Source of the DNA: an uncultured Rhodospirillales bacterium
GTDB taxonomy: Bacteria > Pseudomonadota > Alphaproteobacteria > Azospirillales > Azospirillaceae
DNA length: 64,000 bases
Assembly: GCA_903931735.1 (NCBI GenBank)
Contig: CAIZDL010000065.1
Span: forward strand, 1-64,000
Reading direction: 5' to 3'
Below the pieces are notes generated by a model. That model had not been told where the DNA came from, did no database searches, and saw only the letters and a list, made by a program, of their open reading frames with translations. This document shows, one piece after another, positions 1 through 64,000 of the stretch. Numbering within the stretch: position 1 is the first letter of the stretch; each line of letters starts with the position of its first letter. A program made the translations under genes and the position numbers.

Positions 1-1584
1 CGCTATCGGGCGGCGCTGGCGCTCCGGCCTGCTTATCCCGATGCACTCAATAATCTTGGCAACTCGCTCTCGGTCCTTGGCGATCATTCGGCCGCGATTG
101 CCAGCTTTCGCGAGGCGTTGGCGTGCCGGCCCGGCTTTGCCGATGCCCTGATCAATTGGGGAAATGTCCTGAAGGAGCAAGGGTTGCTGGCCGATGCCCT
201 GGCCCACTATCGCCGAGCCTTGGCGAGTGACCCGAATTCGGCTGCCGCCCTGATCAATAGTGCGGGCGTGCTGCGGGACCAGGGGGTGTTAGAGGAGGCG
301 CTGCCCCTGTACCGCCGGGCGCTGGAGCTGTTGCCCGGTTGCGGCGATGCGATCAGCAATTTGTTGTTCGCGCTGAATAATTCAGGTGCGTTGACCCCCG
401 CCGCCCTGTTCGCCGAACACGCCCGGCTTGGCGCGGATCTTGAGGTGCGCGCCGTGGCCGGGCTGAAAATTTCGCCCCATGCCCCCCCCGGGGATTCGGT
501 TCGGCGGCTGAGAATCGGCTATGTTTCACCCGATTTTCGGGCTCATTCGGTCAGCCAGTTCTTTTTGCCGTTGCTGGCGGCCCACGATCCGGCGGCGGTT
601 GAAAGCTTTTGTTACGCCGATGTGTTGGTGCCCGATGCCATGACGGCGCGGTTGCGTGGCCATGCCGACCATTGGCTGAGCACGGTTGGCATGGCCGATG
701 CTGCTCTGGCGGAGCGCATTCGGGCCGATCAGATCGATATTCTGGTCGATCTCGCCGGTCACACCGCTCACAACCGGTTGGGGGTGTTTGCGCGCCGGGC
801 CGCCCCGGTTCAGGGGACGTGGCTGGGCTACCCCAACACCACCGGCTTGCCGGCGATGGATTACCGGTTGGTGGATGCCGTCACCGATCCGGAGGGGGAC
901 GCCGACGTGTTCGCCACCGAGCGTTTGATCAGACTCGAAGGTGGATTTTTGTGCTACGGCGCGCCCGAGGATGCGCCCGAGCCATCGCTGCCGCCCGGTC
1001 TTGAAACCGGCGTGGTGACATTTGGCTCGTTCAACAACCCGGCCAAGCTCTCGGAAGCCACGGTCGATGTGTGGGCGGCGATTTTGCGCCGGCTGCCAAC
1101 GGCGCGGTTGCTGCTCAAGGGCCAGGCGTTTGGGTGCGCTGAAACCTCGGCCCTCACCCGCGAGCGCTTCGCCCGGCGCGGCGTTGATGGCGGCAGGGTG
1201 GATCTGATGGCGCGAATCGCCGGGGCCACCGGCCATCTCGATGCCTATCGCCGAATCGATATCGGCCTCGATCCCATTCCCTATAATGGCACCACCACCA
1301 CCTGCGAGGCACTGTGGATGGGGGTGCCGGTGGTGACGATGCTGGGCGATCGTCATGCCGCGCGGGTTGGCGCCAGCCTGCTGGGCGGGCTGTGGCTGGG
1401 CGAGTTGGTCGGCGGGGATCGGAGCGATTATGTCGAAATCGCCGTGGCGCTGGCCGGCGACCCTGCGCGTCTCAGCCAAATGCGGGCGGGTTTGCGGGAG
1501 CGCATGAGGGGCTCTCGCCTCTGCTCCGCCCCGGCTTTTGCCCGCACCATCGAGGCCGCGTATCGGGCGTTGTGGCGGCGGTGA
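1..1584 (+). CDS. TPR-repeat / O-GlcNAc transferase (SPINDLY-like) C-terminal domain protein, truncated at the 5' window edge
   Basis: Reading frame is open from base 1; TPR repeats (ALxxxPxxAxALxNxGxxLxxxG) followed by RLRIGYVSPDFRAHSV...GSFNNPAKLS...YNGTTTTCEALWMGVPVVTM, typical of the bacterial OGT-like family. Confidence 0.9.
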   Translation, partial: RYRAALALRPAYPDALNNLGNSLSVLGDHSAAIASFREALACRPGFADALINWGNVLKEQGLLADALAHYRRALASDPNSAAALINSAGVLRDQGVLEEALPLYRRALELLPGCGDAISNLLFALNNSGALTPAALFAEHARLGADLEVRAVAGLKISPHAPPGDSVRRLRIGYVSPDFRAHSVSQFFLPLLAAHDPAAVESFCYADVLVPDAMTARLRGHADHWLSTVGMADAALAERIRADQIDILVDLAGHTAHNRLGVFARRAAPVQGTWLGYPNTTGLPAMDYRLVDAVTDPEGDADVFATERLIRLEGGFLCYGAPEDAPEPSLPPGLETGVVTFGSFNNPAKLSEATVDVWAAILRRLPTARLLLKGQAFGCAETSALTRERFARRGVDGGRVDLMARIAGATGHLDAYRRIDIGLDPIPYNGTTTTCEALWMGVPVVTMLGDRHAARVGASLLGGLWLGELVGGDRSDYVEIAVALAGDPARLSQMRAGLRERMRGSRLCSAPAFARTIEAAYRALWRR

Positions 1585-1698
1585 CTTTGAGCCGCCAATC
1601 CTGTTGCGGGCTGGCGGCTTTTATGGTTTGTTCGAACCTGAAGAGGCCAGTTCTTTTGTGGCGGCGGCCTCCCGTCTGAACAACGCGAAGCTCCTGTC

Positions 1699-2238
1699 AT
1701 GCCCCGGCTGCCCTGGATCGTCCACAAAGGTATGTTTTTGGTTCTGACACTTTTGCTGGGCGCCTGTAGCCTGTTTTCTGGCAGCAGCGGCCCCTCGCAG
1801 GAAGAAGTTCAGAAGCGGGAGATGTATAAATACGGCAGCATCATGGGGGGCGAAGGTGGCTTGAGCCTTTTTTCCGGCAGTAAGCGGCCGGATGGGGATC
1901 AGGGCGGCGGCGGTGGCCTTGGCGTCAACAGCTTTTTGTGGCGCGGTTCCCTCGATACATTGTCGTTTATGCCGGTGGTCTCGGCCGATCCTTTTGGCGG
2001 CGTGATCCTTACGGATTGGTACTCGCCGCCCGAGACGCCGGACAGCCGCTATAAGGTCAACATCTACATCCTCGACAAGCAGCTTCGCGCCGATGCTCTG
2101 CGAGTCTCGGTCTTCCGGCAGACCCGCGAGGGCGGTTCCTGGCGTGATAGCAAGGTTGCCGGTGATACCGCGACTCAGTTGGAAGACACCATCCTCACCC
2201 GCGCGCGTCAATTGCGTATGGCCCAGGTCAAGAACTAG
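1699..2238 (+). CDS. DUF3576-type lipoprotein
   Basis: Lipobox LLLGACS; conserved body GVNSFLWRGSLDTLSFMPVVSADPFGGVILTDWYSPP. Confidence 0.8.
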   Translation: MPRLPWIVHKGMFLVLTLLLGACSLFSGSSGPSQEEVQKREMYKYGSIMGGEGGLSLFSGSKRPDGDQGGGGGLGVNSFLWRGSLDTLSFMPVVSADPFGGVILTDWYSPPETPDSRYKVNIYILDKQLRADALRVSVFRQTREGGSWRDSKVAGDTATQLEDTILTRARQLRMAQVKN

Positions 2239-2241
2239 TCC

Positions 2242-2312
2242 CGGCGCCGCGCGCGGCGCCGAGTCGTCCCCAGGCGAGGGGCCGCGGTCTGGCCGGAAGG
2301 CGGCCGCGGCCC
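2242..2312 (+). terminator. Two consecutive GC-rich hairpins between the DUF3576 gene and leuS
   Basis: Perfect palindrome cggcgccgcg/cgcggcgccg (2242-2261), then gggccgcgg...ccgcggccc (2278-2312) followed by a T-rich stretch. Confidence 0.5.
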
Positions 2313-2354
2313 GTTCCGTTTTAACCGTTCAAAAATTATCAGAGTCCGACCGAC

Positions 2355-4922
2355 ATGGTTCGCTATAATTTCCGGGAAACCGAAGCCAAATGGCAGGCCG
2401 AATGGCAGCGGCGCGGTAGTTTTGTCGCGGTGGAACGCCCCGATCGGCCCAAATATTATGTGTTGGAGATGTTCCCCTATCCATCGGGGCGGCTGCATAT
2501 AGGCCATGTTCGCAATTATACGTTGGGCGACGTGGTGGCGCGGTTTAAGCGGGCCGAAGGCTTCAACGTGCTGCATCCCATGGGTTGGGATGCGTTTGGG
2601 CTTCCGGCCGAGAACGCGGCCATCGCCAATAAGGTCCACCCTGCCACCTGGACTTATGAAAATATCAAAGTAATGGGCGAACAGTTGCGAGTCATGGGGC
2701 TGGCCTATGACTGGACCCGCGAGATCGCGACGTGTGCGCCCGGCTATTATCGCCATGAACAAAAGATGTTCCTGGATTTTTTGAAGGCCGGGCTCGCCTA
2801 TCGGAAGGAAAGCTGGGTCAACTGGGACCCGGTTGAAAACACCGTGCTGGCCAACGAGCAGGTGATCGATGGGCGCGGGTGGCGCTCGGGGGCGCTGGTG
2901 GAAAAACGCCAGCTCTCCCAATGGTTTTTGCGCATCACCGAGTTTGCCGAAGACCTGCTGGAAGGGCTGGGAACGCTTGATCGCTGGCCCGATAAAGTGC
3001 GGGTGATGCAGGAAAATTGGATCGGCCGGTCCAGTGGTGCGCGCCTGACCTTTACTCTGGCCGGGTCTGGCGAGGGTATCGAGGTCTTTACGACTAGGCC
3101 CGATACTTTGTTTGGTGCGGCCTTTGTGGCGATTTCACCCAACCACCCGTTGGCAACCCGCCTTGCCGCCGAACAGCCGGCGTTGGCCGGGTTCATCGCC
3201 GAATGTAACCGGAGCGGCACCAGTGAAGCCGCGATCGAAACCGCCGAGAAGCTTGGCTTCGATACCGGGTTGAAGGTGGGGCATCCCTTTATCGAGGGGG
3301 CGACGCTGCCGGTGTATGTCGCCAACTTCGTGCTGATGGAGTATGGCACCGGGGCGATTTTCGGCTGTCCCGCCCACGATCAGCGCGATTTGGATTTTGC
3401 CCGGAAATATGGGTTGCCGGTCAAGGAAGTGGTGATTCCCGAGGGGGGGGACCCTGCGAGCTTCCGGGTTGGTGTCGAGGCTTATACCGGGCCGGGCACG
3501 CTGCATCATTCGGGCTTTTTGGATGGCATGGCCGTCGATTTGTCCAAGCAGGCGGCGGGCGAGCGGCTGGAGCAGATGGGCATCGGCAAGCGCGTCATCC
3601 AATATCGGCTGCGCGATTGGGGGGTGTCGCGGCAGCGCTATTGGGGTTGCCCGATTCCGGTGGTTCATTGTCGCGCCTGCGGCATCGTGCCGGTTCCCGA
3701 CGACCAATTGCCGGTGCGCCTGCCCGATGATGTCAGCTTCGATAAGCCGGGCAATCCGCTGGAGCATCACCCAACCTGGAAGCACATCGCCTGCCCGGCT
3801 TGCGGCCAGCCGGCGGTGCGCGAAACCGACACGTTCGATACCTTCTTCGAGTCGTCGTGGTATTTCGCCCGCTACACCTCCCCCGGCGAGACCACGCGCG
3901 CGTTCGACCCCCAGGCCGCCGATTATTGGCTGCCGGTGGACCAGTATATTGGCGGCATCGAGCACGCGGTCCTTCATCTCCTGTATTCGCGCTTTTTCAC
4001 CCTGGCGCTGAAGCGCTGCGGCTACCTTAACGTTGCCGAGCCGTTTGCCGGGTTAATGACCCAGGGCATGGTCACCCACCAAACTTATAAGGACGACACC
4101 GGCAACTGGCTCTACCCCGAAGAGGTGGAGGAGCGCGGCGCGGGTCCGGTGCGGGTTTCCGACGGGACGGCGGTGGCGGTGGGCCGGCTCGAGAAGATGA
4201 GCAAGTCCAAGAAAAATGTCGTCGGTTTGGAACGGGTGGTCGATGCTTACGGCGCCGATACCGCGCGCTTGCTGCTGATGTCCGACAGCCCGCCCGAGCG
4301 GGATCTGGAATGGACCGAGTCGGGCATCGATGGCGCGTGGCGCTTTATCAACCGGTTGTGGCGGATCGCAACCGAGCCTGCGGTGGGTCTGCCCGCTCCC
4401 GGCACGCCGATGCCGGCCTCGCTGTCGGTCAAGGCCGGGGCCGCGCGCCGGGCCACCCACAAGACCGTGGCCGCGATCACCGAGGATTTGGGCAAGTTCC
4501 ATTTCAACAAGGCGGTGGCGCGGATAAGGGAACTCTCGAACACGCTGGCCGAGCTTGGCGCGGGCGAGGGCGAAGACTGGGCGCTGCGGGAGGGGCTGGA
4601 GGCGCTGGTTGGCCTGATCAACCCAATCACGCCGCATCTGGCTGAAGAGCTGTGGCAACACCTCGGGTACGATACGCCGTTGACCGACCGGCCGTGGCCC
4701 GGTTTCGATCCGGCGCTGGTCCGCGACGATGTGGTGACGGTGGCGGTTCAGGTGAACGGCAAGCTGCGCGCGACGCTGTCTTTGGCCCGTAACCTGCCGG
4801 CGGCCGAGGCCGAGCGGGCGGCGCTGGCCGACCCCGGCGTGGTGCGGGCGCTGGAGGGCAAGGTGGTGCGCAAAGTCATCGTGGTGCCGAATCGGATCGT
4901 CAATATCGTGATCTCAGCCTGA
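2355..4922 (+). CDS. leuS: Leucyl-tRNA synthetase
   Basis: HIGH-type motif [24 protein letters not shown] motif, full-length class I LeuRS. Confidence 0.98.
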
Positions 4923-4937
4923 ACGGGGAGACGGCGG

Positions 4938-5471
4938 ATGCGTGGTTTAAGCGGCTGGGCGCTGGCGTCGTTGCTCTTGCTTGGGGCCTGCGGCTTTCAT
5001 CCGATGATGGGCGATAGCGGGGCCGATAGCGTTGTTGCCGGGGCGCTGGCCAAGGTCGAGGTTGCCGAAATCAAGGATCGCACCGGTCAAAAGCTGCGGA
5101 ATCTGTTGATCGACCGATTTTATCACGATCACCGGCCGACCGCGCCTGAATATCGGCTGGAAGTGGTGCTTGAAGCGGCCGAGCAGCTCGTGGCCATCGA
5201 AAAGGACGCCACCACCTCCCGCGCTCAGTGGTCGGCAACGGCGACGTATCGGCTGGTTCACATCGCGACCGGCAAGGTGGTGATCAAGGGCGTGTCGCGC
5301 TCGGTTCCCGGTTATAATGTCAATAATTACCAGTGGGCATCGTTCATATCCCAGGAAAGCGCGCTGGACCGGGGCGTTGAATTCGTGAGCGACGAGATCA
5401 AAACCAGGGTTGCGCTCTATTTCGCCCGTGACCCCGATCATCGGCTGGCTGTGCCGGCTCCGGTGCCGTGA
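4938..5471 (+). CDS. lptE: LPS assembly lipoprotein LptE
   Basis: Lipobox LLGACGFHP; follows leuS and precedes holA, as commonly in Alphaproteobacteria. Confidence 0.88.
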   Translation: MRGLSGWALASLLLLGACGFHPMMGDSGADSVVAGALAKVEVAEIKDRTGQKLRNLLIDRFYHDHRPTAPEYRLEVVLEAAEQLVAIEKDATTSRAQWSATATYRLVHIATGKVVIKGVSRSVPGYNVNNYQWASFISQESALDRGVEFVSDEIKTRVALYFARDPDHRLAVPAPVP

Positions 5472-6523
5472 AGCTTCAGGGTCGGGCCATTGAGGGGTTC
5501 CTCGCCCGCCCGGACCCGAAAATCCGGGCGGTGCTGGTTTATGGCCCCGACGCCGGCTTGGTTCGGGATCGTGCCGATACCGTGAGCCGCTCGGTGGTGG
5601 CCGATCTCGACGACCCATTTCGGGTGGTGGAGTTGACCGCGAAGGCGCTGGCCGGATATCCCGCGCGGCTGGTGGATGAGGCGGCGGCGCTGTCGCTCAC
5701 GGGCGGACGGCGCCTCATTCGGCTGCGGGAGACCGAGGACGGTGTTACCGGAGCCTTTGCCGCCTTGTTTGAGGCCAGCACCGGTGGCGACAGCTTGGTG
5801 GTGGCCGAGGCTGGCGACTTGGGTGCGCGCTCGCGGTTGAGGCTGGCCTTTGAGGCTGCGACCACCGGCGCCGCGCTGCCGTGCTACATGGAAGACGAAT
5901 CCTCCTTGCGCCGGGTGCTGGTTGAGCTGGCAGCGGCGGTTGGTTTGGTGCTCGACCCCGATGCTCAGGCGTTTTTAGCCGCCAACCTCGTCGGCGACCG
6001 GATGATGGCCCGGGGCGAAATCGAGAAGTTGTCGCTCTACCTCAACTCCAGTCCGGGCCGGGGCGGCGAGCGTCGGGTTGGGCTGGAGGATGTTCAGGCG
6101 GTAATCGGCGACAGCGCCTCGCTGCTTTCCCTCGATGATCCGGCCTGGGCCGCAGCGTCGGGTGATTTCCCAGCCCTTGATTGCGCGCTCGGACGGTTGT
6201 TTGGCGAGGGCATGGCCGCCGTGGCGGTATTGCGCGCGGCCCAGCGCCATTTTCAGCGCTTGCATTGGGCGCAGGGGGAAATTGGGGCGGGTATGAGCGG
6301 CGAGGCCGCGGTAAAAGCGCTTAAACCGCCGGTTTTTTTCAAAATGCAGGCGGTTTTCGCGGCGCAGCTACGCCAGTGGCCGCCAGCGCCCTTGCGCCAA
6401 GCGCTGGAGCGGCTGGTTGAGGCCGAGGCCGAGTGCAAACGCACGGGAATGCCCGACGAAACGCTCACCGCCCGGGTGTTGTTTCAATTGGCGGCGATGG
6501 CCCGAGCCCGGCGGGCCCGGTGA
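5468..6523 (+). CDS. holA: DNA polymerase III delta subunit
   Basis: HolA-like sequence (IRAVLVYGPDAGLVRDRAD...); 4-nt overlap with lptE. Confidence 0.92.
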   Translation: MKLQGRAIEGFLARPDPKIRAVLVYGPDAGLVRDRADTVSRSVVADLDDPFRVVELTAKALAGYPARLVDEAAALSLTGGRRLIRLRETEDGVTGAFAALFEASTGGDSLVVAEAGDLGARSRLRLAFEAATTGAALPCYMEDESSLRRVLVELAAAVGLVLDPDAQAFLAANLVGDRMMARGEIEKLSLYLNSSPGRGGERRVGLEDVQAVIGDSASLLSLDDPAWAAASGDFPALDCALGRLFGEGMAAVAVLRAAQRHFQRLHWAQGEIGAGMSGEAAVKALKPPVFFKMQAVFAAQLRQWPPAPLRQALERLVEAEAECKRTGMPDETLTARVLFQLAAMARARRAR

Positions 6524-6615
6524 CGAAAATGGGGGACACGAAATGCGGAAAGGCTTTTTAATTCATCGGCAACGACTATGATGCGTATTATAGTCAGGCT
6601 CGACGCTGGGAGGTT

Positions 6616-8013
6616 TTGCGCTGGCCCAAATTTGGCTGGGTTGGGGTTGGGTTCAGCAACGGTCGGGGAGTGGCGACCATTACGTATGCCGAAAAGTTTA
6701 ATATTGATTACAAAAAGATAACGCCAGCCGAGCTAAAGGTGGTGTTGGAGAAACATGCTCGCTACGTTGGCTCGAAGCAGGGGGGGGTGCGCGCCAGCCT
6801 CAAGTTCTATGACCTTTCATTTGCCGATTTTCGCGGGGCGTGTCTCGCGGGCGCCGATTTTACCGGTAGCAAGCTCGCCGAGGCTGACTTTACCGAAGCT
6901 GATTTGCGGGGCGCGCTGTTGTTTGGCGCCGACCTGCGGGAGGCCAAGTGCGCCCGCGCCAATATGGCGAAAGCCGATTTACGCGGGGCGGCCCTGCGCG
7001 GGGCGGAAATGCCTCGGGCCAACCTCTCTGAAGCGGATTTGCGCGACGGCTATTTGATGCGGCAGAAGGATGGCGAGCTGAAAAGCACGGCCCCTGAAGA
7101 CGCGCATTCCCAGCTTTCAAGCGCGCGGCTGGCCGGGGCCAATCTCAGCAAGGCCAAGCTCGCCAACGCTTTTTTGGTTCAGACCGATCTGCGTGATACC
7201 AATCTTTCGGGCAGTATTTTTATTGGCGCCGACCTCAGCAACTCCGATTTGACCGGAGCCAATCTTGAGGGCGCCGATCTTTCCGACGCCAATCTTTCCG
7301 GCTGCAAGCTTGCCGGGGCGATTCTCAACCGGGCGTTGCTGCGGGACACCAATCTGACCGGGGCGTGCCTGGTTGGGGCGCTGCTCGATGAGGTCGATCT
7401 GTCCACCGCCAATCTCACCGGGGCCGATGTGCTCCAGCGGTTGGAGAATATCGACGAGCGGGTGAGGAAGATCCTTCAGGATCACCGGGAGTGGATTGTC
7501 AGCAACGGCCACAAGGGCGCCCGTGCCGATCTCAGCAAGCACGATTTAACCGGGGTGGACCTGAGCAAGGTTAATCTTTCGGCGGCGCTGTTCGGGTGTG
7601 CCGTGCTCAAAGACGCCAATCTTTCAGGAACGACGCTGGCGATGGCCGATCTCTCGTTCGCCGATTTGCGTCAGGCGAAATTGATCGGCGCGGATCTCCG
7701 GGGCGCCTGTTTGGAGCGCGCCACCCTCAACGAGGCCGACCTCACCAATGTCATCGCCGGGCCGATGGAGTTGCGCAACGGCCATGGCTGGCCGACCAAA
7801 TTTGGCTTCGCCCGCTTCGTTCGGGCGGTGCTGAATGGCGGGGATTTCACCAAGGCGGTGTTGGCGGGCGCTGATCTTAGCCAAGCCAATCTCAAAAACA
7901 CTCAAATGGCCGGCGCCGATTTGAAAGACGCCGTGATGACCATGGCCGATGCCCGGGGCGCGGATTTTACCGGGGCCGACGTGCGCGGCACCGTCGATTT
8001 TCGTCCCGACTGA
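6616..8013 (+). CDS. Pentapeptide-repeat protein
   Basis: Many A(D/N)LxxA repeats; the annotated start may be upstream of the true start. Confidence 0.9.
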   Translation: MRWPKFGWVGVGFSNGRGVATITYAEKFNIDYKKITPAELKVVLEKHARYVGSKQGGVRASLKFYDLSFADFRGACLAGADFTGSKLAEADFTEADLRGALLFGADLREAKCARANMAKADLRGAALRGAEMPRANLSEADLRDGYLMRQKDGELKSTAPEDAHSQLSSARLAGANLSKAKLANAFLVQTDLRDTNLSGSIFIGADLSNSDLTGANLEGADLSDANLSGCKLAGAILNRALLRDTNLTGACLVGALLDEVDLSTANLTGADVLQRLENIDERVRKILQDHREWIVSNGHKGARADLSKHDLTGVDLSKVNLSAALFGCAVLKDANLSGTTLAMADLSFADLRQAKLIGADLRGACLERATLNEADLTNVIAGPMELRNGHGWPTKFGFARFVRAVLNGGDFTKAVLAGADLSQANLKNTQMAGADLKDAVMTMADARGADFTGADVRGTVDFRPD

Positions 8014-8109
8014 CGGCGGGCCGCCAGAGCTGCGGATTAGGCTGGACGAAGCGTTTGGTCGTAAATTATAAATATGACTATAATTTCGTTTTCGTAAATT
8101 GGGAGGCTC

Positions 8110-8562
8110 GTGATGAGCAAAGAAGTTGAAACAAAATCTGATGTCGACGGAAAGACTGTATATGAGACTAAGTTAGCGAAAGTTACCGCTAAAGCTGAGC
8201 CTTGGGGCGTGACGGTCACTTTTTTTGGCAATTTTGAGGTGGTCGCCGCAAAGACCGCCCACGATATTATCAATTGGTTTTGCGGCCTTGATCAAAAGTG
8301 GGTCGCTTTCGATTTGCGCAACACTCTTTCCATCGATGATGGGGCGCTCGGGCTGGTGATGCTTCTCAAGGGCATATCGGTGGAAAAACAGATCACGATG
8401 GCGGTGATTTGCGCCGAGAGCCGGGCCAACAAAATTACCGCCGCGTTCAAGCGCGCCAGTCTTGATGGAACCTTGAAGGTCTATCATTCGCCGCACACCT
8501 TTGCGCTGGCGGCGGCGGCTGCGATCAAGCAGGCGGCGGCTGCGGCGGCAAAGAGCGGCTGA
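8110..8562 (+). CDS. Small STAS/anti-sigma-antagonist-like protein
   Basis: GVTVTFFGNFEV...WVAFDLRNTLSIDDGALGLVMLLKG resembles a STAS fold; GTG (8110) or ATG (8113) start after ggagg. Confidence 0.5.
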   Translation: MMSKEVETKSDVDGKTVYETKLAKVTAKAEPWGVTVTFFGNFEVVAAKTAHDIINWFCGLDQKWVAFDLRNTLSIDDGALGLVMLLKGISVEKQITMAVICAESRANKITAAFKRASLDGTLKVYHSPHTFALAAAAAIKQAAAAAAKSG

Positions 8563-8573
8563 TCGGGCCGGTT

Positions 8574-10361
8574 TCACTCTTTTGCGAGCAGCCCGCGCAG
8601 GCGATCGATCAGCGAACGGAATGGGTGGGCCGGCGCGTTTTCCTCCGTCCTGATCAGCAGGCCGACTTCTGTGATCTCCAGGCCGAGCATATCGACCACG
8701 ATCAGGTCGACCGGACCGATGCGCAGCCGGTCGCCCCGGCCGGCGCTGGGGCCGATGCGCTCCTTGATCAGGCCGCCAACGGTCATACCCGGAACCGGGG
8801 TCTCGATCGGGATATCGTAGGCGCGGGCCAGACCTTCCACCGGCGTCGTCCCGCTGACGATAAAGTCTCCCTGATCGCGGTTGGCGAAGGCGGCGGGGGA
8901 TTTGTGGCGGCGGGAGAACACGCGGTCCACCGCCAGGGCTTGTTCCGGAGGCGTCAGCACCAGCACGACATCGCCGATGTGCAACCGGTCCATGTCGTGG
9001 GTCGAGATGACGGTGCCGGTCCGGATCACCGAGACCAGCCGCGCCCGCTCGGGGATTTGCAGCCGCGCGAACGGGTGATCGGCCGCCCGGCTGTGGGGCT
9101 TTACGGTATAGGCGACCAAATCCCGGTCGGTTTGCTGCACCATGTCGAATTCAAGCCGGTCGGCCGCCTCGGGCGTGGGGGCGAGGGCAACGCCGAGCCG
9201 GCGCGCCATCCAGGGGGCGGTCCAGCCCTGAAGCGACAGCGACACCAACACCACCACGAAGGCGGCGTTGAAAAAGATGTGCTGCGAGTCGATGCCCATT
9301 AACCCCGGAACCAGGGCCAAAAAAATTGGCACCGCGCCGCGCAGCCCAACCCAGGATGCAAAGAGCTGTTCGCGCCAGCTAAAATCGAAAGGCGCCAGCG
9401 CCACCACCACCGCCACCGGCCGGGCGACGAAAATCAGCACCCCCGCGATGCCCAGCGCCAGCCAGCCCTGGGCTACCAGCAAATGCGGGCTGACCAGCAG
9501 CCCCAGCAGCAAAAACATCACGATTTGGGCCAGCCACATCAGCCCATCAAAGAAGCGGCAGATCAGTGTCCGTGCCCGTACGCGCCGGTTCCCATAAACG
9601 ATGCCCGCCACGTACATGGCGAGATAGCCGCTGCCGCCCAGCAGCGCCGTGCTGCTAAAGCATAAAAGGCAAAGGGCGAGGGCCAGAATTGGATAGAGCC
9701 CGGCCGCCAGTTCCAGCCGGTTGGTCAGCACCGACAGGGCGACGCCGCCCAGCCAGCCCAAGCCTAGCCCAAGGCCCATTTGCAGGGCAAAGTCTTCCAG
9801 CACGCTCCAGCCCGGGTCGGCGTTTCCGGCCTTGATCAGGGTGACGCAGGCCATGGTGAGAAAGATGCCCATGGGATCGTTGCTGCCGGACTCGACCTCG
9901 AGGGTCGCGCGCAGCCGGTCGCGTAACGAGACGCCCTGCCGGCCGAGCATCATGAACACGGCAGGGGCATCGGTGCCGGCGACGATCGCGCCCATTAGGA
10001 AGGCTGGCAGCGGGGCGAGATGGAACAGCCAATGAGCCCCGGCGGCAACGATGGACGCCGTGATCAGCGTGCCGAGAGTGGCGAGCGACAGCGCCGGCGC
10101 CCAGGCCGAGCGGAGCGTTTGGTAAGGCGTGCGCAACCCGCCATCGAAAAGGATGATGGCCAGCGCCGCGTTTCCGATCAAAAATGACAATTCGATGTTG
10201 TTAAAAACGATGCCGCCCGGGCCTTCTTCGCCTGCAATCATGCCGAGGCCAAGGAAGGTCAGCAGCAGCGGTGCGCCGACTCGCGCCGACAAAAGCCCGG
10301 CGATGATGCTGGCGAACAACAGCAATGATCCGATCAGCAAGCCGACCAGCCCGCCGGTCAT
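8574..10361 (-). CDS. CPA1-type potassium/proton antiporter with C-terminal TrkA_C/transporter-associated domains
   Basis: Multi-TM MTGGLVGLLIGSLLLFASIIAGLLSARVGAPLLL...FDGGLRT...GTDAPAVF; NhaP2/CvrA-like; internal ATG at 10361 preferred over the track start. Confidence 0.9.
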   Translation of the reverse strand: MTGGLVGLLIGSLLLFASIIAGLLSARVGAPLLLTFLGLGMIAGEEGPGGIVFNNIELSFLIGNAALAIILFDGGLRTPYQTLRSAWAPALSLATLGTLITASIVAAGAHWLFHLAPLPAFLMGAIVAGTDAPAVFMMLGRQGVSLRDRLRATLEVESGSNDPMGIFLTMACVTLIKAGNADPGWSVLEDFALQMGLGLGLGWLGGVALSVLTNRLELAAGLYPILALALCLLCFSSTALLGGSGYLAMYVAGIVYGNRRVRARTLICRFFDGLMWLAQIVMFLLLGLLVSPHLLVAQGWLALGIAGVLIFVARPVAVVVALAPFDFSWREQLFASWVGLRGAVPIFLALVPGLMGIDSQHIFFNAAFVVVLVSLSLQGWTAPWMARRLGVALAPTPEAADRLEFDMVQQTDRDLVAYTVKPHSRAADHPFARLQIPERARLVSVIRTGTVISTHDMDRLHIGDVVLVLTPPEQALAVDRVFSRRHKSPAAFANRDQGDFIVSGTTPVEGLARAYDIPIETPVPGMTVGGLIKERIGPSAGRGDRLRIGPVDLIVVDMLGLEITEVGLLIRTEENAPAHPFRSLIDRLRGLLAKE

Positions 10362-10560
10362 TTCGAGTCCCTCTTCGTTGTGGCACGAGCCGTTTTTGCG
10401 GCCGGGCGCAGTGTGGCGGTCCCCGGTCGTCGTTGGCAACCCTTTCGATACCGTACCCGAGACCTTTTGTGGCAGGCGCGTCGGGAGATGGACTTGCAGT
10501 GGAAAAACAAGGTATTGTTTCGCACTAAGGGCCGTTGGGAGGGGGCGGGTGGTCTTCGAA

Positions 10561-12117
10561 ATGGCAAGGAACAACGAGGGGGTTTGGCCCGTCGTCCGGC
10601 GGGGCGGGGTTGGGTTGCGGTTGGTCGGTTCCGTGCTGTCGGTCAGTCTGTGTGTTGCCATTGCCCTCACCTCATTGCAACTCTATTGGGAATATCGGAG
10701 CGAGCTTGGCGCCATCGAGCGGTGTCTCGACGGCGCCAAGCTGCTTTTCGTCGGCGCACTTTCCGGTCCTTCTGGCGGGACGGATTTCAGCGCTGCGGCG
10801 GTGCGGCTGGGGCTTGAGGCGGTTTTGCAGCTACCCGATGTTGCGGCGGTTTCGCTGCGGCCCGAGCCGGGGGTTTTGACCCAAATCCCGCCCGGAGAGA
10901 GTTTGGCCGTGGGCCGGCATCGGGACGATGCGCCGATGGTGCGCCGATTCTCGGTGAACCAACTTGGCACCGTTACCGTGGAGGCGTCGGAGGCCGCGCT
11001 CAACGCTGCTGATCAACGTGTGTGGGGCCGGGGGGGGATTATCGCGGCTTGTCAGGTCGTTCAGACGACGTTGGTGACGCTGTTCACCCTTTTTATCGTT
11101 TATTGGCTGGTGATCCGGCATGTTGTGGCCATTGCCCGCTTTGTTGGTCGTTTCGATATTCGGGAGCCCGGTGCAACGCGGCTGGCGTTGGCGCGGGGGG
11201 ATCGGCCGTCCGGCTGCGAGGATGAGCTTGATCAGGCGGTCGGCGCCTTTAACGCGCTCCTTGGCCGGCTGGAGACGGCTTATCGCGAGCTGCATACGGT
11301 CAATATTGAGCTTGCCGCCGATAACCATGCCCGCAGGCTGGCCGAGCAGGAGATAAGCCACCTCAACGCTCAACTGGAGCATCGGGTTCGCCAGCGCACC
11401 CGTGAGCTGGAAGCGGCGAACCGAGAGTTGGCGGCTTTCGCCCATTCGGTCTCTCACGATCTCCGGGCGCCGTTGCGTCGTATCGACGGCTTTACCCGCA
11501 TCGTCGAGGAGGATTACGGGGGGCGGTTGGATAGTGCGGGGGTTGGTATTCTTGGGCGGGTGAGGGCCGCCATTCGGGATATGGGCGAAATGATCGATAG
11601 CTTTCTCAGCTTGTCGCGCTGTACCCGTCAGGAACTATTTTTCGAGTCGGTGGATATCTCAGCTATGACCGCACAGGTTGTGGCGGTGCTGCGTGAAAAG
11701 GACCCTGGGCGCGCGGTCCAAACTGTCATCCAACCAGGGCTAACTGCCCAGGGCGATCGGCGTTTGATCAAGTTAGCCCTCGAAAATTTGTTGGACAACG
11801 CCTGGAAGTACACCCGGCAGACGCCGGCCCCTTTAATCGCAATCGGTATGAGCGAGAGAAGTGGGAGTAATGGCCCCCAAGGGGTTGAGACCGAATTTTT
11901 TGTGTGCGATAATGGCGCCGGCTTCGATGTGGCTTATGCAAAGCGGCTGTTCACTCCTTTTCAGCGCTTTCATGATGCCGAAGTTTATGAAGGCTCTGGT
12001 GTTGGTCTTGCGACGGTGCAGCGAATAATCGCGCGTCATGGCGGGGGTATTCGGGCCGAGGCTGCTGTTGGAGTCGGCGCGACCTTTTATTTCACCCTCG
12101 ATTCCGGGGTTGTTTAG
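10561..12117 (+). CDS. Membrane sensor histidine kinase
   Basis: Two TM segments; H-box SVSHDLRAPLRRIDGF; N-box LENLLDNAWKYT; CDNGAGFD, GSGVGLATVQRI. Confidence 0.92.
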   Translation: MARNNEGVWPVVRRGGVGLRLVGSVLSVSLCVAIALTSLQLYWEYRSELGAIERCLDGAKLLFVGALSGPSGGTDFSAAAVRLGLEAVLQLPDVAAVSLRPEPGVLTQIPPGESLAVGRHRDDAPMVRRFSVNQLGTVTVEASEAALNAADQRVWGRGGIIAACQVVQTTLVTLFTLFIVYWLVIRHVVAIARFVGRFDIREPGATRLALARGDRPSGCEDELDQAVGAFNALLGRLETAYRELHTVNIELAADNHARRLAEQEISHLNAQLEHRVRQRTRELEAANRELAAFAHSVSHDLRAPLRRIDGFTRIVEEDYGGRLDSAGVGILGRVRAAIRDMGEMIDSFLSLSRCTRQELFFESVDISAMTAQVVAVLREKDPGRAVQTVIQPGLTAQGDRRLIKLALENLLDNAWKYTRQTPAPLIAIGMSERSGSNGPQGVETEFFVCDNGAGFDVAYAKRLFTPFQRFHDAEVYEGSGVGLATVQRIIARHGGGIRAEAAVGVGATFYFTLDSGVV

Positions 12118-12120
12118 GCT

Positions 12121-14196
12121 ATGGGCAAGCCGTTGCGTGTACTTTTGGTTGAGGATTCCGAGGACGATGCGGTGCTGCTGCTCCGCGCGCTCGCCCGCGA
12201 TGGGTATCAGCCGACCTGCACCCGTGTCGATAACGCGCCCGCGATGCGGGCGGCGTTGGCGGAGGGGGGGTGGGATATCGTTCTGAGCGATTACAACATG
12301 CCGCGCTTCAGCGCCGAGGCGGCGCTTGGCATTTTGCGTGAAACCGGGCTCGATTTGCCGTTCATCATTTTGTCCGGGGTGGTCCAGGCCGAAGATGTGG
12401 TGGCCCTGTTAAAGCGGGGCGCACACGATTTTCTCCACAAGGATTCTCTGGCGCGCCTCGTGCCGGCGGTGGAGCGGGAGTTGCGGGATTCCGAGTCTCG
12501 CCGTCAATGTGCAGCGGCCGAACAGCGGGTGAGGTTGTTGACGCTGGCGGTGGAACAGAGCCCGGTTTCGGTGGCGGTCACCGATCGCCTGGGCCGGATT
12601 TATTACACCAATCCAAAGTTTGAGGCGGTGTCGGGCTATGGGCTGGGGGAAACCAAAGGCCGGCTGTTTACCTTTCTTGCGACCGAGCCTGTCAGCGATC
12701 AAAAGTTGCGCGTCATGTGGGAGACGATCGGGGCCGGGCAGGAGTGGCGGGGCGAGTTTTGCAATCGGCGCAAGGACGGCAAAATCTTCTGGGAACATGT
12801 GACCATCGCGCCCCTCAAAGATCAGGCCGGCGTTCTCAGCCACTTTGTGGTGGTCAAGGAGGATATTACCGCCCGCCGGGATTACGAGGAGAAGCTGCTG
12901 CACCATGCCAATTACGACGAGGTGACCAATCTGCCCAACCGTGTCTTGATGCTCGACCGGTTGTATCAGAGCATTACTTTGGCGCGGCGGCAGAACCGGC
13001 AAACTGCTGTGCTTCATGTTGATCTTGACCGCTTTAAGACCGTCAACGACATTTTCGGCCATAGCGCTGGCGATGAGCTTTTGCGTGTTGCCGCCGGGCG
13101 GCTCATTGCGTGCGTTCATGAGGGCGACACCGTGGCGCGGGTGGGCAGCGACGAGTTTATGATCATCCTGCCCGGGGTGAGTTCGGGCCGCGCCGCCGAG
13201 AAAGTTGCCAACCGGGTGCTGGTGTCCTTCGATCGGCCGTTTCATATCAATGGGCAGGAGGTGTTCGTTACCGCCAGCATGGGCATTGCCCTCGCGCCCA
13301 CCGATGGCGATAACCAGCAGGTGTTGTTGCGCAACGCCGATTTGGCCATGGGGCAGGCCAAGGAGCACGGTCGCAATCAGTTTCGCTTTTTTACCGCCGG
13401 CATCAATCAGCGGGTGCATGAGCGGCTGCAAATTGAAACCGCGCTTCGGGGGGCTCTTGGCCGGGGGGAGTTGCGGCTGCATTATCAGCCGATCATCGAT
13501 TTGTGCAGCGGCAAGGTTCGGACCATCGAGGCGCTGTTGCGCTGGCAGCGCGCCGATGGCGAGTTGCTGGCGCCCGGCCAGTTCATTCCCGTGGCGGAGG
13601 ATACCGGCCTTATCGTGCCAATCGGCGAGTGGGTGCTGGCGTCGGCCTGTGCCGAGCTGCGACGGCTGGATCGCCTTGGCGGCCCGCCGTTGCGGGTGGC
13701 GGTCAATGTCTCGCCCCGTCAGATGCGCGCGGGCGATTTTGGCAGCGTCGTTGAGCGGGTGCTGGAGCAAACCGCGCTCGACCCCGCCCGTCTTGAGCTG
13801 GAGTTGACCGAAAGCGTGCTCATGGACGACACCTCGGACAGTGTGCGGACGATCCGAAAGCTCAATGGGCTGGGGGTGCGGCTGTCGATCGATGATTTCG
13901 GCACCGGCTATTCGTCGCTCAGCTACCTCCAGCGGTATCCCTTCGACACCCTCAAGATTGACCGCTCCTTCATCTCGGGGGTGGAGCGCGATGCCCATTC
14001 GACCCGGTTGGTCGAGACCATCATCGCCATGGCCCATGGCCTTGATCTCGAGGTGATCGCCGAAGGGGTGGAGACCGCCGCCCAAATGGACATGATCCGC
14101 GAACATGATTGCGACCTCGCCCAGGGCTACCACATCAGCCGCCCCGTGCCGGTCGATGCGCTGGAGGCGTTTCTTCGGACCTGGGATGGCGGATAA
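12121..14196 (+). CDS. Response regulator-PAS-GGDEF-EAL composite protein
   Basis: REC (LVEDSEDDAVLLLRAL...LSDYNMP), PAS, GSDEF, EALLRW and DDFGTGYSSLSYL motifs. Confidence 0.95.
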   Translation: MGKPLRVLLVEDSEDDAVLLLRALARDGYQPTCTRVDNAPAMRAALAEGGWDIVLSDYNMPRFSAEAALGILRETGLDLPFIILSGVVQAEDVVALLKRGAHDFLHKDSLARLVPAVERELRDSESRRQCAAAEQRVRLLTLAVEQSPVSVAVTDRLGRIYYTNPKFEAVSGYGLGETKGRLFTFLATEPVSDQKLRVMWETIGAGQEWRGEFCNRRKDGKIFWEHVTIAPLKDQAGVLSHFVVVKEDITARRDYEEKLLHHANYDEVTNLPNRVLMLDRLYQSITLARRQNRQTAVLHVDLDRFKTVNDIFGHSAGDELLRVAAGRLIACVHEGDTVARVGSDEFMIILPGVSSGRAAEKVANRVLVSFDRPFHINGQEVFVTASMGIALAPTDGDNQQVLLRNADLAMGQAKEHGRNQFRFFTAGINQRVHERLQIETALRGALGRGELRLHYQPIIDLCSGKVRTIEALLRWQRADGELLAPGQFIPVAEDTGLIVPIGEWVLASACAELRRLDRLGGPPLRVAVNVSPRQMRAGDFGSVVERVLEQTALDPARLELELTESVLMDDTSDSVRTIRKLNGLGVRLSIDDFGTGYSSLSYLQRYPFDTLKIDRSFISGVERDAHSTRLVETIIAMAHGLDLEVIAEGVETAAQMDMIREHDCDLAQGYHISRPVPVDALEAFLRTWDGG

Positions 14197-14309
14197 GCTC
14201 TTTTTTGGGAGGGTGACCCGTCTTCGGCGCCGAGCAATCACCTTGTGCTGTCCTGGTGCCGCTGTGTTATAAGGACGCCGGCCCGCCCTTTTTCCTGTTT
14301 TGGTCTGCC

Positions 14310-15200
14310 ATGCCCCTTTATGTGCGTCGCTCGTTGATGATTCCGGTTGTTCGTTCGTCCCTGGTCGCCACGTTGGTGGCGGGGCCGCTGTTGGCGCTGG
14401 GGCTTTCGGCCTGTTCGTCCGATTCGAAGGACGAGCTGCCTTATGTTGAGCGGCCGGTCGAACAAATTTACGACGAAGCCGCCAAGGCGATGAACGAGAA
14501 GGATTATAAAAAGGCGGCTAAACTCTATGATGAGGTGGAGCGCCAGCACCCTTATTCGCAATGGGCGTCCCGTGCCCAAGTCATGGCGGCGTTTGCCAAT
14601 TATCAGAACTTAAAGTTCGACGATGCCATTTTGGCGCTCGATCGCTATATTCAGCTTCATCCGGGTAGCGACCAAACGGCCTATGCGTATTACCTCAAGG
14701 GCCTTTGCTATTACGAGCAGATCACCGATGTTGGTCGGGATCAAAAAATCACCAACCTCGCTCTCGAGAGCTTGAAGGAAGTGGTGCGCCGCTTTCCCGA
14801 GAGCGAATATGCCCGCGATGCCAAACTCAAGATCGATCTCACAGTTGACCATTTGGCCGGCAAGGAAATGGAGATCGGCCGCTTTTATCTGAATGAGCAA
14901 AATTACATGGCGGCGGTCGGCCGCTTCCGTAAAGTGGTCGAAGATTTTCAGACCACCAGCCATACGCCCGAGGCGCTTCATCGGTTGGTCGAGGCTTATC
15001 TTTCGGTGGGGCTGGTCAGGGAGGCCGGGCAGGCCGGGGCGGTGCTGTGGCATAATTTCCCGGGCAGCTCTTGGTACGAGGACAGCTTTGCCCTGCTGAC
15101 CAAAGCCGGCATTCAGCCGGTGCGGGTCGAAGGCGGCGATGCGGTGGCGCCGGATGGTGGGCGCTCCTGGTTTGGGCGGCTGTGGCACTCGGTATTCTGA
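14310..15200 (+). CDS. bamD: Outer membrane assembly lipoprotein BamD
   Basis: Lipobox LSACSSD; TPR-like YDEAAKAMNEKDYKKAAKLYDEVERQHPYSQWA; upstream of recN. Confidence 0.95.
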   Translation: MPLYVRRSLMIPVVRSSLVATLVAGPLLALGLSACSSDSKDELPYVERPVEQIYDEAAKAMNEKDYKKAAKLYDEVERQHPYSQWASRAQVMAAFANYQNLKFDDAILALDRYIQLHPGSDQTAYAYYLKGLCYYEQITDVGRDQKITNLALESLKEVVRRFPESEYARDAKLKIDLTVDHLAGKEMEIGRFYLNEQNYMAAVGRFRKVVEDFQTTSHTPEALHRLVEAYLSVGLVREAGQAGAVLWHNFPGSSWYEDSFALLTKAGIQPVRVEGGDAVAPDGGRSWFGRLWHSVF

Positions 15201-15225
15201 ACTCGTAACGGGGTGGCACCCGCTG

Positions 15226-16893
15226 ATGCTCGTGTCTCTGGTCATCCGCGATGTGGTCCTGATTGAACGGCTGGTCCTGGCGTTTCGGCCGGGGCTGGGC
15301 GTTTTGACCGGCGAGACCGGGGCGGGAAAATCGATTTTGCTCGATGCCTTGGGCTTGGCGCTGGGGGCGCGGGGCGATAGTGGCTTGGTCCGGCGCGGGG
15401 CCGAGCAGGCGGCGGTGACTGCCGAGTTTCAGGTGCCCGATAGCCATCCGGTCTTTGGCGTTTTACGCGATCAGGGGTTGGATAGTGCCGATACGCTCAC
15501 TTTGCGCCGGGTGATCAGCGTTGATGGCCGTTCACGCGCGTTTGTCAACGACCAGCCGATTGGGGTTGCGTTGTTGCGGCGGCTGGGCGAGGAGCTGGTC
15601 GAGGTTCACGGCCAGTTTGACAGTCACGGCCTGTTAGATCCGCGCACTCATGGCGGCGTGCTCGATGCCTATGCCGATCTGGAAACGATGGCGGCTCGGG
15701 TGGCGGCGGCGTGGCGGGCTTGGCGGCAGGTGGAGCAGGCGCGGGTTCAGGCCGCTGTCGATGCCGACCGCGCCCGCGCGGAGGAGGATTGGTTGCGGCA
15801 CGCGGTGGCGGAGCTGGATCAGTTGGAGCCGTGTCCGGGCGAGGAAAAGGGGCTGGCCGAGACCAGGGCCGTTCTGATGCACCGGGAAAAGTTGATGGAG
15901 GCGATCAACGCCGCCTATGCCGATTTGGGCGGCGAGCGCGGCGCCGAGCGGGCGGTGGCCGGGGCGCTCCGCCAGCTTGGGCGCGCTGCGGACAAGGCCG
16001 GCGGGCGGCTTGATCCGGTGATCGCGGCGCTCGATCGCGCTGGGGCTGAGCTGGCGGAGGGGGTGTCGCTGCTGCGTGGGGTTTCTGCCGATTTGGAAAT
16101 TGACGGCGGCACCCTCGATACCGTGGAGGAGCGGCTGTTCGCTCTGCGGGCGGCGGCGCGCAAGCATTCGGTGGATGTGGATGGTTTGGCCGGTCTGCGC
16201 ACCGATTTGGCCCGGCGCTTGGCGTTGATCGAAGACCAGGGCTCGGTGTTGTCCCGCTTGGCCCGCGAGGCCGGGGTTGCCCGCAGCGCTTATCTTGAAG
16301 CCGCCGAGGCGCTGAGCCGCCAGCGGCGGGACGCGGCGGGCCGGCTGGATGGGGCCTTGGCGCGGGAATTGCCACCCCTGAAGCTGGAGCGCGCCCGGTT
16401 CGTCACGTCGGCCGAGGCTTTGTTGGAGGGGGAGTGGGGCGCCGCCGGCATTGATCGGGTCAGCTTCAAAATCGCCACCAACCCTGGTGCGTCGCCGGGG
16501 CCGCTCAATAAGATCGCGTCTGGCGGCGAGCTTGCGCGCTTTATGCTTGCGCTCAAAGTTGTCCTTGCGCGCACCGGCAGCGTGCCAACCTTGATATTCG
16601 ACGAGGTGGACGCCGGAATCGGCGGCGCTGTGGCGGCGGCGGTGGGCGAACGGCTGGAGCGGCTGGGCTCTGAGGTTCAGGTGTTGGTGGTTACTCACAG
16701 CCCGCAGGTGGCGGCGCGCGGCGCGGGGCATTTCAAGGTTCGCAAATCCCACCAGGGCGATGTGGTGACCACCGATGTGGTGGAGCTGGATGGCGCTGCC
16801 AGGACGGAGGAGATCGCCCGGATGCTGTCGGGCGCGCACATCACCCCCGAGGCCCGGGCGGCGGCGGCGGCTCTCATGAACGGCCAAGCTTAA
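15226..16893 (+). CDS. recN: DNA repair protein RecN
   Basis: Walker A GETGAGKSILLDAL; C-terminal SGGELARFMLALK and LIFDEVDAGIGG. Confidence 0.96.
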   Translation: MLVSLVIRDVVLIERLVLAFRPGLGVLTGETGAGKSILLDALGLALGARGDSGLVRRGAEQAAVTAEFQVPDSHPVFGVLRDQGLDSADTLTLRRVISVDGRSRAFVNDQPIGVALLRRLGEELVEVHGQFDSHGLLDPRTHGGVLDAYADLETMAARVAAAWRAWRQVEQARVQAAVDADRARAEEDWLRHAVAELDQLEPCPGEEKGLAETRAVLMHREKLMEAINAAYADLGGERGAERAVAGALRQLGRAADKAGGRLDPVIAALDRAGAELAEGVSLLRGVSADLEIDGGTLDTVEERLFALRAAARKHSVDVDGLAGLRTDLARRLALIEDQGSVLSRLAREAGVARSAYLEAAEALSRQRRDAAGRLDGALARELPPLKLERARFVTSAEALLEGEWGAAGIDRVSFKIATNPGASPGPLNKIASGGELARFMLALKVVLARTGSVPTLIFDEVDAGIGGAVAAAVGERLERLGSEVQVLVVTHSPQVAARGAGHFKVRKSHQGDVVTTDVVELDGAARTEEIARMLSGAHITPEARAAAAALMNGQA

Positions 16894-16921
16894 GCCGGGG
16901 ATCTTATAAGCCGGGGATATT

Positions 16922-17734
16922 ATGGGGATATCCCTCTCAACTCATGCCGGAACCAGCCCTTTGAAAGAGTTCGCAGGTCAACTCGCGGTGGTGGCCCAAT
17001 CGGCGGGCGCGGCGATCCTCGCCCTCAATGGGCGGGCGCTGGACGCCCAATTGAAGGAGCCCGGCCAGTTGGTGACGCTGGCCGACCGGCTTTCCCACGA
17101 GATTATTGGCGCCGAGCTGGGCCGCCGCTTTCCCGGTGTCCCCCAAATTTTGGAGGAGCAGGAGAACCCGGAGGCGTTGCCCGAGCGCTATCTTACCGCC
17201 GACGAGCTGGACGGCACCGCCATTTACGCCGCCGGTTTTCCCGACTGGGGGGTGACGCTGGCCCTGATTGAGGAGGGCGTGCCGGTGGCGGGGGTGATGC
17301 ACCAACCCGCCCTGGCCACCACGGTTATGGCGTGGCGCGGCGGCGGCACTTGGCTCAATGGCGAGCGGGTGTGGCTGTCGCCCGATGTGGCCTTGCCGAC
17401 CTCGATCGCGATGCTCGAAATGAACCGCTTTCTCACGATCCCCCATGCAGCATGGGTCGGCCGGGTTGCGCATCAGGCCTTGGCCGGGGTGACGCAGGCG
17501 ACGGCGGTGGGCAATACCCTATCGATGTTGCGCGGGCGGGCTTGCGTCTATCTCAATTGCCGGGGCGCCAAGGTGTGGGATTTTGCCGCAGCGGCGCTGG
17601 CCGTGGCCGAGGCGGGCGGGGTGGTGGTGGCCGAGCATGGCGGCGCCATTGATTGGCGGCGCCTGCCGGTCGGCGCTCTTTTGGCGGCAAACCGCCGGGT
17701 TGCCGACGAGGTTTTGGCCCTCGGAGGTTTTTAG
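16922..17734 (+). CDS. Inositol monophosphatase / 3'(2'),5'-bisphosphate nucleotidase family protein
   Basis: ELDGTAIYAAGFPDWGVTLAL and KVWDFAAAALAVAEAGG motifs of the FIG superfamily. Confidence 0.8.
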   Translation: MGISLSTHAGTSPLKEFAGQLAVVAQSAGAAILALNGRALDAQLKEPGQLVTLADRLSHEIIGAELGRRFPGVPQILEEQENPEALPERYLTADELDGTAIYAAGFPDWGVTLALIEEGVPVAGVMHQPALATTVMAWRGGGTWLNGERVWLSPDVALPTSIAMLEMNRFLTIPHAAWVGRVAHQALAGVTQATAVGNTLSMLRGRACVYLNCRGAKVWDFAAAALAVAEAGGVVVAEHGGAIDWRRLPVGALLAANRRVADEVLALGGF

Positions 17735-17910
17735 CGAGCGGCCCCCTGGCGCGTCTTTCGGGCAACGGCGGCTTGCGGCAAATGGGGCAATTTTTTGTGT
17801 GCGATGCACATGGCTATTTTCAGGGTTGAGCATTTGATCCATAGTGCGCCCGGACGAGCAGCGCGGCTGGACCCTTGTAGCGAGGGACGGGCGCGAGATA
17901 CCGAAAGACG

Positions 17911-18366
17911 TTGGCCTTGGCTCAAGACGCCTCAGTTGTGATTTTGAACGGCCCTAACCTGAACATGCTTGGTGTTCGGGAACCCGCGATTTATGGCGCG
18001 CAGACTCTCGATGATCTTGAGGCGATGTGCCAGGAGCGGGCCGAATCACTGGGTTTGGTGATTGACTTTCGGCAGTCCAACAGCGAGGGTGAGCTTGTTG
18101 GCTGGATTCAGCAGGCGCGAACCGACAACGACGGCATCATCATCAATGCCGGGGCTTATACTCACACCTCAATCGCTATCCTGGACGCATTGACCCTGGC
18201 TGAATTGCCGGTGATCGAAGTGCATTTGTCCAATATATTCAGGCGCGAATCGTTCCGGCATCATTCCTATGTTTCGATGGCGGCCAAGGGTGTGATTTGC
18301 GGTCTCGGTGTCAATGGGTATTTGTTGGCGCTTGACGCCATGGCATCGATTCTCGATCGGGTTTAA
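17911..18366 (+). CDS. aroQ: Type II 3-dehydroquinate dehydratase
   Basis: [18 protein letters not shown]...[17 protein letters not shown]...[17 protein letters not shown]. Confidence 0.97.
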
Positions 18367-18382
18367 GCAGCAGGATTAGAGA

Positions 18383-18838
18383 ATGGCGAGTTTTGACATC
18401 GACGGCGAATTGATCCGCAAGCTCGCGGATCTTTTGCGTGAAACCGGGTTGACGGAAGTGGAGTTTGCGGAGGGGGATCGGCGCATTCGCGTCACTCGCC
18501 AGACCGCAGTTCAGACGGTGAGCGTTGCGGCGCCGGCTGCGGCTTTGGTCGCGCCCGGTCCCAATCCCGGGCGGCTGGGTGGCGGAGCGGCTGCGGTGCC
18601 GCCGGCAGGAGCGGTGATCTCGCCGATGGTCGGCACCGCCTACACCTCTCCTGAGCCCGGAGCGCCGGCTTATGCTCGCATTGGCGAACAGATCAAGGCC
18701 GGGCAGACCGTGATGATCATCGAGGCCATGAAGGTAATGAACCCGATCAAGGCTCCGAGGAGTGGCACTGTCACTCAGATTCTGGTGTCAGACGCCCAGC
18801 CGGTCGAGTTTGGCGAAATTCTCTTGATCATCGAGTAG
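18383..18838 (+). CDS. accB: Biotin carboxyl carrier protein of acetyl-CoA carboxylase
   Basis: Biotinylation motif IIEAMKVMN. Confidence 0.97.
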   Translation: MASFDIDGELIRKLADLLRETGLTEVEFAEGDRRIRVTRQTAVQTVSVAAPAAALVAPGPNPGRLGGGAAAVPPAGAVISPMVGTAYTSPEPGAPAYARIGEQIKAGQTVMIIEAMKVMNPIKAPRSGTVTQILVSDAQPVEFGEILLIIE

Positions 18839-18862
18839 GTGGTCTTTCCGAGGGCCGGTGGC

Positions 18863-20206
18863 ATGTTTGAAAAGGTATTGATCGCGAACCGCGGTGAAAT
18901 CGCATTGCGAATTCACCGTGCGTGTCGCGAAATGGGTATTCATACCGTCGCGGTACATTCCACGGCTGACGCGGATGCCATGCATGTGCGTCTTGCCGAT
19001 GAGAGCGTCTGTATTGGCCCGCCCTCGGCCAAAGAAAGCTACCTCAATATTCCGGCGATTCTGTCGGCGGCGACGATCACCGGTGCCGATGCCATCCACC
19101 CCGGCATTGGTTTCCTTTCGGAGAATGCCCAGTTCGCCGAAATGGTTGAGGAGCACGGGTTTGCCTTCATTGGCCCCACTCCGGATCACATCCGGATCAT
19201 GGGCGATAAGGTGACCGCGAAACGAACGGTGATGGATCTCGGCTTGCCGGTGGTTCCCGGCTCCGATGGCCCGGTCGAGACCTTTGAGGAGGCCGACGCG
19301 GTTGCACGCCAGATCGGCTACCCGATTTTGGTGAAGGCGGCGGCGGGCGGCGGTGGGCGCGGCATGAAGGTCGCGCGCAATCCCGAGTCGCTGCGCGAAG
19401 CCTTCCAAATGGCCAAGAACGAGTCGCGCGCGGCTTTTGGTAACGACCAAGTTTACATGGAGCGGTATCTGGTCAAGCCGCGCCATATCGAAATACAGTT
19501 GCTCGCCGATAGCCACGGCAACGTGGTCCATTTCGGTGAGCGCGATTGTTCGGTGCAGCGCCGTCACCAAAAAGTGATCGAGGAGGCGCCGTCTCCAGGG
19601 CTTAACGCCATTCAGCGCGAGTATATCGGCGCGCTGGCGGCGCAGACCACTCGCGAGTTTGGGTATCGTGGCGTTGGCACCATGGAGTTCCTCTTTGAGG
19701 ACGGGCAGTTCTATTTCATCGAGATGAACACCCGCCTTCAGGTCGAGCACACCATTTCTGAGATGATCACCGGGATCGATCTGGTGCGGGAACAGATTCG
19801 CGTTGCTACCGGGGCGCCGCTTGGCTATGGGCAAGAGGACGTGCGGATCCAGGGCCATGCCATCGAGTGCCGGATCAACGCCGAGCATCCGGAAACTTTC
19901 GCGCCCTCTCCTGGCCGAATCGAGGGTTATCACGCTCCGGGCGGGCTTGGTGTGCGGGTCGATAGCGCGCTTTATGACGGTTATCGGGTTCCATCTCATT
20001 ACGACAGCCTCATTGCCAAGTTGGTCGTGCATGGTTCTTCGCGCAATGAGTGTTTGATGCGGTTGCGCCGGGCGCTGGAAGAATTTGTGATCGGCGGGGT
20101 GGAGACGACGATTCAACTTCATAACCGTTTGATTATTCAGCGCGATTTTATCAATGGCGACTACGATATCCACTGGTTGGAGCATTTGCTGGCCGGCAAG
20201 CGTTGA
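18863..20206 (+). CDS. accC: Acetyl-CoA carboxylase biotin carboxylase subunit
   Basis: MFEKVLIANRGEIALRIHRACREMGI; full-length AccC. Confidence 0.98.
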   Translation: MFEKVLIANRGEIALRIHRACREMGIHTVAVHSTADADAMHVRLADESVCIGPPSAKESYLNIPAILSAATITGADAIHPGIGFLSENAQFAEMVEEHGFAFIGPTPDHIRIMGDKVTAKRTVMDLGLPVVPGSDGPVETFEEADAVARQIGYPILVKAAAGGGGRGMKVARNPESLREAFQMAKNESRAAFGNDQVYMERYLVKPRHIEIQLLADSHGNVVHFGERDCSVQRRHQKVIEEAPSPGLNAIQREYIGALAAQTTREFGYRGVGTMEFLFEDGQFYFIEMNTRLQVEHTISEMITGIDLVREQIRVATGAPLGYGQEDVRIQGHAIECRINAEHPETFAPSPGRIEGYHAPGGLGVRVDSALYDGYRVPSHYDSLIAKLVVHGSSRNECLMRLRRALEEFVIGGVETTIQLHNRLIIQRDFINGDYDIHWLEHLLAGKR

Positions 20207-20291
20207 AAGTTTTTGCAAGCTTTTGGTAACGAAACTGTGCCATAGTTGTTCCAGCACCCCAGAAGGGGGTTGCTTAGCCAGGAGAATACCG

Positions 20292-20495
20292 ATGTCTGTA
20301 CAAGCGCTCACCAGTTCCCCCGCCGCCCATTCCGCCGCTCGGCCGGTTCAGGCACCGCCGCCAGTTCAGGCGCGGGCGAAGGATAATGATGGCGACGAGG
20401 CCACCGAGTCCGCCGCTTCTAAGACCCGTGAGGCCGCTGTGGCCAGTTCACCTGTCAACGCAAACCTTGGCAACAAGGTCAATACCACCGTTTGA
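20292..20495 (+). CDS. Small Ala/Pro-rich hypothetical protein
   Basis: ATG after ggagaa; 67 codons ending ...NLGNKVNTTV; followed by a hairpin and T-run. Confidence 0.5.
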   Translation: MSVQALTSSPAAHSAARPVQAPPPVQARAKDNDGDEATESAASKTREAAVASSPVNANLGNKVNTTV

Positions 20496-20509
20496 AGACA
20501 TCGGTGATC

Positions 20510-20545
20510 GGGAGGGGGCGCTCTGTGGGCGCCCCCTTTTGGTGT
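20510..20545 (+). terminator. Rho-independent terminator
   Basis: gggggcgctctgtgggcgccccctttt stem-loop with T-run. Confidence 0.7.
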
Positions 20546-20684
20546 CTGGGTCTCTCCGCCGTTCAGGGTCGCCGAAAAGTCGCATGGGGAAACGGCAATC
20601 GGATGCTCAAGAGCTTAAAAACTTGATGTATAATGCGGTTGGGCGCTCTTTGGGGCGTTTTGGGAATTGGTTGCGGGTGGAACG

Positions 20685-21191
20685 ATGGGCCGACCAGACT
20701 TGAAGGACGGGAGATTGTCCCGGCTTTATGATCTCTGGCTTGAATTGCGGGGCGACCGTTTGTTGCCCGAGCGGACGGTGTTCACGCCGGAAATCCTCAA
20801 GCCTTGGCTCGGTAACCTGCTGCTGATCGATGTCGGCGCCGATGGCCGCTACCGCTATCGCTTGTATGGCAGCAATTTCGTTTATCGTTTCGGGGTCGAG
20901 ATGACCAAACGCACGGTGGACGATCTCCCGCCCGAGCAGTCGGCCGCGATCCGGGGCGATTATGACGCCGTGGTTCGGGGGTTTAACCCGTTGTCTCGGC
21001 TTTATACCAACGATTTTGAGATCCTGGATGTCAACCGCAAGGTTGGGCTTCAGCGCATGGAGACCTGGGAGCGGTTGGTGCTCCCCCTTGCCAACAAAGG
21101 CGGCCGCACCGTTGCGATGCTGATGGTTGGCGCCTATCAACTGCCGAGCACCAGTGCCGGGGCCGGCGATGCTATGATGGGCCTCACCTAG
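20685..21191 (+). CDS. PAS-domain (PAS_5-like) hypothetical protein
   Basis: LKDGRLSRLYDLWLELRGDRLLPERTVFTPEILKPWLGNLLLIDV...YRYRLYGSNFV. Confidence 0.7.
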   Translation: MGRPDLKDGRLSRLYDLWLELRGDRLLPERTVFTPEILKPWLGNLLLIDVGADGRYRYRLYGSNFVYRFGVEMTKRTVDDLPPEQSAAIRGDYDAVVRGFNPLSRLYTNDFEILDVNRKVGLQRMETWERLVLPLANKGGRTVAMLMVGAYQLPSTSAGAGDAMMGLT

Positions 21192-21302
21192 TGGGCCGCA
21201 TACGTTAAAAAGTCCGGGTTTCCAAAGGCCCCCGGCCTTTGGTCGCCGAAGGCACTCTGAACGTATTGTAGGGGCTTTGCCCCTCCACCCCGTCAACCCC
21301 GC

Positions 21303-24300
21303 TTAGTTTTTCTCGCCGCTAATTTGCAACCGCCCGGGGGCGGTGCGGGCGAAGTGTGCCGGGTCGTTTTCCTTTTCCACGGTTGCTCCGGCTTGCATAA
21401 AATCGCCCCGGGTTACGGCGCGGGCAAGATAGACCACGCGGAACCCGGGATGCCCCTCTTCGAGATCGAGGGCGGCAAGGAAGCGGTCGCGTCGATAATC
21501 GGCATAACGGGCCAAGCTAAGGGTGCCCAGCCACGATAAATTGCCAAGTTGCGGGCTGTCGGCAAAGCGCACTGTTTCAATATCGAGCCCGGCGGGAAGA
21601 AGATCGCTGATGACAATGCGCTGGTGACTGGCCTCGGTGGCGCGCCCCTCCAGAATTACCACGATCAGATCATGATGTTGAAGGGTGTCGTTTTTAAGTG
21701 GCTTGCCGTCGAGATCAAAAAGCGTCCGGCTGAGGGTGAACCCGTGCGCGGCGGCCTCCTCAGGCGCAGCGGGCAGGCCAACCACGCTGACCAGTTGGCT
21801 GATTGGCGTCGGCCCGGCATTGTGGATGCGGAGCGGGGTTGCGGGATCGAGCCGCCGGTAAAGGGGGCGCTCGCTGGTGAAGGGTTCGTCGTTGATGACG
21901 ATATGGGCCAATTCGGGCGTGGCGGTGTGGTCGCTGATCGCGCGGGCGGCCAGCGCCAGCCACGCCAACTCGTTGGCGCTGGGCCGGATCGCGAGATTTG
22001 GGGTGTACTGGGCCGCGCGCTCGGCCAGGGCATGAAGTCGTTCGTGCGGCACAACCTCGCTTTCGGCGCCAAGGGCAATGGTGGCCGCGATATCCCGCAG
22101 CGAAAATTGGCCCTTGGTGTCGGCGAGCAGGTCGGTGGTCAGGCCGTCAAACAGCTTGTGCGCTGCTTGGTCGTCGCCGACCGAGGCGAGTGCGGCGGCG
22201 ATTTCGGCGCGCGCTGGCGCCGTCGTCAACCGCGGCCCGAAGGTTTCGTGGAAATAATGAACGGCGCCAGCGTCCAGGCTTTTGGCTTTCGCCAACACAT
22301 AGGTGCCATAGGCGCGCTCCGGCAGGTCGTGATCTTCGCTCCAGCCATTATCGAGCTGGCGCTTCAGCCATTCGTGCGCGCGGGCGCTGGCGGCAGCGGA
22401 AACCTTGTATCCGGCGGCGCTGGCGCGGTCGAGACTATCGGCGACAAAGGGCGTCAGCACCGGGTCCGAGTCCTCCTTCAGCGACCAGCGGGGAAAGCCG
22501 CCGTCGCCGTGCTGCTGGCCGACCAACCGGTCGAGCCCACCCTGGATGCGGTCGTGGAGGGCCTCCTGGCTCTCGAGTGTGAGGGTGGTGACGAGGCTCC
22601 CCCCCGCAAGCAGGCGGATCACGGCCGACGCTATTTCTTCGACATTGCCGTGCAATGGCCGGTCCACCATCATCACCAGGCCGGGCAGGTCGAGCGCCGG
22701 CAGCGGCCCAACTGTGACAGCGGCGGTGGTGGCGTCGGCGCGGAGCCCCTCAAAGAGGTTTGCCGGCGGGGTCAGCGTTTCGTTTGGGGCCAGCGGGCCG
22801 GCGCTATGGCGCCAAAGCGGACGATCGGCGGAGCGCACTTTGACCGGGCGGCGCTGGATCAGGTGATAATTTTCGGGGCCGGTGATTTCCAGCAGCACGG
22901 CGGCCGGGCCGGGGTGATCGACGCTGAGTTGACGTGACACGTCGACATGCCGCCCCTTTTTGATACCAACGGCGAACCGGCCATCGGCAACGGAAACGCC
23001 GCCCTCGGTGGTCAGGGCAACCTGATATTCGCCCGGCGGGGCGGTGAGATTGGTCAGGCCGATCTCGATCATTGCCCGGTCGCCGGGGGCCAGGAACCGG
23101 GGCAGGGCGATGTCGGCCCGAACTTGGTCGTGGACCGCAAGGCTCGATTCGGCGTGCCCGATTCGGGTGCCGTTCCAGGCCAGGGCCAGCAGGCGCAACC
23201 GGCCATCAAAATTGGGAATGGCAAGCGGCACTTGGGCGGTGCCATCGGCGCCCACTTTGACCACGCCGGAAAAAAGTGTCACCACCGGGGTATCGCGTCC
23301 GGGCAAGCCGGGAACCGGGCGCAGCCGCTCTTTTTTGGCTGGGGCGCTGGCGGCGGGCGCGGCATCGGCGCGCTCCGGGTCGAGCAGCCGGCCGTACACG
23401 TCGCGGAGTTCAACGCCCAGCCGCCGCTGGCCCAGATAATAGGCCACGGGATCGGGCGCCGGTTGCTCGGTTGCTTGAAACACCGCCTCATCCACCGCGA
23501 CCAGGGTGAAATAGGTTGGGCTGCCCTCGCTCAGCGCGGCGCCGAGGGCGTCTTTGACCGCGACGGTCACGGTTGTCGGCCGCCTTGGCTCCACCATCGG
23601 GGGGGCATCGATTTTCACTTTGAGCGTGCGGGGTTGCGGGTCCACCGGCAGCCAGCCGATCCCGATCGCTCGCCGGGGCGCGGTTTTGCGCGCCGAGTCG
23701 ACGGCGGCGTATGCGGTGGCAATGATGGTCATCCCCGCCGACCAGTCGGGCGCAACCGGGATATCGAGGGTGGCGCCGTCGGCCCCGATTTGCCGGGTGA
23801 TCACTTGGCGCACCGAGCGGTCGGCGATGGCGATCACGACTTGGCTATCGTAGGGCGGGCGGATGTGAATATGCGCAACCCCGTCATCATGGCTTTGGGG
23901 CCGCATCACCGAGACCAGAACTTTGTCGGGCCGGTTGGCCGCTGCCGGCGCTGCCCACCACCCGGCCGAAAAGCGGATGCTGGAGGCGACGGCGGATTTC
24001 GGGTCAAACACTTCCAGGCGATAGCGCCCGGCGCGGAGCGGCTCCTCGATCGCGGCGGGCTTGCCAGCGCCAACGGTGAGGGTGGCCCCGGTCACGCGGT
24101 GGTCGTGGATGATCGTCTCATAGTCCCAATGGCCGTTCGCCTCAAACCACCGAAACTCGGACTCCTCCTCGAAAAGTTCGTAGGACAGGTCGGCTTTATC
24201 AATCGCGGTGCCGTCGGGGGCAAGGGCGATCACGTCGAAGGCCGCAGTGGCGCCCTCGGGCAGCACCTCGCTTTCAAAGCGCGGATGCAGGCCGATCAAA

Positions 24301-26102
24301 AAAGGCTGGTGATGGATTGGCAGCGCCAACTCCTGGCTCACCGCCCGGCCGCCGATATCGAAAATCGTGCCCCGAATCACCGCCTGGAGCGGGCGGGAGG
24401 AGTCTGGCAGCTTCAACGCGGGAAGCTCCGCCTCGGCCTTGCCGTCGCCATCGGTGGTGAAGCCGGGCAGCACGGTTTGGATTGGTGAAAATTTTTCCTG
24501 CGCCAGCCCAAAGTGGTACCCGTCGTGGGCGGCGAAGGGCGTTTCGGTGGGCAGGATGGTGAGGGAAAGTTCGCCCGGCAGATGCGCTGCGGGAGTCCAG
24601 AACTGGGTGCGGCTTTTTATGGTAAGCGGCCCGGTTGCGCCCGGCGTCAGCGCCGGTTGGCCCACCGTTAGGGCAAGGGTGAGGCGCGGCGGCAACAGCT
24701 CGTGGACCGTGAACTCGGCGCGGCCGATCGCCGGCCCTTCGGGCTCGATGTGGGCGGTGATGCTCCAGACGCCGGGAAGGGTGTTGGGCCGCAGGGGGAA
24801 GCTGGCGGTGCCGCCGCCGGCCCCGGCATCCTGCACCTCCCGGCGGTCGGCTTCAACGCCATCGGATCGCCACAGCTTGAGCAGCCAGCTCCGGCCCGGC
24901 ACCGCCCGCGCAGTGTGGTCGCGCAGCAGCGTGGTGAGCGAGACGGTTTCGCCGGGGCGGTAAATCGCGCGTTCGGTGGCGATGAAGGCGTCGAGCGGGC
25001 CGTGGGTGGTTCTGCCCCCGGCGCCCCGGCCGCTCAGGTCCACGCCCGGTGCCGCAAGATCGAGGAAGCTGAACTCGCCAATGCCGCCATAGGCAAAAAG
25101 AGCCTGGGCGGTATCGTCGCCCGCTCGCCGGGTGATGTTGGCGGCAAAGCGCAAGATACCGTCGGCGCCGGTATGGCCCTTGCCCAGCTCTTTGCCGTTC
25201 CGGGCCAGCAGATGGAGTTCGACCCCGGCCAAGGGCAGCGCGCTGGTCAGCGACCGCGCGAACACCGTCAGCCCGTCTTCGCCAAAAAAGCTGGTGAGGC
25301 CAAGATCGGATATGACAAACCATTGGCTGGCGGTGGGCGCGTTTGGCTCCGGCGCCGTCGATGCCGCGGTGGCGATGTAGACGCCGGGGGCCAGCCCGTC
25401 CAGCAGGGGCGCCAGCGGGAAAGTCGCGGTGATCGGGGTGTTGCGCTGGGCCGTGAGCGGTAACTCGCCGGTCCAAACGGCCTTGCCGCCTTTTTCGACC
25501 AGTTCGCTGATGTCCCAGTCGCTGAGAGTTTGGCCGACTCGGCCGGCATAAATTTTCTCGACCAGCGCCCGGTCGCCCATGCTCAGGACCCGCAGGCGAA
25601 CGTGATCGACGTTGATGGCGCGCACCGGCAGCCCTTCGGGTCCAACCCGGGGTAAAATGACCCCGCCGCCTCGAAAGGACAGCGCGGGCGCCCGGTTGGG
25701 GACTTCGATTGCATGGGTTTCCGCCACCGCCAGCCGATGGCCGCCGGCCCCGGGTAAGCCTTGGCCAAGGGTGATGCGGTAGGCGGCGCCGTGCGCCAGC
25801 CCTTCGACGCACAAGGCCCGGTCCCGTGCCACCACCGAAAGCGCGGGCAGCGGCGGCGCTACCTCGACAAAGGCAGCGTAGCCCTGGCCCCGCGCCTTAT
25901 CGAGCGGGCTGCCGAAGGTGAAGCAAACCTGGGGCAAATCCCGCTCGGCCGCGACCTCAACGGCGGTGACCTTGAGAGCATCGGTAACCTTGAGCAAAGC
26001 GGGAGCCTCGCCCCGCGATGGCGTGACGGTTCCGGAGCCAAGCGCGACGATGACGGCCGCGATCACCCAATGGGGACGATAACGCTTCATCAAAAACGCC
26101 AT
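21303..26102 (-). CDS. Bacterial alpha-2-macroglobulin family protein
   Basis: Signal peptide, MG2-type FIATERAIYRPGETVSLTTLLRD, C-terminal A2M domains; the expected thioester position reads HGNVEEIAS. Confidence 0.9.
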   Translation of the reverse strand: MAFLMKRYRPHWVIAAVIVALGSGTVTPSRGEAPALLKVTDALKVTAVEVAAERDLPQVCFTFGSPLDKARGQGYAAFVEVAPPLPALSVVARDRALCVEGLAHGAAYRITLGQGLPGAGGHRLAVAETHAIEVPNRAPALSFRGGGVILPRVGPEGLPVRAINVDHVRLRVLSMGDRALVEKIYAGRVGQTLSDWDISELVEKGGKAVWTGELPLTAQRNTPITATFPLAPLLDGLAPGVYIATAASTAPEPNAPTASQWFVISDLGLTSFFGEDGLTVFARSLTSALPLAGVELHLLARNGKELGKGHTGADGILRFAANITRRAGDDTAQALFAYGGIGEFSFLDLAAPGVDLSGRGAGGRTTHGPLDAFIATERAIYRPGETVSLTTLLRDHTARAVPGRSWLLKLWRSDGVEADRREVQDAGAGGGTASFPLRPNTLPGVWSITAHIEPEGPAIGRAEFTVHELLPPRLTLALTVGQPALTPGATGPLTIKSRTQFWTPAAHLPGELSLTILPTETPFAAHDGYHFGLAQEKFSPIQTVLPGFTTDGDGKAEAELPALKLPDSSRPLQAVIRGTIFDIGGRAVSQELALPIHHQPFLIGLHPRFESEVLPEGATAAFDVIALAPDGTAIDKADLSYELFEEESEFRWFEANGHWDYETIIHDHRVTGATLTVGAGKPAAIEEPLRAGRYRLEVFDPKSAVASSIRFSAGWWAAPAAANRPDKVLVSVMRPQSHDDGVAHIHIRPPYDSQVVIAIADRSVRQVITRQIGADGATLDIPVAPDWSAGMTIIATAYAAVDSARKTAPRRAIGIGWLPVDPQPRTLKVKIDAPPMVEPRRPTTVTVAVKDALGAALSEGSPTYFTLVAVDEAVFQATEQPAPDPVAYYLGQRRLGVELRDVYGRLLDPERADAAPAASAPAKKERLRPVPGLPGRDTPVVTLFSGVVKVGADGTAQVPLAIPNFDGRLRLLALAWNGTRIGHAESSLAVHDQVRADIALPRFLAPGDRAMIEIGLTNLTAPPGEYQVALTTEGGVSVADGRFAVGIKKGRHVDVSRQLSVDHPGPAAVLLEITGPENYHLIQRRPVKVRSADRPLWRHSAGPLAPNETLTPPANLFEGLRADATTAAVTVGPLPALDLPGLVMMVDRPLHGNVEEIASAVIRLLAGGSLVTTLTLESQEALHDRIQGGLDRLVGQQHGDGGFPRWSLKEDSDPVLTPFVADSLDRASAAGYKVSAAASARAHEWLKRQLDNGWSEDHDLPERAYGTYVLAKAKSLDAGAVHYFHETFGPRLTTAPARAEIAAALASVGDDQAAHKLFDGLTTDLLADTKGQFSLRDIAATIALGAESEVVPHERLHALAERAAQYTPNLAIRPSANELAWLALAARAISDHTATPELAHIVINDEPFTSERPLYRRLDPATPLRIHNAGPTPISQLVSVVGLPAAPEEAAAHGFTLSRTLFDLDGKPLKNDTLQHHDLIVVILEGRATEASHQRIVISDLLPAGLDIETVRFADSPQLGNLSWLGTLSLARYADYRRDRFLAALDLEEGHPGFRVVYLARAVTRGDFMQAGATVEKENDPAHFARTAPGRLQISGEKN

Positions 26103-26205
26103 GTGACGAATACGCTCCCTCGTGCCGGCGCCGGCTACGCCCACCGAATAAAACAAGCCACGCTGCCCGATAAAACCGCTGCTCGTGTCAGTTTGGTTGG
26201 GCGGC

Positions 26206-26469
26206 TTATTTTTTCCGGCGGTGGCGCCAGTTGTCGAAAGCCAAGAAGGTCTCGGGGTAGCGGCGCTTAATGCGCACGAACAGCCGCCGGGCATCCGACG
26301 AGTTGCGCAACAAAATCACCGAGCCCACCAGCACCAACGTTGTGCCCATGACCACAGGGGTAAGAGCGATCAACGCTCCCGAAATGATCAGGGCCGCGCC
26401 CAGCCCCATCCATACCAGTTGGCGGATGCGCGGTTGCGGCAGGGTGGTAATGGACGCAAGCCATTTCAT
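26206..26469 (-). CDS. Small membrane protein
   Basis: Two hydrophobic stretches WMGLGAALIISGALIALTPVVMGTTLVLVGSVILL; internal ATG at 26469. Confidence 0.6.
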   Translation of the reverse strand: MKWLASITTLPQPRIRQLVWMGLGAALIISGALIALTPVVMGTTLVLVGSVILLRNSSDARRLFVRIKRRYPETFLAFDNWRHRRKK

Positions 26470-26670
26470 GGGCGGGGTTCCCGTGTATGGAAGGGGTGGC
26501 CGGGACATGCCGGAACGTAATGAATACGGCTCCAAGGCCCCGCCCGTCAACGTTGGGTTTCGGGTCGGCACTCTTTGCGGGGCGGCAGGGAAGCGCGGGA
26601 AGCGATTGACGAAAAGCCGGCTGTGGCCAATGGTTGGGGCGAAGATCGTCCCTTATCGAGGAGCTGGGGT

Positions 26671-27324
26671 ATGAGCCAATTAAATCCGGAGCCGGAAAAT
26701 CCGGAGCCGGGCCAAGCCGAGCGGGATCGCCTTGGTGCTGCCGAGTGCGCCCTGGCGGCGGCGTTGCGCTGGCTGGGGGCTGGCCGCAGGGTGGCGGTTG
26801 GCACCGTGATGACCGCCACGGGGGAGGCCTCCCATCGCCCCGGTTGCGTGTTCGTGGTGGCTGAGGATGGCTCGTTGGCGGGGGTCGAGGCCGGGGATTT
26901 TCTGGTGGCCGAGGCGTTGCGGGCGATCGAGGATGGCGAACAGCGGATTCTCGTGCGCACGGTCGCTGCCGGGGTGGCGGGGCATCGTGGGGGCCGGGAG
27001 CCGGGCGGGCGGGTTGAAACCTACCTTGAGCCGCTTGATCCCGGCAGCGGCGGTCACCGATTGCTGGAGCGGGTGGCGAAAGCGCAGGCCGACGGCGTGT
27101 CGGTGGCGCTGGTGTCTGACCTTGTTACTGGCATGAAAACATTGGTTTATCCCGATGCGGTCCACGGTGGTTTCGGGCTCTATGGTCCGGAGCTGGACGA
27201 GGTGCGGCGCTTCCTTGCCGCAGGCCGAACCCTGGTGTTTGAGCCCTACGAGGATCTCCGGCTGTTTGTTCACTCTTTTGGGATTTTCGGGAATAACGGT
27301 GCCGGTATGACGATTGGCACTTGA
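26671..27324 (+). CDS. XdhC/CoxI-family N-terminal domain protein
   Basis: RVAVGTVMTATGEASHRPGCVFVVAEDGSLAG...GGRVETYLEPL matches the XdhC_CoxI pattern; no Rossmann C-terminal domain. Confidence 0.6.
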   Translation: MSQLNPEPENPEPGQAERDRLGAAECALAAALRWLGAGRRVAVGTVMTATGEASHRPGCVFVVAEDGSLAGVEAGDFLVAEALRAIEDGEQRILVRTVAAGVAGHRGGREPGGRVETYLEPLDPGSGGHRLLERVAKAQADGVSVALVSDLVTGMKTLVYPDAVHGGFGLYGPELDEVRRFLAAGRTLVFEPYEDLRLFVHSFGIFGNNGAGMTIGT

Positions 27325-27483
27325 AACTCTCGGAAATCGGAGCCAATACTGGTGGATCAATCTGCCTGCCTTGGATTGCCGTTCCCCACCGTTATGGGTG
27401 CTGTGTTTGGTGTCGTCCCTGGAACTACAGACTGATGCGTCGGGCGAGTCCGTCCGGCGCGGCTTGCGACGTTGGAGATTGGG

Positions 27484-27693
27484 ATGCCCACTGGCACCGT
27501 GAAGTGGTTCAACAGCACCAAGGGTTATGGCTTCATTCAGCCGGACGACGGCTCAGCCGATGTGTTCGTGCACATTTCGGCGGTGGAGCGTGCCGGAATC
27601 GGTAATCTGAAGGAAGGCCAGAAGCTTTCTTTCGAACTGGTCAAGGATCCGCGCAAGGGTAAGACCTCGGCGGAAAACCTCAAGACGCTGTGA
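27484..27693 (+). CDS. Cold-shock protein (CspA family)
   Basis: [35 protein letters not shown]. Confidence 0.98.
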
Positions 27694-27716
27694 TCCGTCA
27701 CCGTTGAGATCAGGGA

Positions 27717-27752
27717 AAGGCGGGCGTCCGATGAGGGCGCCCGCTTTTTCGT
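27717..27752 (+). terminator. Rho-independent terminator of the cold-shock gene
   Basis: gcgggcgtcc-gatga-gggcgcccgc stem-loop followed by ttttt. Confidence 0.75.
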
Positions 27753-27855
27753 GTCTTTTTCGCGGTGTCGACCCAGCCCTGCGCTGGCGTGCAGTGTGCA
27801 GACGGCCCGGTCGGCCCGATATCTCTTTCACGTTGTCATGCTGATGGAGGACGTG

Positions 27856-27971
27856 ATGCGTTCGAAATTTTTGACCCGGCTCGACAAGATGCTGAGGCAT
27901 GGTGGAGAGACCGAAATCGCTATCGCGAGGCAGTGGAGCTTGCTGTCGAGCCCTTCGGCCGCCGCAAGTAA
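27856..27971 (+). other. Possible frameshifted small ORF
   Basis: Strong ggagg SD before ATG 27856 (MRSKFLTRLDKMLR...); protein-like continuation AWWRDRNRYREAVELAVEPFGRRK* lies in the adjacent frame. Confidence 0.35.
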
Positions 27972-28133
27972 GGGGCCGTCGGGGGCTGCCCACTAAGTCC
28001 GGTCTTGCTTGGCCGTAGCCGTTTAGGCCAGCGCCATGGCTTGCGCGCTGGCGGGGCCGCCGGGGGGCGCTGCTGTATTTGTCGCCCAGGCGATTTCCCC
28101 GTCCGTTCCAAACCCCCAGTAACCAGAGCAGCG

Positions 28134-28172
28134 CAAAAAAAGGGGGCCGGATTCTACCGGCCCCGCCCTTTG
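28134..28172 (-). terminator. Rho-independent terminator (minus strand)
   Basis: ggggccggtagaatccggcccc followed by a T-run when read on the minus strand. Confidence 0.65.
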
Positions 28173-28439
28173 GTTGCCTTCGTCGTTGGCGTTTGGTTCG
28201 TGCCGTTAGCCAGTGGCGGCGGCATTCGGGCGCGGCGCTCCGGCCCAGTGCCCCCGCGCAAAGTGGCCCAGTGACCACTCCACAGGGTGACCACCCCACT
28301 GGCGGCGTGGCCGGGCGGGCGCGGCGCTCGACCACGTACAGCCAAAAGCCCGGCGGCCCGTGCAGGCAACGACAGGTCCGGGCAGCGACGAGATTGAACC
28401 GGGCAGCGGCGAGATCGGATCCCGCCAGACGGGCCGCAG

Positions 28440-28664
28440 TTAGACGAACATATCCATCGCCTGGCCCCGCTGGAGCGAGCTTTGGAGTGTGTCGTTGCGC
28501 GATTGTTGATTATGCACAGCGTTTGCCGAGCCCCGGTTGATGATGCTCTCGGCTGTTTGAGAGCCCTTTTGCGCGGAAAGCTGCACCGTCTGCGCAGATA
28601 GCTTCTGGCTTTGCTGGAAGTATTGGACTGAAGCGATTCCCCCGACAGACATGGTGTTCTCCAT
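28440..28664 (-). CDS. Small Gln/Ser-rich hypothetical protein, weakly resembling putative motility proteins
   Basis: MENTMSVGGIASVQYFQQSQKLSAQTVQLSAQKGSQTAESIINRG...; RBS-like sequence upstream. Confidence 0.55.
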   Translation of the reverse strand: MENTMSVGGIASVQYFQQSQKLSAQTVQLSAQKGSQTAESIINRGSANAVHNQQSRNDTLQSSLQRGQAMDMFV

Positions 28665-28764
28665 TGGTTTGGGTGCGGCAGGGCAAGGCACCGGCCTCAT
28701 TCTGTAAGGCCCAGCTACTACCATATAACAAACCCTAAGGGCGCGTCAAGCGCTCGAGTCGACC

Positions 28765-28817
28765 TTAGAGCGGGCAGCGTCCGGGGTGGCTTATCCCATA
28801 GCGTTGATCCGCTCTAA
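28765..28817. repeat. 53-bp palindromic intergenic repeat, copy 1
   Basis: ttagagcgggcagc...tagcgttgatccgctctaa; shares both ends with the reverse complement of 31993-32045. Confidence 0.8.
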
Positions 28818-28912
28818 AACCGGCTGGTGGGTCTGGGTGGCTCCGCACGAGCGGGCGCTGTGCGCGAAAGAGAGATGCGGAATTCGGGTCGCCTTCGCGG
28901 TTGGATTTGGGT

Positions 28913-29980
28913 ATGGTGCGATCGAGACTAAGGATCAAAGGGGTGGTGGTGGATACCCAGGTGGTGAGTGAGCGGGCGGGCAGGCTCGGGCTGGTGCCGT
29001 TGTCGGCATCCGGGCGGCCGGTTTTTGCCGCGCTTGATCTTGGCACCAACAATTGCCGCTTGCTGATTGCGCGCGCCCAAAGTGGCGGTTTCCGGGTGAT
29101 CGACGCCTTTTCCCGCATTGTCCGGCTGGGCGAGGGGCTGAGCCGCAGCGACCGGTTGTCGGAGCGCGCGGTGGAGCGGACGCTGGCGGCATTGCGGGTG
29201 TGCGGCACCAAAATCCAGCGCCGGTGCGTGACGGCGTTAAGGGCCGTTGCCACCGAGGCTTGCCGTCGCGCGATCAATTGCGATGATTTTCTGGAGCAGG
29301 CGATCCGCGAGACCGGGATTGCCCTCGAAATTATTTCCAGCACCGAAGAAGGGCGGCTGGCGCTGGCCGGCTGTTCGCCGCTGCTCGATGCGGAGGTGCC
29401 TTACGCGCTGGTGTTCGACATCGGCGGCGGGTCCACCGAGATTATGTGGCTGGAGCTAATGGGGTGGGGCCGTCCGCCCCGGCTGATCGACCAGATTTCG
29501 CTGAGACATGGCGTGGTCAGCCTCGCCGAGCAATATGGCAGCGATGAAATCGACGATCGATCTTATTCCCTGATGGTCGAGACCGTGGCGGCTTCGGTCG
29601 AACCGTTTGAGCGGCGTAATAATATCCGGGCTGCGGTGGCGCTCGGCAAGGTTCAATTGCTGGGGACTTCGGGCACAGTCACGACTCTGGCCGGGGTTAA
29701 TCTTGGCTTGGCGCGGTATGAACGCTCGATCATCGATGGCAGCCACCTTAGTGTTGCCCATGCCCGTCTGGTGACCCTTCATTTGAAGGAGATGGACTAC
29801 CACCAGCGCGCGGCTCACCCTTGCATCGGCTATGATCGCGCCGATCTGGTGATGGCCGGCTGCGCGGTGCTCGAGGCGATTTGTGACATCTGGCCGTTCG
29901 AGCGTCTGCGGATCGCCGACCGGGGCCTGCGCGAGGGCATTCTCGCCGATTTTATCGACAGCCTTAAGAGTACAGCCTGA
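28913..29980 (+). CDS. ppx: Ppx/GppA family phosphatase (exopolyphosphatase)
   Basis: AALDLGTNNCRLLIA...SRIVRLGEGL...VFDIGGGSTEIMW; start could be TTG 28901. Confidence 0.92.
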   Translation: MVRSRLRIKGVVVDTQVVSERAGRLGLVPLSASGRPVFAALDLGTNNCRLLIARAQSGGFRVIDAFSRIVRLGEGLSRSDRLSERAVERTLAALRVCGTKIQRRCVTALRAVATEACRRAINCDDFLEQAIRETGIALEIISSTEEGRLALAGCSPLLDAEVPYALVFDIGGGSTEIMWLELMGWGRPPRLIDQISLRHGVVSLAEQYGSDEIDDRSYSLMVETVAASVEPFERRNNIRAAVALGKVQLLGTSGTVTTLAGVNLGLARYERSIIDGSHLSVAHARLVTLHLKEMDYHQRAAHPCIGYDRADLVMAGCAVLEAICDIWPFERLRIADRGLREGILADFIDSLKSTA

Positions 29981-29984
29981 AATC

Positions 29985-30701
29985 ATGGCCGGAAAAAAAA
30001 CAACGCGGCCCGGGGCGGAGAGCCGTACAGCGGCGGTGCGGGTCAAGACTGCGCGCAAACGCACCATCTCCTCAACTTTGTGGCTGGAACGCCAGCTCAA
30101 CGATCCTTATGTCGCCGAGGCGGGGCGTCTTGGCTATCGGTCGCGGGCAGCCTTCAAACTGCTGCAACTCGATGAGCGGTTCGGGCTCTTGCGTCCGGGG
30201 ATGCGGCTGGTGGATCTGGGTGCGGCACCCGGCGGCTGGACCCAGGTTGCGGTCGAGCGGATTCGGCCGACGGAAACCCTGGGTCGGGTGGTCGGGCTCG
30301 ATATTCTGGAAATGGCGCCTTTGCCGGGGGCGGATTTGATGCTGGCCGATTTTCTCGACGAAACGGCGCCGGATCGTTTGCGGGCGCTGCTGGGCGGGCC
30401 GGCGGACTTGGTGCTGAGCGACATGGCCGCCCCCACCACCGGCCATGCCGGGACGGATCATCTGCGAATCACGGCGCTGGCGGAAGCGGCCTATGAGTTC
30501 ACTTATGGGGTGCTGTCGCCGGGCGGGGCCTTTGTTTGCAAATTATTTCAGGGCGGCGCCGAGCGGGAGTTGTTGCAGCGGTTGAAGCGCGATTTTGCCC
30601 AGGTTCGCCACGCCAAGCCGCCTGCGAGCCGCGCCGACAGCTCCGAGACCTATTTGGTGGCCACCGGTTTTCGGGCCGAGGGAGCAGATCATCGCGATTA
30701 G
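29985..30701 (+). CDS. rlmE: 23S rRNA (uridine-2'-O-)-methyltransferase RlmE
   Basis: FtsJ fold: SRAAFKLLQLDERF, VDLGAAPGGWTQVA, LVLSDMAAPTTGH. Confidence 0.95.
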   Translation: MAGKKTTRPGAESRTAAVRVKTARKRTISSTLWLERQLNDPYVAEAGRLGYRSRAAFKLLQLDERFGLLRPGMRLVDLGAAPGGWTQVAVERIRPTETLGRVVGLDILEMAPLPGADLMLADFLDETAPDRLRALLGGPADLVLSDMAAPTTGHAGTDHLRITALAEAAYEFTYGVLSPGGAFVCKLFQGGAERELLQRLKRDFAQVRHAKPPASRADSSETYLVATGFRAEGADHRD

Positions 30702-30774
30702 ATGATTTTCGCTGTAGCGTGGTTCGAAATGGTTTGCTATATAGCCGTCCGTCGCCTGTTTGGCGGCGCACTGA

Positions 30775-30849
30775 TGCGGGATAGCTCAGCGGTAGAGCAA
30801 TCGGCTGTTAACCGATCGGTCCTCGGTTCGAATCCGAGTCCCGCAGCCA
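30775..30849 (+). tRNA. tRNA-Asn (GTT)
   Basis: Acceptor tgcggga/tcccgca, anticodon loop ctgttaa, T-arm ctcggttcgaatccgag, encoded CCA. Confidence 0.97.
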
Positions 30850-30877
30850 CGATGACTTAGACGAAGACTCTTCGTGA

Positions 30878-30910
30878 GTGGCCGGGTCCGAAAGGGTCCG
30901 GCCCTCTTGT
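30878..30910 (+). terminator. Hairpin after tRNA-Asn
   Basis: ggccgggtccgaaagggtccggccctctt. Confidence 0.5.
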
Positions 30911-31034
30911 CGTTTGGGGAGCATTTGGAGGGGCCGGGCCGGTGGGTTCGCCACGGTGGACCCGCGCGGGGGTTTGGTGTATCTTTGCGCATGGTGTCTG
31001 CTCAAGGGCACTGGTAAAAAGCGGCGTTGCGATC

Positions 31035-31967
31035 ATGGCCGATTTCGATTCCTCCGCTCCGTCTCAGGTGAGGCCGGCGGCACCGGCTTCGGGCCGGCAT
31101 CGGGCGCCGCGTCCGCAGCGCAGGCCCGTGGCGTCCGAGGGCGATGCTGGCGGTGATGATTTCGTTGTGGCGCTGACGGCGCCGCGCAAGCCCACACGGG
31201 CTGCTGCCGGAGCCACCACCAGTGTTGCCTCGGCCGACGAGGCCTTTATGCCGGTGCCGGGGCGCAAGCCGGTGGCAGCGCAATCGGCGAAAGCCAACTC
31301 GATGGAGGTTTTTACCGAGAGCGCGCGGTCGGCGGCGCGGATTGCCAATGTCAGTTTTGCCGACGTGATGGCCAAGGCCGCCCAGGAGAGCAATTTTAAC
31401 GTCGATAGCCGCACCAGCGGCAGTTCCGCTGCCGGGCCGTTTCAGTTCATCGAGCAAACCTGGCTCGACATGATCAAGCGCCACGGTTCCGCCTACGGGT
31501 TAGGCAAGGAGGCGGCGCAGATCAAGATGCACCATGGTGTGGCCTCGGTCTCCGACCCCTCCGTGCGTCAACATCTGCTCGACTTGCGCAAGGATGTTGC
31601 GTTGTCGTCGGGGATGGCGGCCCGCTATCTTGACGAGTCGGGCAAGGATCTCGCCCGCGCGCTCCATCGCAAACCGACCGAAACGGAAAGCCGGATGGCT
31701 TATTTCTTGGGTCCGGGCGGCGCGGCGAAGCTGATCAGAGCCGCCCAAAGCAATCCCGATGGGCCGTCGGACGCCGTTTTGCCCCAGGCCGCAGCGGCCA
31801 ACCGGCCGCTTTTTTACGGGGCGGCGGGCGCGCTCTCCAATCGGCAGGCGGTGACGAGGATTTCTCATTTCGTCAGCCATAGCCTCAAGGACTTCGCGGC
31901 GCTCGGCCGGGAGGAGCGCCCCGTTACCACCGACCGGGTGGTATCGCCTGATCCGAATGTCGGTTAG
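31035..31967 (+). CDS. Lytic-transglycosylase (SLT)-like protein
   Basis: DVMAKAAQESNFNVDSRTSGSSAAGPFQFIEQTWLDMIKRHG. Confidence 0.75.
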   Translation: MADFDSSAPSQVRPAAPASGRHRAPRPQRRPVASEGDAGGDDFVVALTAPRKPTRAAAGATTSVASADEAFMPVPGRKPVAAQSAKANSMEVFTESARSAARIANVSFADVMAKAAQESNFNVDSRTSGSSAAGPFQFIEQTWLDMIKRHGSAYGLGKEAAQIKMHHGVASVSDPSVRQHLLDLRKDVALSSGMAARYLDESGKDLARALHRKPTETESRMAYFLGPGGAAKLIRAAQSNPDGPSDAVLPQAAAANRPLFYGAAGALSNRQAVTRISHFVSHSLKDFAALGREERPVTTDRVVSPDPNVG

Positions 31968-31992
31968 AGCATCATGGGCTAACTTTTTGTTT

Positions 31993-32045
31993 TTAGAGCG
32001 GATCAACGCTACGGGGTGAGTCCACCCCGTAGCTGCCCGCTCTAA
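31993..32045. repeat. 53-bp palindromic intergenic repeat, copy 2 (inverted relative to copy 1)
   Basis: ttagagcggatcaacgctacggggtgagtccaccccgtagctgcccgctctaa; inner 11-bp stem gctacggggtg/caccccgtagc. Confidence 0.85.
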
Positions 32046-32154
32046 CTGTTTTTGCGGAATCCTGTTTGCACTGCACCCGCCGAACCCGGTATTGTTTTCC
32101 TGGCGTGATACGCAGCCGGGGTGGGGCGGCGGCGCGAAAAAGTGGGGGCAAGGG

Positions 32155-32622
32155 ATGGCTGGACAGGTTGAAGCGCGGCTGGCGGAATTGGGGATCGAGC
32201 TGCCAAGGGCCCCCGGTGCCGCTGCGGCCTATGTGCCTTTCACGCGGGTGGGTGATTTGCTGTTCGTGGCCGGGCAACTGCCGATGTATATGGGCGAGTT
32301 GCACTTTGTCGGCAAAGTTGGGTTGGAATTCTCGATCGAGGAAGGGCAGGCGGCAGCGCGGCAGTGCGGCGTTAACCTTATTGCCCAGGTCGCCGATGCT
32401 CTCGATGGCGATCTCGACCGGTTGGTGCGCTGCGTGAAGCTGGGTGGTTTCGTTAACACCACGCCCGATTTCCGCGATCATCCCAAGGTGTTGAATGGCG
32501 CGTCGCAATTGATGATTCAGGTTTTTGGCGATATTGGCCGCCACGCCCGGTTTGCGGTCGGGGTCAACTCGTTGCCGTTTGGCGCCTGTGTTGAGATCGA
32601 CGGCATCTTTCAGGTTCGTTGA
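32155..32622 (+). CDS. RidA (YjgF/YER057c/UK114) family protein
   Basis: VGDLLFVAGQLPMYMGELHFVGKVG...RLVRCVKLGGFVNTTPDFRDHPKVLNGASQLMIQVFGDIGRHARFAVGVNSLPFGACVEI. Confidence 0.92.
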   Translation: MAGQVEARLAELGIELPRAPGAAAAYVPFTRVGDLLFVAGQLPMYMGELHFVGKVGLEFSIEEGQAAARQCGVNLIAQVADALDGDLDRLVRCVKLGGFVNTTPDFRDHPKVLNGASQLMIQVFGDIGRHARFAVGVNSLPFGACVEIDGIFQVR

Positions 32623-32628
32623 CCAGTC

Positions 32629-33816
32629 ATGAGCGCGGGCGATCGGGGCACGGTGGGGGCGGGCGACATTTCCGCCGATTTGCTTTTTGGCGTCGGCCGG
32701 GTCGATGCCGCCGACTGGGATGCGTGTGCCGGCGGGGGCGACCCCTTCACCAGTCACGCCTTCTTTTTGGCGCTTGAAAATAGCGGCGCCGTTTCCGGGC
32801 GTACCGGGTGGTTGCCGTTGCATCTGGGGGTGCGGGATCGCTGTTGCCCTGCCAATCCGCGCGGGCGGCTGGCGGCGGTGGTACCGCTCTACCTTAAAAG
32901 CCACTCCTATGGCGAGTATGTGTTCGACCAGGGGTGGGCCGAGGCCTATGAGCGCGCGGGCTTGCAGTATTACCCCAAGCTTCAGATCGCGGTGCCGTTT
33001 ACCCCGGTGACCGGACGGCGGCTGTTGATCCGGCCCGATGCCGACCCGGCGGTGCTGCCGGCGCTGGTGGGAACGCTGGAGCAGGTGGCGCGCCACCAAA
33101 AGGTGTCGTCGATCCATGCCACTTTTTGCACCGAATCGGAATGGCGGGCGCTGGGGGAGACCGGGTGGTTGCAACGGTTGGGGGTGCAATATCATTGGAC
33201 CAATCGCGGCTATCACAGCTTCGACGCGTTTTTGGAAACGTTGACCGCCCGCAAGCGCAAGGCGATCCGTAAGGAGCGGGAAGCGGTGGCCGCCAGTGGC
33301 GTGCGTCTGCACACGCTGGTTGGCGCTGAGATCAAGGGCGAGCACTGGGATGCCTTTCACCGTCACTATGTCGACACCACCGACCGTAAGTGGGGTCTCG
33401 CCTATCTCAACCGGGAGTTTTTTCATTTGTTGGGCGCGGCGATGGCCGACCGGGTGATGTTGGTGATGGCCGAGCAAGACGGCCGGTGGATCGGCGGCGC
33501 GCTCAATCTGATCGGCGATGATGCGCTTTACGGGCGCAATTGGGGCGGGCCTCAGGACATTCCGTTTTTGCATTTCGAGGCGTGTTATTACCGGGCCATC
33601 GATTTTGCCATTGCCCACGGCCTGAAGCGGGTCGAGGCCGGCGCCCAGGGCGAGCACAAACTTCAGCGGGGCTACGAGCCGGTGTTCACCTATAGCGCCC
33701 ACTGGGTGCGCAAATGCGGCGTCCGTGAGGTGCTGGTCCAACATTTGGAGCAGGAGTGTGCGGCGATGGTGGCGCTGAAAGCCGAGTTGGACGCCGCTCT
33801 CCCCTATCGGGCGTAA
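32629..33816 (+). CDS. COG3146-type GNAT/FemAB-like N-acetyltransferase
   Basis: NPFTSH-like start (GDPFTSHAFFLALENSG), KRKAIRKERE, EAGAQGEHKLQRGYEPVFTYSAHWV. Confidence 0.88.
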   Translation: MSAGDRGTVGAGDISADLLFGVGRVDAADWDACAGGGDPFTSHAFFLALENSGAVSGRTGWLPLHLGVRDRCCPANPRGRLAAVVPLYLKSHSYGEYVFDQGWAEAYERAGLQYYPKLQIAVPFTPVTGRRLLIRPDADPAVLPALVGTLEQVARHQKVSSIHATFCTESEWRALGETGWLQRLGVQYHWTNRGYHSFDAFLETLTARKRKAIRKEREAVAASGVRLHTLVGAEIKGEHWDAFHRHYVDTTDRKWGLAYLNREFFHLLGAAMADRVMLVMAEQDGRWIGGALNLIGDDALYGRNWGGPQDIPFLHFEACYYRAIDFAIAHGLKRVEAGAQGEHKLQRGYEPVFTYSAHWVRKCGVREVLVQHLEQECAAMVALKAELDAALPYRA

Positions 33817-33826
33817 CGGTCCATTG

Positions 33827-34081
33827 CTAATCCTCGGGCAGCCGCCGTTTGGTGTTGCCATCCCGCGATTCGACGGCAATGGCGATCAAGGCCACCACCC
33901 CTCCCCAGAGCACGAAGATGTAAACGAACAACACCGGCCAGCCCATCAAAGTCACCGGTTGTCCAAATACCCGGAGCAGGGGCGGCGTGAAGGCAACGAC
34001 GGCAAATAAAAACAGCGCGATCAACCGGTCATTGCGGTAGGCGACCGGCGGCACCACATTGTCGGGGGTCGAGGAGGTCAT
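33827..34081 (-). CDS. Small two-TM protein, resembling small proteins found beside symporter-type sensor kinases
   Basis: RLIALFLFAVVAFTPPLLRVFGQPVTLMGWPVLFVYIFVLWGGVVALIAIAVE; 4-nt overlap with the upstream gene. Confidence 0.65.
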   Translation of the reverse strand: MTSSTPDNVVPPVAYRNDRLIALFLFAVVAFTPPLLRVFGQPVTLMGWPVLFVYIFVLWGGVVALIAIAVESRDGNTKRRLPED

Positions 34082-36312
34082 GGCGAGCGCTCTGTGGTTT
34101 GGGTGCCGATAAACGTATTGACGGCGCGCAGGAGGTCCCCAAGGGTGACGATATCCCGGTGGCGCAGCAGATCGATTTGAGCCAGCAGGACCGCCGCGGT
34201 GATCAGGCTGTCGCCAAGCGCGGTGTGGCGGTCGATGGCTGAAATGCCAAGCTGGCTGGCGAGGCCGTCGAGAGAGTGATCGGCCTCCCGTCCTTGAAGC
34301 ATCATCGAGATCAGCGAGGTATCGATCACCGGGTTTGGCAGTCCCCCGCCATCGGCCGCGCCCGCGCGCAGCAAGGGCAGATCAAGGGCCGCATGGTGGC
34401 TGACCAGCACAGCGCCGCCAGCAAAGCCTTTGAACGTGGGCAGCACGGCATCGATTCCCGGTTGGTCGCTCACCTGTTGATCGGAAATGCCGTGCCGGGC
34501 GGTGGCCTCTGGCGGAATCGGGCGGTCGGGATTGACCAGCGTTTGGAAGGGCTCGCCAATCAATATCCGCCGGTTTGCGATCCGAACGGCAGCGATGGCG
34601 ATGATTTTGTCGGGGTTGGCCGGGGCGGGGTTGCACGGGGCCGTGTTGGCGGGATCGGGGCCGGTGGTTTCGGTATCAAACACCACGTAGGTCAGGGTGC
34701 CGAGGGGTGTCGACAGGCCCGGTGTGTCGTCAAGCTCGGATTTCAGCACCGTAAAGTCGATGGCCTCAACCGGAATGGCGCGGCGCGGCGCAGTCTTGAC
34801 GGTGGGCGCGAGGTTGCCGAGCGCGGGGGGCAGCGGCAGGCGCAGGCGGGCGCGACCATCCGGCCGGCTTTCGCTCCAAAAGTCGCTGCGATGGTGGCGC
34901 AGGACATCGCCAACCGTAAGGCCGCCCAGGGTGGCAGGCAGGGGATCGGCCTTCCAGTGCTCGATGATGCTCCCCGGGATTGCGGCGCCGGTCCAGATCA
35001 GATCGAGGTAGATCCAGCGGGCGGCGGGCTCGGCGGAAAGGTCAAACTCGGTGGCGCCGTTGGTCTTGGTAATCCGTTCGATAAGGTGATCGATCAAGAC
35101 CGCAAGGCTAAAGCTATCCCCATGGAGCCGGCAGGGAATGCCGGTTGGAGTGAGGGTAACACCGCGATGGACAGAGACCCGGTGGCAGACCAATTCGATC
35201 AAGGTTAGTGAACGCAAATCGTTCATCGGCCAGCTACCAGTGATGGTGGCCCGGTATTGCTCGCCAATTTGTTCCAGATGGCGGGTAAGTGTCGCGCATT
35301 CGGTGCGCATGGCCTCTTCGAAGGCGCGCAGTTGGCCGATTTCGAGGTCTGGGCAGGTGTCGAGGGTTTCCATCACCGCGCGCAAGTTTCCGAGCGGGGT
35401 GCGCAAGTCTTCGGTGGTGGCGCGCAGCAGCGCGTCGCGGCGGCCAAGGGCGGCCAACTCGCGGGTCGCGTCGGTGAAGGTCAGCACGTAGCCGGTGACG
35501 GTGCAATTGTTGATCACCGGACCGGCGCCTTTGATAACGCCATCGTGGAAGACCAAGCTCATCCGGCCGTCGAGCATAATGCGCCCGTCGGGGGTGCCGC
35601 CGATGAACCGGCCGGCATCGCTGTCGGCATATCCGGCTTGGATGCCGGCCTGGCGAATCAGCCGCTCCAGGGTGTGGCGAACCGGGTCCACCAGCATCAC
35701 CGAAATGAGCGCTGTGCCGGGCCGAAGCTCGGGTGTGCCGCCAGCGTGCTTGGGTTGGAGCAGCTCATAGGCGGCCCGGTTGTGCAACGTTACGTGGTGA
35801 CGGATGGTGCAGACCAGCACCCCCTCGTGGAGGTCTTGGAGGATTGCGGAAAGCCGGGTGCTGGTCTCGGCACTTTCTGCCTCGGCCTTGGCGCGCGCGT
35901 GTTCGATATCGCGGCGCGCGGTATCCAACTGCTCGGCCAGGGCGTTGACCGCCTCGGGCAGGGGCGATATGTCCGGGTAGTCGTCGGCGTCGATCCTGAG
36001 GATCGCCGGGCCATGACCTGTCAGGTGGTGGGTTTCGCTGGCGAGGCGCTCGATCGGCCGCAACAGGCAGCGATTGACCGAAAACCACAGCCAAGCAACG
36101 GTGCCGATCACCAATCCCGCCAGCAGTGCCCCTTCATGTTGGGCCTGGGGGGCGTTTTCGCCGCTGACCAGCGTGGGGATTAGCGCCGCCGCGACCGAGG
36201 CGGTAACGCCGGTCACCAGGAACAGCAACGCAATGACGCGCCAATTTGTTTGCTCGGGCTCGCCTGTGAGCGGAGCTTCTTCAGGCAGGTCTAATTTGGG
36301 GGGGGCGTGCAT
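34078..36312 (-). CDS. Membrane HAMP/PAS degenerate histidine kinase fused to a C-terminal DnaQ-like 3'-5' exonuclease
   Basis: N-terminal TMs; degenerate H-box ATTEDLRTPLGNLRAVMETL; C-terminal DEDDh motifs VVFDTETTG, SHHAALDLPLL, HTALGDSLIT. Confidence 0.88.
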   Translation of the reverse strand: MHAPPKLDLPEEAPLTGEPEQTNWRVIALLFLVTGVTASVAAALIPTLVSGENAPQAQHEGALLAGLVIGTVAWLWFSVNRCLLRPIERLASETHHLTGHGPAILRIDADDYPDISPLPEAVNALAEQLDTARRDIEHARAKAEAESAETSTRLSAILQDLHEGVLVCTIRHHVTLHNRAAYELLQPKHAGGTPELRPGTALISVMLVDPVRHTLERLIRQAGIQAGYADSDAGRFIGGTPDGRIMLDGRMSLVFHDGVIKGAGPVINNCTVTGYVLTFTDATRELAALGRRDALLRATTEDLRTPLGNLRAVMETLDTCPDLEIGQLRAFEEAMRTECATLTRHLEQIGEQYRATITGSWPMNDLRSLTLIELVCHRVSVHRGVTLTPTGIPCRLHGDSFSLAVLIDHLIERITKTNGATEFDLSAEPAARWIYLDLIWTGAAIPGSIIEHWKADPLPATLGGLTVGDVLRHHRSDFWSESRPDGRARLRLPLPPALGNLAPTVKTAPRRAIPVEAIDFTVLKSELDDTPGLSTPLGTLTYVVFDTETTGPDPANTAPCNPAPANPDKIIAIAAVRIANRRILIGEPFQTLVNPDRPIPPEATARHGISDQQVSDQPGIDAVLPTFKGFAGGAVLVSHHAALDLPLLRAGAADGGGLPNPVIDTSLISMMLQGREADHSLDGLASQLGISAIDRHTALGDSLITAAVLLAQIDLLRHRDIVTLGDLLRAVNTFIGTQTTERSP

Positions 36313-36359
36313 ACCGCAGCTTACTCCGGCGGCCGATGCCTCGTTTTTGGGGCTGGTGC

Positions 36360-36740
36360 CTAGGCCGGCTCTTCGACTGTGAGGTATTTGCGGACGGTGC
36401 TGACCAGATCTCGTGTGGAAAATGGCTTGGTAATATAATCGGTAGCCCCGAGCGCCATGCCTTTTTCCCGTTCAACGTCGCGACTCTTGGCGGTCAGCAT
36501 AATGATCGGCAGGTCTTTGTAGGCGGGATTGGCCCGGATCGTTTGGCAGACATCGAATCCGTCTCGTTTGGGCATCATCGCATCGAGCAAAATCAGACTC
36601 GGAGTCGATTCTTCTAGTGCAAAAATAGCTTCCTCACCGTCGCGCGCAACACGAACCACAAATCCGGCTTTTTGCAGAAGTACCTGCAACGACAATAAAA
36701 TGCTGGGCTCGTCGTCAGCAACCAAAATAGTGGGTTTCAT
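36360..36740 (-). CDS. Single-domain response regulator (CheY-like)
   Basis: ILVADDEPSILLSL...LILLDAMMPKRDGFDVCQ...IIMLTAK...GATDYITKPF. Confidence 0.95.
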   Translation of the reverse strand: MKPTILVADDEPSILLSLQVLLQKAGFVVRVARDGEEAIFALEESTPSLILLDAMMPKRDGFDVCQTIRANPAYKDLPIIMLTAKSRDVEREKGMALGATDYITKPFSTRDLVSTVRKYLTVEEPA

Positions 36741-36810
36741 GGCGTGTTTCCCCTAGGAATCTCTTTTTTAACCGGTCCTTCAACCGACCAGCTTGATTTT
36801 TAAGGTTATA

Positions 36811-36846
36811 TGCCGAAGCGTTCGGCAACCTGTGAGTGACAGGTTG
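36811..36846. promoter_or_regulatory. Two adjacent perfect hairpins in the divergent intergenic region upstream of the mamX-like gene
   Basis: tgccgaa-gcg-ttcggca (36811-36827) and caacctgt-gagtg-acaggttg (36826-36846). Confidence 0.5.
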
Positions 36847-37049
36847 GCCTTCGCCCACACATTGCCAAGGTATGTCTAGCAACTTTACAAAATAATGGCA
36901 ACCTTGCCGGCCCGTCGTTTTGCGGTATGGTGCTAACTCGTTTTGCTGGCGTTGATTTTCCGCGCCGCTGGACAGAACCGGGTCGGCTGGTCTATACGGC
37001 TGGGGTGCGCGGGTGGGCGGCGAATCGGCAAAACTTTATTGGCGTTGGC

Positions 37050-37868
37050 ATGAAAATCAAGCTTCCCGAGCGGCAGGACTTGGCAGCCTGGATCATGGCG
37101 CTGGGTGTCGTCTTTGGTATGGCGATGTTTTTGACTGCGGTGTTCAACGGCAATCCGTGGAATGATCACACCTATGCCAAGGCGTCTCCGATTATCGCCG
37201 GGATGCCCGGGCCGCATCGCGATGGCCGCGAAAAGATGATTTGTTCGAGTTGCCATATTGTGGTTCCGGCCAAGCAGGTTGCGGGACCGGCGACGTGGCG
37301 TTTGCCCATTGTTCAGGGCACCAAGGCCCCGCATGTCGATGGCCGGGAGAAGGTGGCCTGTGCCACCTGCCACACTATTTTGGTGAAAGACACGGCGGCT
37401 GCCGCAACCGGCGCGCGTCTTCAGCCCACTCAAAAGGTGGGGGCTGCGTCGCCGAAGGTGGTAACCGTTGCGCTTCCCGTCGATCCCGTTGGGGCGCCGC
37501 CCGAACAGATTCTCTCTCCTGAGGCTCATGAGTGGTTTGTTGCTTATAGATTTCAGGGCAATGTTAAGCGCGTCTCGGGGACCGGCAGTCAAACTGTTTG
37601 GGGCGATGTGTATATTCTGGTCGATGATGGCATCAATGACCCGAGTTGGATCGATTTGGCGCCGCGTTTATTTTTACAATCTGGCGGCTGTTACGTTCGG
37701 CCCGGCATGTTTGTTAAAGGCACAGCCTATCGGGACCCAAATGGCGGGCCCGGCAGTCTTGGCTATGCAAAAAGTATTATGGTAAACGGCGAGTTGTGCG
37801 CTTTGCGTGACTCTCACCTTAACGGTTTGTGGGAAGACGCAGGGGGAGCCGATGTCGAAGAACCTTGA
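37050..37868 (+). CDS. mamX: MamX-like magnetosome protein: membrane anchor plus two tandem magnetochrome-type CXXCH domains
   Basis: N-terminal TM; PIIAGMPGPHRDGREKMICSSCH and PIVQGTKAPHVDGREKVACATCH; directly upstream of and overlapping a mamZ-like gene. Confidence 0.82.
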   Translation: MKIKLPERQDLAAWIMALGVVFGMAMFLTAVFNGNPWNDHTYAKASPIIAGMPGPHRDGREKMICSSCHIVVPAKQVAGPATWRLPIVQGTKAPHVDGREKVACATCHTILVKDTAAAATGARLQPTQKVGAASPKVVTVALPVDPVGAPPEQILSPEAHEWFVAYRFQGNVKRVSGTGSQTVWGDVYILVDDGINDPSWIDLAPRLFLQSGGCYVRPGMFVKGTAYRDPNGGPGSLGYAKSIMVNGELCALRDSHLNGLWEDAGGADVEEP

Positions 37869-39894
37869 GACAAAGGGGGAGGTTCCCCCCCGCGCTTTTG
37901 GCCGGTTGCAGTGGAATACGGTCTACTTTTTATCGTGCGCCAGTGCGTTGGTTGCTGCGATTACGATCGGTATTCAGCCATTGTTGCTGGATACGGTGTT
38001 TTGGATCGCTTTTGAAAAAGAGGGGGCGATCAACGCCGACATACAAGTATTCGCTGAAATCGTCTCGATACTTGGGGTCGGCTGGTTTGGGTTAATGTCG
38101 GATCGGATCGGGCGGCGTCCCATAATATTGGGTGGGTTTCTGGCAATATGCGCCGGGACGGTCTTATCGCTTTTCAGTCTAAAAATCGGGTTGACGGTCG
38201 GCACCGGGGCGCTCGCGCTGCTTTATGTCACCCGCGCGCTGATATCGGGCGGCGCTGACGCGGTTCAGCTTGAACTATCAACTTTGGCCGGCGATGTTTC
38301 GGAATTTCACAATAGGCCGAGGTTGCTGACCGACGTGATCTTCATGATGGTGTTCGGGGGAACGGTCCTTACCGCAATCATTATGCAAGTGGCCGAGCAA
38401 AAGGGCGGCATCGCCGTTATTGTGGCCTTCCCGCTGTTGGTCGGGGTCTGCGGCTATGTCATGTCCCGAAATAATTTATTTGATGTTCTGGACAAAAACT
38501 TGAGTGGTGGGAGTCCGTTGCGGCATGTTTTTCACTTTGTAAGTAAAGACCCGCGGATGCAGCTCGCCTTCGTCGCGACATTTTACACCCGCGCCGACGT
38601 GATTATTATTAGTTTGTTTTATACCCTCTGGTGCATTTCGGTCTCCGATATCGTTGGTGTGACACGGTTATATGCGGCCACTCACGCCGCCGTGATGATC
38701 GGGATGTTGGGCGCGAGCGTTTTGGCCTCGATCCCGATGTGGAAGTTGGTGATCGAGCGTCAAAGCCGGATTTCGGCAATCGGGGCCAGCTTATCGATCG
38801 CCGGCATCGGGTATCTTCTGTTCGGCTCATTTTCGAACCCGTTCAATTGGTTTTTGGTTTTGCCGATGATCTTGATTGGCATCGGTCATGCCGGCTGCAC
38901 CGTGACGTTGCAAGTGTTGACAGTCGATATGGCGCCAAAGCGGATGCTTGGGGCCGTGCTGGGCATGGCTTATTTAACCGGCGGTGCCGGAATCATTATG
39001 TTGACGCAAAGCAGCGGTTACTATTTTGACGCAGTTGGTCCGCGTGCTCCCTTTATGCTGATGGGAACAGCCAAATTATTGGTAACACTCTTCGCGAGCT
39101 GGTTGATTTTGAACGGGATCGATGAAACCAATGAACATTGCATGAAAGGGAACCGAAAGGTCGACTGGAAACCGTTGGTCTTTCTGACCGCCTCCTTGCC
39201 ATTTGTTTGGTTATTGGGGCGGTTTCTGGTTGGTGGCTATATGATCGGGCCGTCTCTCACCGAAACTCCGGTTGGTTTCATAAATCGTTATCTCGGTGAC
39301 TGGGCATTCACTTTCTTGATTATTTCGCTGGCTATGCGCCCGGTCCAAGAAATAACCCGGATCAGCGTGCTCGCCCGATACCGGAGGATGATTGGCCTTT
39401 ATGCGTTTTTCTATGCGGTGCTCCATGTTATTGCCTTCGTGGCGCTGGAGTGGGCATTTAACCTTGATGACATGATACTGGATATCTATAAGCGCCCCTT
39501 TATTATTCTGGGCTTGATTTCGTTTATGTTGTTGGTGCCTCTGGCTGTAACGTCGACCAATGCTCAAATCAAGCGGATTGGCGGCAAGCGTTGGAAGCAA
39601 TTGCATCGATCTGTGTATGCGATTAACATTATGATTGCGTTGCACTTTATTTTTGCTGCCAACCACGAGAATGGCGAACCCTACGTTTACGCCGGAATTG
39701 TTTTGATCCTGATTTTGTATAGGACCAAGTTTTCTGAGAAACTGCCCTGGGCAACCGCCATCGTGGCCCTTCTGAAGGCGGCGAAAGAGGGGCTGGGATC
39801 TCGGAAATGCGGCGAGTGCCCCGCCAATCTTGGCGATATGTCGGAAGCAAAGAGCTGTGCCGGACCCTGCACCAAGATCTCGATCCCTCGCTGA
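37852..39894 (+). CDS. mamZ: MamZ-like magnetosome protein: MFS transporter fused to a YedZ/MsrQ-like ferric-reductase TM domain
   Basis: MFS signature LMSDRIGRRPIILGGFLAICAGTVLS; C-terminal RRMIGLYAFFYAVLHVIAF...KRPFIILGLISFMLLVPLAVTSTNAQIKRIGGKRWKQLHRSVYAINIMIALHFIFAANHE. Confidence 0.87.
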   Translation: MSKNLETKGEVPPRAFGRLQWNTVYFLSCASALVAAITIGIQPLLLDTVFWIAFEKEGAINADIQVFAEIVSILGVGWFGLMSDRIGRRPIILGGFLAICAGTVLSLFSLKIGLTVGTGALALLYVTRALISGGADAVQLELSTLAGDVSEFHNRPRLLTDVIFMMVFGGTVLTAIIMQVAEQKGGIAVIVAFPLLVGVCGYVMSRNNLFDVLDKNLSGGSPLRHVFHFVSKDPRMQLAFVATFYTRADVIIISLFYTLWCISVSDIVGVTRLYAATHAAVMIGMLGASVLASIPMWKLVIERQSRISAIGASLSIAGIGYLLFGSFSNPFNWFLVLPMILIGIGHAGCTVTLQVLTVDMAPKRMLGAVLGMAYLTGGAGIIMLTQSSGYYFDAVGPRAPFMLMGTAKLLVTLFASWLILNGIDETNEHCMKGNRKVDWKPLVFLTASLPFVWLLGRFLVGGYMIGPSLTETPVGFINRYLGDWAFTFLIISLAMRPVQEITRISVLARYRRMIGLYAFFYAVLHVIAFVALEWAFNLDDMILDIYKRPFIILGLISFMLLVPLAVTSTNAQIKRIGGKRWKQLHRSVYAINIMIALHFIFAANHENGEPYVYAGIVLILILYRTKFSEKLPWATAIVALLKAAKEGLGSRKCGECPANLGDMSEAKSCAGPCTKISIPR

Positions 39895-39916
39895 CCTGCT
39901 CCTCGGTTCTCGCTCG

Positions 39917-39973
39917 GGTTCCGACTCCGACGGACCGTTCCGTCCGGTCGGAGTCGGAACCCTAGCTTTTTCT
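39917..39973 (+). terminator. Rho-independent terminator of the mamXZ-like operon
   Basis: Perfect 16-bp stem gggttccgactccgac/gtcggagtcggaaccc followed by ctttttc. Confidence 0.8.
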
Positions 39974-40403
39974 AAATGTTGTGTTGTTCCCGAGACACGA
40001 TCATTGGGAATGAAGCGCCTCGGTCACAACACGAGGAGAAGATGCCGAGGGGCATGTGGGAGTGATGCTCCGGTTGGCTCGATAAGAGATATTCGCTCGT
40101 GAATAACCGGCATCAAACGGGGGCACAACACAGTGCCCAGCCAAATCCGCACCGCTCATCGAGGCGCGCGACCATTTGATTGCGCAAATTGTAGCGGAAA
40201 ACGGGGTATCTTGCCCCAAATGCGACCTCTGCCGCGAAGGAGGGCCGCTGACCTAAAGACGAACCGTGGGGCACGCGCGGGCGCCTCGCCACCCAAACAA
40301 TGGCAGCCTAGCTGCCCCGCGCCGCCTCGCCACAAATGGTTCTACCAAACACGAACGGAACCCGACCCCCAAACCCTGTAAGGAGTTCGGGGCAGTATTT
40401 ACG

Positions 40404-40823
40404 TCAATGCCCAGAATTATCGTCCAGGATTGCGATCAGTTTTGCCTGGGCTATTCCCAGATTGGTCAGAGCTTTGACCCGCTCTTCGTCTGTTTTCGCG
40501 TCCTCGACATCTTCACCGAAGTTCTTGATGTCTTGCTCCACCTTGGCCCTGTCAAGATTGGCCACCTTCAGCGCCCCCTCGACCAACACCGTGACGCGCT
40601 CCTCGGTCACCTCGGCAAAGCCGCCGGTGACGAATATTCTATCGGTAACCCGGTTATCCTCATAGGTCACAATCGCCCCGGGGCGAACGGTCGTGATCAT
40701 CGGGACGTGCCCGGCAAGCACACCATAATGCCCCTCGCCGCCAGGGATCACGACCATATCTACCGGTTGTGAGATCAGCAGTTCTTCGGGCGACACCAGC
40801 TCGAATTCAACCTTTTCCGCCAT
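40404..40823 (-). CDS. atpC: ATP synthase epsilon subunit
   Basis: KVEFELVSPEELLISQPVDMVVIPGGEGHYGVLAGHVPMIT. Confidence 0.97.
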   Translation of the reverse strand: MAEKVEFELVSPEELLISQPVDMVVIPGGEGHYGVLAGHVPMITTVRPGAIVTYEDNRVTDRIFVTGGFAEVTEERVTVLVEGALKVANLDRAKVEQDIKNFGEDVEDAKTDEERVKALTNLGIAQAKLIAILDDNSGH

Positions 40824-40907
40824 GGTCCTAATCCTCACCCCTCCCCCAAAACATGGGAGAGGGAATATTCAGCAGGCAACGTCTGATTCAGGCTCAAAAA
40901 TCGCCAA

Positions 40908-43302
<2,395 letters not shown>

Positions 43303-43357
43303 ATAAGGCCTTCATTTCACAGGGTTGGCACATCGCTGTCCGAATCCTGATGTCTGC

Positions 43358-44887
43358 TTACACAAACACCTTGGCGAACCCGCCGACGAATGCCTTCAGC
43401 CGCTCTTCGGTGGCCGGTGACAACGCCTTCTCATCACGAATGCTGGTGAGGATGTCAGCGCCCTTCAACCGGATCTCTTCCAGCAGCTTCTTTTCAAAGC
43501 GGTTGATGTCTTCAACCTTGATGCGGTCGAGGAAGCCGCGCACGCCCGCGAAAATCGACACGACCTGCTCTTCAACCGGCAGCGGGCAGAATTGCCCCTG
43601 CTTGAGAAGCTCGGTCAGCCGAACACCGCGCGCCAGCAGGCGTTGGGTGGCCGGGTCGAGGTCCGACGCGAACTGGGCGAAGGCCGCCATTTCGCGGTAT
43701 TGGGCCAGTTCCAGCTTAATCGAGCCCGCGACCTGCTTCATCGCCTTGATCTGCGCCGACGATCCAACGCGGCTGACCGAAAGGCCGACGTTGATGGCGG
43801 GGCGGATGCCGCGATAAAAGAGGGTGGTCTCAAGGAAGATCTGACCGTCGGTAATCGAGATCACGATGGACGGGATGTAAGCGGACACGTCGCCGGCCTG
43901 GGTTTCGATCACCGGCAGCGCGGTCAACGAGCCATTGCCTGCCGCATCGCCCATCTTCGCCGCCCGTTCAAGCAAACGGGAGTGGAGATAGAACACGTCG
44001 CCAGGATAAGCTTCGCGGCCTGGCGGGCGACGCAGCAAGAGCGACATTTGGCGGTAGGAAACGGCCTGCTTCGACAAATCGTCATACACGATCACGGCGT
44101 GCATACCGTTGTCGCGGAAGAACTCGCCCATGGTGCAGCCGGTGTAGGGCGCCAAGAACTGCAACGGCGCCGGCTCGGATGCGGTGGCGGCAACGATGAT
44201 GCTGTATTTAAGGCAGCCGGCATCTTCCAGGGTCTTGACGATCTGGGCGACGGTCGAACGCTTTTGACCGACCGCAACATAGATGCAATAGAGCTTCTTG
44301 CTCTCGTCGGTCCCCTCGTTGACCCCCTTCTGATTGATGAAGGTGTCCAACGCCACTGCGGTCTTGCCGGTCTGACGATCGCCGATGATCAGCTCGCGCT
44401 GGCCGCGCCCGATCGGCACCAGGGCGTCGATCGCCTTGAGGCCGGTCTGCATCGGCTCGTGCACCGACTTGCGTGGAATAATGCCCGGGGCCTTGACGTC
44501 GACGCGCATCCGCTTGACGTCGACCAACGGCCCCTTGCCGTCGATAGGATTGCCAAGAGCGTCGACCACACGGCCGAGCAGGCCCTTGCCGACCGGCACT
44601 TCCACGATGGCGCCGGTCCGCTTAACGGTGTCGCCTTCCTTAATCCCGCGGTCGTCGCCGAAAATGACGCAACCAACGTTATCGGTCTCGAGGTTGAGCG
44701 CCATCCCCTTGATGCCGCCCGGGAACTCGACCATTTCGCCGGCCTGCACATTATCGAGGCCGTAGACGCGCGCGACGCCGTCACCGACGGCCAGCACCTG
44801 GCCAACCTCGGCGACATCCGCCTCGGTCCCGAAATTCGCGATCTGTTGCTTGAGGATCGCGGAGACTTCCGCGGCGCTGATATCCAT
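43358..44887 (-). CDS. atpA: ATP synthase alpha subunit
   Basis: [19 protein letters not shown], canonical AtpA. Confidence 0.99.
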
Positions 44888-45456
44888 TAGAGGTGCCCCC
44901 CTGGAGCTTTCATAGCGAGTTGCAATTTATCGATCTTAGTCCTGAGGGAATTGTCGATCAGGCGCGAGCCGACCTTGACAATAATCCCGCCGAGCAAACT
45001 GCCATCGACATTCACCGAGATGGCGACTTTATCCCCCAGAGCTTGCTGGACCGCGACGTTCATCGTCTTGGTCTGGGCCTCTGTCAAAGGCTGAGCCACC
45101 GTGATTTCCGCGCTGAGCTTCCCTTGCCTGCGGTCAAGATCGGACAAAAATGCCTCGATCATGCCACCTAAGGCAAACAGCCGCCGCTTCTTGGCGACCA
45201 AGGCTATAAACTGCTGCGTCAGCTCGGAAACCCCGGCCTTTTGCAACAGCGCTGATAGCGCTTGGGTTTGCTGCTCCCGGGTCAAAACCGGGCTGCGGAG
45301 GAAACGGCGCAAATCTGGTGATTGAGCGAGCAGATCCTTCAGGCGGCTCAGGTCACTCGCTACTAGTTCCAGACTATCGCGCTCGGTCGCGAGATCGAAC
45401 AGTGCGGTCGCATATCGTACCGCAAGTCCGGATGCTGCTGTTCCGTCGGATGCCAC
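44887..45456 (-). CDS. atpH: ATP synthase delta subunit
   Basis: [17 protein letters not shown]...; first gene of the atpHAGDC order. Confidence 0.97.
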
Positions 45457-45745
45457 TTGGTTCCTCGACTGGGTCCGTAGACGCTGGTTATTTGTTCGGG
45501 CCTTACTATGGAGGCGACCCTTTGGATCGGGTCACTCCTGCGTTTGCCGAGCGGTCAGATATCACAGTGCCGTGGGGTGTGCAACCCAGTCTGGACATCC
45601 TTGGCCGGCGATTCTGGCCTTTCGTTCCTGGTCAGCAATTTAGCAGACGCTTCTGTAACCGTCATTAAGGGTGCGTACTCGGTAGTTCTGCGTACAGAAG
45701 GCTCGTTCGCTCCCTTGCGGCTTCGCTTGTCTGGCCAAATTCCGA

Positions 45746-45806
45746 TAAAAACCGGCCCGAGTCGAAGCCCAAACCATTCCCTTGGGGCTCGGACTCGGGT
45801 TCCGGT
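45746..45806 (-). terminator. Rho-independent terminator for the PfkB-family kinase gene (minus strand)
   Basis: cccgagtc...gactcggg hairpin with nested agcccaa/ttggggct and an A-run that reads as ccggttttt on the minus strand. Confidence 0.65.
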
Positions 45807-45814
45807 CGTAGGGC

Positions 45815-46807
45815 TTAGCCCAGTTTTGGCCCGAGCAACCCCGCAAGGGCGACCTCGGGACGGGCGCCGACATGGCTGATAACCTCGGCCGCGGCAATGG
45901 CTCCGATGCGCGCGCTGTCTTCCAGCGACCGGCCGTTGGTGTACCAGTAAAGGAAGCCCGCGGCAAACAGATCGCCGGCGCCGGTGGTATCCACAACTTT
46001 GGCCACCGATGCTGCCGGAACGGTGATCACGCCATCGCGGCCGACCACGGTGGCCCCTGCGGCCCCTCTGGTCAACACCGTCAGCGTGCCGGTGGCGCGC
46101 ACCGCTTTCACCGCGTCTTCGAAGCTTGCGGCTTCAAACAGCGCGAGAATTTCGGCTTCGTTGGCAAACAGAATATCGATGTGGCTGGTTACCAGATCGA
46201 GGAATTCCTTGCGATAGCGGTTAACGCAAAAGGCGTCGGAAAGGCTGAGCGACACTTGGCGACCCGCTCGATGCGCCGCCGCCGCCGCCTTTAAAAAGGC
46301 CTCTTTGGCGCGCGGCGGGTCCCACAAATAGCCTTCGAGGTAGGTGATCTTGGCGGCGGCGATTTCCGATTCGTCGACATCTTCCGGGCCGAGATCGACG
46401 CAGGCGCCGAGAAACGTGTTCATCGATCGTTGCGCGTCGGGAGAGACCAGAATCAGGCAGCGCGCGGTGGGGGCGCCGCTGGTGGCCGGGTTGGTGGTAA
46501 ACCGCACGCCCGATGCGCGAATATCCCGGGCAAACACCGCGCCAAGTTGATCGTCGCGGACCTTGCCGATATAGGCGGCCCGGCCCCCGAGCGAGGCGAT
46601 GCCGGCCATGGTATTGGCGGCGGACCCGCCCGAAACTTCTCGTCCCGCCCCCATAAGGGCATAAAGCGTTTCGGCTCTTGCGGTATCGATCAGCGTCATG
46701 CCGCCCTTTTCGATCCCGTTGGTCGCCAGAAAAGCATCGTCGGCGTGGCTCAGCACGTCCACGATGGCGTTACCGATGCCGATCACATCAAAATCAGCCC
46801 GCGTCAT
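45815..46807 (-). CDS. PfkB-family carbohydrate/adenosine kinase
   Basis: DVIGIGNAIVDVLSHADDAFL...VSGGSAANTMAGIASLGG...DTTGAGDLFAAGFLY. Confidence 0.92.
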   Translation of the reverse strand: MTRADFDVIGIGNAIVDVLSHADDAFLATNGIEKGGMTLIDTARAETLYALMGAGREVSGGSAANTMAGIASLGGRAAYIGKVRDDQLGAVFARDIRASGVRFTTNPATSGAPTARCLILVSPDAQRSMNTFLGACVDLGPEDVDESEIAAAKITYLEGYLWDPPRAKEAFLKAAAAAHRAGRQVSLSLSDAFCVNRYRKEFLDLVTSHIDILFANEAEILALFEAASFEDAVKAVRATGTLTVLTRGAAGATVVGRDGVITVPAASVAKVVDTTGAGDLFAAGFLYWYTNGRSLEDSARIGAIAAAEVISHVGARPEVALAGLLGPKLG

Positions 46808-46906
46808 TCTCTCGTCGTTCCTCTCGTTTTTGGGAAATCGAGGTTCCATCCAGGGGTGTCTGCCCTCAGTATAGCCGGAAATATCCCTCGCGCTACGGAA
46901 ACACCG

Positions 46907-47593
46907 ATGCCAACCGCCCTCTTTCGCGCCATCTTGCAACTGACCTCGCCCGAAGTCCGCCAGATCGTGGTGATCAGCATCCTCACCACCATCACCGCTT
47001 TCGTCAGCCTTGCCGCCAGTGTTACGGCGGTGCTGCATTTTGTCCCGCTCACCGGCATTGGTTGGCTCGATTGGACCTTGGATTTACTGGGCGGCGGCGG
47101 CACGCTGGGCTTGGCCTATTTGTTGTTCCCCGCGATTGTGCCCGCCGTTTCCAGCCTTTTTCTCGATGATGTGGTGGAGGCGGTGGAACGGCGCCACTAC
47201 CCCGAGCAAGCCTCGATCAAAGCCCAGCCGTTTGGCGAAATGGTTCTGGGCGCGGTCGGCTTTCTCATGATTTCGGCGACGCTCAATCTTTTGGTATTGC
47301 CGCTTTATTTGCTTCCGGGGGCCAATCTCGCGCTGTTTCTGGCTCTCAATGGCTATCTGCTCGGTCGGGTCTATTTTGAGCAGGTCGCCGGCCGCCATTT
47401 GGGACGCCCGGCGTTGCTCGCCTTGCGCCGAAGACATCGGTTGCGTCTGTTCCTGGCCGGGGTGGTGATTTGCGGTCTTGCTGCAATCCCGGTGGTGAAT
47501 TTGATGGTTCCGGTGATCGCCACCGCCTTTATGGTCCATATCTTTCACCAACAGCCGGTGTTGGGGCCTGTGATGGGGGATCCCGCCGATTAG
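46907..47593 (+). CDS. EI24/CysZ-like membrane protein
   Basis: Multi-TM; LFLDDVVEAVERRHYP and LALNGYLLGRVYFEQVAGRH are typical of the EI24 family. Confidence 0.85.
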   Translation: MPTALFRAILQLTSPEVRQIVVISILTTITAFVSLAASVTAVLHFVPLTGIGWLDWTLDLLGGGGTLGLAYLLFPAIVPAVSSLFLDDVVEAVERRHYPEQASIKAQPFGEMVLGAVGFLMISATLNLLVLPLYLLPGANLALFLALNGYLLGRVYFEQVAGRHLGRPALLALRRRHRLRLFLAGVVICGLAAIPVVNLMVPVIATAFMVHIFHQQPVLGPVMGDPAD

Positions 47594-47715
47594 CGAAAAA
47601 AGGGCCGGGAGGCCCGAGACGACAGGGGACTTGCCGCCGGGGCCATGGCCGTGATAACGCCTCAAGCGGTTACCAAGATCCATCGATAGTGCAGACTTAT
47701 CGGGAGCCATCCGAG

Positions 47716-48282
47716 ATGAACACCACGCCCAAGCCATCGTCCGTTTCCGGTTCCGGGGTATCGGGCGCGGGCGCGCATCGTCGCACCGTCGATGTTCCGG
47801 TTCCGGCGCCGCGCCGGCCCGGTGTGGGCGAGTTGCTTGGTGGCGCCGCCGATGCGCGCAAAATGTTCGTCGGGCGGGAGATCCAGATTGCCGGCGACAT
47901 TACCTGCTGCGACCAATTGCTGCTCGAAGGCACGGCCGAGGTTAAGCTGCGGGAAAGCCGCCATCTGGAAGTTACCGAGTCGGGCGTCTTCAAGGGGCTG
48001 GCCGAGGTGGACGACGCCGATATCGCCGGTCGCTTCGAGGGGGAGCTTATCGTGCATGGCCGCTTGCGGGTCCGGGGCACCGGGTCGATTGAGGGCCGGA
48101 TTCAGTATGGCGAGCTGGAGGTCGAGTCCGGCGGTCGGATGGTTGGCGATATTCAGGTGTCTTCGGTGGCACGGGTCAGCGCTGCGCTGGAGCCGTCGCG
48201 CCTTTCGGGCTTCCCTTCGGTGCCGCCGGCCAGCGCCGCCAGCCGAGCCGCCAGCCAGGACAGCGCCGCCCCCGCGCTTTAG
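47716..48282 (+). CDS. Bactofilin (polymer-forming cytoskeletal protein)
   Basis: REIQIAGDITCCDQLLLEGTAEVKLRESRHLEVTESGVFKGLAEVDDADIAGRFEGELIVHGRLRVRGTGSIEGRIQYGELEVESGGRMVGDI. Confidence 0.9.
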   Translation: MNTTPKPSSVSGSGVSGAGAHRRTVDVPVPAPRRPGVGELLGGAADARKMFVGREIQIAGDITCCDQLLLEGTAEVKLRESRHLEVTESGVFKGLAEVDDADIAGRFEGELIVHGRLRVRGTGSIEGRIQYGELEVESGGRMVGDIQVSSVARVSAALEPSRLSGFPSVPPASAASRAASQDSAAPAL

Positions 48283-48309
48283 CGCTCAGCCGGAACCGGC
48301 TCTTAGCGC

Positions 48310-49509
48310 TCAGCCGTTGTTTGGATTGCCAGCGCTTTGATCGGGTGACGAGGATGCCGGAACCGGCTCTTCGTGCTCAAAGCCGCGCGCCCGGACCACC
48401 GCGCTCAGGGGGGCCAGCACGAAGCCTTTGGCCGCGAGGGTCGCCAGCCAGGGTGTCACCACCTCCAGTGTTAGCCCGTGAGGATGGCCGATGGCCACGG
48501 CGGCCCCGGTGCGGCGGGCGAACTCTTCAAGCCGGGTGAGGCTGGCGCGGATGGCGGCGGCGCTCAACTCGTCGTCGAGGAAAACATTGCGCACAGTATG
48601 GGGGAGGTGTTGCCGCGCCGCCACCTCGGCCGCCACCGAACTTCCGGCAGTCACCGAGTCGAGAAACAGCAGGCCGCGCTGCTTCAACTCCGCCAATACC
48701 GGCGCCATCAGCGTGCGACTGGAGGTAAAGCGGCTGCCCATATGGTTGTTGACCCCGACATAGCCTTGAAACGCGGCGAGCCCGTGATCGAGCCTTTTCA
48801 AAATTTCTTCGGGCGACAGGCGGCAGAGCAGCGCGCCGGGGCCGGGATCGAGGCCGGCGGCCAGCGGTTCCATGGGCATGTGCAGCAAAAGTTCATGCCC
48901 GCTGGCGTGGGCGGCCCCGGTTTGGCGGGCGAGGTCGTGGGCATAAGGCAGAAACGACAGCGTGAGCGGTCCCGGAAGCCGGATCACTTGCGCGGTGTGA
49001 ACCCGGTCGAGCCCCAGATCGTCGAACACCAGAGCGATCATCGGTTTGCGGGCCGGCAGGGTGAACGCCACGGCGTTGCGCCGCCATAGCGGCTGAGGTG
49101 ACGCCACCGGCGGCGGGGGATGTGCCGCCAAAGCACCATTCGCCCCGGTGGTTGCGACCAGAGCGGGGGCAGGAGGCGGGGCAGGGGGCGCCGTGACAAG
49201 CTGGGGTGGCGGCGATGGCGGTGGCGCGTCCGGTGGCACAGGCTCTGCCCGCAGGGTCTCGCGGGCCGGCGGGGTTTCGTGAGCAGGCGGTGCTTCGTGG
49301 GCCGGTGGTGTCTCGCGGGCCAGTGGGGCTTCGCGGGCGGGCGGGCTCGGGTTTGGGGGCTCTTCCCCCCCGGCGGAGTGGGGCGCGGTGATCGCCGGCG
49401 AAATCGGCGCGGGGGGGTGTCCGGCGCCCAATTCCAGCAAAAAACCGACCGCGATGCCGCCGACGACCATCAAAATCGCGCCGGGCAGGGTGCGTCCCAG
49501 CCCTTCCAT
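48310..49509 (-). CDS. Divergent polysaccharide deacetylase (YibQ/DUF610 family)
   Basis: MIALVFDDLGLDRVHTAQVIRLPGPLTLSFLPYAHDLARQTGAAHASGHELLLHMPMEP; Pro/Ala-rich linker. Confidence 0.9.
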   Translation of the reverse strand: MEGLGRTLPGAILMVVGGIAVGFLLELGAGHPPAPISPAITAPHSAGGEEPPNPSPPAREAPLARETPPAHEAPPAHETPPARETLRAEPVPPDAPPPSPPPQLVTAPPAPPPAPALVATTGANGALAAHPPPPVASPQPLWRRNAVAFTLPARKPMIALVFDDLGLDRVHTAQVIRLPGPLTLSFLPYAHDLARQTGAAHASGHELLLHMPMEPLAAGLDPGPGALLCRLSPEEILKRLDHGLAAFQGYVGVNNHMGSRFTSSRTLMAPVLAELKQRGLLFLDSVTAGSSVAAEVAARQHLPHTVRNVFLDDELSAAAIRASLTRLEEFARRTGAAVAIGHPHGLTLEVVTPWLATLAAKGFVLAPLSAVVRARGFEHEEPVPASSSPDQSAGNPNNG

Positions 49510-49510
49510 T

Positions 49511-51679
49511 TCAGACCGGTCCGCCGGGTGGCCGCCACCGTTGCAGCGATAAGGCGTTGCCGACCACGATCAGGCTGCTGAGGGTCATCGCCGCCGCTGC
49601 CGGCACCGGCCCGAACTGGCCGAGCGCCGCCGCCGGCAGTGCCACGAGGTTGAAGCCGAAGGCCCAGGCAAGGTTTTGCACGATTTTGCGCCGGGTGGCC
49701 CGGGCCAGATGAACCAATGAGGCGACCAACTCCGGCTCGGCGCGCATCAGGCTGGCACCGGCCGCCTGAATGGCAACGTCGGTGCCGCCGCCCATGGCGA
49801 TCCCGAGATTGGCTTGGGCAAGGGCGGGGCCGTCGTTCACGCCGTCGCCAACCATCGCCACCCGTTCGCGGGCGGCTTGCAGACGCTCGATCTCGGCGAT
49901 TTTGTCCTCGGGATGGACGCCGGCCAGAATTTGGTCGGGGGCGAGGCCAAGCCGGGCTCCGGTGGCGGCGGCGGCGGCGGGCGCGTCGCCGGTGACCATT
50001 AACAGCTTGAGGCCGGCTTGCCGGAGCGCGGTCAACGCCCGCCTCGCCCCTGGCCGCAGCCGGTCGGAACAGGCGATCAGCCCCAGCGCTTGTGTGGGGC
50101 TGCCCCGGTCGCCAACCCAGATCACCGCTTTGCCATCGGCCTCCAGGCTCGCCGCGCGTGCCCCCAGCGTGCCGGCGTTAATCCCGGCCTCATCGAGCAA
50201 CGCCCGGTTGCCGAGTAAAATCTCCCGTCGTCCGACCCACCCGACCACGCCTCGGCCGGGAACGGCGCGAAACCCGGCGACTTCGGACGCGGTAAGCCCT
50301 TTTGCGGCGGCGACCTCGATCACCGCGCGGGCGATTGGATGGTTGCTGCCGGCCTGAACCCCGGCGGCCAGGGCGAGCAGCGCATCGGCATCGCCATCGG
50401 CCGCTTCAATATTGGTGATATCCGGCCGTTCTTCGGTCAGCGTTCCGGTTTTATCGAAGACCACGAGGGTCAGGGCGTGGGCCGCCTCCAGCGCCTCGGC
50501 GTCGCGAATGAGAATGCCCTGGCGCGCCGCCACCCCCAGCGCCACCGCGATCACCGCCGGCGTGGCAAGGCCGAGCGCGCAGGGGCAGGCCACGACCAGC
50601 ACCACCACCGCCGGCAAAATAGATGCCGCGAGATCGCCGGTGGTCAGCCACCAGCCGGCCAGCGTCGCCGCCGCAACCCCGGCGACGAAAAAGGCGAAAT
50701 AGCCCGAAACCTGATCGGCCAGCCGTTGTACCCGAGGTTTGGTTGCCTGGGCATGACCGATCAGCGCAATCATCCGGCCCAGCACCGCCCCGGCGCCGAC
50801 GGCCCCGGTTTGCACGGTTAGGAGGCCATCGAGGTTGAAGGTGCCGCCGGTCACGGTGCTGCCGGGGCCACGGTCGCGCGGCATGGCTTCGCCGGTTACC
50901 ACGGCCTCATCCACCGAAGCGCGGCCGTCGAGCACCACGCCATCGACGGGAATCCGCTCGCCCGGCCGTACCCGCACCACATCGCCCGGTCGCACGCGGT
51001 GAATCGGCACGCTTTCCTCGCCGCCATCGGCCCCAACCCGCACCGCGACCGCTGGCCGGATCGCCAGCAACGCCTCGATTGCCCGGTTGGTCGCCCGGCG
51101 CGCCCGCGCTTCGAGCCACTTTCCCGCAATCACCAGGGTGATCACCAGCGCCGACGCTTCAAACTGCGGATGGAGCCCCGCCAGCACTTGCCAGACCGCC
51201 AAGCCATAAGCGGCGCTGGTGCCGAGGGCGACCAGCACATCCATATTGGCGCTGCCGCCTTTCAGCGAATGCCAAGCGCCGCGATAAAACCGCGCTCCCG
51301 CCCAAAACTGAACCGGAGTCGCCAGCGCCCATTGCAGCCACCCCGGGATATGGCCCAGCATCCCGGCCAGCAACGGCAGGCTGAGCGCGGCCGAAATGGC
51401 AAGGGTGATCAGGGTGCGTTTGGCCTCGGCGCCCGCCTCGTCGGTCGCCCTGTCGGAGATCGGCCGGGCGCCAAACCCGGCGCCTTCGATGGCGTCGATC
51501 AAATCGGCTTCGGCGATCACACCGGCATCGAAGGAGACCTCGGCCAGTTCGGCCGGCAGGCTCACTTGTGCCGAGACCACGCCGGGTTGGCGCGCCAACA
51601 CTTTTTCGAGCCGCGAAACGCAACCGGCGCAGGTCATGCCGGAAACGGTGAAGGTGGCGGTATCAGTCACGGGCGACAT
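49511..51679 (-). CDS. copA: Heavy-metal (copper-type) translocating P1B ATPase
   Basis: One HMA domain GMTCAGC; CPC in VVACPCALGLATPAV; DKTGTLT. Confidence 0.9.
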   Translation of the reverse strand: MSPVTDTATFTVSGMTCAGCVSRLEKVLARQPGVVSAQVSLPAELAEVSFDAGVIAEADLIDAIEGAGFGARPISDRATDEAGAEAKRTLITLAISAALSLPLLAGMLGHIPGWLQWALATPVQFWAGARFYRGAWHSLKGGSANMDVLVALGTSAAYGLAVWQVLAGLHPQFEASALVITLVIAGKWLEARARRATNRAIEALLAIRPAVAVRVGADGGEESVPIHRVRPGDVVRVRPGERIPVDGVVLDGRASVDEAVVTGEAMPRDRGPGSTVTGGTFNLDGLLTVQTGAVGAGAVLGRMIALIGHAQATKPRVQRLADQVSGYFAFFVAGVAAATLAGWWLTTGDLAASILPAVVVLVVACPCALGLATPAVIAVALGVAARQGILIRDAEALEAAHALTLVVFDKTGTLTEERPDITNIEAADGDADALLALAAGVQAGSNHPIARAVIEVAAAKGLTASEVAGFRAVPGRGVVGWVGRREILLGNRALLDEAGINAGTLGARAASLEADGKAVIWVGDRGSPTQALGLIACSDRLRPGARRALTALRQAGLKLLMVTGDAPAAAAATGARLGLAPDQILAGVHPEDKIAEIERLQAARERVAMVGDGVNDGPALAQANLGIAMGGGTDVAIQAAGASLMRAEPELVASLVHLARATRRKIVQNLAWAFGFNLVALPAAALGQFGPVPAAAAMTLSSLIVVGNALSLQRWRPPGGPV

Positions 51680-52631
51680 AGCGGGGGTCAATCTGGCTGG
51701 GGTTCCGGCGGAACGGATCGGAGGGGTAAACGCCGAGGATTTTTACCATGGCCGTGCGCAGGGCGGCCGGGTTGAGACCCTCGTTGCAGCCGGCGAAAAA
51801 CGCGGCGTCTTCAGGGGTGTCGCAGCGCTCGACAAAGAAGCGCAACTCTTCGAGGGCGTGGCGCATTCCGGTATCGTCGGGGTGGCCGTCGACATCGGCA
51901 AAGAACTGCGCCGCCGAAAAGCGGCCCCCAACCAGATAGCTTTCCAGCTTGGTGATATTGACGCCGTTGGTGGCAAAGCCGCCAAGCGCTTTGAACAACG
52001 CCGCCGGCACGCTGCGCACCCGAAACACCAGCGAGGTAATCAGCGGGGTGCCGTCGTTGATCACCGAGTCGGGCTGTTTGGCCATGATCAAAAAGCGGGT
52101 GGTATTGTGTTCGTGGTCTTCGATGCCGGCCAGGACGGTATCGAGCCGGTATGTTTTCGCCGCCAGTTCAGACGCGATGGCGCCAACGGTTTTGTCGCCC
52201 AGCATCGCGATTTCGGCGGCGGCTCCCGCCGTGTCGGCATGATTGATCGGCTTGATGCCGAGCTTGCGCAAGGTTTCCCGGCACTGGGAGAGGGCTTGGA
52301 TATGACTGCGCACGGTGCGCAACTCTTCAAGTTTTGTGCCCGGCAGCGCCAGCAGGTGGTGATTTATCCGTTGAAAATGCTCGCCCGCGATGACCAGACC
52401 GCCATCGGGCAGCAAATGGTGAATGTCGGCGACCCGCCCCGCTACCGAATTTTCAACGGGAATCATCGCGTATCGGGCGGCGCCATCGTGGACCGCCGCG
52501 AAAGCATCCTCAAAGGTGGCGCAAGGCAGAGTCACAGGCGCGGAACAGACGCCGTGGCAAGCAAGATCGGAATAGGCGCCGGGCGACCCCTGAAAGGCGA
52601 ACACCGTACCGGCGGAATATGAAAACACCAT
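51663..52631 (-). CDS. pheA: Prephenate dehydratase with C-terminal ACT domain
   Basis: AFQGSPGAYSDLAC...MIPVENSVAGRVADIHHLLPD...TTRFLIMAKQP; ACT ESYLVGGRFSAAQFFADVDGH. Confidence 0.95.
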   Translation of the reverse strand: MVFSYSAGTVFAFQGSPGAYSDLACHGVCSAPVTLPCATFEDAFAAVHDGAARYAMIPVENSVAGRVADIHHLLPDGGLVIAGEHFQRINHHLLALPGTKLEELRTVRSHIQALSQCRETLRKLGIKPINHADTAGAAAEIAMLGDKTVGAIASELAAKTYRLDTVLAGIEDHEHNTTRFLIMAKQPDSVINDGTPLITSLVFRVRSVPAALFKALGGFATNGVNITKLESYLVGGRFSAAQFFADVDGHPDDTGMRHALEELRFFVERCDTPEDAAFFAGCNEGLNPAALRTAMVKILGVYPSDPFRRNPSQIDPRYVARD

Positions 52632-52721
52632 GAGGCAAGTCCGAACACTGAAGCGATGCAGTGCGCCGAGTATCAGGGCCTCTCCTTGCCGCGTCAACCA
52701 CGGTGGGCGTTCAGGTCGCTT

Positions 52722-52796
52722 ATGCGGGAAATCCCGCCAGGCCGCGCATGCGGGAAATCCCGCCAGACCGCGCATGCGGGAAAAGCCGCAGGTGAG
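52722..52796. repeat. 26-bp tandem repeat, about 2.8 copies, each with an internal palindrome
   Basis: atgcgggaaatcccgccag(g/a)ccgcgc units start at 52722, 52748 and 52774. Confidence 0.85.
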
Positions 52797-52841
52797 GTCG
52801 CAAGGCCCTTGCCGGCCCCCCCACTCATGCTGCTATAAGGC

Positions 52842-52945
52842 GGCGGGAGGTTGGCAGCGGACGGGTCCCTCGCCAACCCGGTCAGGTCCGGAAGGAAGCA
52901 GCCGTAACGAGTTCCGGCTCGGGTCGCCGGTCAGCCTCCCACCCT
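52842..52945 (+). ncRNA. ffs: Signal recognition particle 4.5S RNA
   Basis: Contains ggtcaggtccggaaggaagcagccgtaacga; terminal pairing ggcgggagg/cctcccacc; immediately upstream of dnaX. Confidence 0.95.
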
Positions 52946-52987
52946 TATCGGCCCGCTCCGACCAACAACGGCCGCCGGAAGCCGCGC

Positions 52988-54784
52988 GTGAACACTCCGC
53001 CCATTGCCTACCGTGTCCTGGCCCGTAAATATCGCCCGACCACGTTCTCTGAACTGATCGGCCAGGAGTCGCTTGTCCGCACGCTGACCAACGCCATGTC
53101 TTCGGGGCGCATCGCCCAGGCGTTCATGCTGACCGGAGTGCGCGGGGTGGGCAAAACCACCACCGCCCGAATCATCGCCCGCGCCCTCAATTGCATCGGT
53201 CCCGATGGCACCGGCGGGCCGACCATTTCGCCGTGTGGTGTTTGCGAGCCGTGCCTTGCCATTATTCAAGACCGGCATGTGGATGTGCTGGAGATGGATG
53301 CCGCCTCCCACACCGGGGTGGATGATATTCGCGAGATTATTTCCGGGGTGCGCTACAGCCCGGTTTCGGCGCGTTACAAGCTCTATATTATCGACGAAGT
53401 GCATATGCTCTCCAAAAACGCCTTCAACGCTCTGTTGAAGACGCTGGAGGAACCGCCCAGCCACGTTAAGTTCGTGTTCGCCACCACCGAGATTCGGAAG
53501 GTGCCGGTGACGGTGCTGTCGCGCTGTCAGCGCTTTGATCTGCGCCGGGTGACGACTTCCGAGTTGATTGGGCATTACACCAAGGTGGCGGGCAAGGAAG
53601 GGGTGGGCGTTGAGCCCGATGCGGTGGCCCTGATCGCCCGCGCCGCCGATGGCTCGGTGCGCGACGGCCTTAGCCTGCTGGATCAGGCGATTGCTTTGGG
53701 CGGGGCCACCGTGACCGCGGACCAAGTGCGCGACATGCTGGGGCTGGCCGACCGCGCCGCGATCATCGATTTGTTCGAGGCGGCGCTCACCGGCAAACCC
53801 GCCCGCGCGCTCGAAATTTTCGCCGATCTGCACCGGGCCGGGGCCGACCCGCTGGTGGTGCTGCGCGACTTGCTCGATCTTACCCACTTTCTTACCCGCG
53901 CCAAGGTGGTGCCGGACATATTGAAGGACCCGAGCACGCCTGAAGCCGAGCGTTCGCGCGGGGGGGCTATCGCGGCTGGGCTCGGCGTGCCGCTGTTGAC
54001 TCGCGCTTGGCAGCTTTTGCTCAAGGGTGTGAACGAGGCGATGGCGGCCCCGGTGCCCCAACAGGCGGTAGAGATGGTGATCATTCGCCTCGCTTACGCT
54101 GCGGACCTGCCGACTCCTGCCGACCTCATTCGCCAACTCGGTGGCCGGGCAGCATCCGGCGCCGCGCCCGCGTCGCCCGCGCCGTCCTCTGGGGGTGGTG
54201 GGGGCGGCGGTCCGGGGGGGCAGGGGGCGGCGGTTTTGGCGCGTGGTACAGCGCCGGTGGCGAGCGCGAGCGCCGCCTTGCGCGCGCCCCTGCCGCTTGC
54301 CATCGCCCGGCCCGAGCCGGCGGCGAGCCCGGTCGACGCGGGGCCAATGCGCGAGTTTCGGGCGCTGGTCCAATTGTTTTCCGAGCATCACGAGGGTGTG
54401 CTGTTCGCCCACCTTCAGGGTAGCGTCCATTTGGTGCGGATTGAGCCGGGGCTGCTGGAAATCCAGCCGAAATCTACGGCGCCGCGCGATCTGGTCAACC
54501 GTATCGGGCCGTTGCTCAGCGAATGGACCGGGCGGCGCTGGACGGTGGTGGCCACGTTCGACAGCCCGGGGCACCCCACGCTTCAGGACCAGGACGAAGA
54601 GATCAAGGCCCGCGTTCGCCGGGAAGCCGAGGCGCATCCGTTGGTAAAGGCGGTGTTGGCCACATTTCCGGGCGCTCGGATCAAAGAGGTTCGGAACACG
54701 ACGCCGGCGGTGGCGCCAAGCTGCTCGGCCCTCGCCGACCAGTCGACAGAGACTTATGACGAAGAAGGAAATCTCGATCTATGA
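52988..54784 (+). CDS. dnaX: DNA polymerase III gamma/tau subunit
   Basis: YRVLARKYRPTTFSELIGQESLVRTLTNA, GVRGVGKTTTARIIARALNC. Confidence 0.98.
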   Translation: MNTPPIAYRVLARKYRPTTFSELIGQESLVRTLTNAMSSGRIAQAFMLTGVRGVGKTTTARIIARALNCIGPDGTGGPTISPCGVCEPCLAIIQDRHVDVLEMDAASHTGVDDIREIISGVRYSPVSARYKLYIIDEVHMLSKNAFNALLKTLEEPPSHVKFVFATTEIRKVPVTVLSRCQRFDLRRVTTSELIGHYTKVAGKEGVGVEPDAVALIARAADGSVRDGLSLLDQAIALGGATVTADQVRDMLGLADRAAIIDLFEAALTGKPARALEIFADLHRAGADPLVVLRDLLDLTHFLTRAKVVPDILKDPSTPEAERSRGGAIAAGLGVPLLTRAWQLLLKGVNEAMAAPVPQQAVEMVIIRLAYAADLPTPADLIRQLGGRAASGAAPASPAPSSGGGGGGGPGGQGAAVLARGTAPVASASAALRAPLPLAIARPEPAASPVDAGPMREFRALVQLFSEHHEGVLFAHLQGSVHLVRIEPGLLEIQPKSTAPRDLVNRIGPLLSEWTGRRWTVVATFDSPGHPTLQDQDEEIKARVRREAEAHPLVKAVLATFPGARIKEVRNTTPAVAPSCSALADQSTETYDEEGNLDL

Positions 54785-55104
54785 AAAATCTCGGCAACAT
54801 GCTGAAACAAGCCCAGCAGATGCAAAGCAAAATGGCCGAAATGCAGGGCCGCCTGGGTGAGATCGAGCTAACCGGGCAATCGGGCGCCGGTATGGTTGAG
54901 GTTACCATCAACGGCAGCGGCCAGATGCGGCGGGTTAAATTGTCGAAGGACGTGGTCGACCCCAACGATGTCGAGGTCCTCGAAGACTTGATCGTCGCCG
55001 CCTTCAACGACGCCAAAACCAAAATTGAGGCGGTGGTGGCCGAGGAAACCCAAAAAGTGATGGGCGGAATCAAGCTGCCGCCGGGCATTAAGCTGCCATT
55101 CTGA
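54781..55104 (+). CDS. YbaB/EbfC nucleoid-associated protein
   Basis: MKNLGNMLKQAQQMQSKMAEMQGRLGEIELTGQSGAGMVEVTINGSGQMRRVKLS. Confidence 0.97.
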   Translation: MKNLGNMLKQAQQMQSKMAEMQGRLGEIELTGQSGAGMVEVTINGSGQMRRVKLSKDVVDPNDVEVLEDLIVAAFNDAKTKIEAVVAEETQKVMGGIKLPPGIKLPF

Positions 55105-55216
55105 AAACGCGATCTGGCCAACACGAGGGTGCGGCATCGTCGCCTCGTAAAATCGCTGCGGTAGCGGCGGGAGCGTGGTATAGTACGCGCCCGTTCCGCG
55201 CCCGCAGAAGATTATC

Positions 55217-56350
55217 ATGAACATCACCATTGAACGCGCAGCCCTCCTCCGCTCCCTTGGACATGTCCAGAGCATCGTCGAGCGACGGGGCACCATCCCG
55301 GTGTTATCCAACGTTTTATTGAAGGCGAAGGGGTCGGAGCTGTCTCTGGCTGCGACCGACCGGGACATGGAGATTGTGGAAGATGTGCCGGCGGTCGTGA
55401 CCCGGCCGGGGGCGACCACCGCACCCGCCCATACCCTTTATGAGATCGTCCGCAAGTTACCCGATGGCGCTCAGATCGAGTTGGACTGTAATAACGGCTC
55501 ATCGACGTTGACATTGCGCTCGGGGCGGTCGCAGTTTAAACTCGGCTGTCTGTCTCCCGACGAATTTCCGCAGCTTAGCGGTGCCGGCTTTCCTCATAAG
55601 TTCGATCTGCCGGCGGCAGCGCTTCGGGCGTTGATTGATCAGACCCGATTCGCCATTTCGACCGAGGAGACCCGGTACTACCTCAACGGAATTTATATTC
55701 ACGCCGGCCGGGGCTCGATTGGCGGCGGGCCAGAGGTGGGGGTGCTGCGCGCCGTCGCCACCGACGGCCATCGCCTAGCCCGAATCGAGGTCGCGCTGCC
55801 CGAGGGGGCGGTGGCCATGCCGGCCGTGATCATTCCGCGCAAGGCCGTGGCCGAGGTGCGCAAGCTGATCGATGAGGCGGCGGCGAATATCGAAGTTTCG
55901 CTTTCGGAAACCAAGATCCGCGTCGCTTTCGACTCGATCGCCGTTACCTCGAAGCTGATCGACGGCACCTTCCCCGATTATGAGCGGGTGATCCCGGTGG
56001 GCAATGAGCTGGTGATGGAAGCGCAGCCCAAGCCCTTTGCCGCTGCGGTGGATCGGGTTGCCACCATTTCCAACGAGAAAAGCCGGGGGGTGAAGCTCGT
56101 TCTTCACCGCGACACGCTGACGCTATCGGTCACCAGCCCCGACGCCGCCAGCGCTACCGAAGAGATTGAGGTCAAATACAGTGGCCCGCCGCTGGAAATC
56201 GGCTTCAACTCCCGTTATTTGCTCGATATCCTTCAGCAAATCGAGGGCGATGTCGTGCGCGTCAACCTCGCCGAAACCGGCGCCCCCGCCATCATCCGCG
56301 ATATCGCCGGCAGCGGCGCGCTGTTTGTGTTGATGCCGATGCGGGTGTGA
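55217..56350 (+). CDS. dnaN: DNA polymerase III beta sliding clamp
   Basis: MNITIERAALLRSLGHVQSIVERRGTIPVLSNVLL; C-terminal FVLMPMRV. Confidence 0.98.
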   Translation: MNITIERAALLRSLGHVQSIVERRGTIPVLSNVLLKAKGSELSLAATDRDMEIVEDVPAVVTRPGATTAPAHTLYEIVRKLPDGAQIELDCNNGSSTLTLRSGRSQFKLGCLSPDEFPQLSGAGFPHKFDLPAAALRALIDQTRFAISTEETRYYLNGIYIHAGRGSIGGGPEVGVLRAVATDGHRLARIEVALPEGAVAMPAVIIPRKAVAEVRKLIDEAAANIEVSLSETKIRVAFDSIAVTSKLIDGTFPDYERVIPVGNELVMEAQPKPFAAAVDRVATISNEKSRGVKLVLHRDTLTLSVTSPDAASATEEIEVKYSGPPLEIGFNSRYLLDILQQIEGDVVRVNLAETGAPAIIRDIAGSGALFVLMPMRV

Positions 56351-56442
56351 TGGGCGTTTGTTGTCATAGAGTATATTTTGTGTTGACGTTTGGGGGCGCG
56401 CGGGTGCAGACTAGCGACTGAGCTTATCTGTGGGAGGCAGAA

Positions 56443-57054
56443 ATGTTTGGTACCGAGGTGGTTTGTCCCGTTACGGTGAAAAATAACGAGATTGGTTGGC
56501 TGGAGCCAATAATGTTACAATGGGCCGTTTATATTAAAGAATATTGCAGAGCCATAGAGGGCGATGTGCCCTATGATTATACAGAGCGGGCTCTCGTAGG
56601 CATTCTTTCGGCGGCGGCCTGGGTCAAAGGTCACGCGTCTATTGAAGAATATCAGGTGATGAAGGAGGGGAACGTCGGACGAGCAGATTTATTTATTATG
56701 TCGATAGGAAACATGTCCAGTGTTTCCGTGGAAGCAAAAAAAGGGAGAATTCAGGCCTGGAAAGATGGATGTTCAATTGATGAAAGTCTTGATCGCGCTA
56801 ATGAAGATGCGCAAAAAGTAGATGACGGTGACGTATCGGTTGGGGCGGCATTTTACCTCGTTTCTTGCGATAAAGATGGCTATGATCTTAAGATCATACT
56901 GGCAAAACTAAAGGCAATGACCCCAGGCGTTCATTTATTGGCTTGGTGCTTTCCGAAGGAAAGAAGGAGATTCTCTCGGGAGGAAACGCCAGATGACTTT
57001 CTACCTGGTGTAGTTCTTGCGGTCAGGGTCGCTAAACAGCTGAAGCGTTCTTAA
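56443..57054 (+). CDS. Hypothetical protein, candidate PD-(D/E)XK-fold nuclease
   Basis: GRADLFI...VSVEAKKG (D-x13-ExK spacing) plus upstream YTERALVGILSAAAW; GC far below neighbouring genes. Confidence 0.55.
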   Translation: MFGTEVVCPVTVKNNEIGWLEPIMLQWAVYIKEYCRAIEGDVPYDYTERALVGILSAAAWVKGHASIEEYQVMKEGNVGRADLFIMSIGNMSSVSVEAKKGRIQAWKDGCSIDESLDRANEDAQKVDDGDVSVGAAFYLVSCDKDGYDLKIILAKLKAMTPGVHLLAWCFPKERRRFSREETPDDFLPGVVLAVRVAKQLKRS

Positions 57055-57112
57055 TTCGGCGCGGGTGTGATGGTTGGGGATGTGGGCGTCTTAGTGCACC
57101 GCCCCGCGCGGT

Positions 57113-58120
57113 TCAGCGCACCGCCAGGGCGCCGAGGCAGAACACGCCGTAGAGCCAGCCGACTTGCGACAGCGCCATGCCGCCGACCGCACCCCGGCGG
57201 AAGGCTTGAAACAAAAAGCAAATCGAGAGGCTGGTCACTGCCGCCGCCACCAGCAAGGGCGCATCCAAAAGCCAGGGGGTGAAGAACAGGCCAAACGCGG
57301 TGGGGATGGTGGCCTGGATCATCATGGCGCCGCTGATATTGGCCAGGGCCAGACGCTCTTTGCCTTGGCGCACCCAAATCAGCGCGTTCATGGTCTCGGG
57401 GAGTTCGGTCGCGATCGGGCTGAGCAGCAACGCCGTGAGTTGCGGGCTGATCCCCAGCCAGGGGCCAACGGCCTCCAATTGGCCGACAAACAGCCGGGAT
57501 GCGAGGAAAATCACCACCGTCGCGGCAATGGTCTGAAGCAAAATCCAGCCGATGTGCGGGGCCTCGTCGTGAGGGCGGATATTGAGCGGCTCAAGCGCGC
57601 CTTCATCGGCGCCTTCGTCGTTCCCGCCTCTCATTTCGGTCCAGAAATAGCCGGCGTAAGCGGCCAAAAAGACCCAGCCCAACCAGGGCTTGATGGAAAA
57701 AGCGACCACGCCAAGGGTGATTTTGAACACAAAAATGCCCATGAACCAAGCCTGATCGCGGCTTAGCCGGGTGCCGTCGACCTCGACCAGCGCGCCCGGT
57801 GCCCGGCCCAGCCGTTGCCCATAAACCAGCAGCGAAACCCCAACGATGGCATAAGCCACCGTGCTGAGCGCCAGCGGGCCGCCCAACGCTGCGCCGATGC
57901 CGATTTGCTTTTGGGCGTCGTGGTCGCTGAAGGCGGTGGCAACCAGCGTTACCACGCTTTCCGGCAGGGCGGTGCCGAACGCCGCGAGAATGGTGCCGGT
58001 GGCGGTTTGGCTGATATCCAGCCGCCGCCCGAGCCACTCGACGCCGTTCACAAACATCTCGCACGAGAGATAAATCACGCCCGCCGAGGCGAGAAGCAAC
58101 AAAAACGCCACGACCATCAA
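57113..58120 (-). CDS. CaCA-family sodium/calcium antiporter
   Basis: LASAGVIYLSCEMFVNGVEWLGRRLDISQTATGTILAAFGTALPESVVTLVA; second alpha repeat LGISPQLTALLLSPIATELPETMNAL. Confidence 0.92.
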   Translation of the reverse strand: MMVVAFLLLLASAGVIYLSCEMFVNGVEWLGRRLDISQTATGTILAAFGTALPESVVTLVATAFSDHDAQKQIGIGAALGGPLALSTVAYAIVGVSLLVYGQRLGRAPGALVEVDGTRLSRDQAWFMGIFVFKITLGVVAFSIKPWLGWVFLAAYAGYFWTEMRGGNDEGADEGALEPLNIRPHDEAPHIGWILLQTIAATVVIFLASRLFVGQLEAVGPWLGISPQLTALLLSPIATELPETMNALIWVRQGKERLALANISGAMMIQATIPTAFGLFFTPWLLDAPLLVAAAVTSLSICFLFQAFRRGAVGGMALSQVGWLYGVFCLGALAVR

Positions 58121-58253
58121 GGCACCCGGAAAATCAAAGGAAAGCGGCGCGACGCTACGCCGGCCCTTTGCGAAAAATCAAGGGGATACCGAGGCGGTCC
58201 GGCATGATACAGTGGGTATCGTCGTTGCCAACACCGCTTTGGTCGTCATCATC

Positions 58254-61939
<3,686 letters not shown>

Positions 61940-62037
61940 TCGGGTGCGGTTTAGCCGGGCGGCTTAGCGACAAAACGCCAAGCATCAACCCGGCGGCCCG
62001 CAATGCGTGTGCCGCCCGGTCGCCAGCGCGGGGCCGA

Positions 62038-62364
62038 TCAGGAAATTTTGGTTGGCTTGCCGCGGGGCGGGAAGCGGGTGGAAACCGAGTGCGTGCCGCG
62101 TGTATAGCTCGGGCCGCCTTCGCCCAGAGAATCGTCGACATTGGCGCGGGCTTGGGCTTCCCGCTTTTTGCTGGCCTCAGCCTCGGCGATGGTCGATTCC
62201 AGCTCGCGGATACGGTCCTTAAGGGTGATAACCACCGGACCGGAAGGCTTGCGTGCGGTGAACTGTTCGAGGTCGTGCTTCAACCTGGCCAGTTGGTTCT
62301 TCATGCCCGCGACGTTGGGCTTGGTTCGGCCGACGTTGTAGGCTCTTTCCTCGTATTTACTCAC
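62038..62364 (-). CDS. Small coiled-coil hypothetical protein
   Basis: MKNQLARLKHDLEQFTARKPSGPVVITLKDRIRELESTIAEAEASKKREAQA; SD-like ggagat upstream. Confidence 0.7.
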   Translation of the reverse strand: MSKYEERAYNVGRTKPNVAGMKNQLARLKHDLEQFTARKPSGPVVITLKDRIRELESTIAEAEASKKREAQARANVDDSLGEGGPSYTRGTHSVSTRFPPRGKPTKIS

Positions 62365-62410
62365 GGCATATCTCCTTTAACTGTCGCGCGACGTACACGG
62401 TGCGCTGAAA

Positions 62411-63277
62411 TCAAACTTTGTCAAGTCGCCGATCACGGTCCCCGGCAATAAAGTCTCGCAGCAAAGCAAGAAAGCGCTCTCTATCGGCTAGATGAGGCGA
62501 GTGGTCAGCGTCATCGAACATGTGAAGAGAGGCCCCAGGAATCCGCGACGCGACGTAACGCGCGGTCTCGTACCCATAATAGTTGCTAGCGCCGCCATAT
62601 ACCAGCATCACCGGCACCGCTAATGCGGGTAGCAGCGGCCGATAATCGGCGGCGGTCAGACTGCGCCAGCATTCGATATGGGGAGCGGGGTCGCGTCCGC
62701 GCAGCATTTCCCGAAGGCGCTGAATGCCCCGGCTGTTAACTTGGTAATGATGGCGGGCGGCGCTATTATGGCCCTCGGAGATCAGCCGCAGCACGGATTC
62801 CGCGAAATCGACCTTCATACTTTCAACGAATGAAAGATCCCGCTCGCGGGTCCAATCACCATAGATACCGAGCTTCCAATCGGCATCGGTGACCAAGCAT
62901 GGTGTTTGGTCGATGATGCACAACCGTCCAGCCATGTCGAGGCCATGGTCGGCGGCCAATTGCAAGAGCACCATCGCTCCCATGGAGTGACCGACCAGCG
63001 TGGGCCGCTTCAGGTTAAATTTGGTAATGATCGCCGCAAGATCGCGGGCCATGCGCGCAACCACCGGGGCATCGCAGCCCCCGCCGGCCCGGGGCCGGGG
63101 CGCGCCATGCCCGCGCGCGGTCCAAGCATAAACGGTGTGGCTCGGGACCAGATCATCGATCAGCCGTTGCCAGTTGCTGTAATCCGCAGCCCAGCCATGC
63201 AAAAGCACGACCGGCGGGCCGTGACCGCGCACCAACACCTCAAGCACTTCACCGTCGTCAAGAGTTACCCGTTTCAT
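62411..63277 (-). CDS. Alpha/beta hydrolase
   Basis: PPVVLLHGWAADYSNWQRLIDDL, nucleophile elbow VGHSMGAM, DADHSPHL. Confidence 0.93.
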   Translation of the reverse strand: MKRVTLDDGEVLEVLVRGHGPPVVLLHGWAADYSNWQRLIDDLVPSHTVYAWTARGHGAPRPRAGGGCDAPVVARMARDLAAIITKFNLKRPTLVGHSMGAMVLLQLAADHGLDMAGRLCIIDQTPCLVTDADWKLGIYGDWTRERDLSFVESMKVDFAESVLRLISEGHNSAARHHYQVNSRGIQRLREMLRGRDPAPHIECWRSLTAADYRPLLPALAVPVMLVYGGASNYYGYETARYVASRIPGASLHMFDDADHSPHLADRERFLALLRDFIAGDRDRRLDKV

Positions 63278-64000
63278 CGGTTCTCACTCTCACTCTCATT
63301 CCCGATGCTGGGGGGTGTTGGCGTTGGTCGTGGCGTTGGCGCCTTCACCGCCGCCTTCACAACATCTTCGGCCCGGAACGCGGACCAGAGATCCGGCTCT
63401 TCGAAGGTCGCGCTGGGCGGCGGTCCGGGCGGCTCCCCCTCGGGCGGGCCGTAGCCACCACCACCGGGGGTTTTAATGACAAAAACATCGCCCGTCGACA
63501 CCTCGGTGCTATCGGTGGAGCGCAGCCAAGAGCGACCACCGCCGGCCCGCCAAATCCAAGCCACGCCCGGCTTGCCGGGGTAGCCGCCATTGAGCCCGAA
63601 CGGCGGCACCCGATGACGGTTAGCCAGCAGCGCGAGGCTCATCGGCTCCAAAAAGCGTAGCCGCCGCACCGTGCCGTCGCCGCCATGAAAGCGCCCCAGC
63701 CCGCCCGATCCGTTGCGGATTCGGAAGGCTTCCACCAGGACCGGATAGCGCCATTCCAGCACCTCGGGGTCGGTCAGGCGCGAGTTGGTCATGTGGGTAT
63801 GAACAGCACTGGTGCCGTCGAAGGTATAGCCGGCCCCCGAGCCACCGCACACTGTTTCATAGTATTGGAAGCGCTCATTGCCGAAGGTGACGTTGTTCAT
63901 GGTGCCCTGAGCCGAGGCCAGCGCCCCCAGCGCGCCATAAAGGCAATCGGTGATGCACTGGGAGGTCTCGACATTGCCCGCCACCACCGCCGCCGGATAC
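63274..64000 (-). CDS. Hydantoinase B/oxoprolinase family protein, C-terminal part (continues beyond the window)
   Basis: YPAAVVAGNVETSQCITDCLYGALGALASAQGTMNNVTFGN...TPGGGGYGPP; frame open to the window edge. Confidence 0.92.
   Translation of the reverse strand, partial: YPAAVVAGNVETSQCITDCLYGALGALASAQGTMNNVTFGNERFQYYETVCGGSGAGYTFDGTSAVHTHMTNSRLTDPEVLEWRYPVLVEAFRIRNGSGGLGRFHGGDGTVRRLRFLEPMSLALLANRHRVPPFGLNGGYPGKPGVAWIWRAGGGRSWLRSTDSTEVSTGDVFVIKTPGGGGYGPPEGEPPGPPPSATFEEPDLWSAFRAEDVVKAAVKAPTPRPTPTPPSIGNESESENR

Follow-up and report, generated by a model that had tools for sequence, protein, structure and literature searches.

Introduction

In Magnetospirillum gryphiswaldense MSR-1, the mamXY operon consists of mamY, mamX, mamZ and ftsZm. 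Cells of this species that lack mamX, mamZ or ftsZm form flake-like, partly hematite particles, with a stronger effect in the absence of nitrate, and an iron oxidoreductase and transport complex composed of MamX, MamZ and MamH (MamXZH) has been proposed. The location of MamXZH at the magnetosome membrane, and the flake-like hematite that results from its loss, are known for MSR-1 only (PMC3971196, PMC8547445). Both mamX and mamZ are said to be universal among the magnetosome formers of the Alphaproteobacteria (PMC9938234), and the presence of these genes apart from mamAB has already been described as a general pattern (PMC12724286). Magnetosome clusters have also been published for an Azospirillaceae clade that includes VK3_bin-780, in a paper whose running text, Figures 5 and S13 aside, makes no mention of mamX or mamZ (PMC11773610). 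Magnetosome clusters are usually seen as being inherited or transferred in blocks.

Here we analyze a mamXZ pair in a stretch of 64,000 nucleotides (the window) from the MAG of an Azospirillaceae lake bacterium, G000 (3.48 Mb in 291 contigs, with a listed completeness of 100%), which is a congener of VK3_bin-0780 (G016). An earlier note, made from the letters of the window, had proposed that this pair is a relocated, minimal or relict unit embedded in the core chromosome.

Results

The window carries an intact mamX-mamZ pair

The first gene of the pair, mamX (37,050-37,868, + strand), encodes a 272-aa protein; its start codon was placed by alignment with the copies of G016 and of a lake contig, L045 (see below). 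The top model for this protein was NF040996 (E 2e-103, 345 bits), with positions 1-263 of 264 covered, and the runner-up was MamS (E 2e-20). Because the score lies below the NCBI curated equivalog cut-off of 400 bits, as is also the case with the G016 and L045 copies (345 and 329 bits), the protein is filed as a putative MamX, i.e., as a homologue and not as a certified equivalog. The magnetochrome model PF18509 matched over two stretches, with the CXXCH motifs CSSCH and CATCH, and a MamS-like part forms the C-terminus. The second gene, mamZ (37,852-39,894, + strand), encodes a 680-aa protein that reached 932 bits against NF040998 and hence passed the curated cut-off of 650. In this protein an MFS transporter (MFS_1, PF07690) is fused to a following ferric-reductase/MsrQ-like membrane domain (Ferric_reduct, PF01794). 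Its C-terminus (39,780-39,894) is a cysteine-rich tail in both G000 and G016, yet the two tails can hardly be aligned.

The two genes overlap by 17 bp and both reading frames are intact. Comparison with the G016 copy gave a pN of about 0.13 and a pS of about 0.73; both genes are conserved, under purifying selection. Beyond the pair, no MamX- or MamZ-like match was found in the window. A class-wide search for mamZ in 385 genomes matched its own genome alone, MamZ was not found in viral contigs, and with plasmids there were only partial matches below 60%, which, among the matches listed, were mostly to MsrQ. An Rfam scan of the locus gave chance-level matches only.

The pair lies between core genes

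HMM and domain calls, together with the ORF positions, confirmed the arrangement reported in the earlier note, in which a divergent CheY-like gene precedes the pair and the convergent atpHAGDC operon follows it. The left border is a CheY-like receiver protein (36,360-36,740, - strand), a genus core gene with 93-98% identity in four congeners. Its conserved partner is a membrane protein with a C-terminal DnaQ-type exonuclease domain (PF00929; 34,078-36,312, - strand), which has a sensor-kinase-like N-terminal part and adjoins the CheY-like gene in all five genus genomes. The right border is atpC (40,404-40,823, - strand; 71-82% identity in four congeners), the last gene of the operon, in which atpC, D, G, A and H extend from 40,404 to 45,456 on the - strand. 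No other mam gene was found near the pair, as had been noted, and the MamX-, MamZ-, MamH-, MamE- and MamS-like matches beyond it sit on other contigs.

The claim that mobile elements are absent held only in part: there was no transposase among the flanking proteins scanned with Pfam (a subset of the ORFs), which were of housekeeping type or without a Pfam match, but a MITE-like repeat follows mamZ. Likewise, a GC content below that of the flanks was borne out by the values for mamX (56.9%) and mamZ (52.2%) when compared with the window (62.4%), but it is not specific to the pair, as the adjoining CheY-like gene (52.0%) and atpC (56.3%) are low too. The dip was thus considered a weak sign of foreign origin. 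The mamK, mamM, mamB, mamQ and feoB genes on other contigs of this genome have a GC content of 55-57%.

The main magnetosome genes are on other contigs

A main magnetosome cluster was sought outside the window contig and located on three contigs of G000. Contig C99 carries an Mms6/MamD-like protein, feoA, feoB and MamH; C43 carries the MamE C-terminus, MamK, MamM and MamO; and C153 carries mamV and mamP-A-Q-R-B-S-T. Several of these proteins, like MamX, score below the NCBI strict cut-offs, and the matches of MamD/Mms6 and of the truncated MamE cover only part of the models. Apart from mamXZ, G000 thus carries a near-complete magnetosome gene set. With mamXZ included, the set is spread over at least four contigs. 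The MamY model (NF040997) gave no match in G000 or G016, where no positive control scored either, and no second FtsZ was found, each genome having one FtsZ place, which in G000 lies beside ftsA-like and ftsQ-like genes. The Magnetospirillum mamXY operon, with its four genes, thus has no counterpart in G000.

Some further features of these contigs were observed. On C43 (4,669-7,655) mamM is directly followed by mamO, with no mamN between them, unlike the gene order in Ca. Magneticavibrio YYTV-2, where mamN lies between the two (PMC12724286). On contig C134 of G016, mamH follows mamS-mamT and does not head a mamHIE operon, so that the main cluster is rearranged there too. A second AtpA-/AtpD-like set is encoded on C111 of G000 (ORFs at 1,284 and 5,881), with the ftsZ region a few kb away; its proteins have 49% and 55% identity to AtpA and AtpD of G016, which suggests an additional ATPase, perhaps of the Na+ type.

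The earlier note had also considered a minimal or relict unit. That the pair is a decayed leftover of a lost magnetosome island would accord with its isolation from other mam genes and its low GC, but both frames are intact, pN is low and a near-complete mam set is present in the same genome. A relict is therefore most improbable, and we rejected this reading. The main magnetosome genes on the other contigs likewise contradict a minimal unit.

The pair occupies a rearranged site

Synteny was then compared around both borders. In G016, G021, G005 and G025 the CheY-like gene keeps its DnaQ-exonuclease partner, and its neighbour on the mamX side is a SPOR-type gene; beyond atpC, a desaturase-like gene and/or rppH is found in place of mamZ. 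Thus mamXZ is at neither site in the four congeners, no trace of mam genes was found at their CheY or atpC sites, and neither mamY nor ftsZm occurs at this locus in the relatives. The mamXZ-atp arrangement is not a standard of the clade, and the view that the pair is relocated and embedded in the core chromosome is borne out by these neighbours and by the different place of the pair in G016. In G000, rppH is found on another contig (C179, 28.7 kb), where an NAD-kinase-like gene follows it, and since this junction is independent of the window contig, the atpC-rppH link is truly broken. The SPOR gene of G000 is on C129, which ends 34 bp past the SPOR stop, so that the CheY side of the break lacks closure by an independent contig.

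In G016, mamXZ is on contig C120 (58 kb), flanked by modA and by a chemoreceptor gene, and the parts of the contig that were examined contained no further mam gene. MamX and MamZ were both absent from G005, G021 and G025, i.e., from three of the five genus genomes. The sites of the pair in G000 and G016, the two carriers within the genus, are thus unrelated. At the DNA level, the mamXZ copies are similar from the start codon of mamX onwards and the similarity diminishes towards the end of mamZ; because it is limited to this region, no vehicle is revealed by shared flanks.

A MITE-like repeat adjoins mamZ

A dispersed repeat of 123 bp (39,913-40,035, + strand) begins 18 bp after mamZ and has the ends CTCG..CGAG. 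The family to which it belongs is 123-127 bp long, with CTAG-type ends, a consensus that begins and ends with CTAGTGTT..AACACTAG, and two hairpins. The 22 copies aligned are short and have common ends, terminal inverted repeats and different flanks, as in MITEs. The repeat was found at 10 places in G000 and in 35 match rows in G021, hence in two of the five genus genomes, and was not found in G016, G005 or G025. Copies in G000 include C43:8623-8740, which is just past the mamO cluster, C160:88-211, C91:285-400, C217:1505-1608 and C108:1866-1970; for two of the better copies, the nearest contig end is no more than about 300 bp away. One copy of G021 is located between the CheY-like and SPOR genes, i.e., in the same gap that is bordered by mamXZ in G000. 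The first hairpin of the repeat is followed by a T-run and could, from its predicted form, end the mamXZ transcript. The repeat may have served recombination, or it may merely act as a terminator.

The repeat at the mamZ-atpC junction, the fragmentation of the MAG into 291 contigs and the SPOR contig that terminates at the junction would all be expected if the pair had been misplaced by assembly or binning and belonged elsewhere, e.g., in the main cluster. Such an artefact is unlikely, as no more than 41 identical bases are shared among the repeat copies found, a second contig confirms the break at its rppH end, the CheY-mamX gap holds the conserved upstream sequence of the CheY-like gene itself and no repeat, and the pair is isolated in G016 as well.

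mamXZ and mamH differ in their distances to a lake contig

A 3.8-kb lake contig (L045), binned with AlinenLipids_bin-2225 (G439), has the order mamH-mamX-mamZ. Its GC content is 50%, compared with 57-61% for its MAG, and its tetranucleotide profile correlates with the bin at an r of about 0.1, versus 0.53-0.58 for true pieces; it is probably mis-binned and comes from some other magnetosome former. Distances based on the housekeeping genes of this bin (AtpG 59%, AtpC 45%, core mam proteins 40-61%) were therefore withdrawn as a yardstick, and only mamH on the same contig was kept. Between G000 and G016 the identities are 78% for mamH, 79% for mamX and 80% for mamZ. Measured against both G016 and L045, the G000 copies have 78-79% (mamX) and 80-82% (mamZ) identity. 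The L045 mamX and mamZ have 78-81% and 82-88% identity to those of the two congeners, whereas its mamH has only 52% identity to either mamH. Furthermore, the G016 mamZ is nearer to the L045 copy (88%) than to the G000 copy (80%). With three mamXZ sequences and mamH as the single yardstick gene, the ratio of the distance to L045 over the G000-G016 distance was 1.00 (0.82-1.27) for mamX, 0.91 (0.78-1.08) for mamZ and 3.12 (2.51-4.01) for mamH; the bootstrap range of mamH overlaps with that of neither mamX nor mamZ. The L045 mamH is not readily explained as a distant paralogue, because it scores equal to the G000 mamH against the MamH model.

On the simplest reading of these distances, mamXZ would have been exchanged between lineages apart from mamH, and the history of the pair seems, from the sequences compared, to be its own and in part horizontal. 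If so, mamXZ might be a cassette whose horizontal exchange between magnetotactic lineages does not depend on the mamAB cluster, and G000 and G016, where its sites differ, would have acquired it separately. The contrast between mamH and the adjacent mamX and mamZ, and the closeness of the G016 and L045 mamZ, argue for such transfer; the small number of sequences and the single yardstick, the composition of L045, which does not fit its bin, the lack of a clear fork order among the mamZ copies, and a synonymous divergence that fails to separate mamXZ from genes of similar GC3 count against it. We hold this reading tentatively, at close to an even chance. It is possible, if somewhat doubtful, that the pair was instead inherited vertically from a magnetotactic ancestor of the genus, with relocation inside the chromosome of at least one of the two species and loss from those that are not magnetotactic. 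The G000-G016 protein distances of mamX and mamZ, which match those of mamH and mamT, are consistent with this, a rearrangement is documented at the locus and the adjoining repeat could recombine; but the close mamXZ on L045 demands a further event, and a look at the congeners' CheY and atpC sites revealed no mam trace.

Discussion

The explanation that we consider probable is that the window carries an intact, probably working mamXZ redox module that did not descend in place, but reached the CheY/atpC junction by lineage-specific relocation or by separate acquisition. The transfer of a cassette is a sharper form of this explanation and does not exclude it. With the pair of the sister species G016 at an unrelated place, mamXZ appears to have moved on its own, apart from the main magnetosome cluster. 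The host would be a magnetosome-forming Azospirillaceae bacterium with scattered magnetosome genes, and the pair would have arrived, by one route or the other, at a point of rearranged gene order, as compared with the congeners, beside a MITE-like repeat. MamX, with two haem c sites, and MamZ, with its MFS and ferric-reductase domains, would presumably be expressed there and act in trans with the MamH of contig C99; this is the natural inference, because all three are encoded in G000 with MamH on another contig. By analogy with MSR-1, MamXZ most likely works with MamH as the known iron-redox module, which would govern how iron crosses the magnetosome membrane and the balance of Fe(II) and Fe(III) there. 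The position of mamXZ behind mamH on L045 fits this partnership. That mamXZ is a self-standing redox cassette, which travels between magnetotactic lineages apart from the mamAB cluster, can be inserted anywhere in a chromosome and works in trans with the MamH already present, is a proposal that falls just short of the probable.

If a mamXZ unit has its own position and history, trees of mamAB do not speak for the redox genes, searches limited to the island overlook some genes of the pathway, and the pair may be of use as a portable part when magnetosomes are built in new hosts. Within the readable literature, the new element is an isolated mamXZ that lacks mamY and ftsZm, has non-orthologous positions in two congeners and appears to differ in its history from mamH.

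In comparison with the mamXY operon of MSR-1, the pair in the window has the same order, with mamX directly followed by mamZ, and the same domain make-up (two magnetochromes; MFS and ferric reductase), but a CheY-like gene takes the upstream place of mamY and atpC the downstream place of ftsZm, and the pair lies outside an island, at a rearranged core-genome site. The magnetotactic Azospirillaceae clusters (CCP-1 clade, VK3_bin-780) are from the same clade as G000, and main magnetosome genes are present in both (PMC11773610). With respect to the general pattern of mamX and mamZ apart from mamAB (PMC12724286), the case described here differs in two respects: the sites of the pair in G000 and G016 are unrelated, and its history appears to be unlike that of mamH.

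Follow-up and report, generated by a model that had tools for sequence, protein, structure and literature searches.

The window, a 64,000-nt stretch of a 79.6 kb contig (C65) in an assembly of 3.48 Mb and 291 contigs, carries two overlapping genes on the forward strand. The first, mamX (37050–37868; ATG at 37050, TGA at 37866–37868), encodes a protein of 272 aa and the second, mamZ (37852–39894; ATG at 37852, TGA at 39892–39894), a protein of 680 aa. A Shine-Dalgarno-like sequence, AGGGGGAG, and the 17-nt overlap of the genes (ATG 37852 to TGA 37868) together occupy 37841–37868 on the same strand. The overlap was pointed out in the initial annotation and is a common trait: 16 of 20 mamXZ loci other than that of the window share a 17-nt overlap formed by an ATG. 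Twenty loci (∼4–12 kb each) were compared from the order of genome G424, which includes a Magnetospirillaceae-like family (f43); family names in this comparison were assigned from the gene order mamY-mamX-mamZ-ftsZ and from scores. Wherever a MamX locus also yielded a mamZ, the two genes are neighbors. A scan of the region for promoters performed no better than shuffles, a search against Rfam gave no credible match, and plasmid records yielded only partial matches of the MsrQ type.

The product of mamX has an N-terminal transmembrane helix (∼residues 14–32), two tandem CXXCH modules, as the initial annotation described, and a C-terminal MamS-like region. The Pfam magnetochrome (MCR) model PF18509 matches twice (78 bits, E = 3.8e-22). 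The first module (37188–37271, forward strand; 46.1 bits) contains CSSCH at residues 65–69 (37242–37256) and the second (37305–37388, forward strand; 43 bits) contains CATCH at residues 104–108 (37359–37373). The protein scores 74.5 bits against the MamS model and 346 bits against the NCBIfam MamX model NF040996, with residues 11–271 covering model positions 1–263 of 264. The latter score counts against the assignment in falling below the cut-off of 400 bits, although about a dozen other full-length MamX from the order of Magnetospirillum (the same order as G424; 305–390 bits) fall below it too. The MamX model has no match in 14 control genomes, which speaks against a chance hit. Among 21 MamX, 38 positions are invariant; both CXXCH motifs, His56, His95, and Cys214 and Cys250 of the C-terminal region are conserved in all. 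In a tree without an outgroup, MamX of the window is nested among those of other families and groups at 100/100 with that of a congener (G048) and that of a short contig (L123). By sequence, relatives of solved structure included none that are meaningful for MamX and none for MamZ, and structure prediction for MamX from an alignment of three sequences had a mean pLDDT of 33.7, too low to be of use.

MamZ scores 932 bits against its NCBIfam model, NF040998, far above the cut-off of 650. Its two halves match MFS_1 (PF07690; 79.7 bits) followed by Ferric_reduct (PF01794; 59.8 bits), confirming the proposed fusion of an MFS transporter to a YedZ/MsrQ-like heme domain, and the protein also scores 375.6 bits against the MamH model. 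The three histidines singled out in the initial annotation are invariant wherever sequences cover them: His525 (AVLHV) in 21 of 21 MamZ, and His585 (QLHRSVY) and His598 (ALHF) in each of the 20 long enough to include them. MsrQ (YedZ) is the heme subunit of methionine sulfoxide reductase. The C-terminal half of MamZ exceeds the cut-off for MsrQ (151.3 vs. 130 bits), as expected if the gene were an ordinary msrQ fused by chance to an MFS transporter gene beside one for a multiheme protein, with no tie to magnetosomes. The probability of such an origin is vanishingly small. In a tree of heme domains, 20 MamZ, including those of the window and its congener, form one clade with support of 100/100 apart from ten MsrQ, and the match to the MamZ model spans the whole length. 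Furthermore, mamX is adjoining and msrP is not, and in a class-wide sample of 338 genomes only that of the window exceeds the MamZ cut-off; the others match the MsrQ half or the MFS half only. A scan of genome contigs for MamZ, using narrow patterns, recovered two MAGs. An ordinary MsrQ–MFS fusion is contradicted by the tree and the whole-length scores. Thus, the profile search and the phylogeny against MsrQ, which the initial annotation had offered as ways to overturn its identification of MamX and MamZ, uphold it.

At its C-terminus, MamZ of the window has an extension with four cysteines (39805–39870, forward strand; Cys653, Cys656, Cys669, and Cys673) spaced as C-x2-C-x12-C-x3-C. The congener has a similar tail, C-x2-C-x12-C-x5-C. 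Among the MamZ compared, four-cysteine tails are present in these two genomes only, and other MamZ that reach the tail region have no cysteine in it. Local alignment matches the two tails across a 22-residue stretch, at a score reached by 12 of 5,000 shuffles; their global alignment is not significant. Going by how MFS and MsrQ proteins are normally arranged in the membrane, the tail would be cytoplasmic.

The gene pair is flanked on one side by genes for a response regulator and an exonuclease-domain protein and on the other by the ATP synthase operon (atpC). Four relatives retain the regulator/exonuclease block, but with a different gene as its other neighbor and with no ATP synthase operon at that location. 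The pair is thus at a break in synteny, rather than a clean insertion. The exonuclease-domain protein (34078–36312; 744 aa) joins a DnaQ-type exonuclease domain to membrane helices and a sensor-kinase-like region; it adjoins the CheY-like regulator and is conserved in congeners and in an Azospirillum-like genome (G012). Directly 3′ of mamZ is a dispersed repeat of ∼117 bp (39920–40037, forward strand) that belongs to no Rfam family. It has 12 matches (about ten copies) in the genome of the window, several near contig ends, with one copy 3′ of mamO on contig C43 (locus L009, 8625–8740). Congener G050, which has no MamX, MamH, or MamB above cut-off, has ∼22 copies, one of which adjoins the same response regulator (L140, 3935–4051). 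The repeat is probably unrelated to the function of mamXZ.

Nucleotide composition sets the pair apart. It is the 2.8 kb of lowest GC in the window (0.533–0.537, against a mean of 0.623 with an SD of 0.033), and mamXZ of congener G048 likewise has the lowest GC of its surroundings; this hints at a separate acquisition, short of proof. The same value (0.535) could be taken to mean that the contig comes from a different magnetotactic bacterium of the same sample and was assigned to the wrong bin. Misbinning has a possible precedent in a related 3.8 kb contig with mamH-like, mamX, and mamZ genes (L021/L123) that groups with the Azospirillaceae pair and is in MAG AlinenLipids_bin-2225, which is assigned to another family and holds a second MamX; the presence of this contig there is misbinning or gene transfer. 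Nonetheless, we regard misbinning of the window's contig as highly improbable. The 79.6 kb contig also carries the ATP synthase operon and the regulator/exonuclease block; for the latter, congeners have the copies most alike in protein sequence (92–97% identity for the regulator). In the congener G048, mamXZ is on a 57.9 kb contig and has a similar drop in GC.

The genome of the window encodes most of the other magnetosome proteins, on contigs separate from mamXZ. A search for mam genes, suggested in the initial annotation, recovered mamH, mamE (3′ part), mamK, a mamL-like frame, mamM, mamO, mamP, mamA, mamQ, mamR, mamB, mamS, mamT, and a mamV-like gene, as well as feoAB. MamP, MamA, MamQ, and MamB pass or approach the cut-offs of their models; MamE, MamO, MamA, MamR, MamS, and MamT score below theirs. 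Contig C43 has, in order, the 3′ part of mamE, a 581-aa frame, mamK, the mamL-like frame, mamM, and mamO, followed by ordinary genes. It starts inside mamE (L009, 1–1197), whose remaining part encodes two PDZ domains and three magnetochrome modules, where MamE usually has two; these repeats are probably why the contig starts there. The 581-aa frame (L009, 1306–3051) is acidic, rich in Pro, Ala, and Val, and has no match in NCBIfam. In Magnetospirillum, mamJ sits between mamE and mamK, and the frame could encode a MamJ analogue.

The remaining genes are on two contigs. Contig C153 has mamP-A-Q-R-B-S-T and a divergent mamV/mamB-like gene, with ordinary genes flanking both sides. The divergent gene (L010, 10754–11695) is adjacent to mamP and encodes a cation diffusion facilitator that scores 365 bits against both the MamB and the MamV models; given these near-equal scores, the genome has two MamB-like proteins in addition to MamM. 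Contig C99 (6.1 kb) has feoA, feoB, and, at the contig end, mamH. Between feoB and mamH is a gene for a 71-aa membrane protein (L059, 4380–4595) with a Cys-rich tail, GCGSCSKCG, that recalls those of FeoB-associated Cys-rich proteins. Neither mamI nor the 5′ part of mamE was found in this fragmented assembly, and both are probably hidden in the assembly gap separating C99 from C43. No mamY was found in the genomes of the window and of congener G048, each of which has a single ftsZ; in two Magnetospirillaceae genomes, mamY is present and ftsZ occurs twice.

Congeners vary in their magnetosome genes. G048 is MAG VK3_bin-0780 (uncultured Rhodospirillales, CAIOBP010000120.1), obtained from a Finnish lake. 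Its magnetosome genes are spread over short or separate contigs: mamH, adjacent to mamT; one mamB-like gene; and mamXZ. In three other congeners (G047, G049, and G050), the MamX model has no match, and neither MamH nor MamB exceeds its cut-off. VK3_bin-0780 has been placed in Azospirillaceae, monophyletic with carbonate-forming magnetotactic bacteria of Lake Pavin (PMC11773610). All of the latter have a full magnetosome gene cluster, and clusters are also present in several related lake MAGs (PMC11773610).

The distribution of these genes bears on whether mamXZ could be a redox and iron-transport module that was repurposed in a bacterium making no magnetosomes. The pair lies apart from the other clusters, its surroundings differ between the two congeners that have it, and an intact yet silent magnetosome cluster has been documented in Rhodovastum (PMC9938234). 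Against these points, most other mam genes are present with intact frames in the same genome, the clade that holds VK3_bin-0780 includes cells observed to be magnetotactic (PMC11773610), and both mamX and mamZ are missing from Rhodovastum, whose cluster is silent (PMC9938234). Repurposing is consequently quite unlikely. The initial annotation had left the host as either magnetotactic or the carrier of a remnant or repurposed module; the near-complete gene set argues for the former and speaks against a remnant. Because magnetosome clusters can be intact and silent, magnetotaxis of the host is something we infer rather than assert. We conclude that the two genes are very probably mamX and mamZ orthologues whose translation is coupled and that their host is a probable magnetotactic member of Azospirillaceae.

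Functions can be proposed by analogy with Magnetospirillum gryphiswaldense. In that species, loss of mamX results in poorly crystalline hematite particles or hematite-like flakes and few normal crystals, rescue requires the MCR modules, and a complex of MamX, MamZ, and MamH has been proposed to act in iron oxidoreduction and transport (reviewed in PMC3971196; PMC3847676). All parts of this scheme are present in the genome of the window. If location in the magnetosome membrane, a redox role, and formation of the complex extend to this bacterium, the MFS half of MamZ would transport iron or a ligand of iron, and electrons would cross the membrane through the MsrQ-like half via heme held by His525, His585, and His598. 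MamX, in the same membrane and with two c-type hemes, would exchange electrons either with MamZ or with lumenal iron. Redox activity of the two proteins may then keep the ratio of Fe(II) to Fe(III) right for magnetite rather than hematite, with MamH, encoded elsewhere in the genome, as the expected third partner.

A magnetotactic lineage in Azospirillaceae is already known (PMC11773610), and mamXZ is an expected component of it. The detachment of mamXZ, the loss of mamY and ftsZm, and the cysteine tail of MamZ are modest new details. The window adds one more genome with a near-complete magnetosome gene set to a family in which magnetosomes co-occur with intracellular carbonate, and it indicates that mamXZ can exist independently of mamY and ftsZm. 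With no MamX in three congeners, and neither MamH nor MamB above cut-off in them, gain or loss of magnetotaxis can naturally be compared within this genus. The cysteine tail offers a defined set of residues with which to study the entry of electrons or iron into MamZ. More speculatively, and with considerable reservation, mamXZ may be an independent unit in this genus, moved or inherited apart from other magnetosome genes, in which MamZ gained a predicted cytoplasmic four-cysteine tail that would bind iron, zinc, or an iron-sulfur cluster and thereby provide a point of iron hand-over or electron entry that is absent from Magnetospirillum.

In Magnetospirillum and Paramagnetospirillum, the mamXY operon is organized as mamY-mamX-mamZ-ftsZm. 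The pair in the window resembles it in the domain make-up of both proteins, gene order, the 17-nt overlap, and heme ligands. Unlike this operon, the pair has no mamY upstream and no ftsZm downstream, and is instead flanked by the response regulator gene and atpC. It also differs from that of Magnetospirillum in being located outside of a mamAB cluster and in the extra Cys-rich tail of MamZ. Relative to MsrQ of Escherichia coli, the heme domain of MamZ is 34% identical over 181 residues, and its three histidines are aligned opposite histidines (BLASTP), but MsrQ lacks an MFS half and falls outside of the MamZ clade. Within the family, the magnetotactic CCP-1 and its relatives in Azospirillaceae all have a full magnetosome gene cluster and magnetosomes (PMC11773610). 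The mamXZ pair of VK3_bin-0780 is likewise free-standing and likewise encodes four tail cysteines, and its proteins are 79% (MamX) and 80% (MamZ) identical to those of the window. Its flanks are unlike those of the window, with genes for a molybdate transporter (modABC-like) and a methyl-accepting hemerythrin protein.
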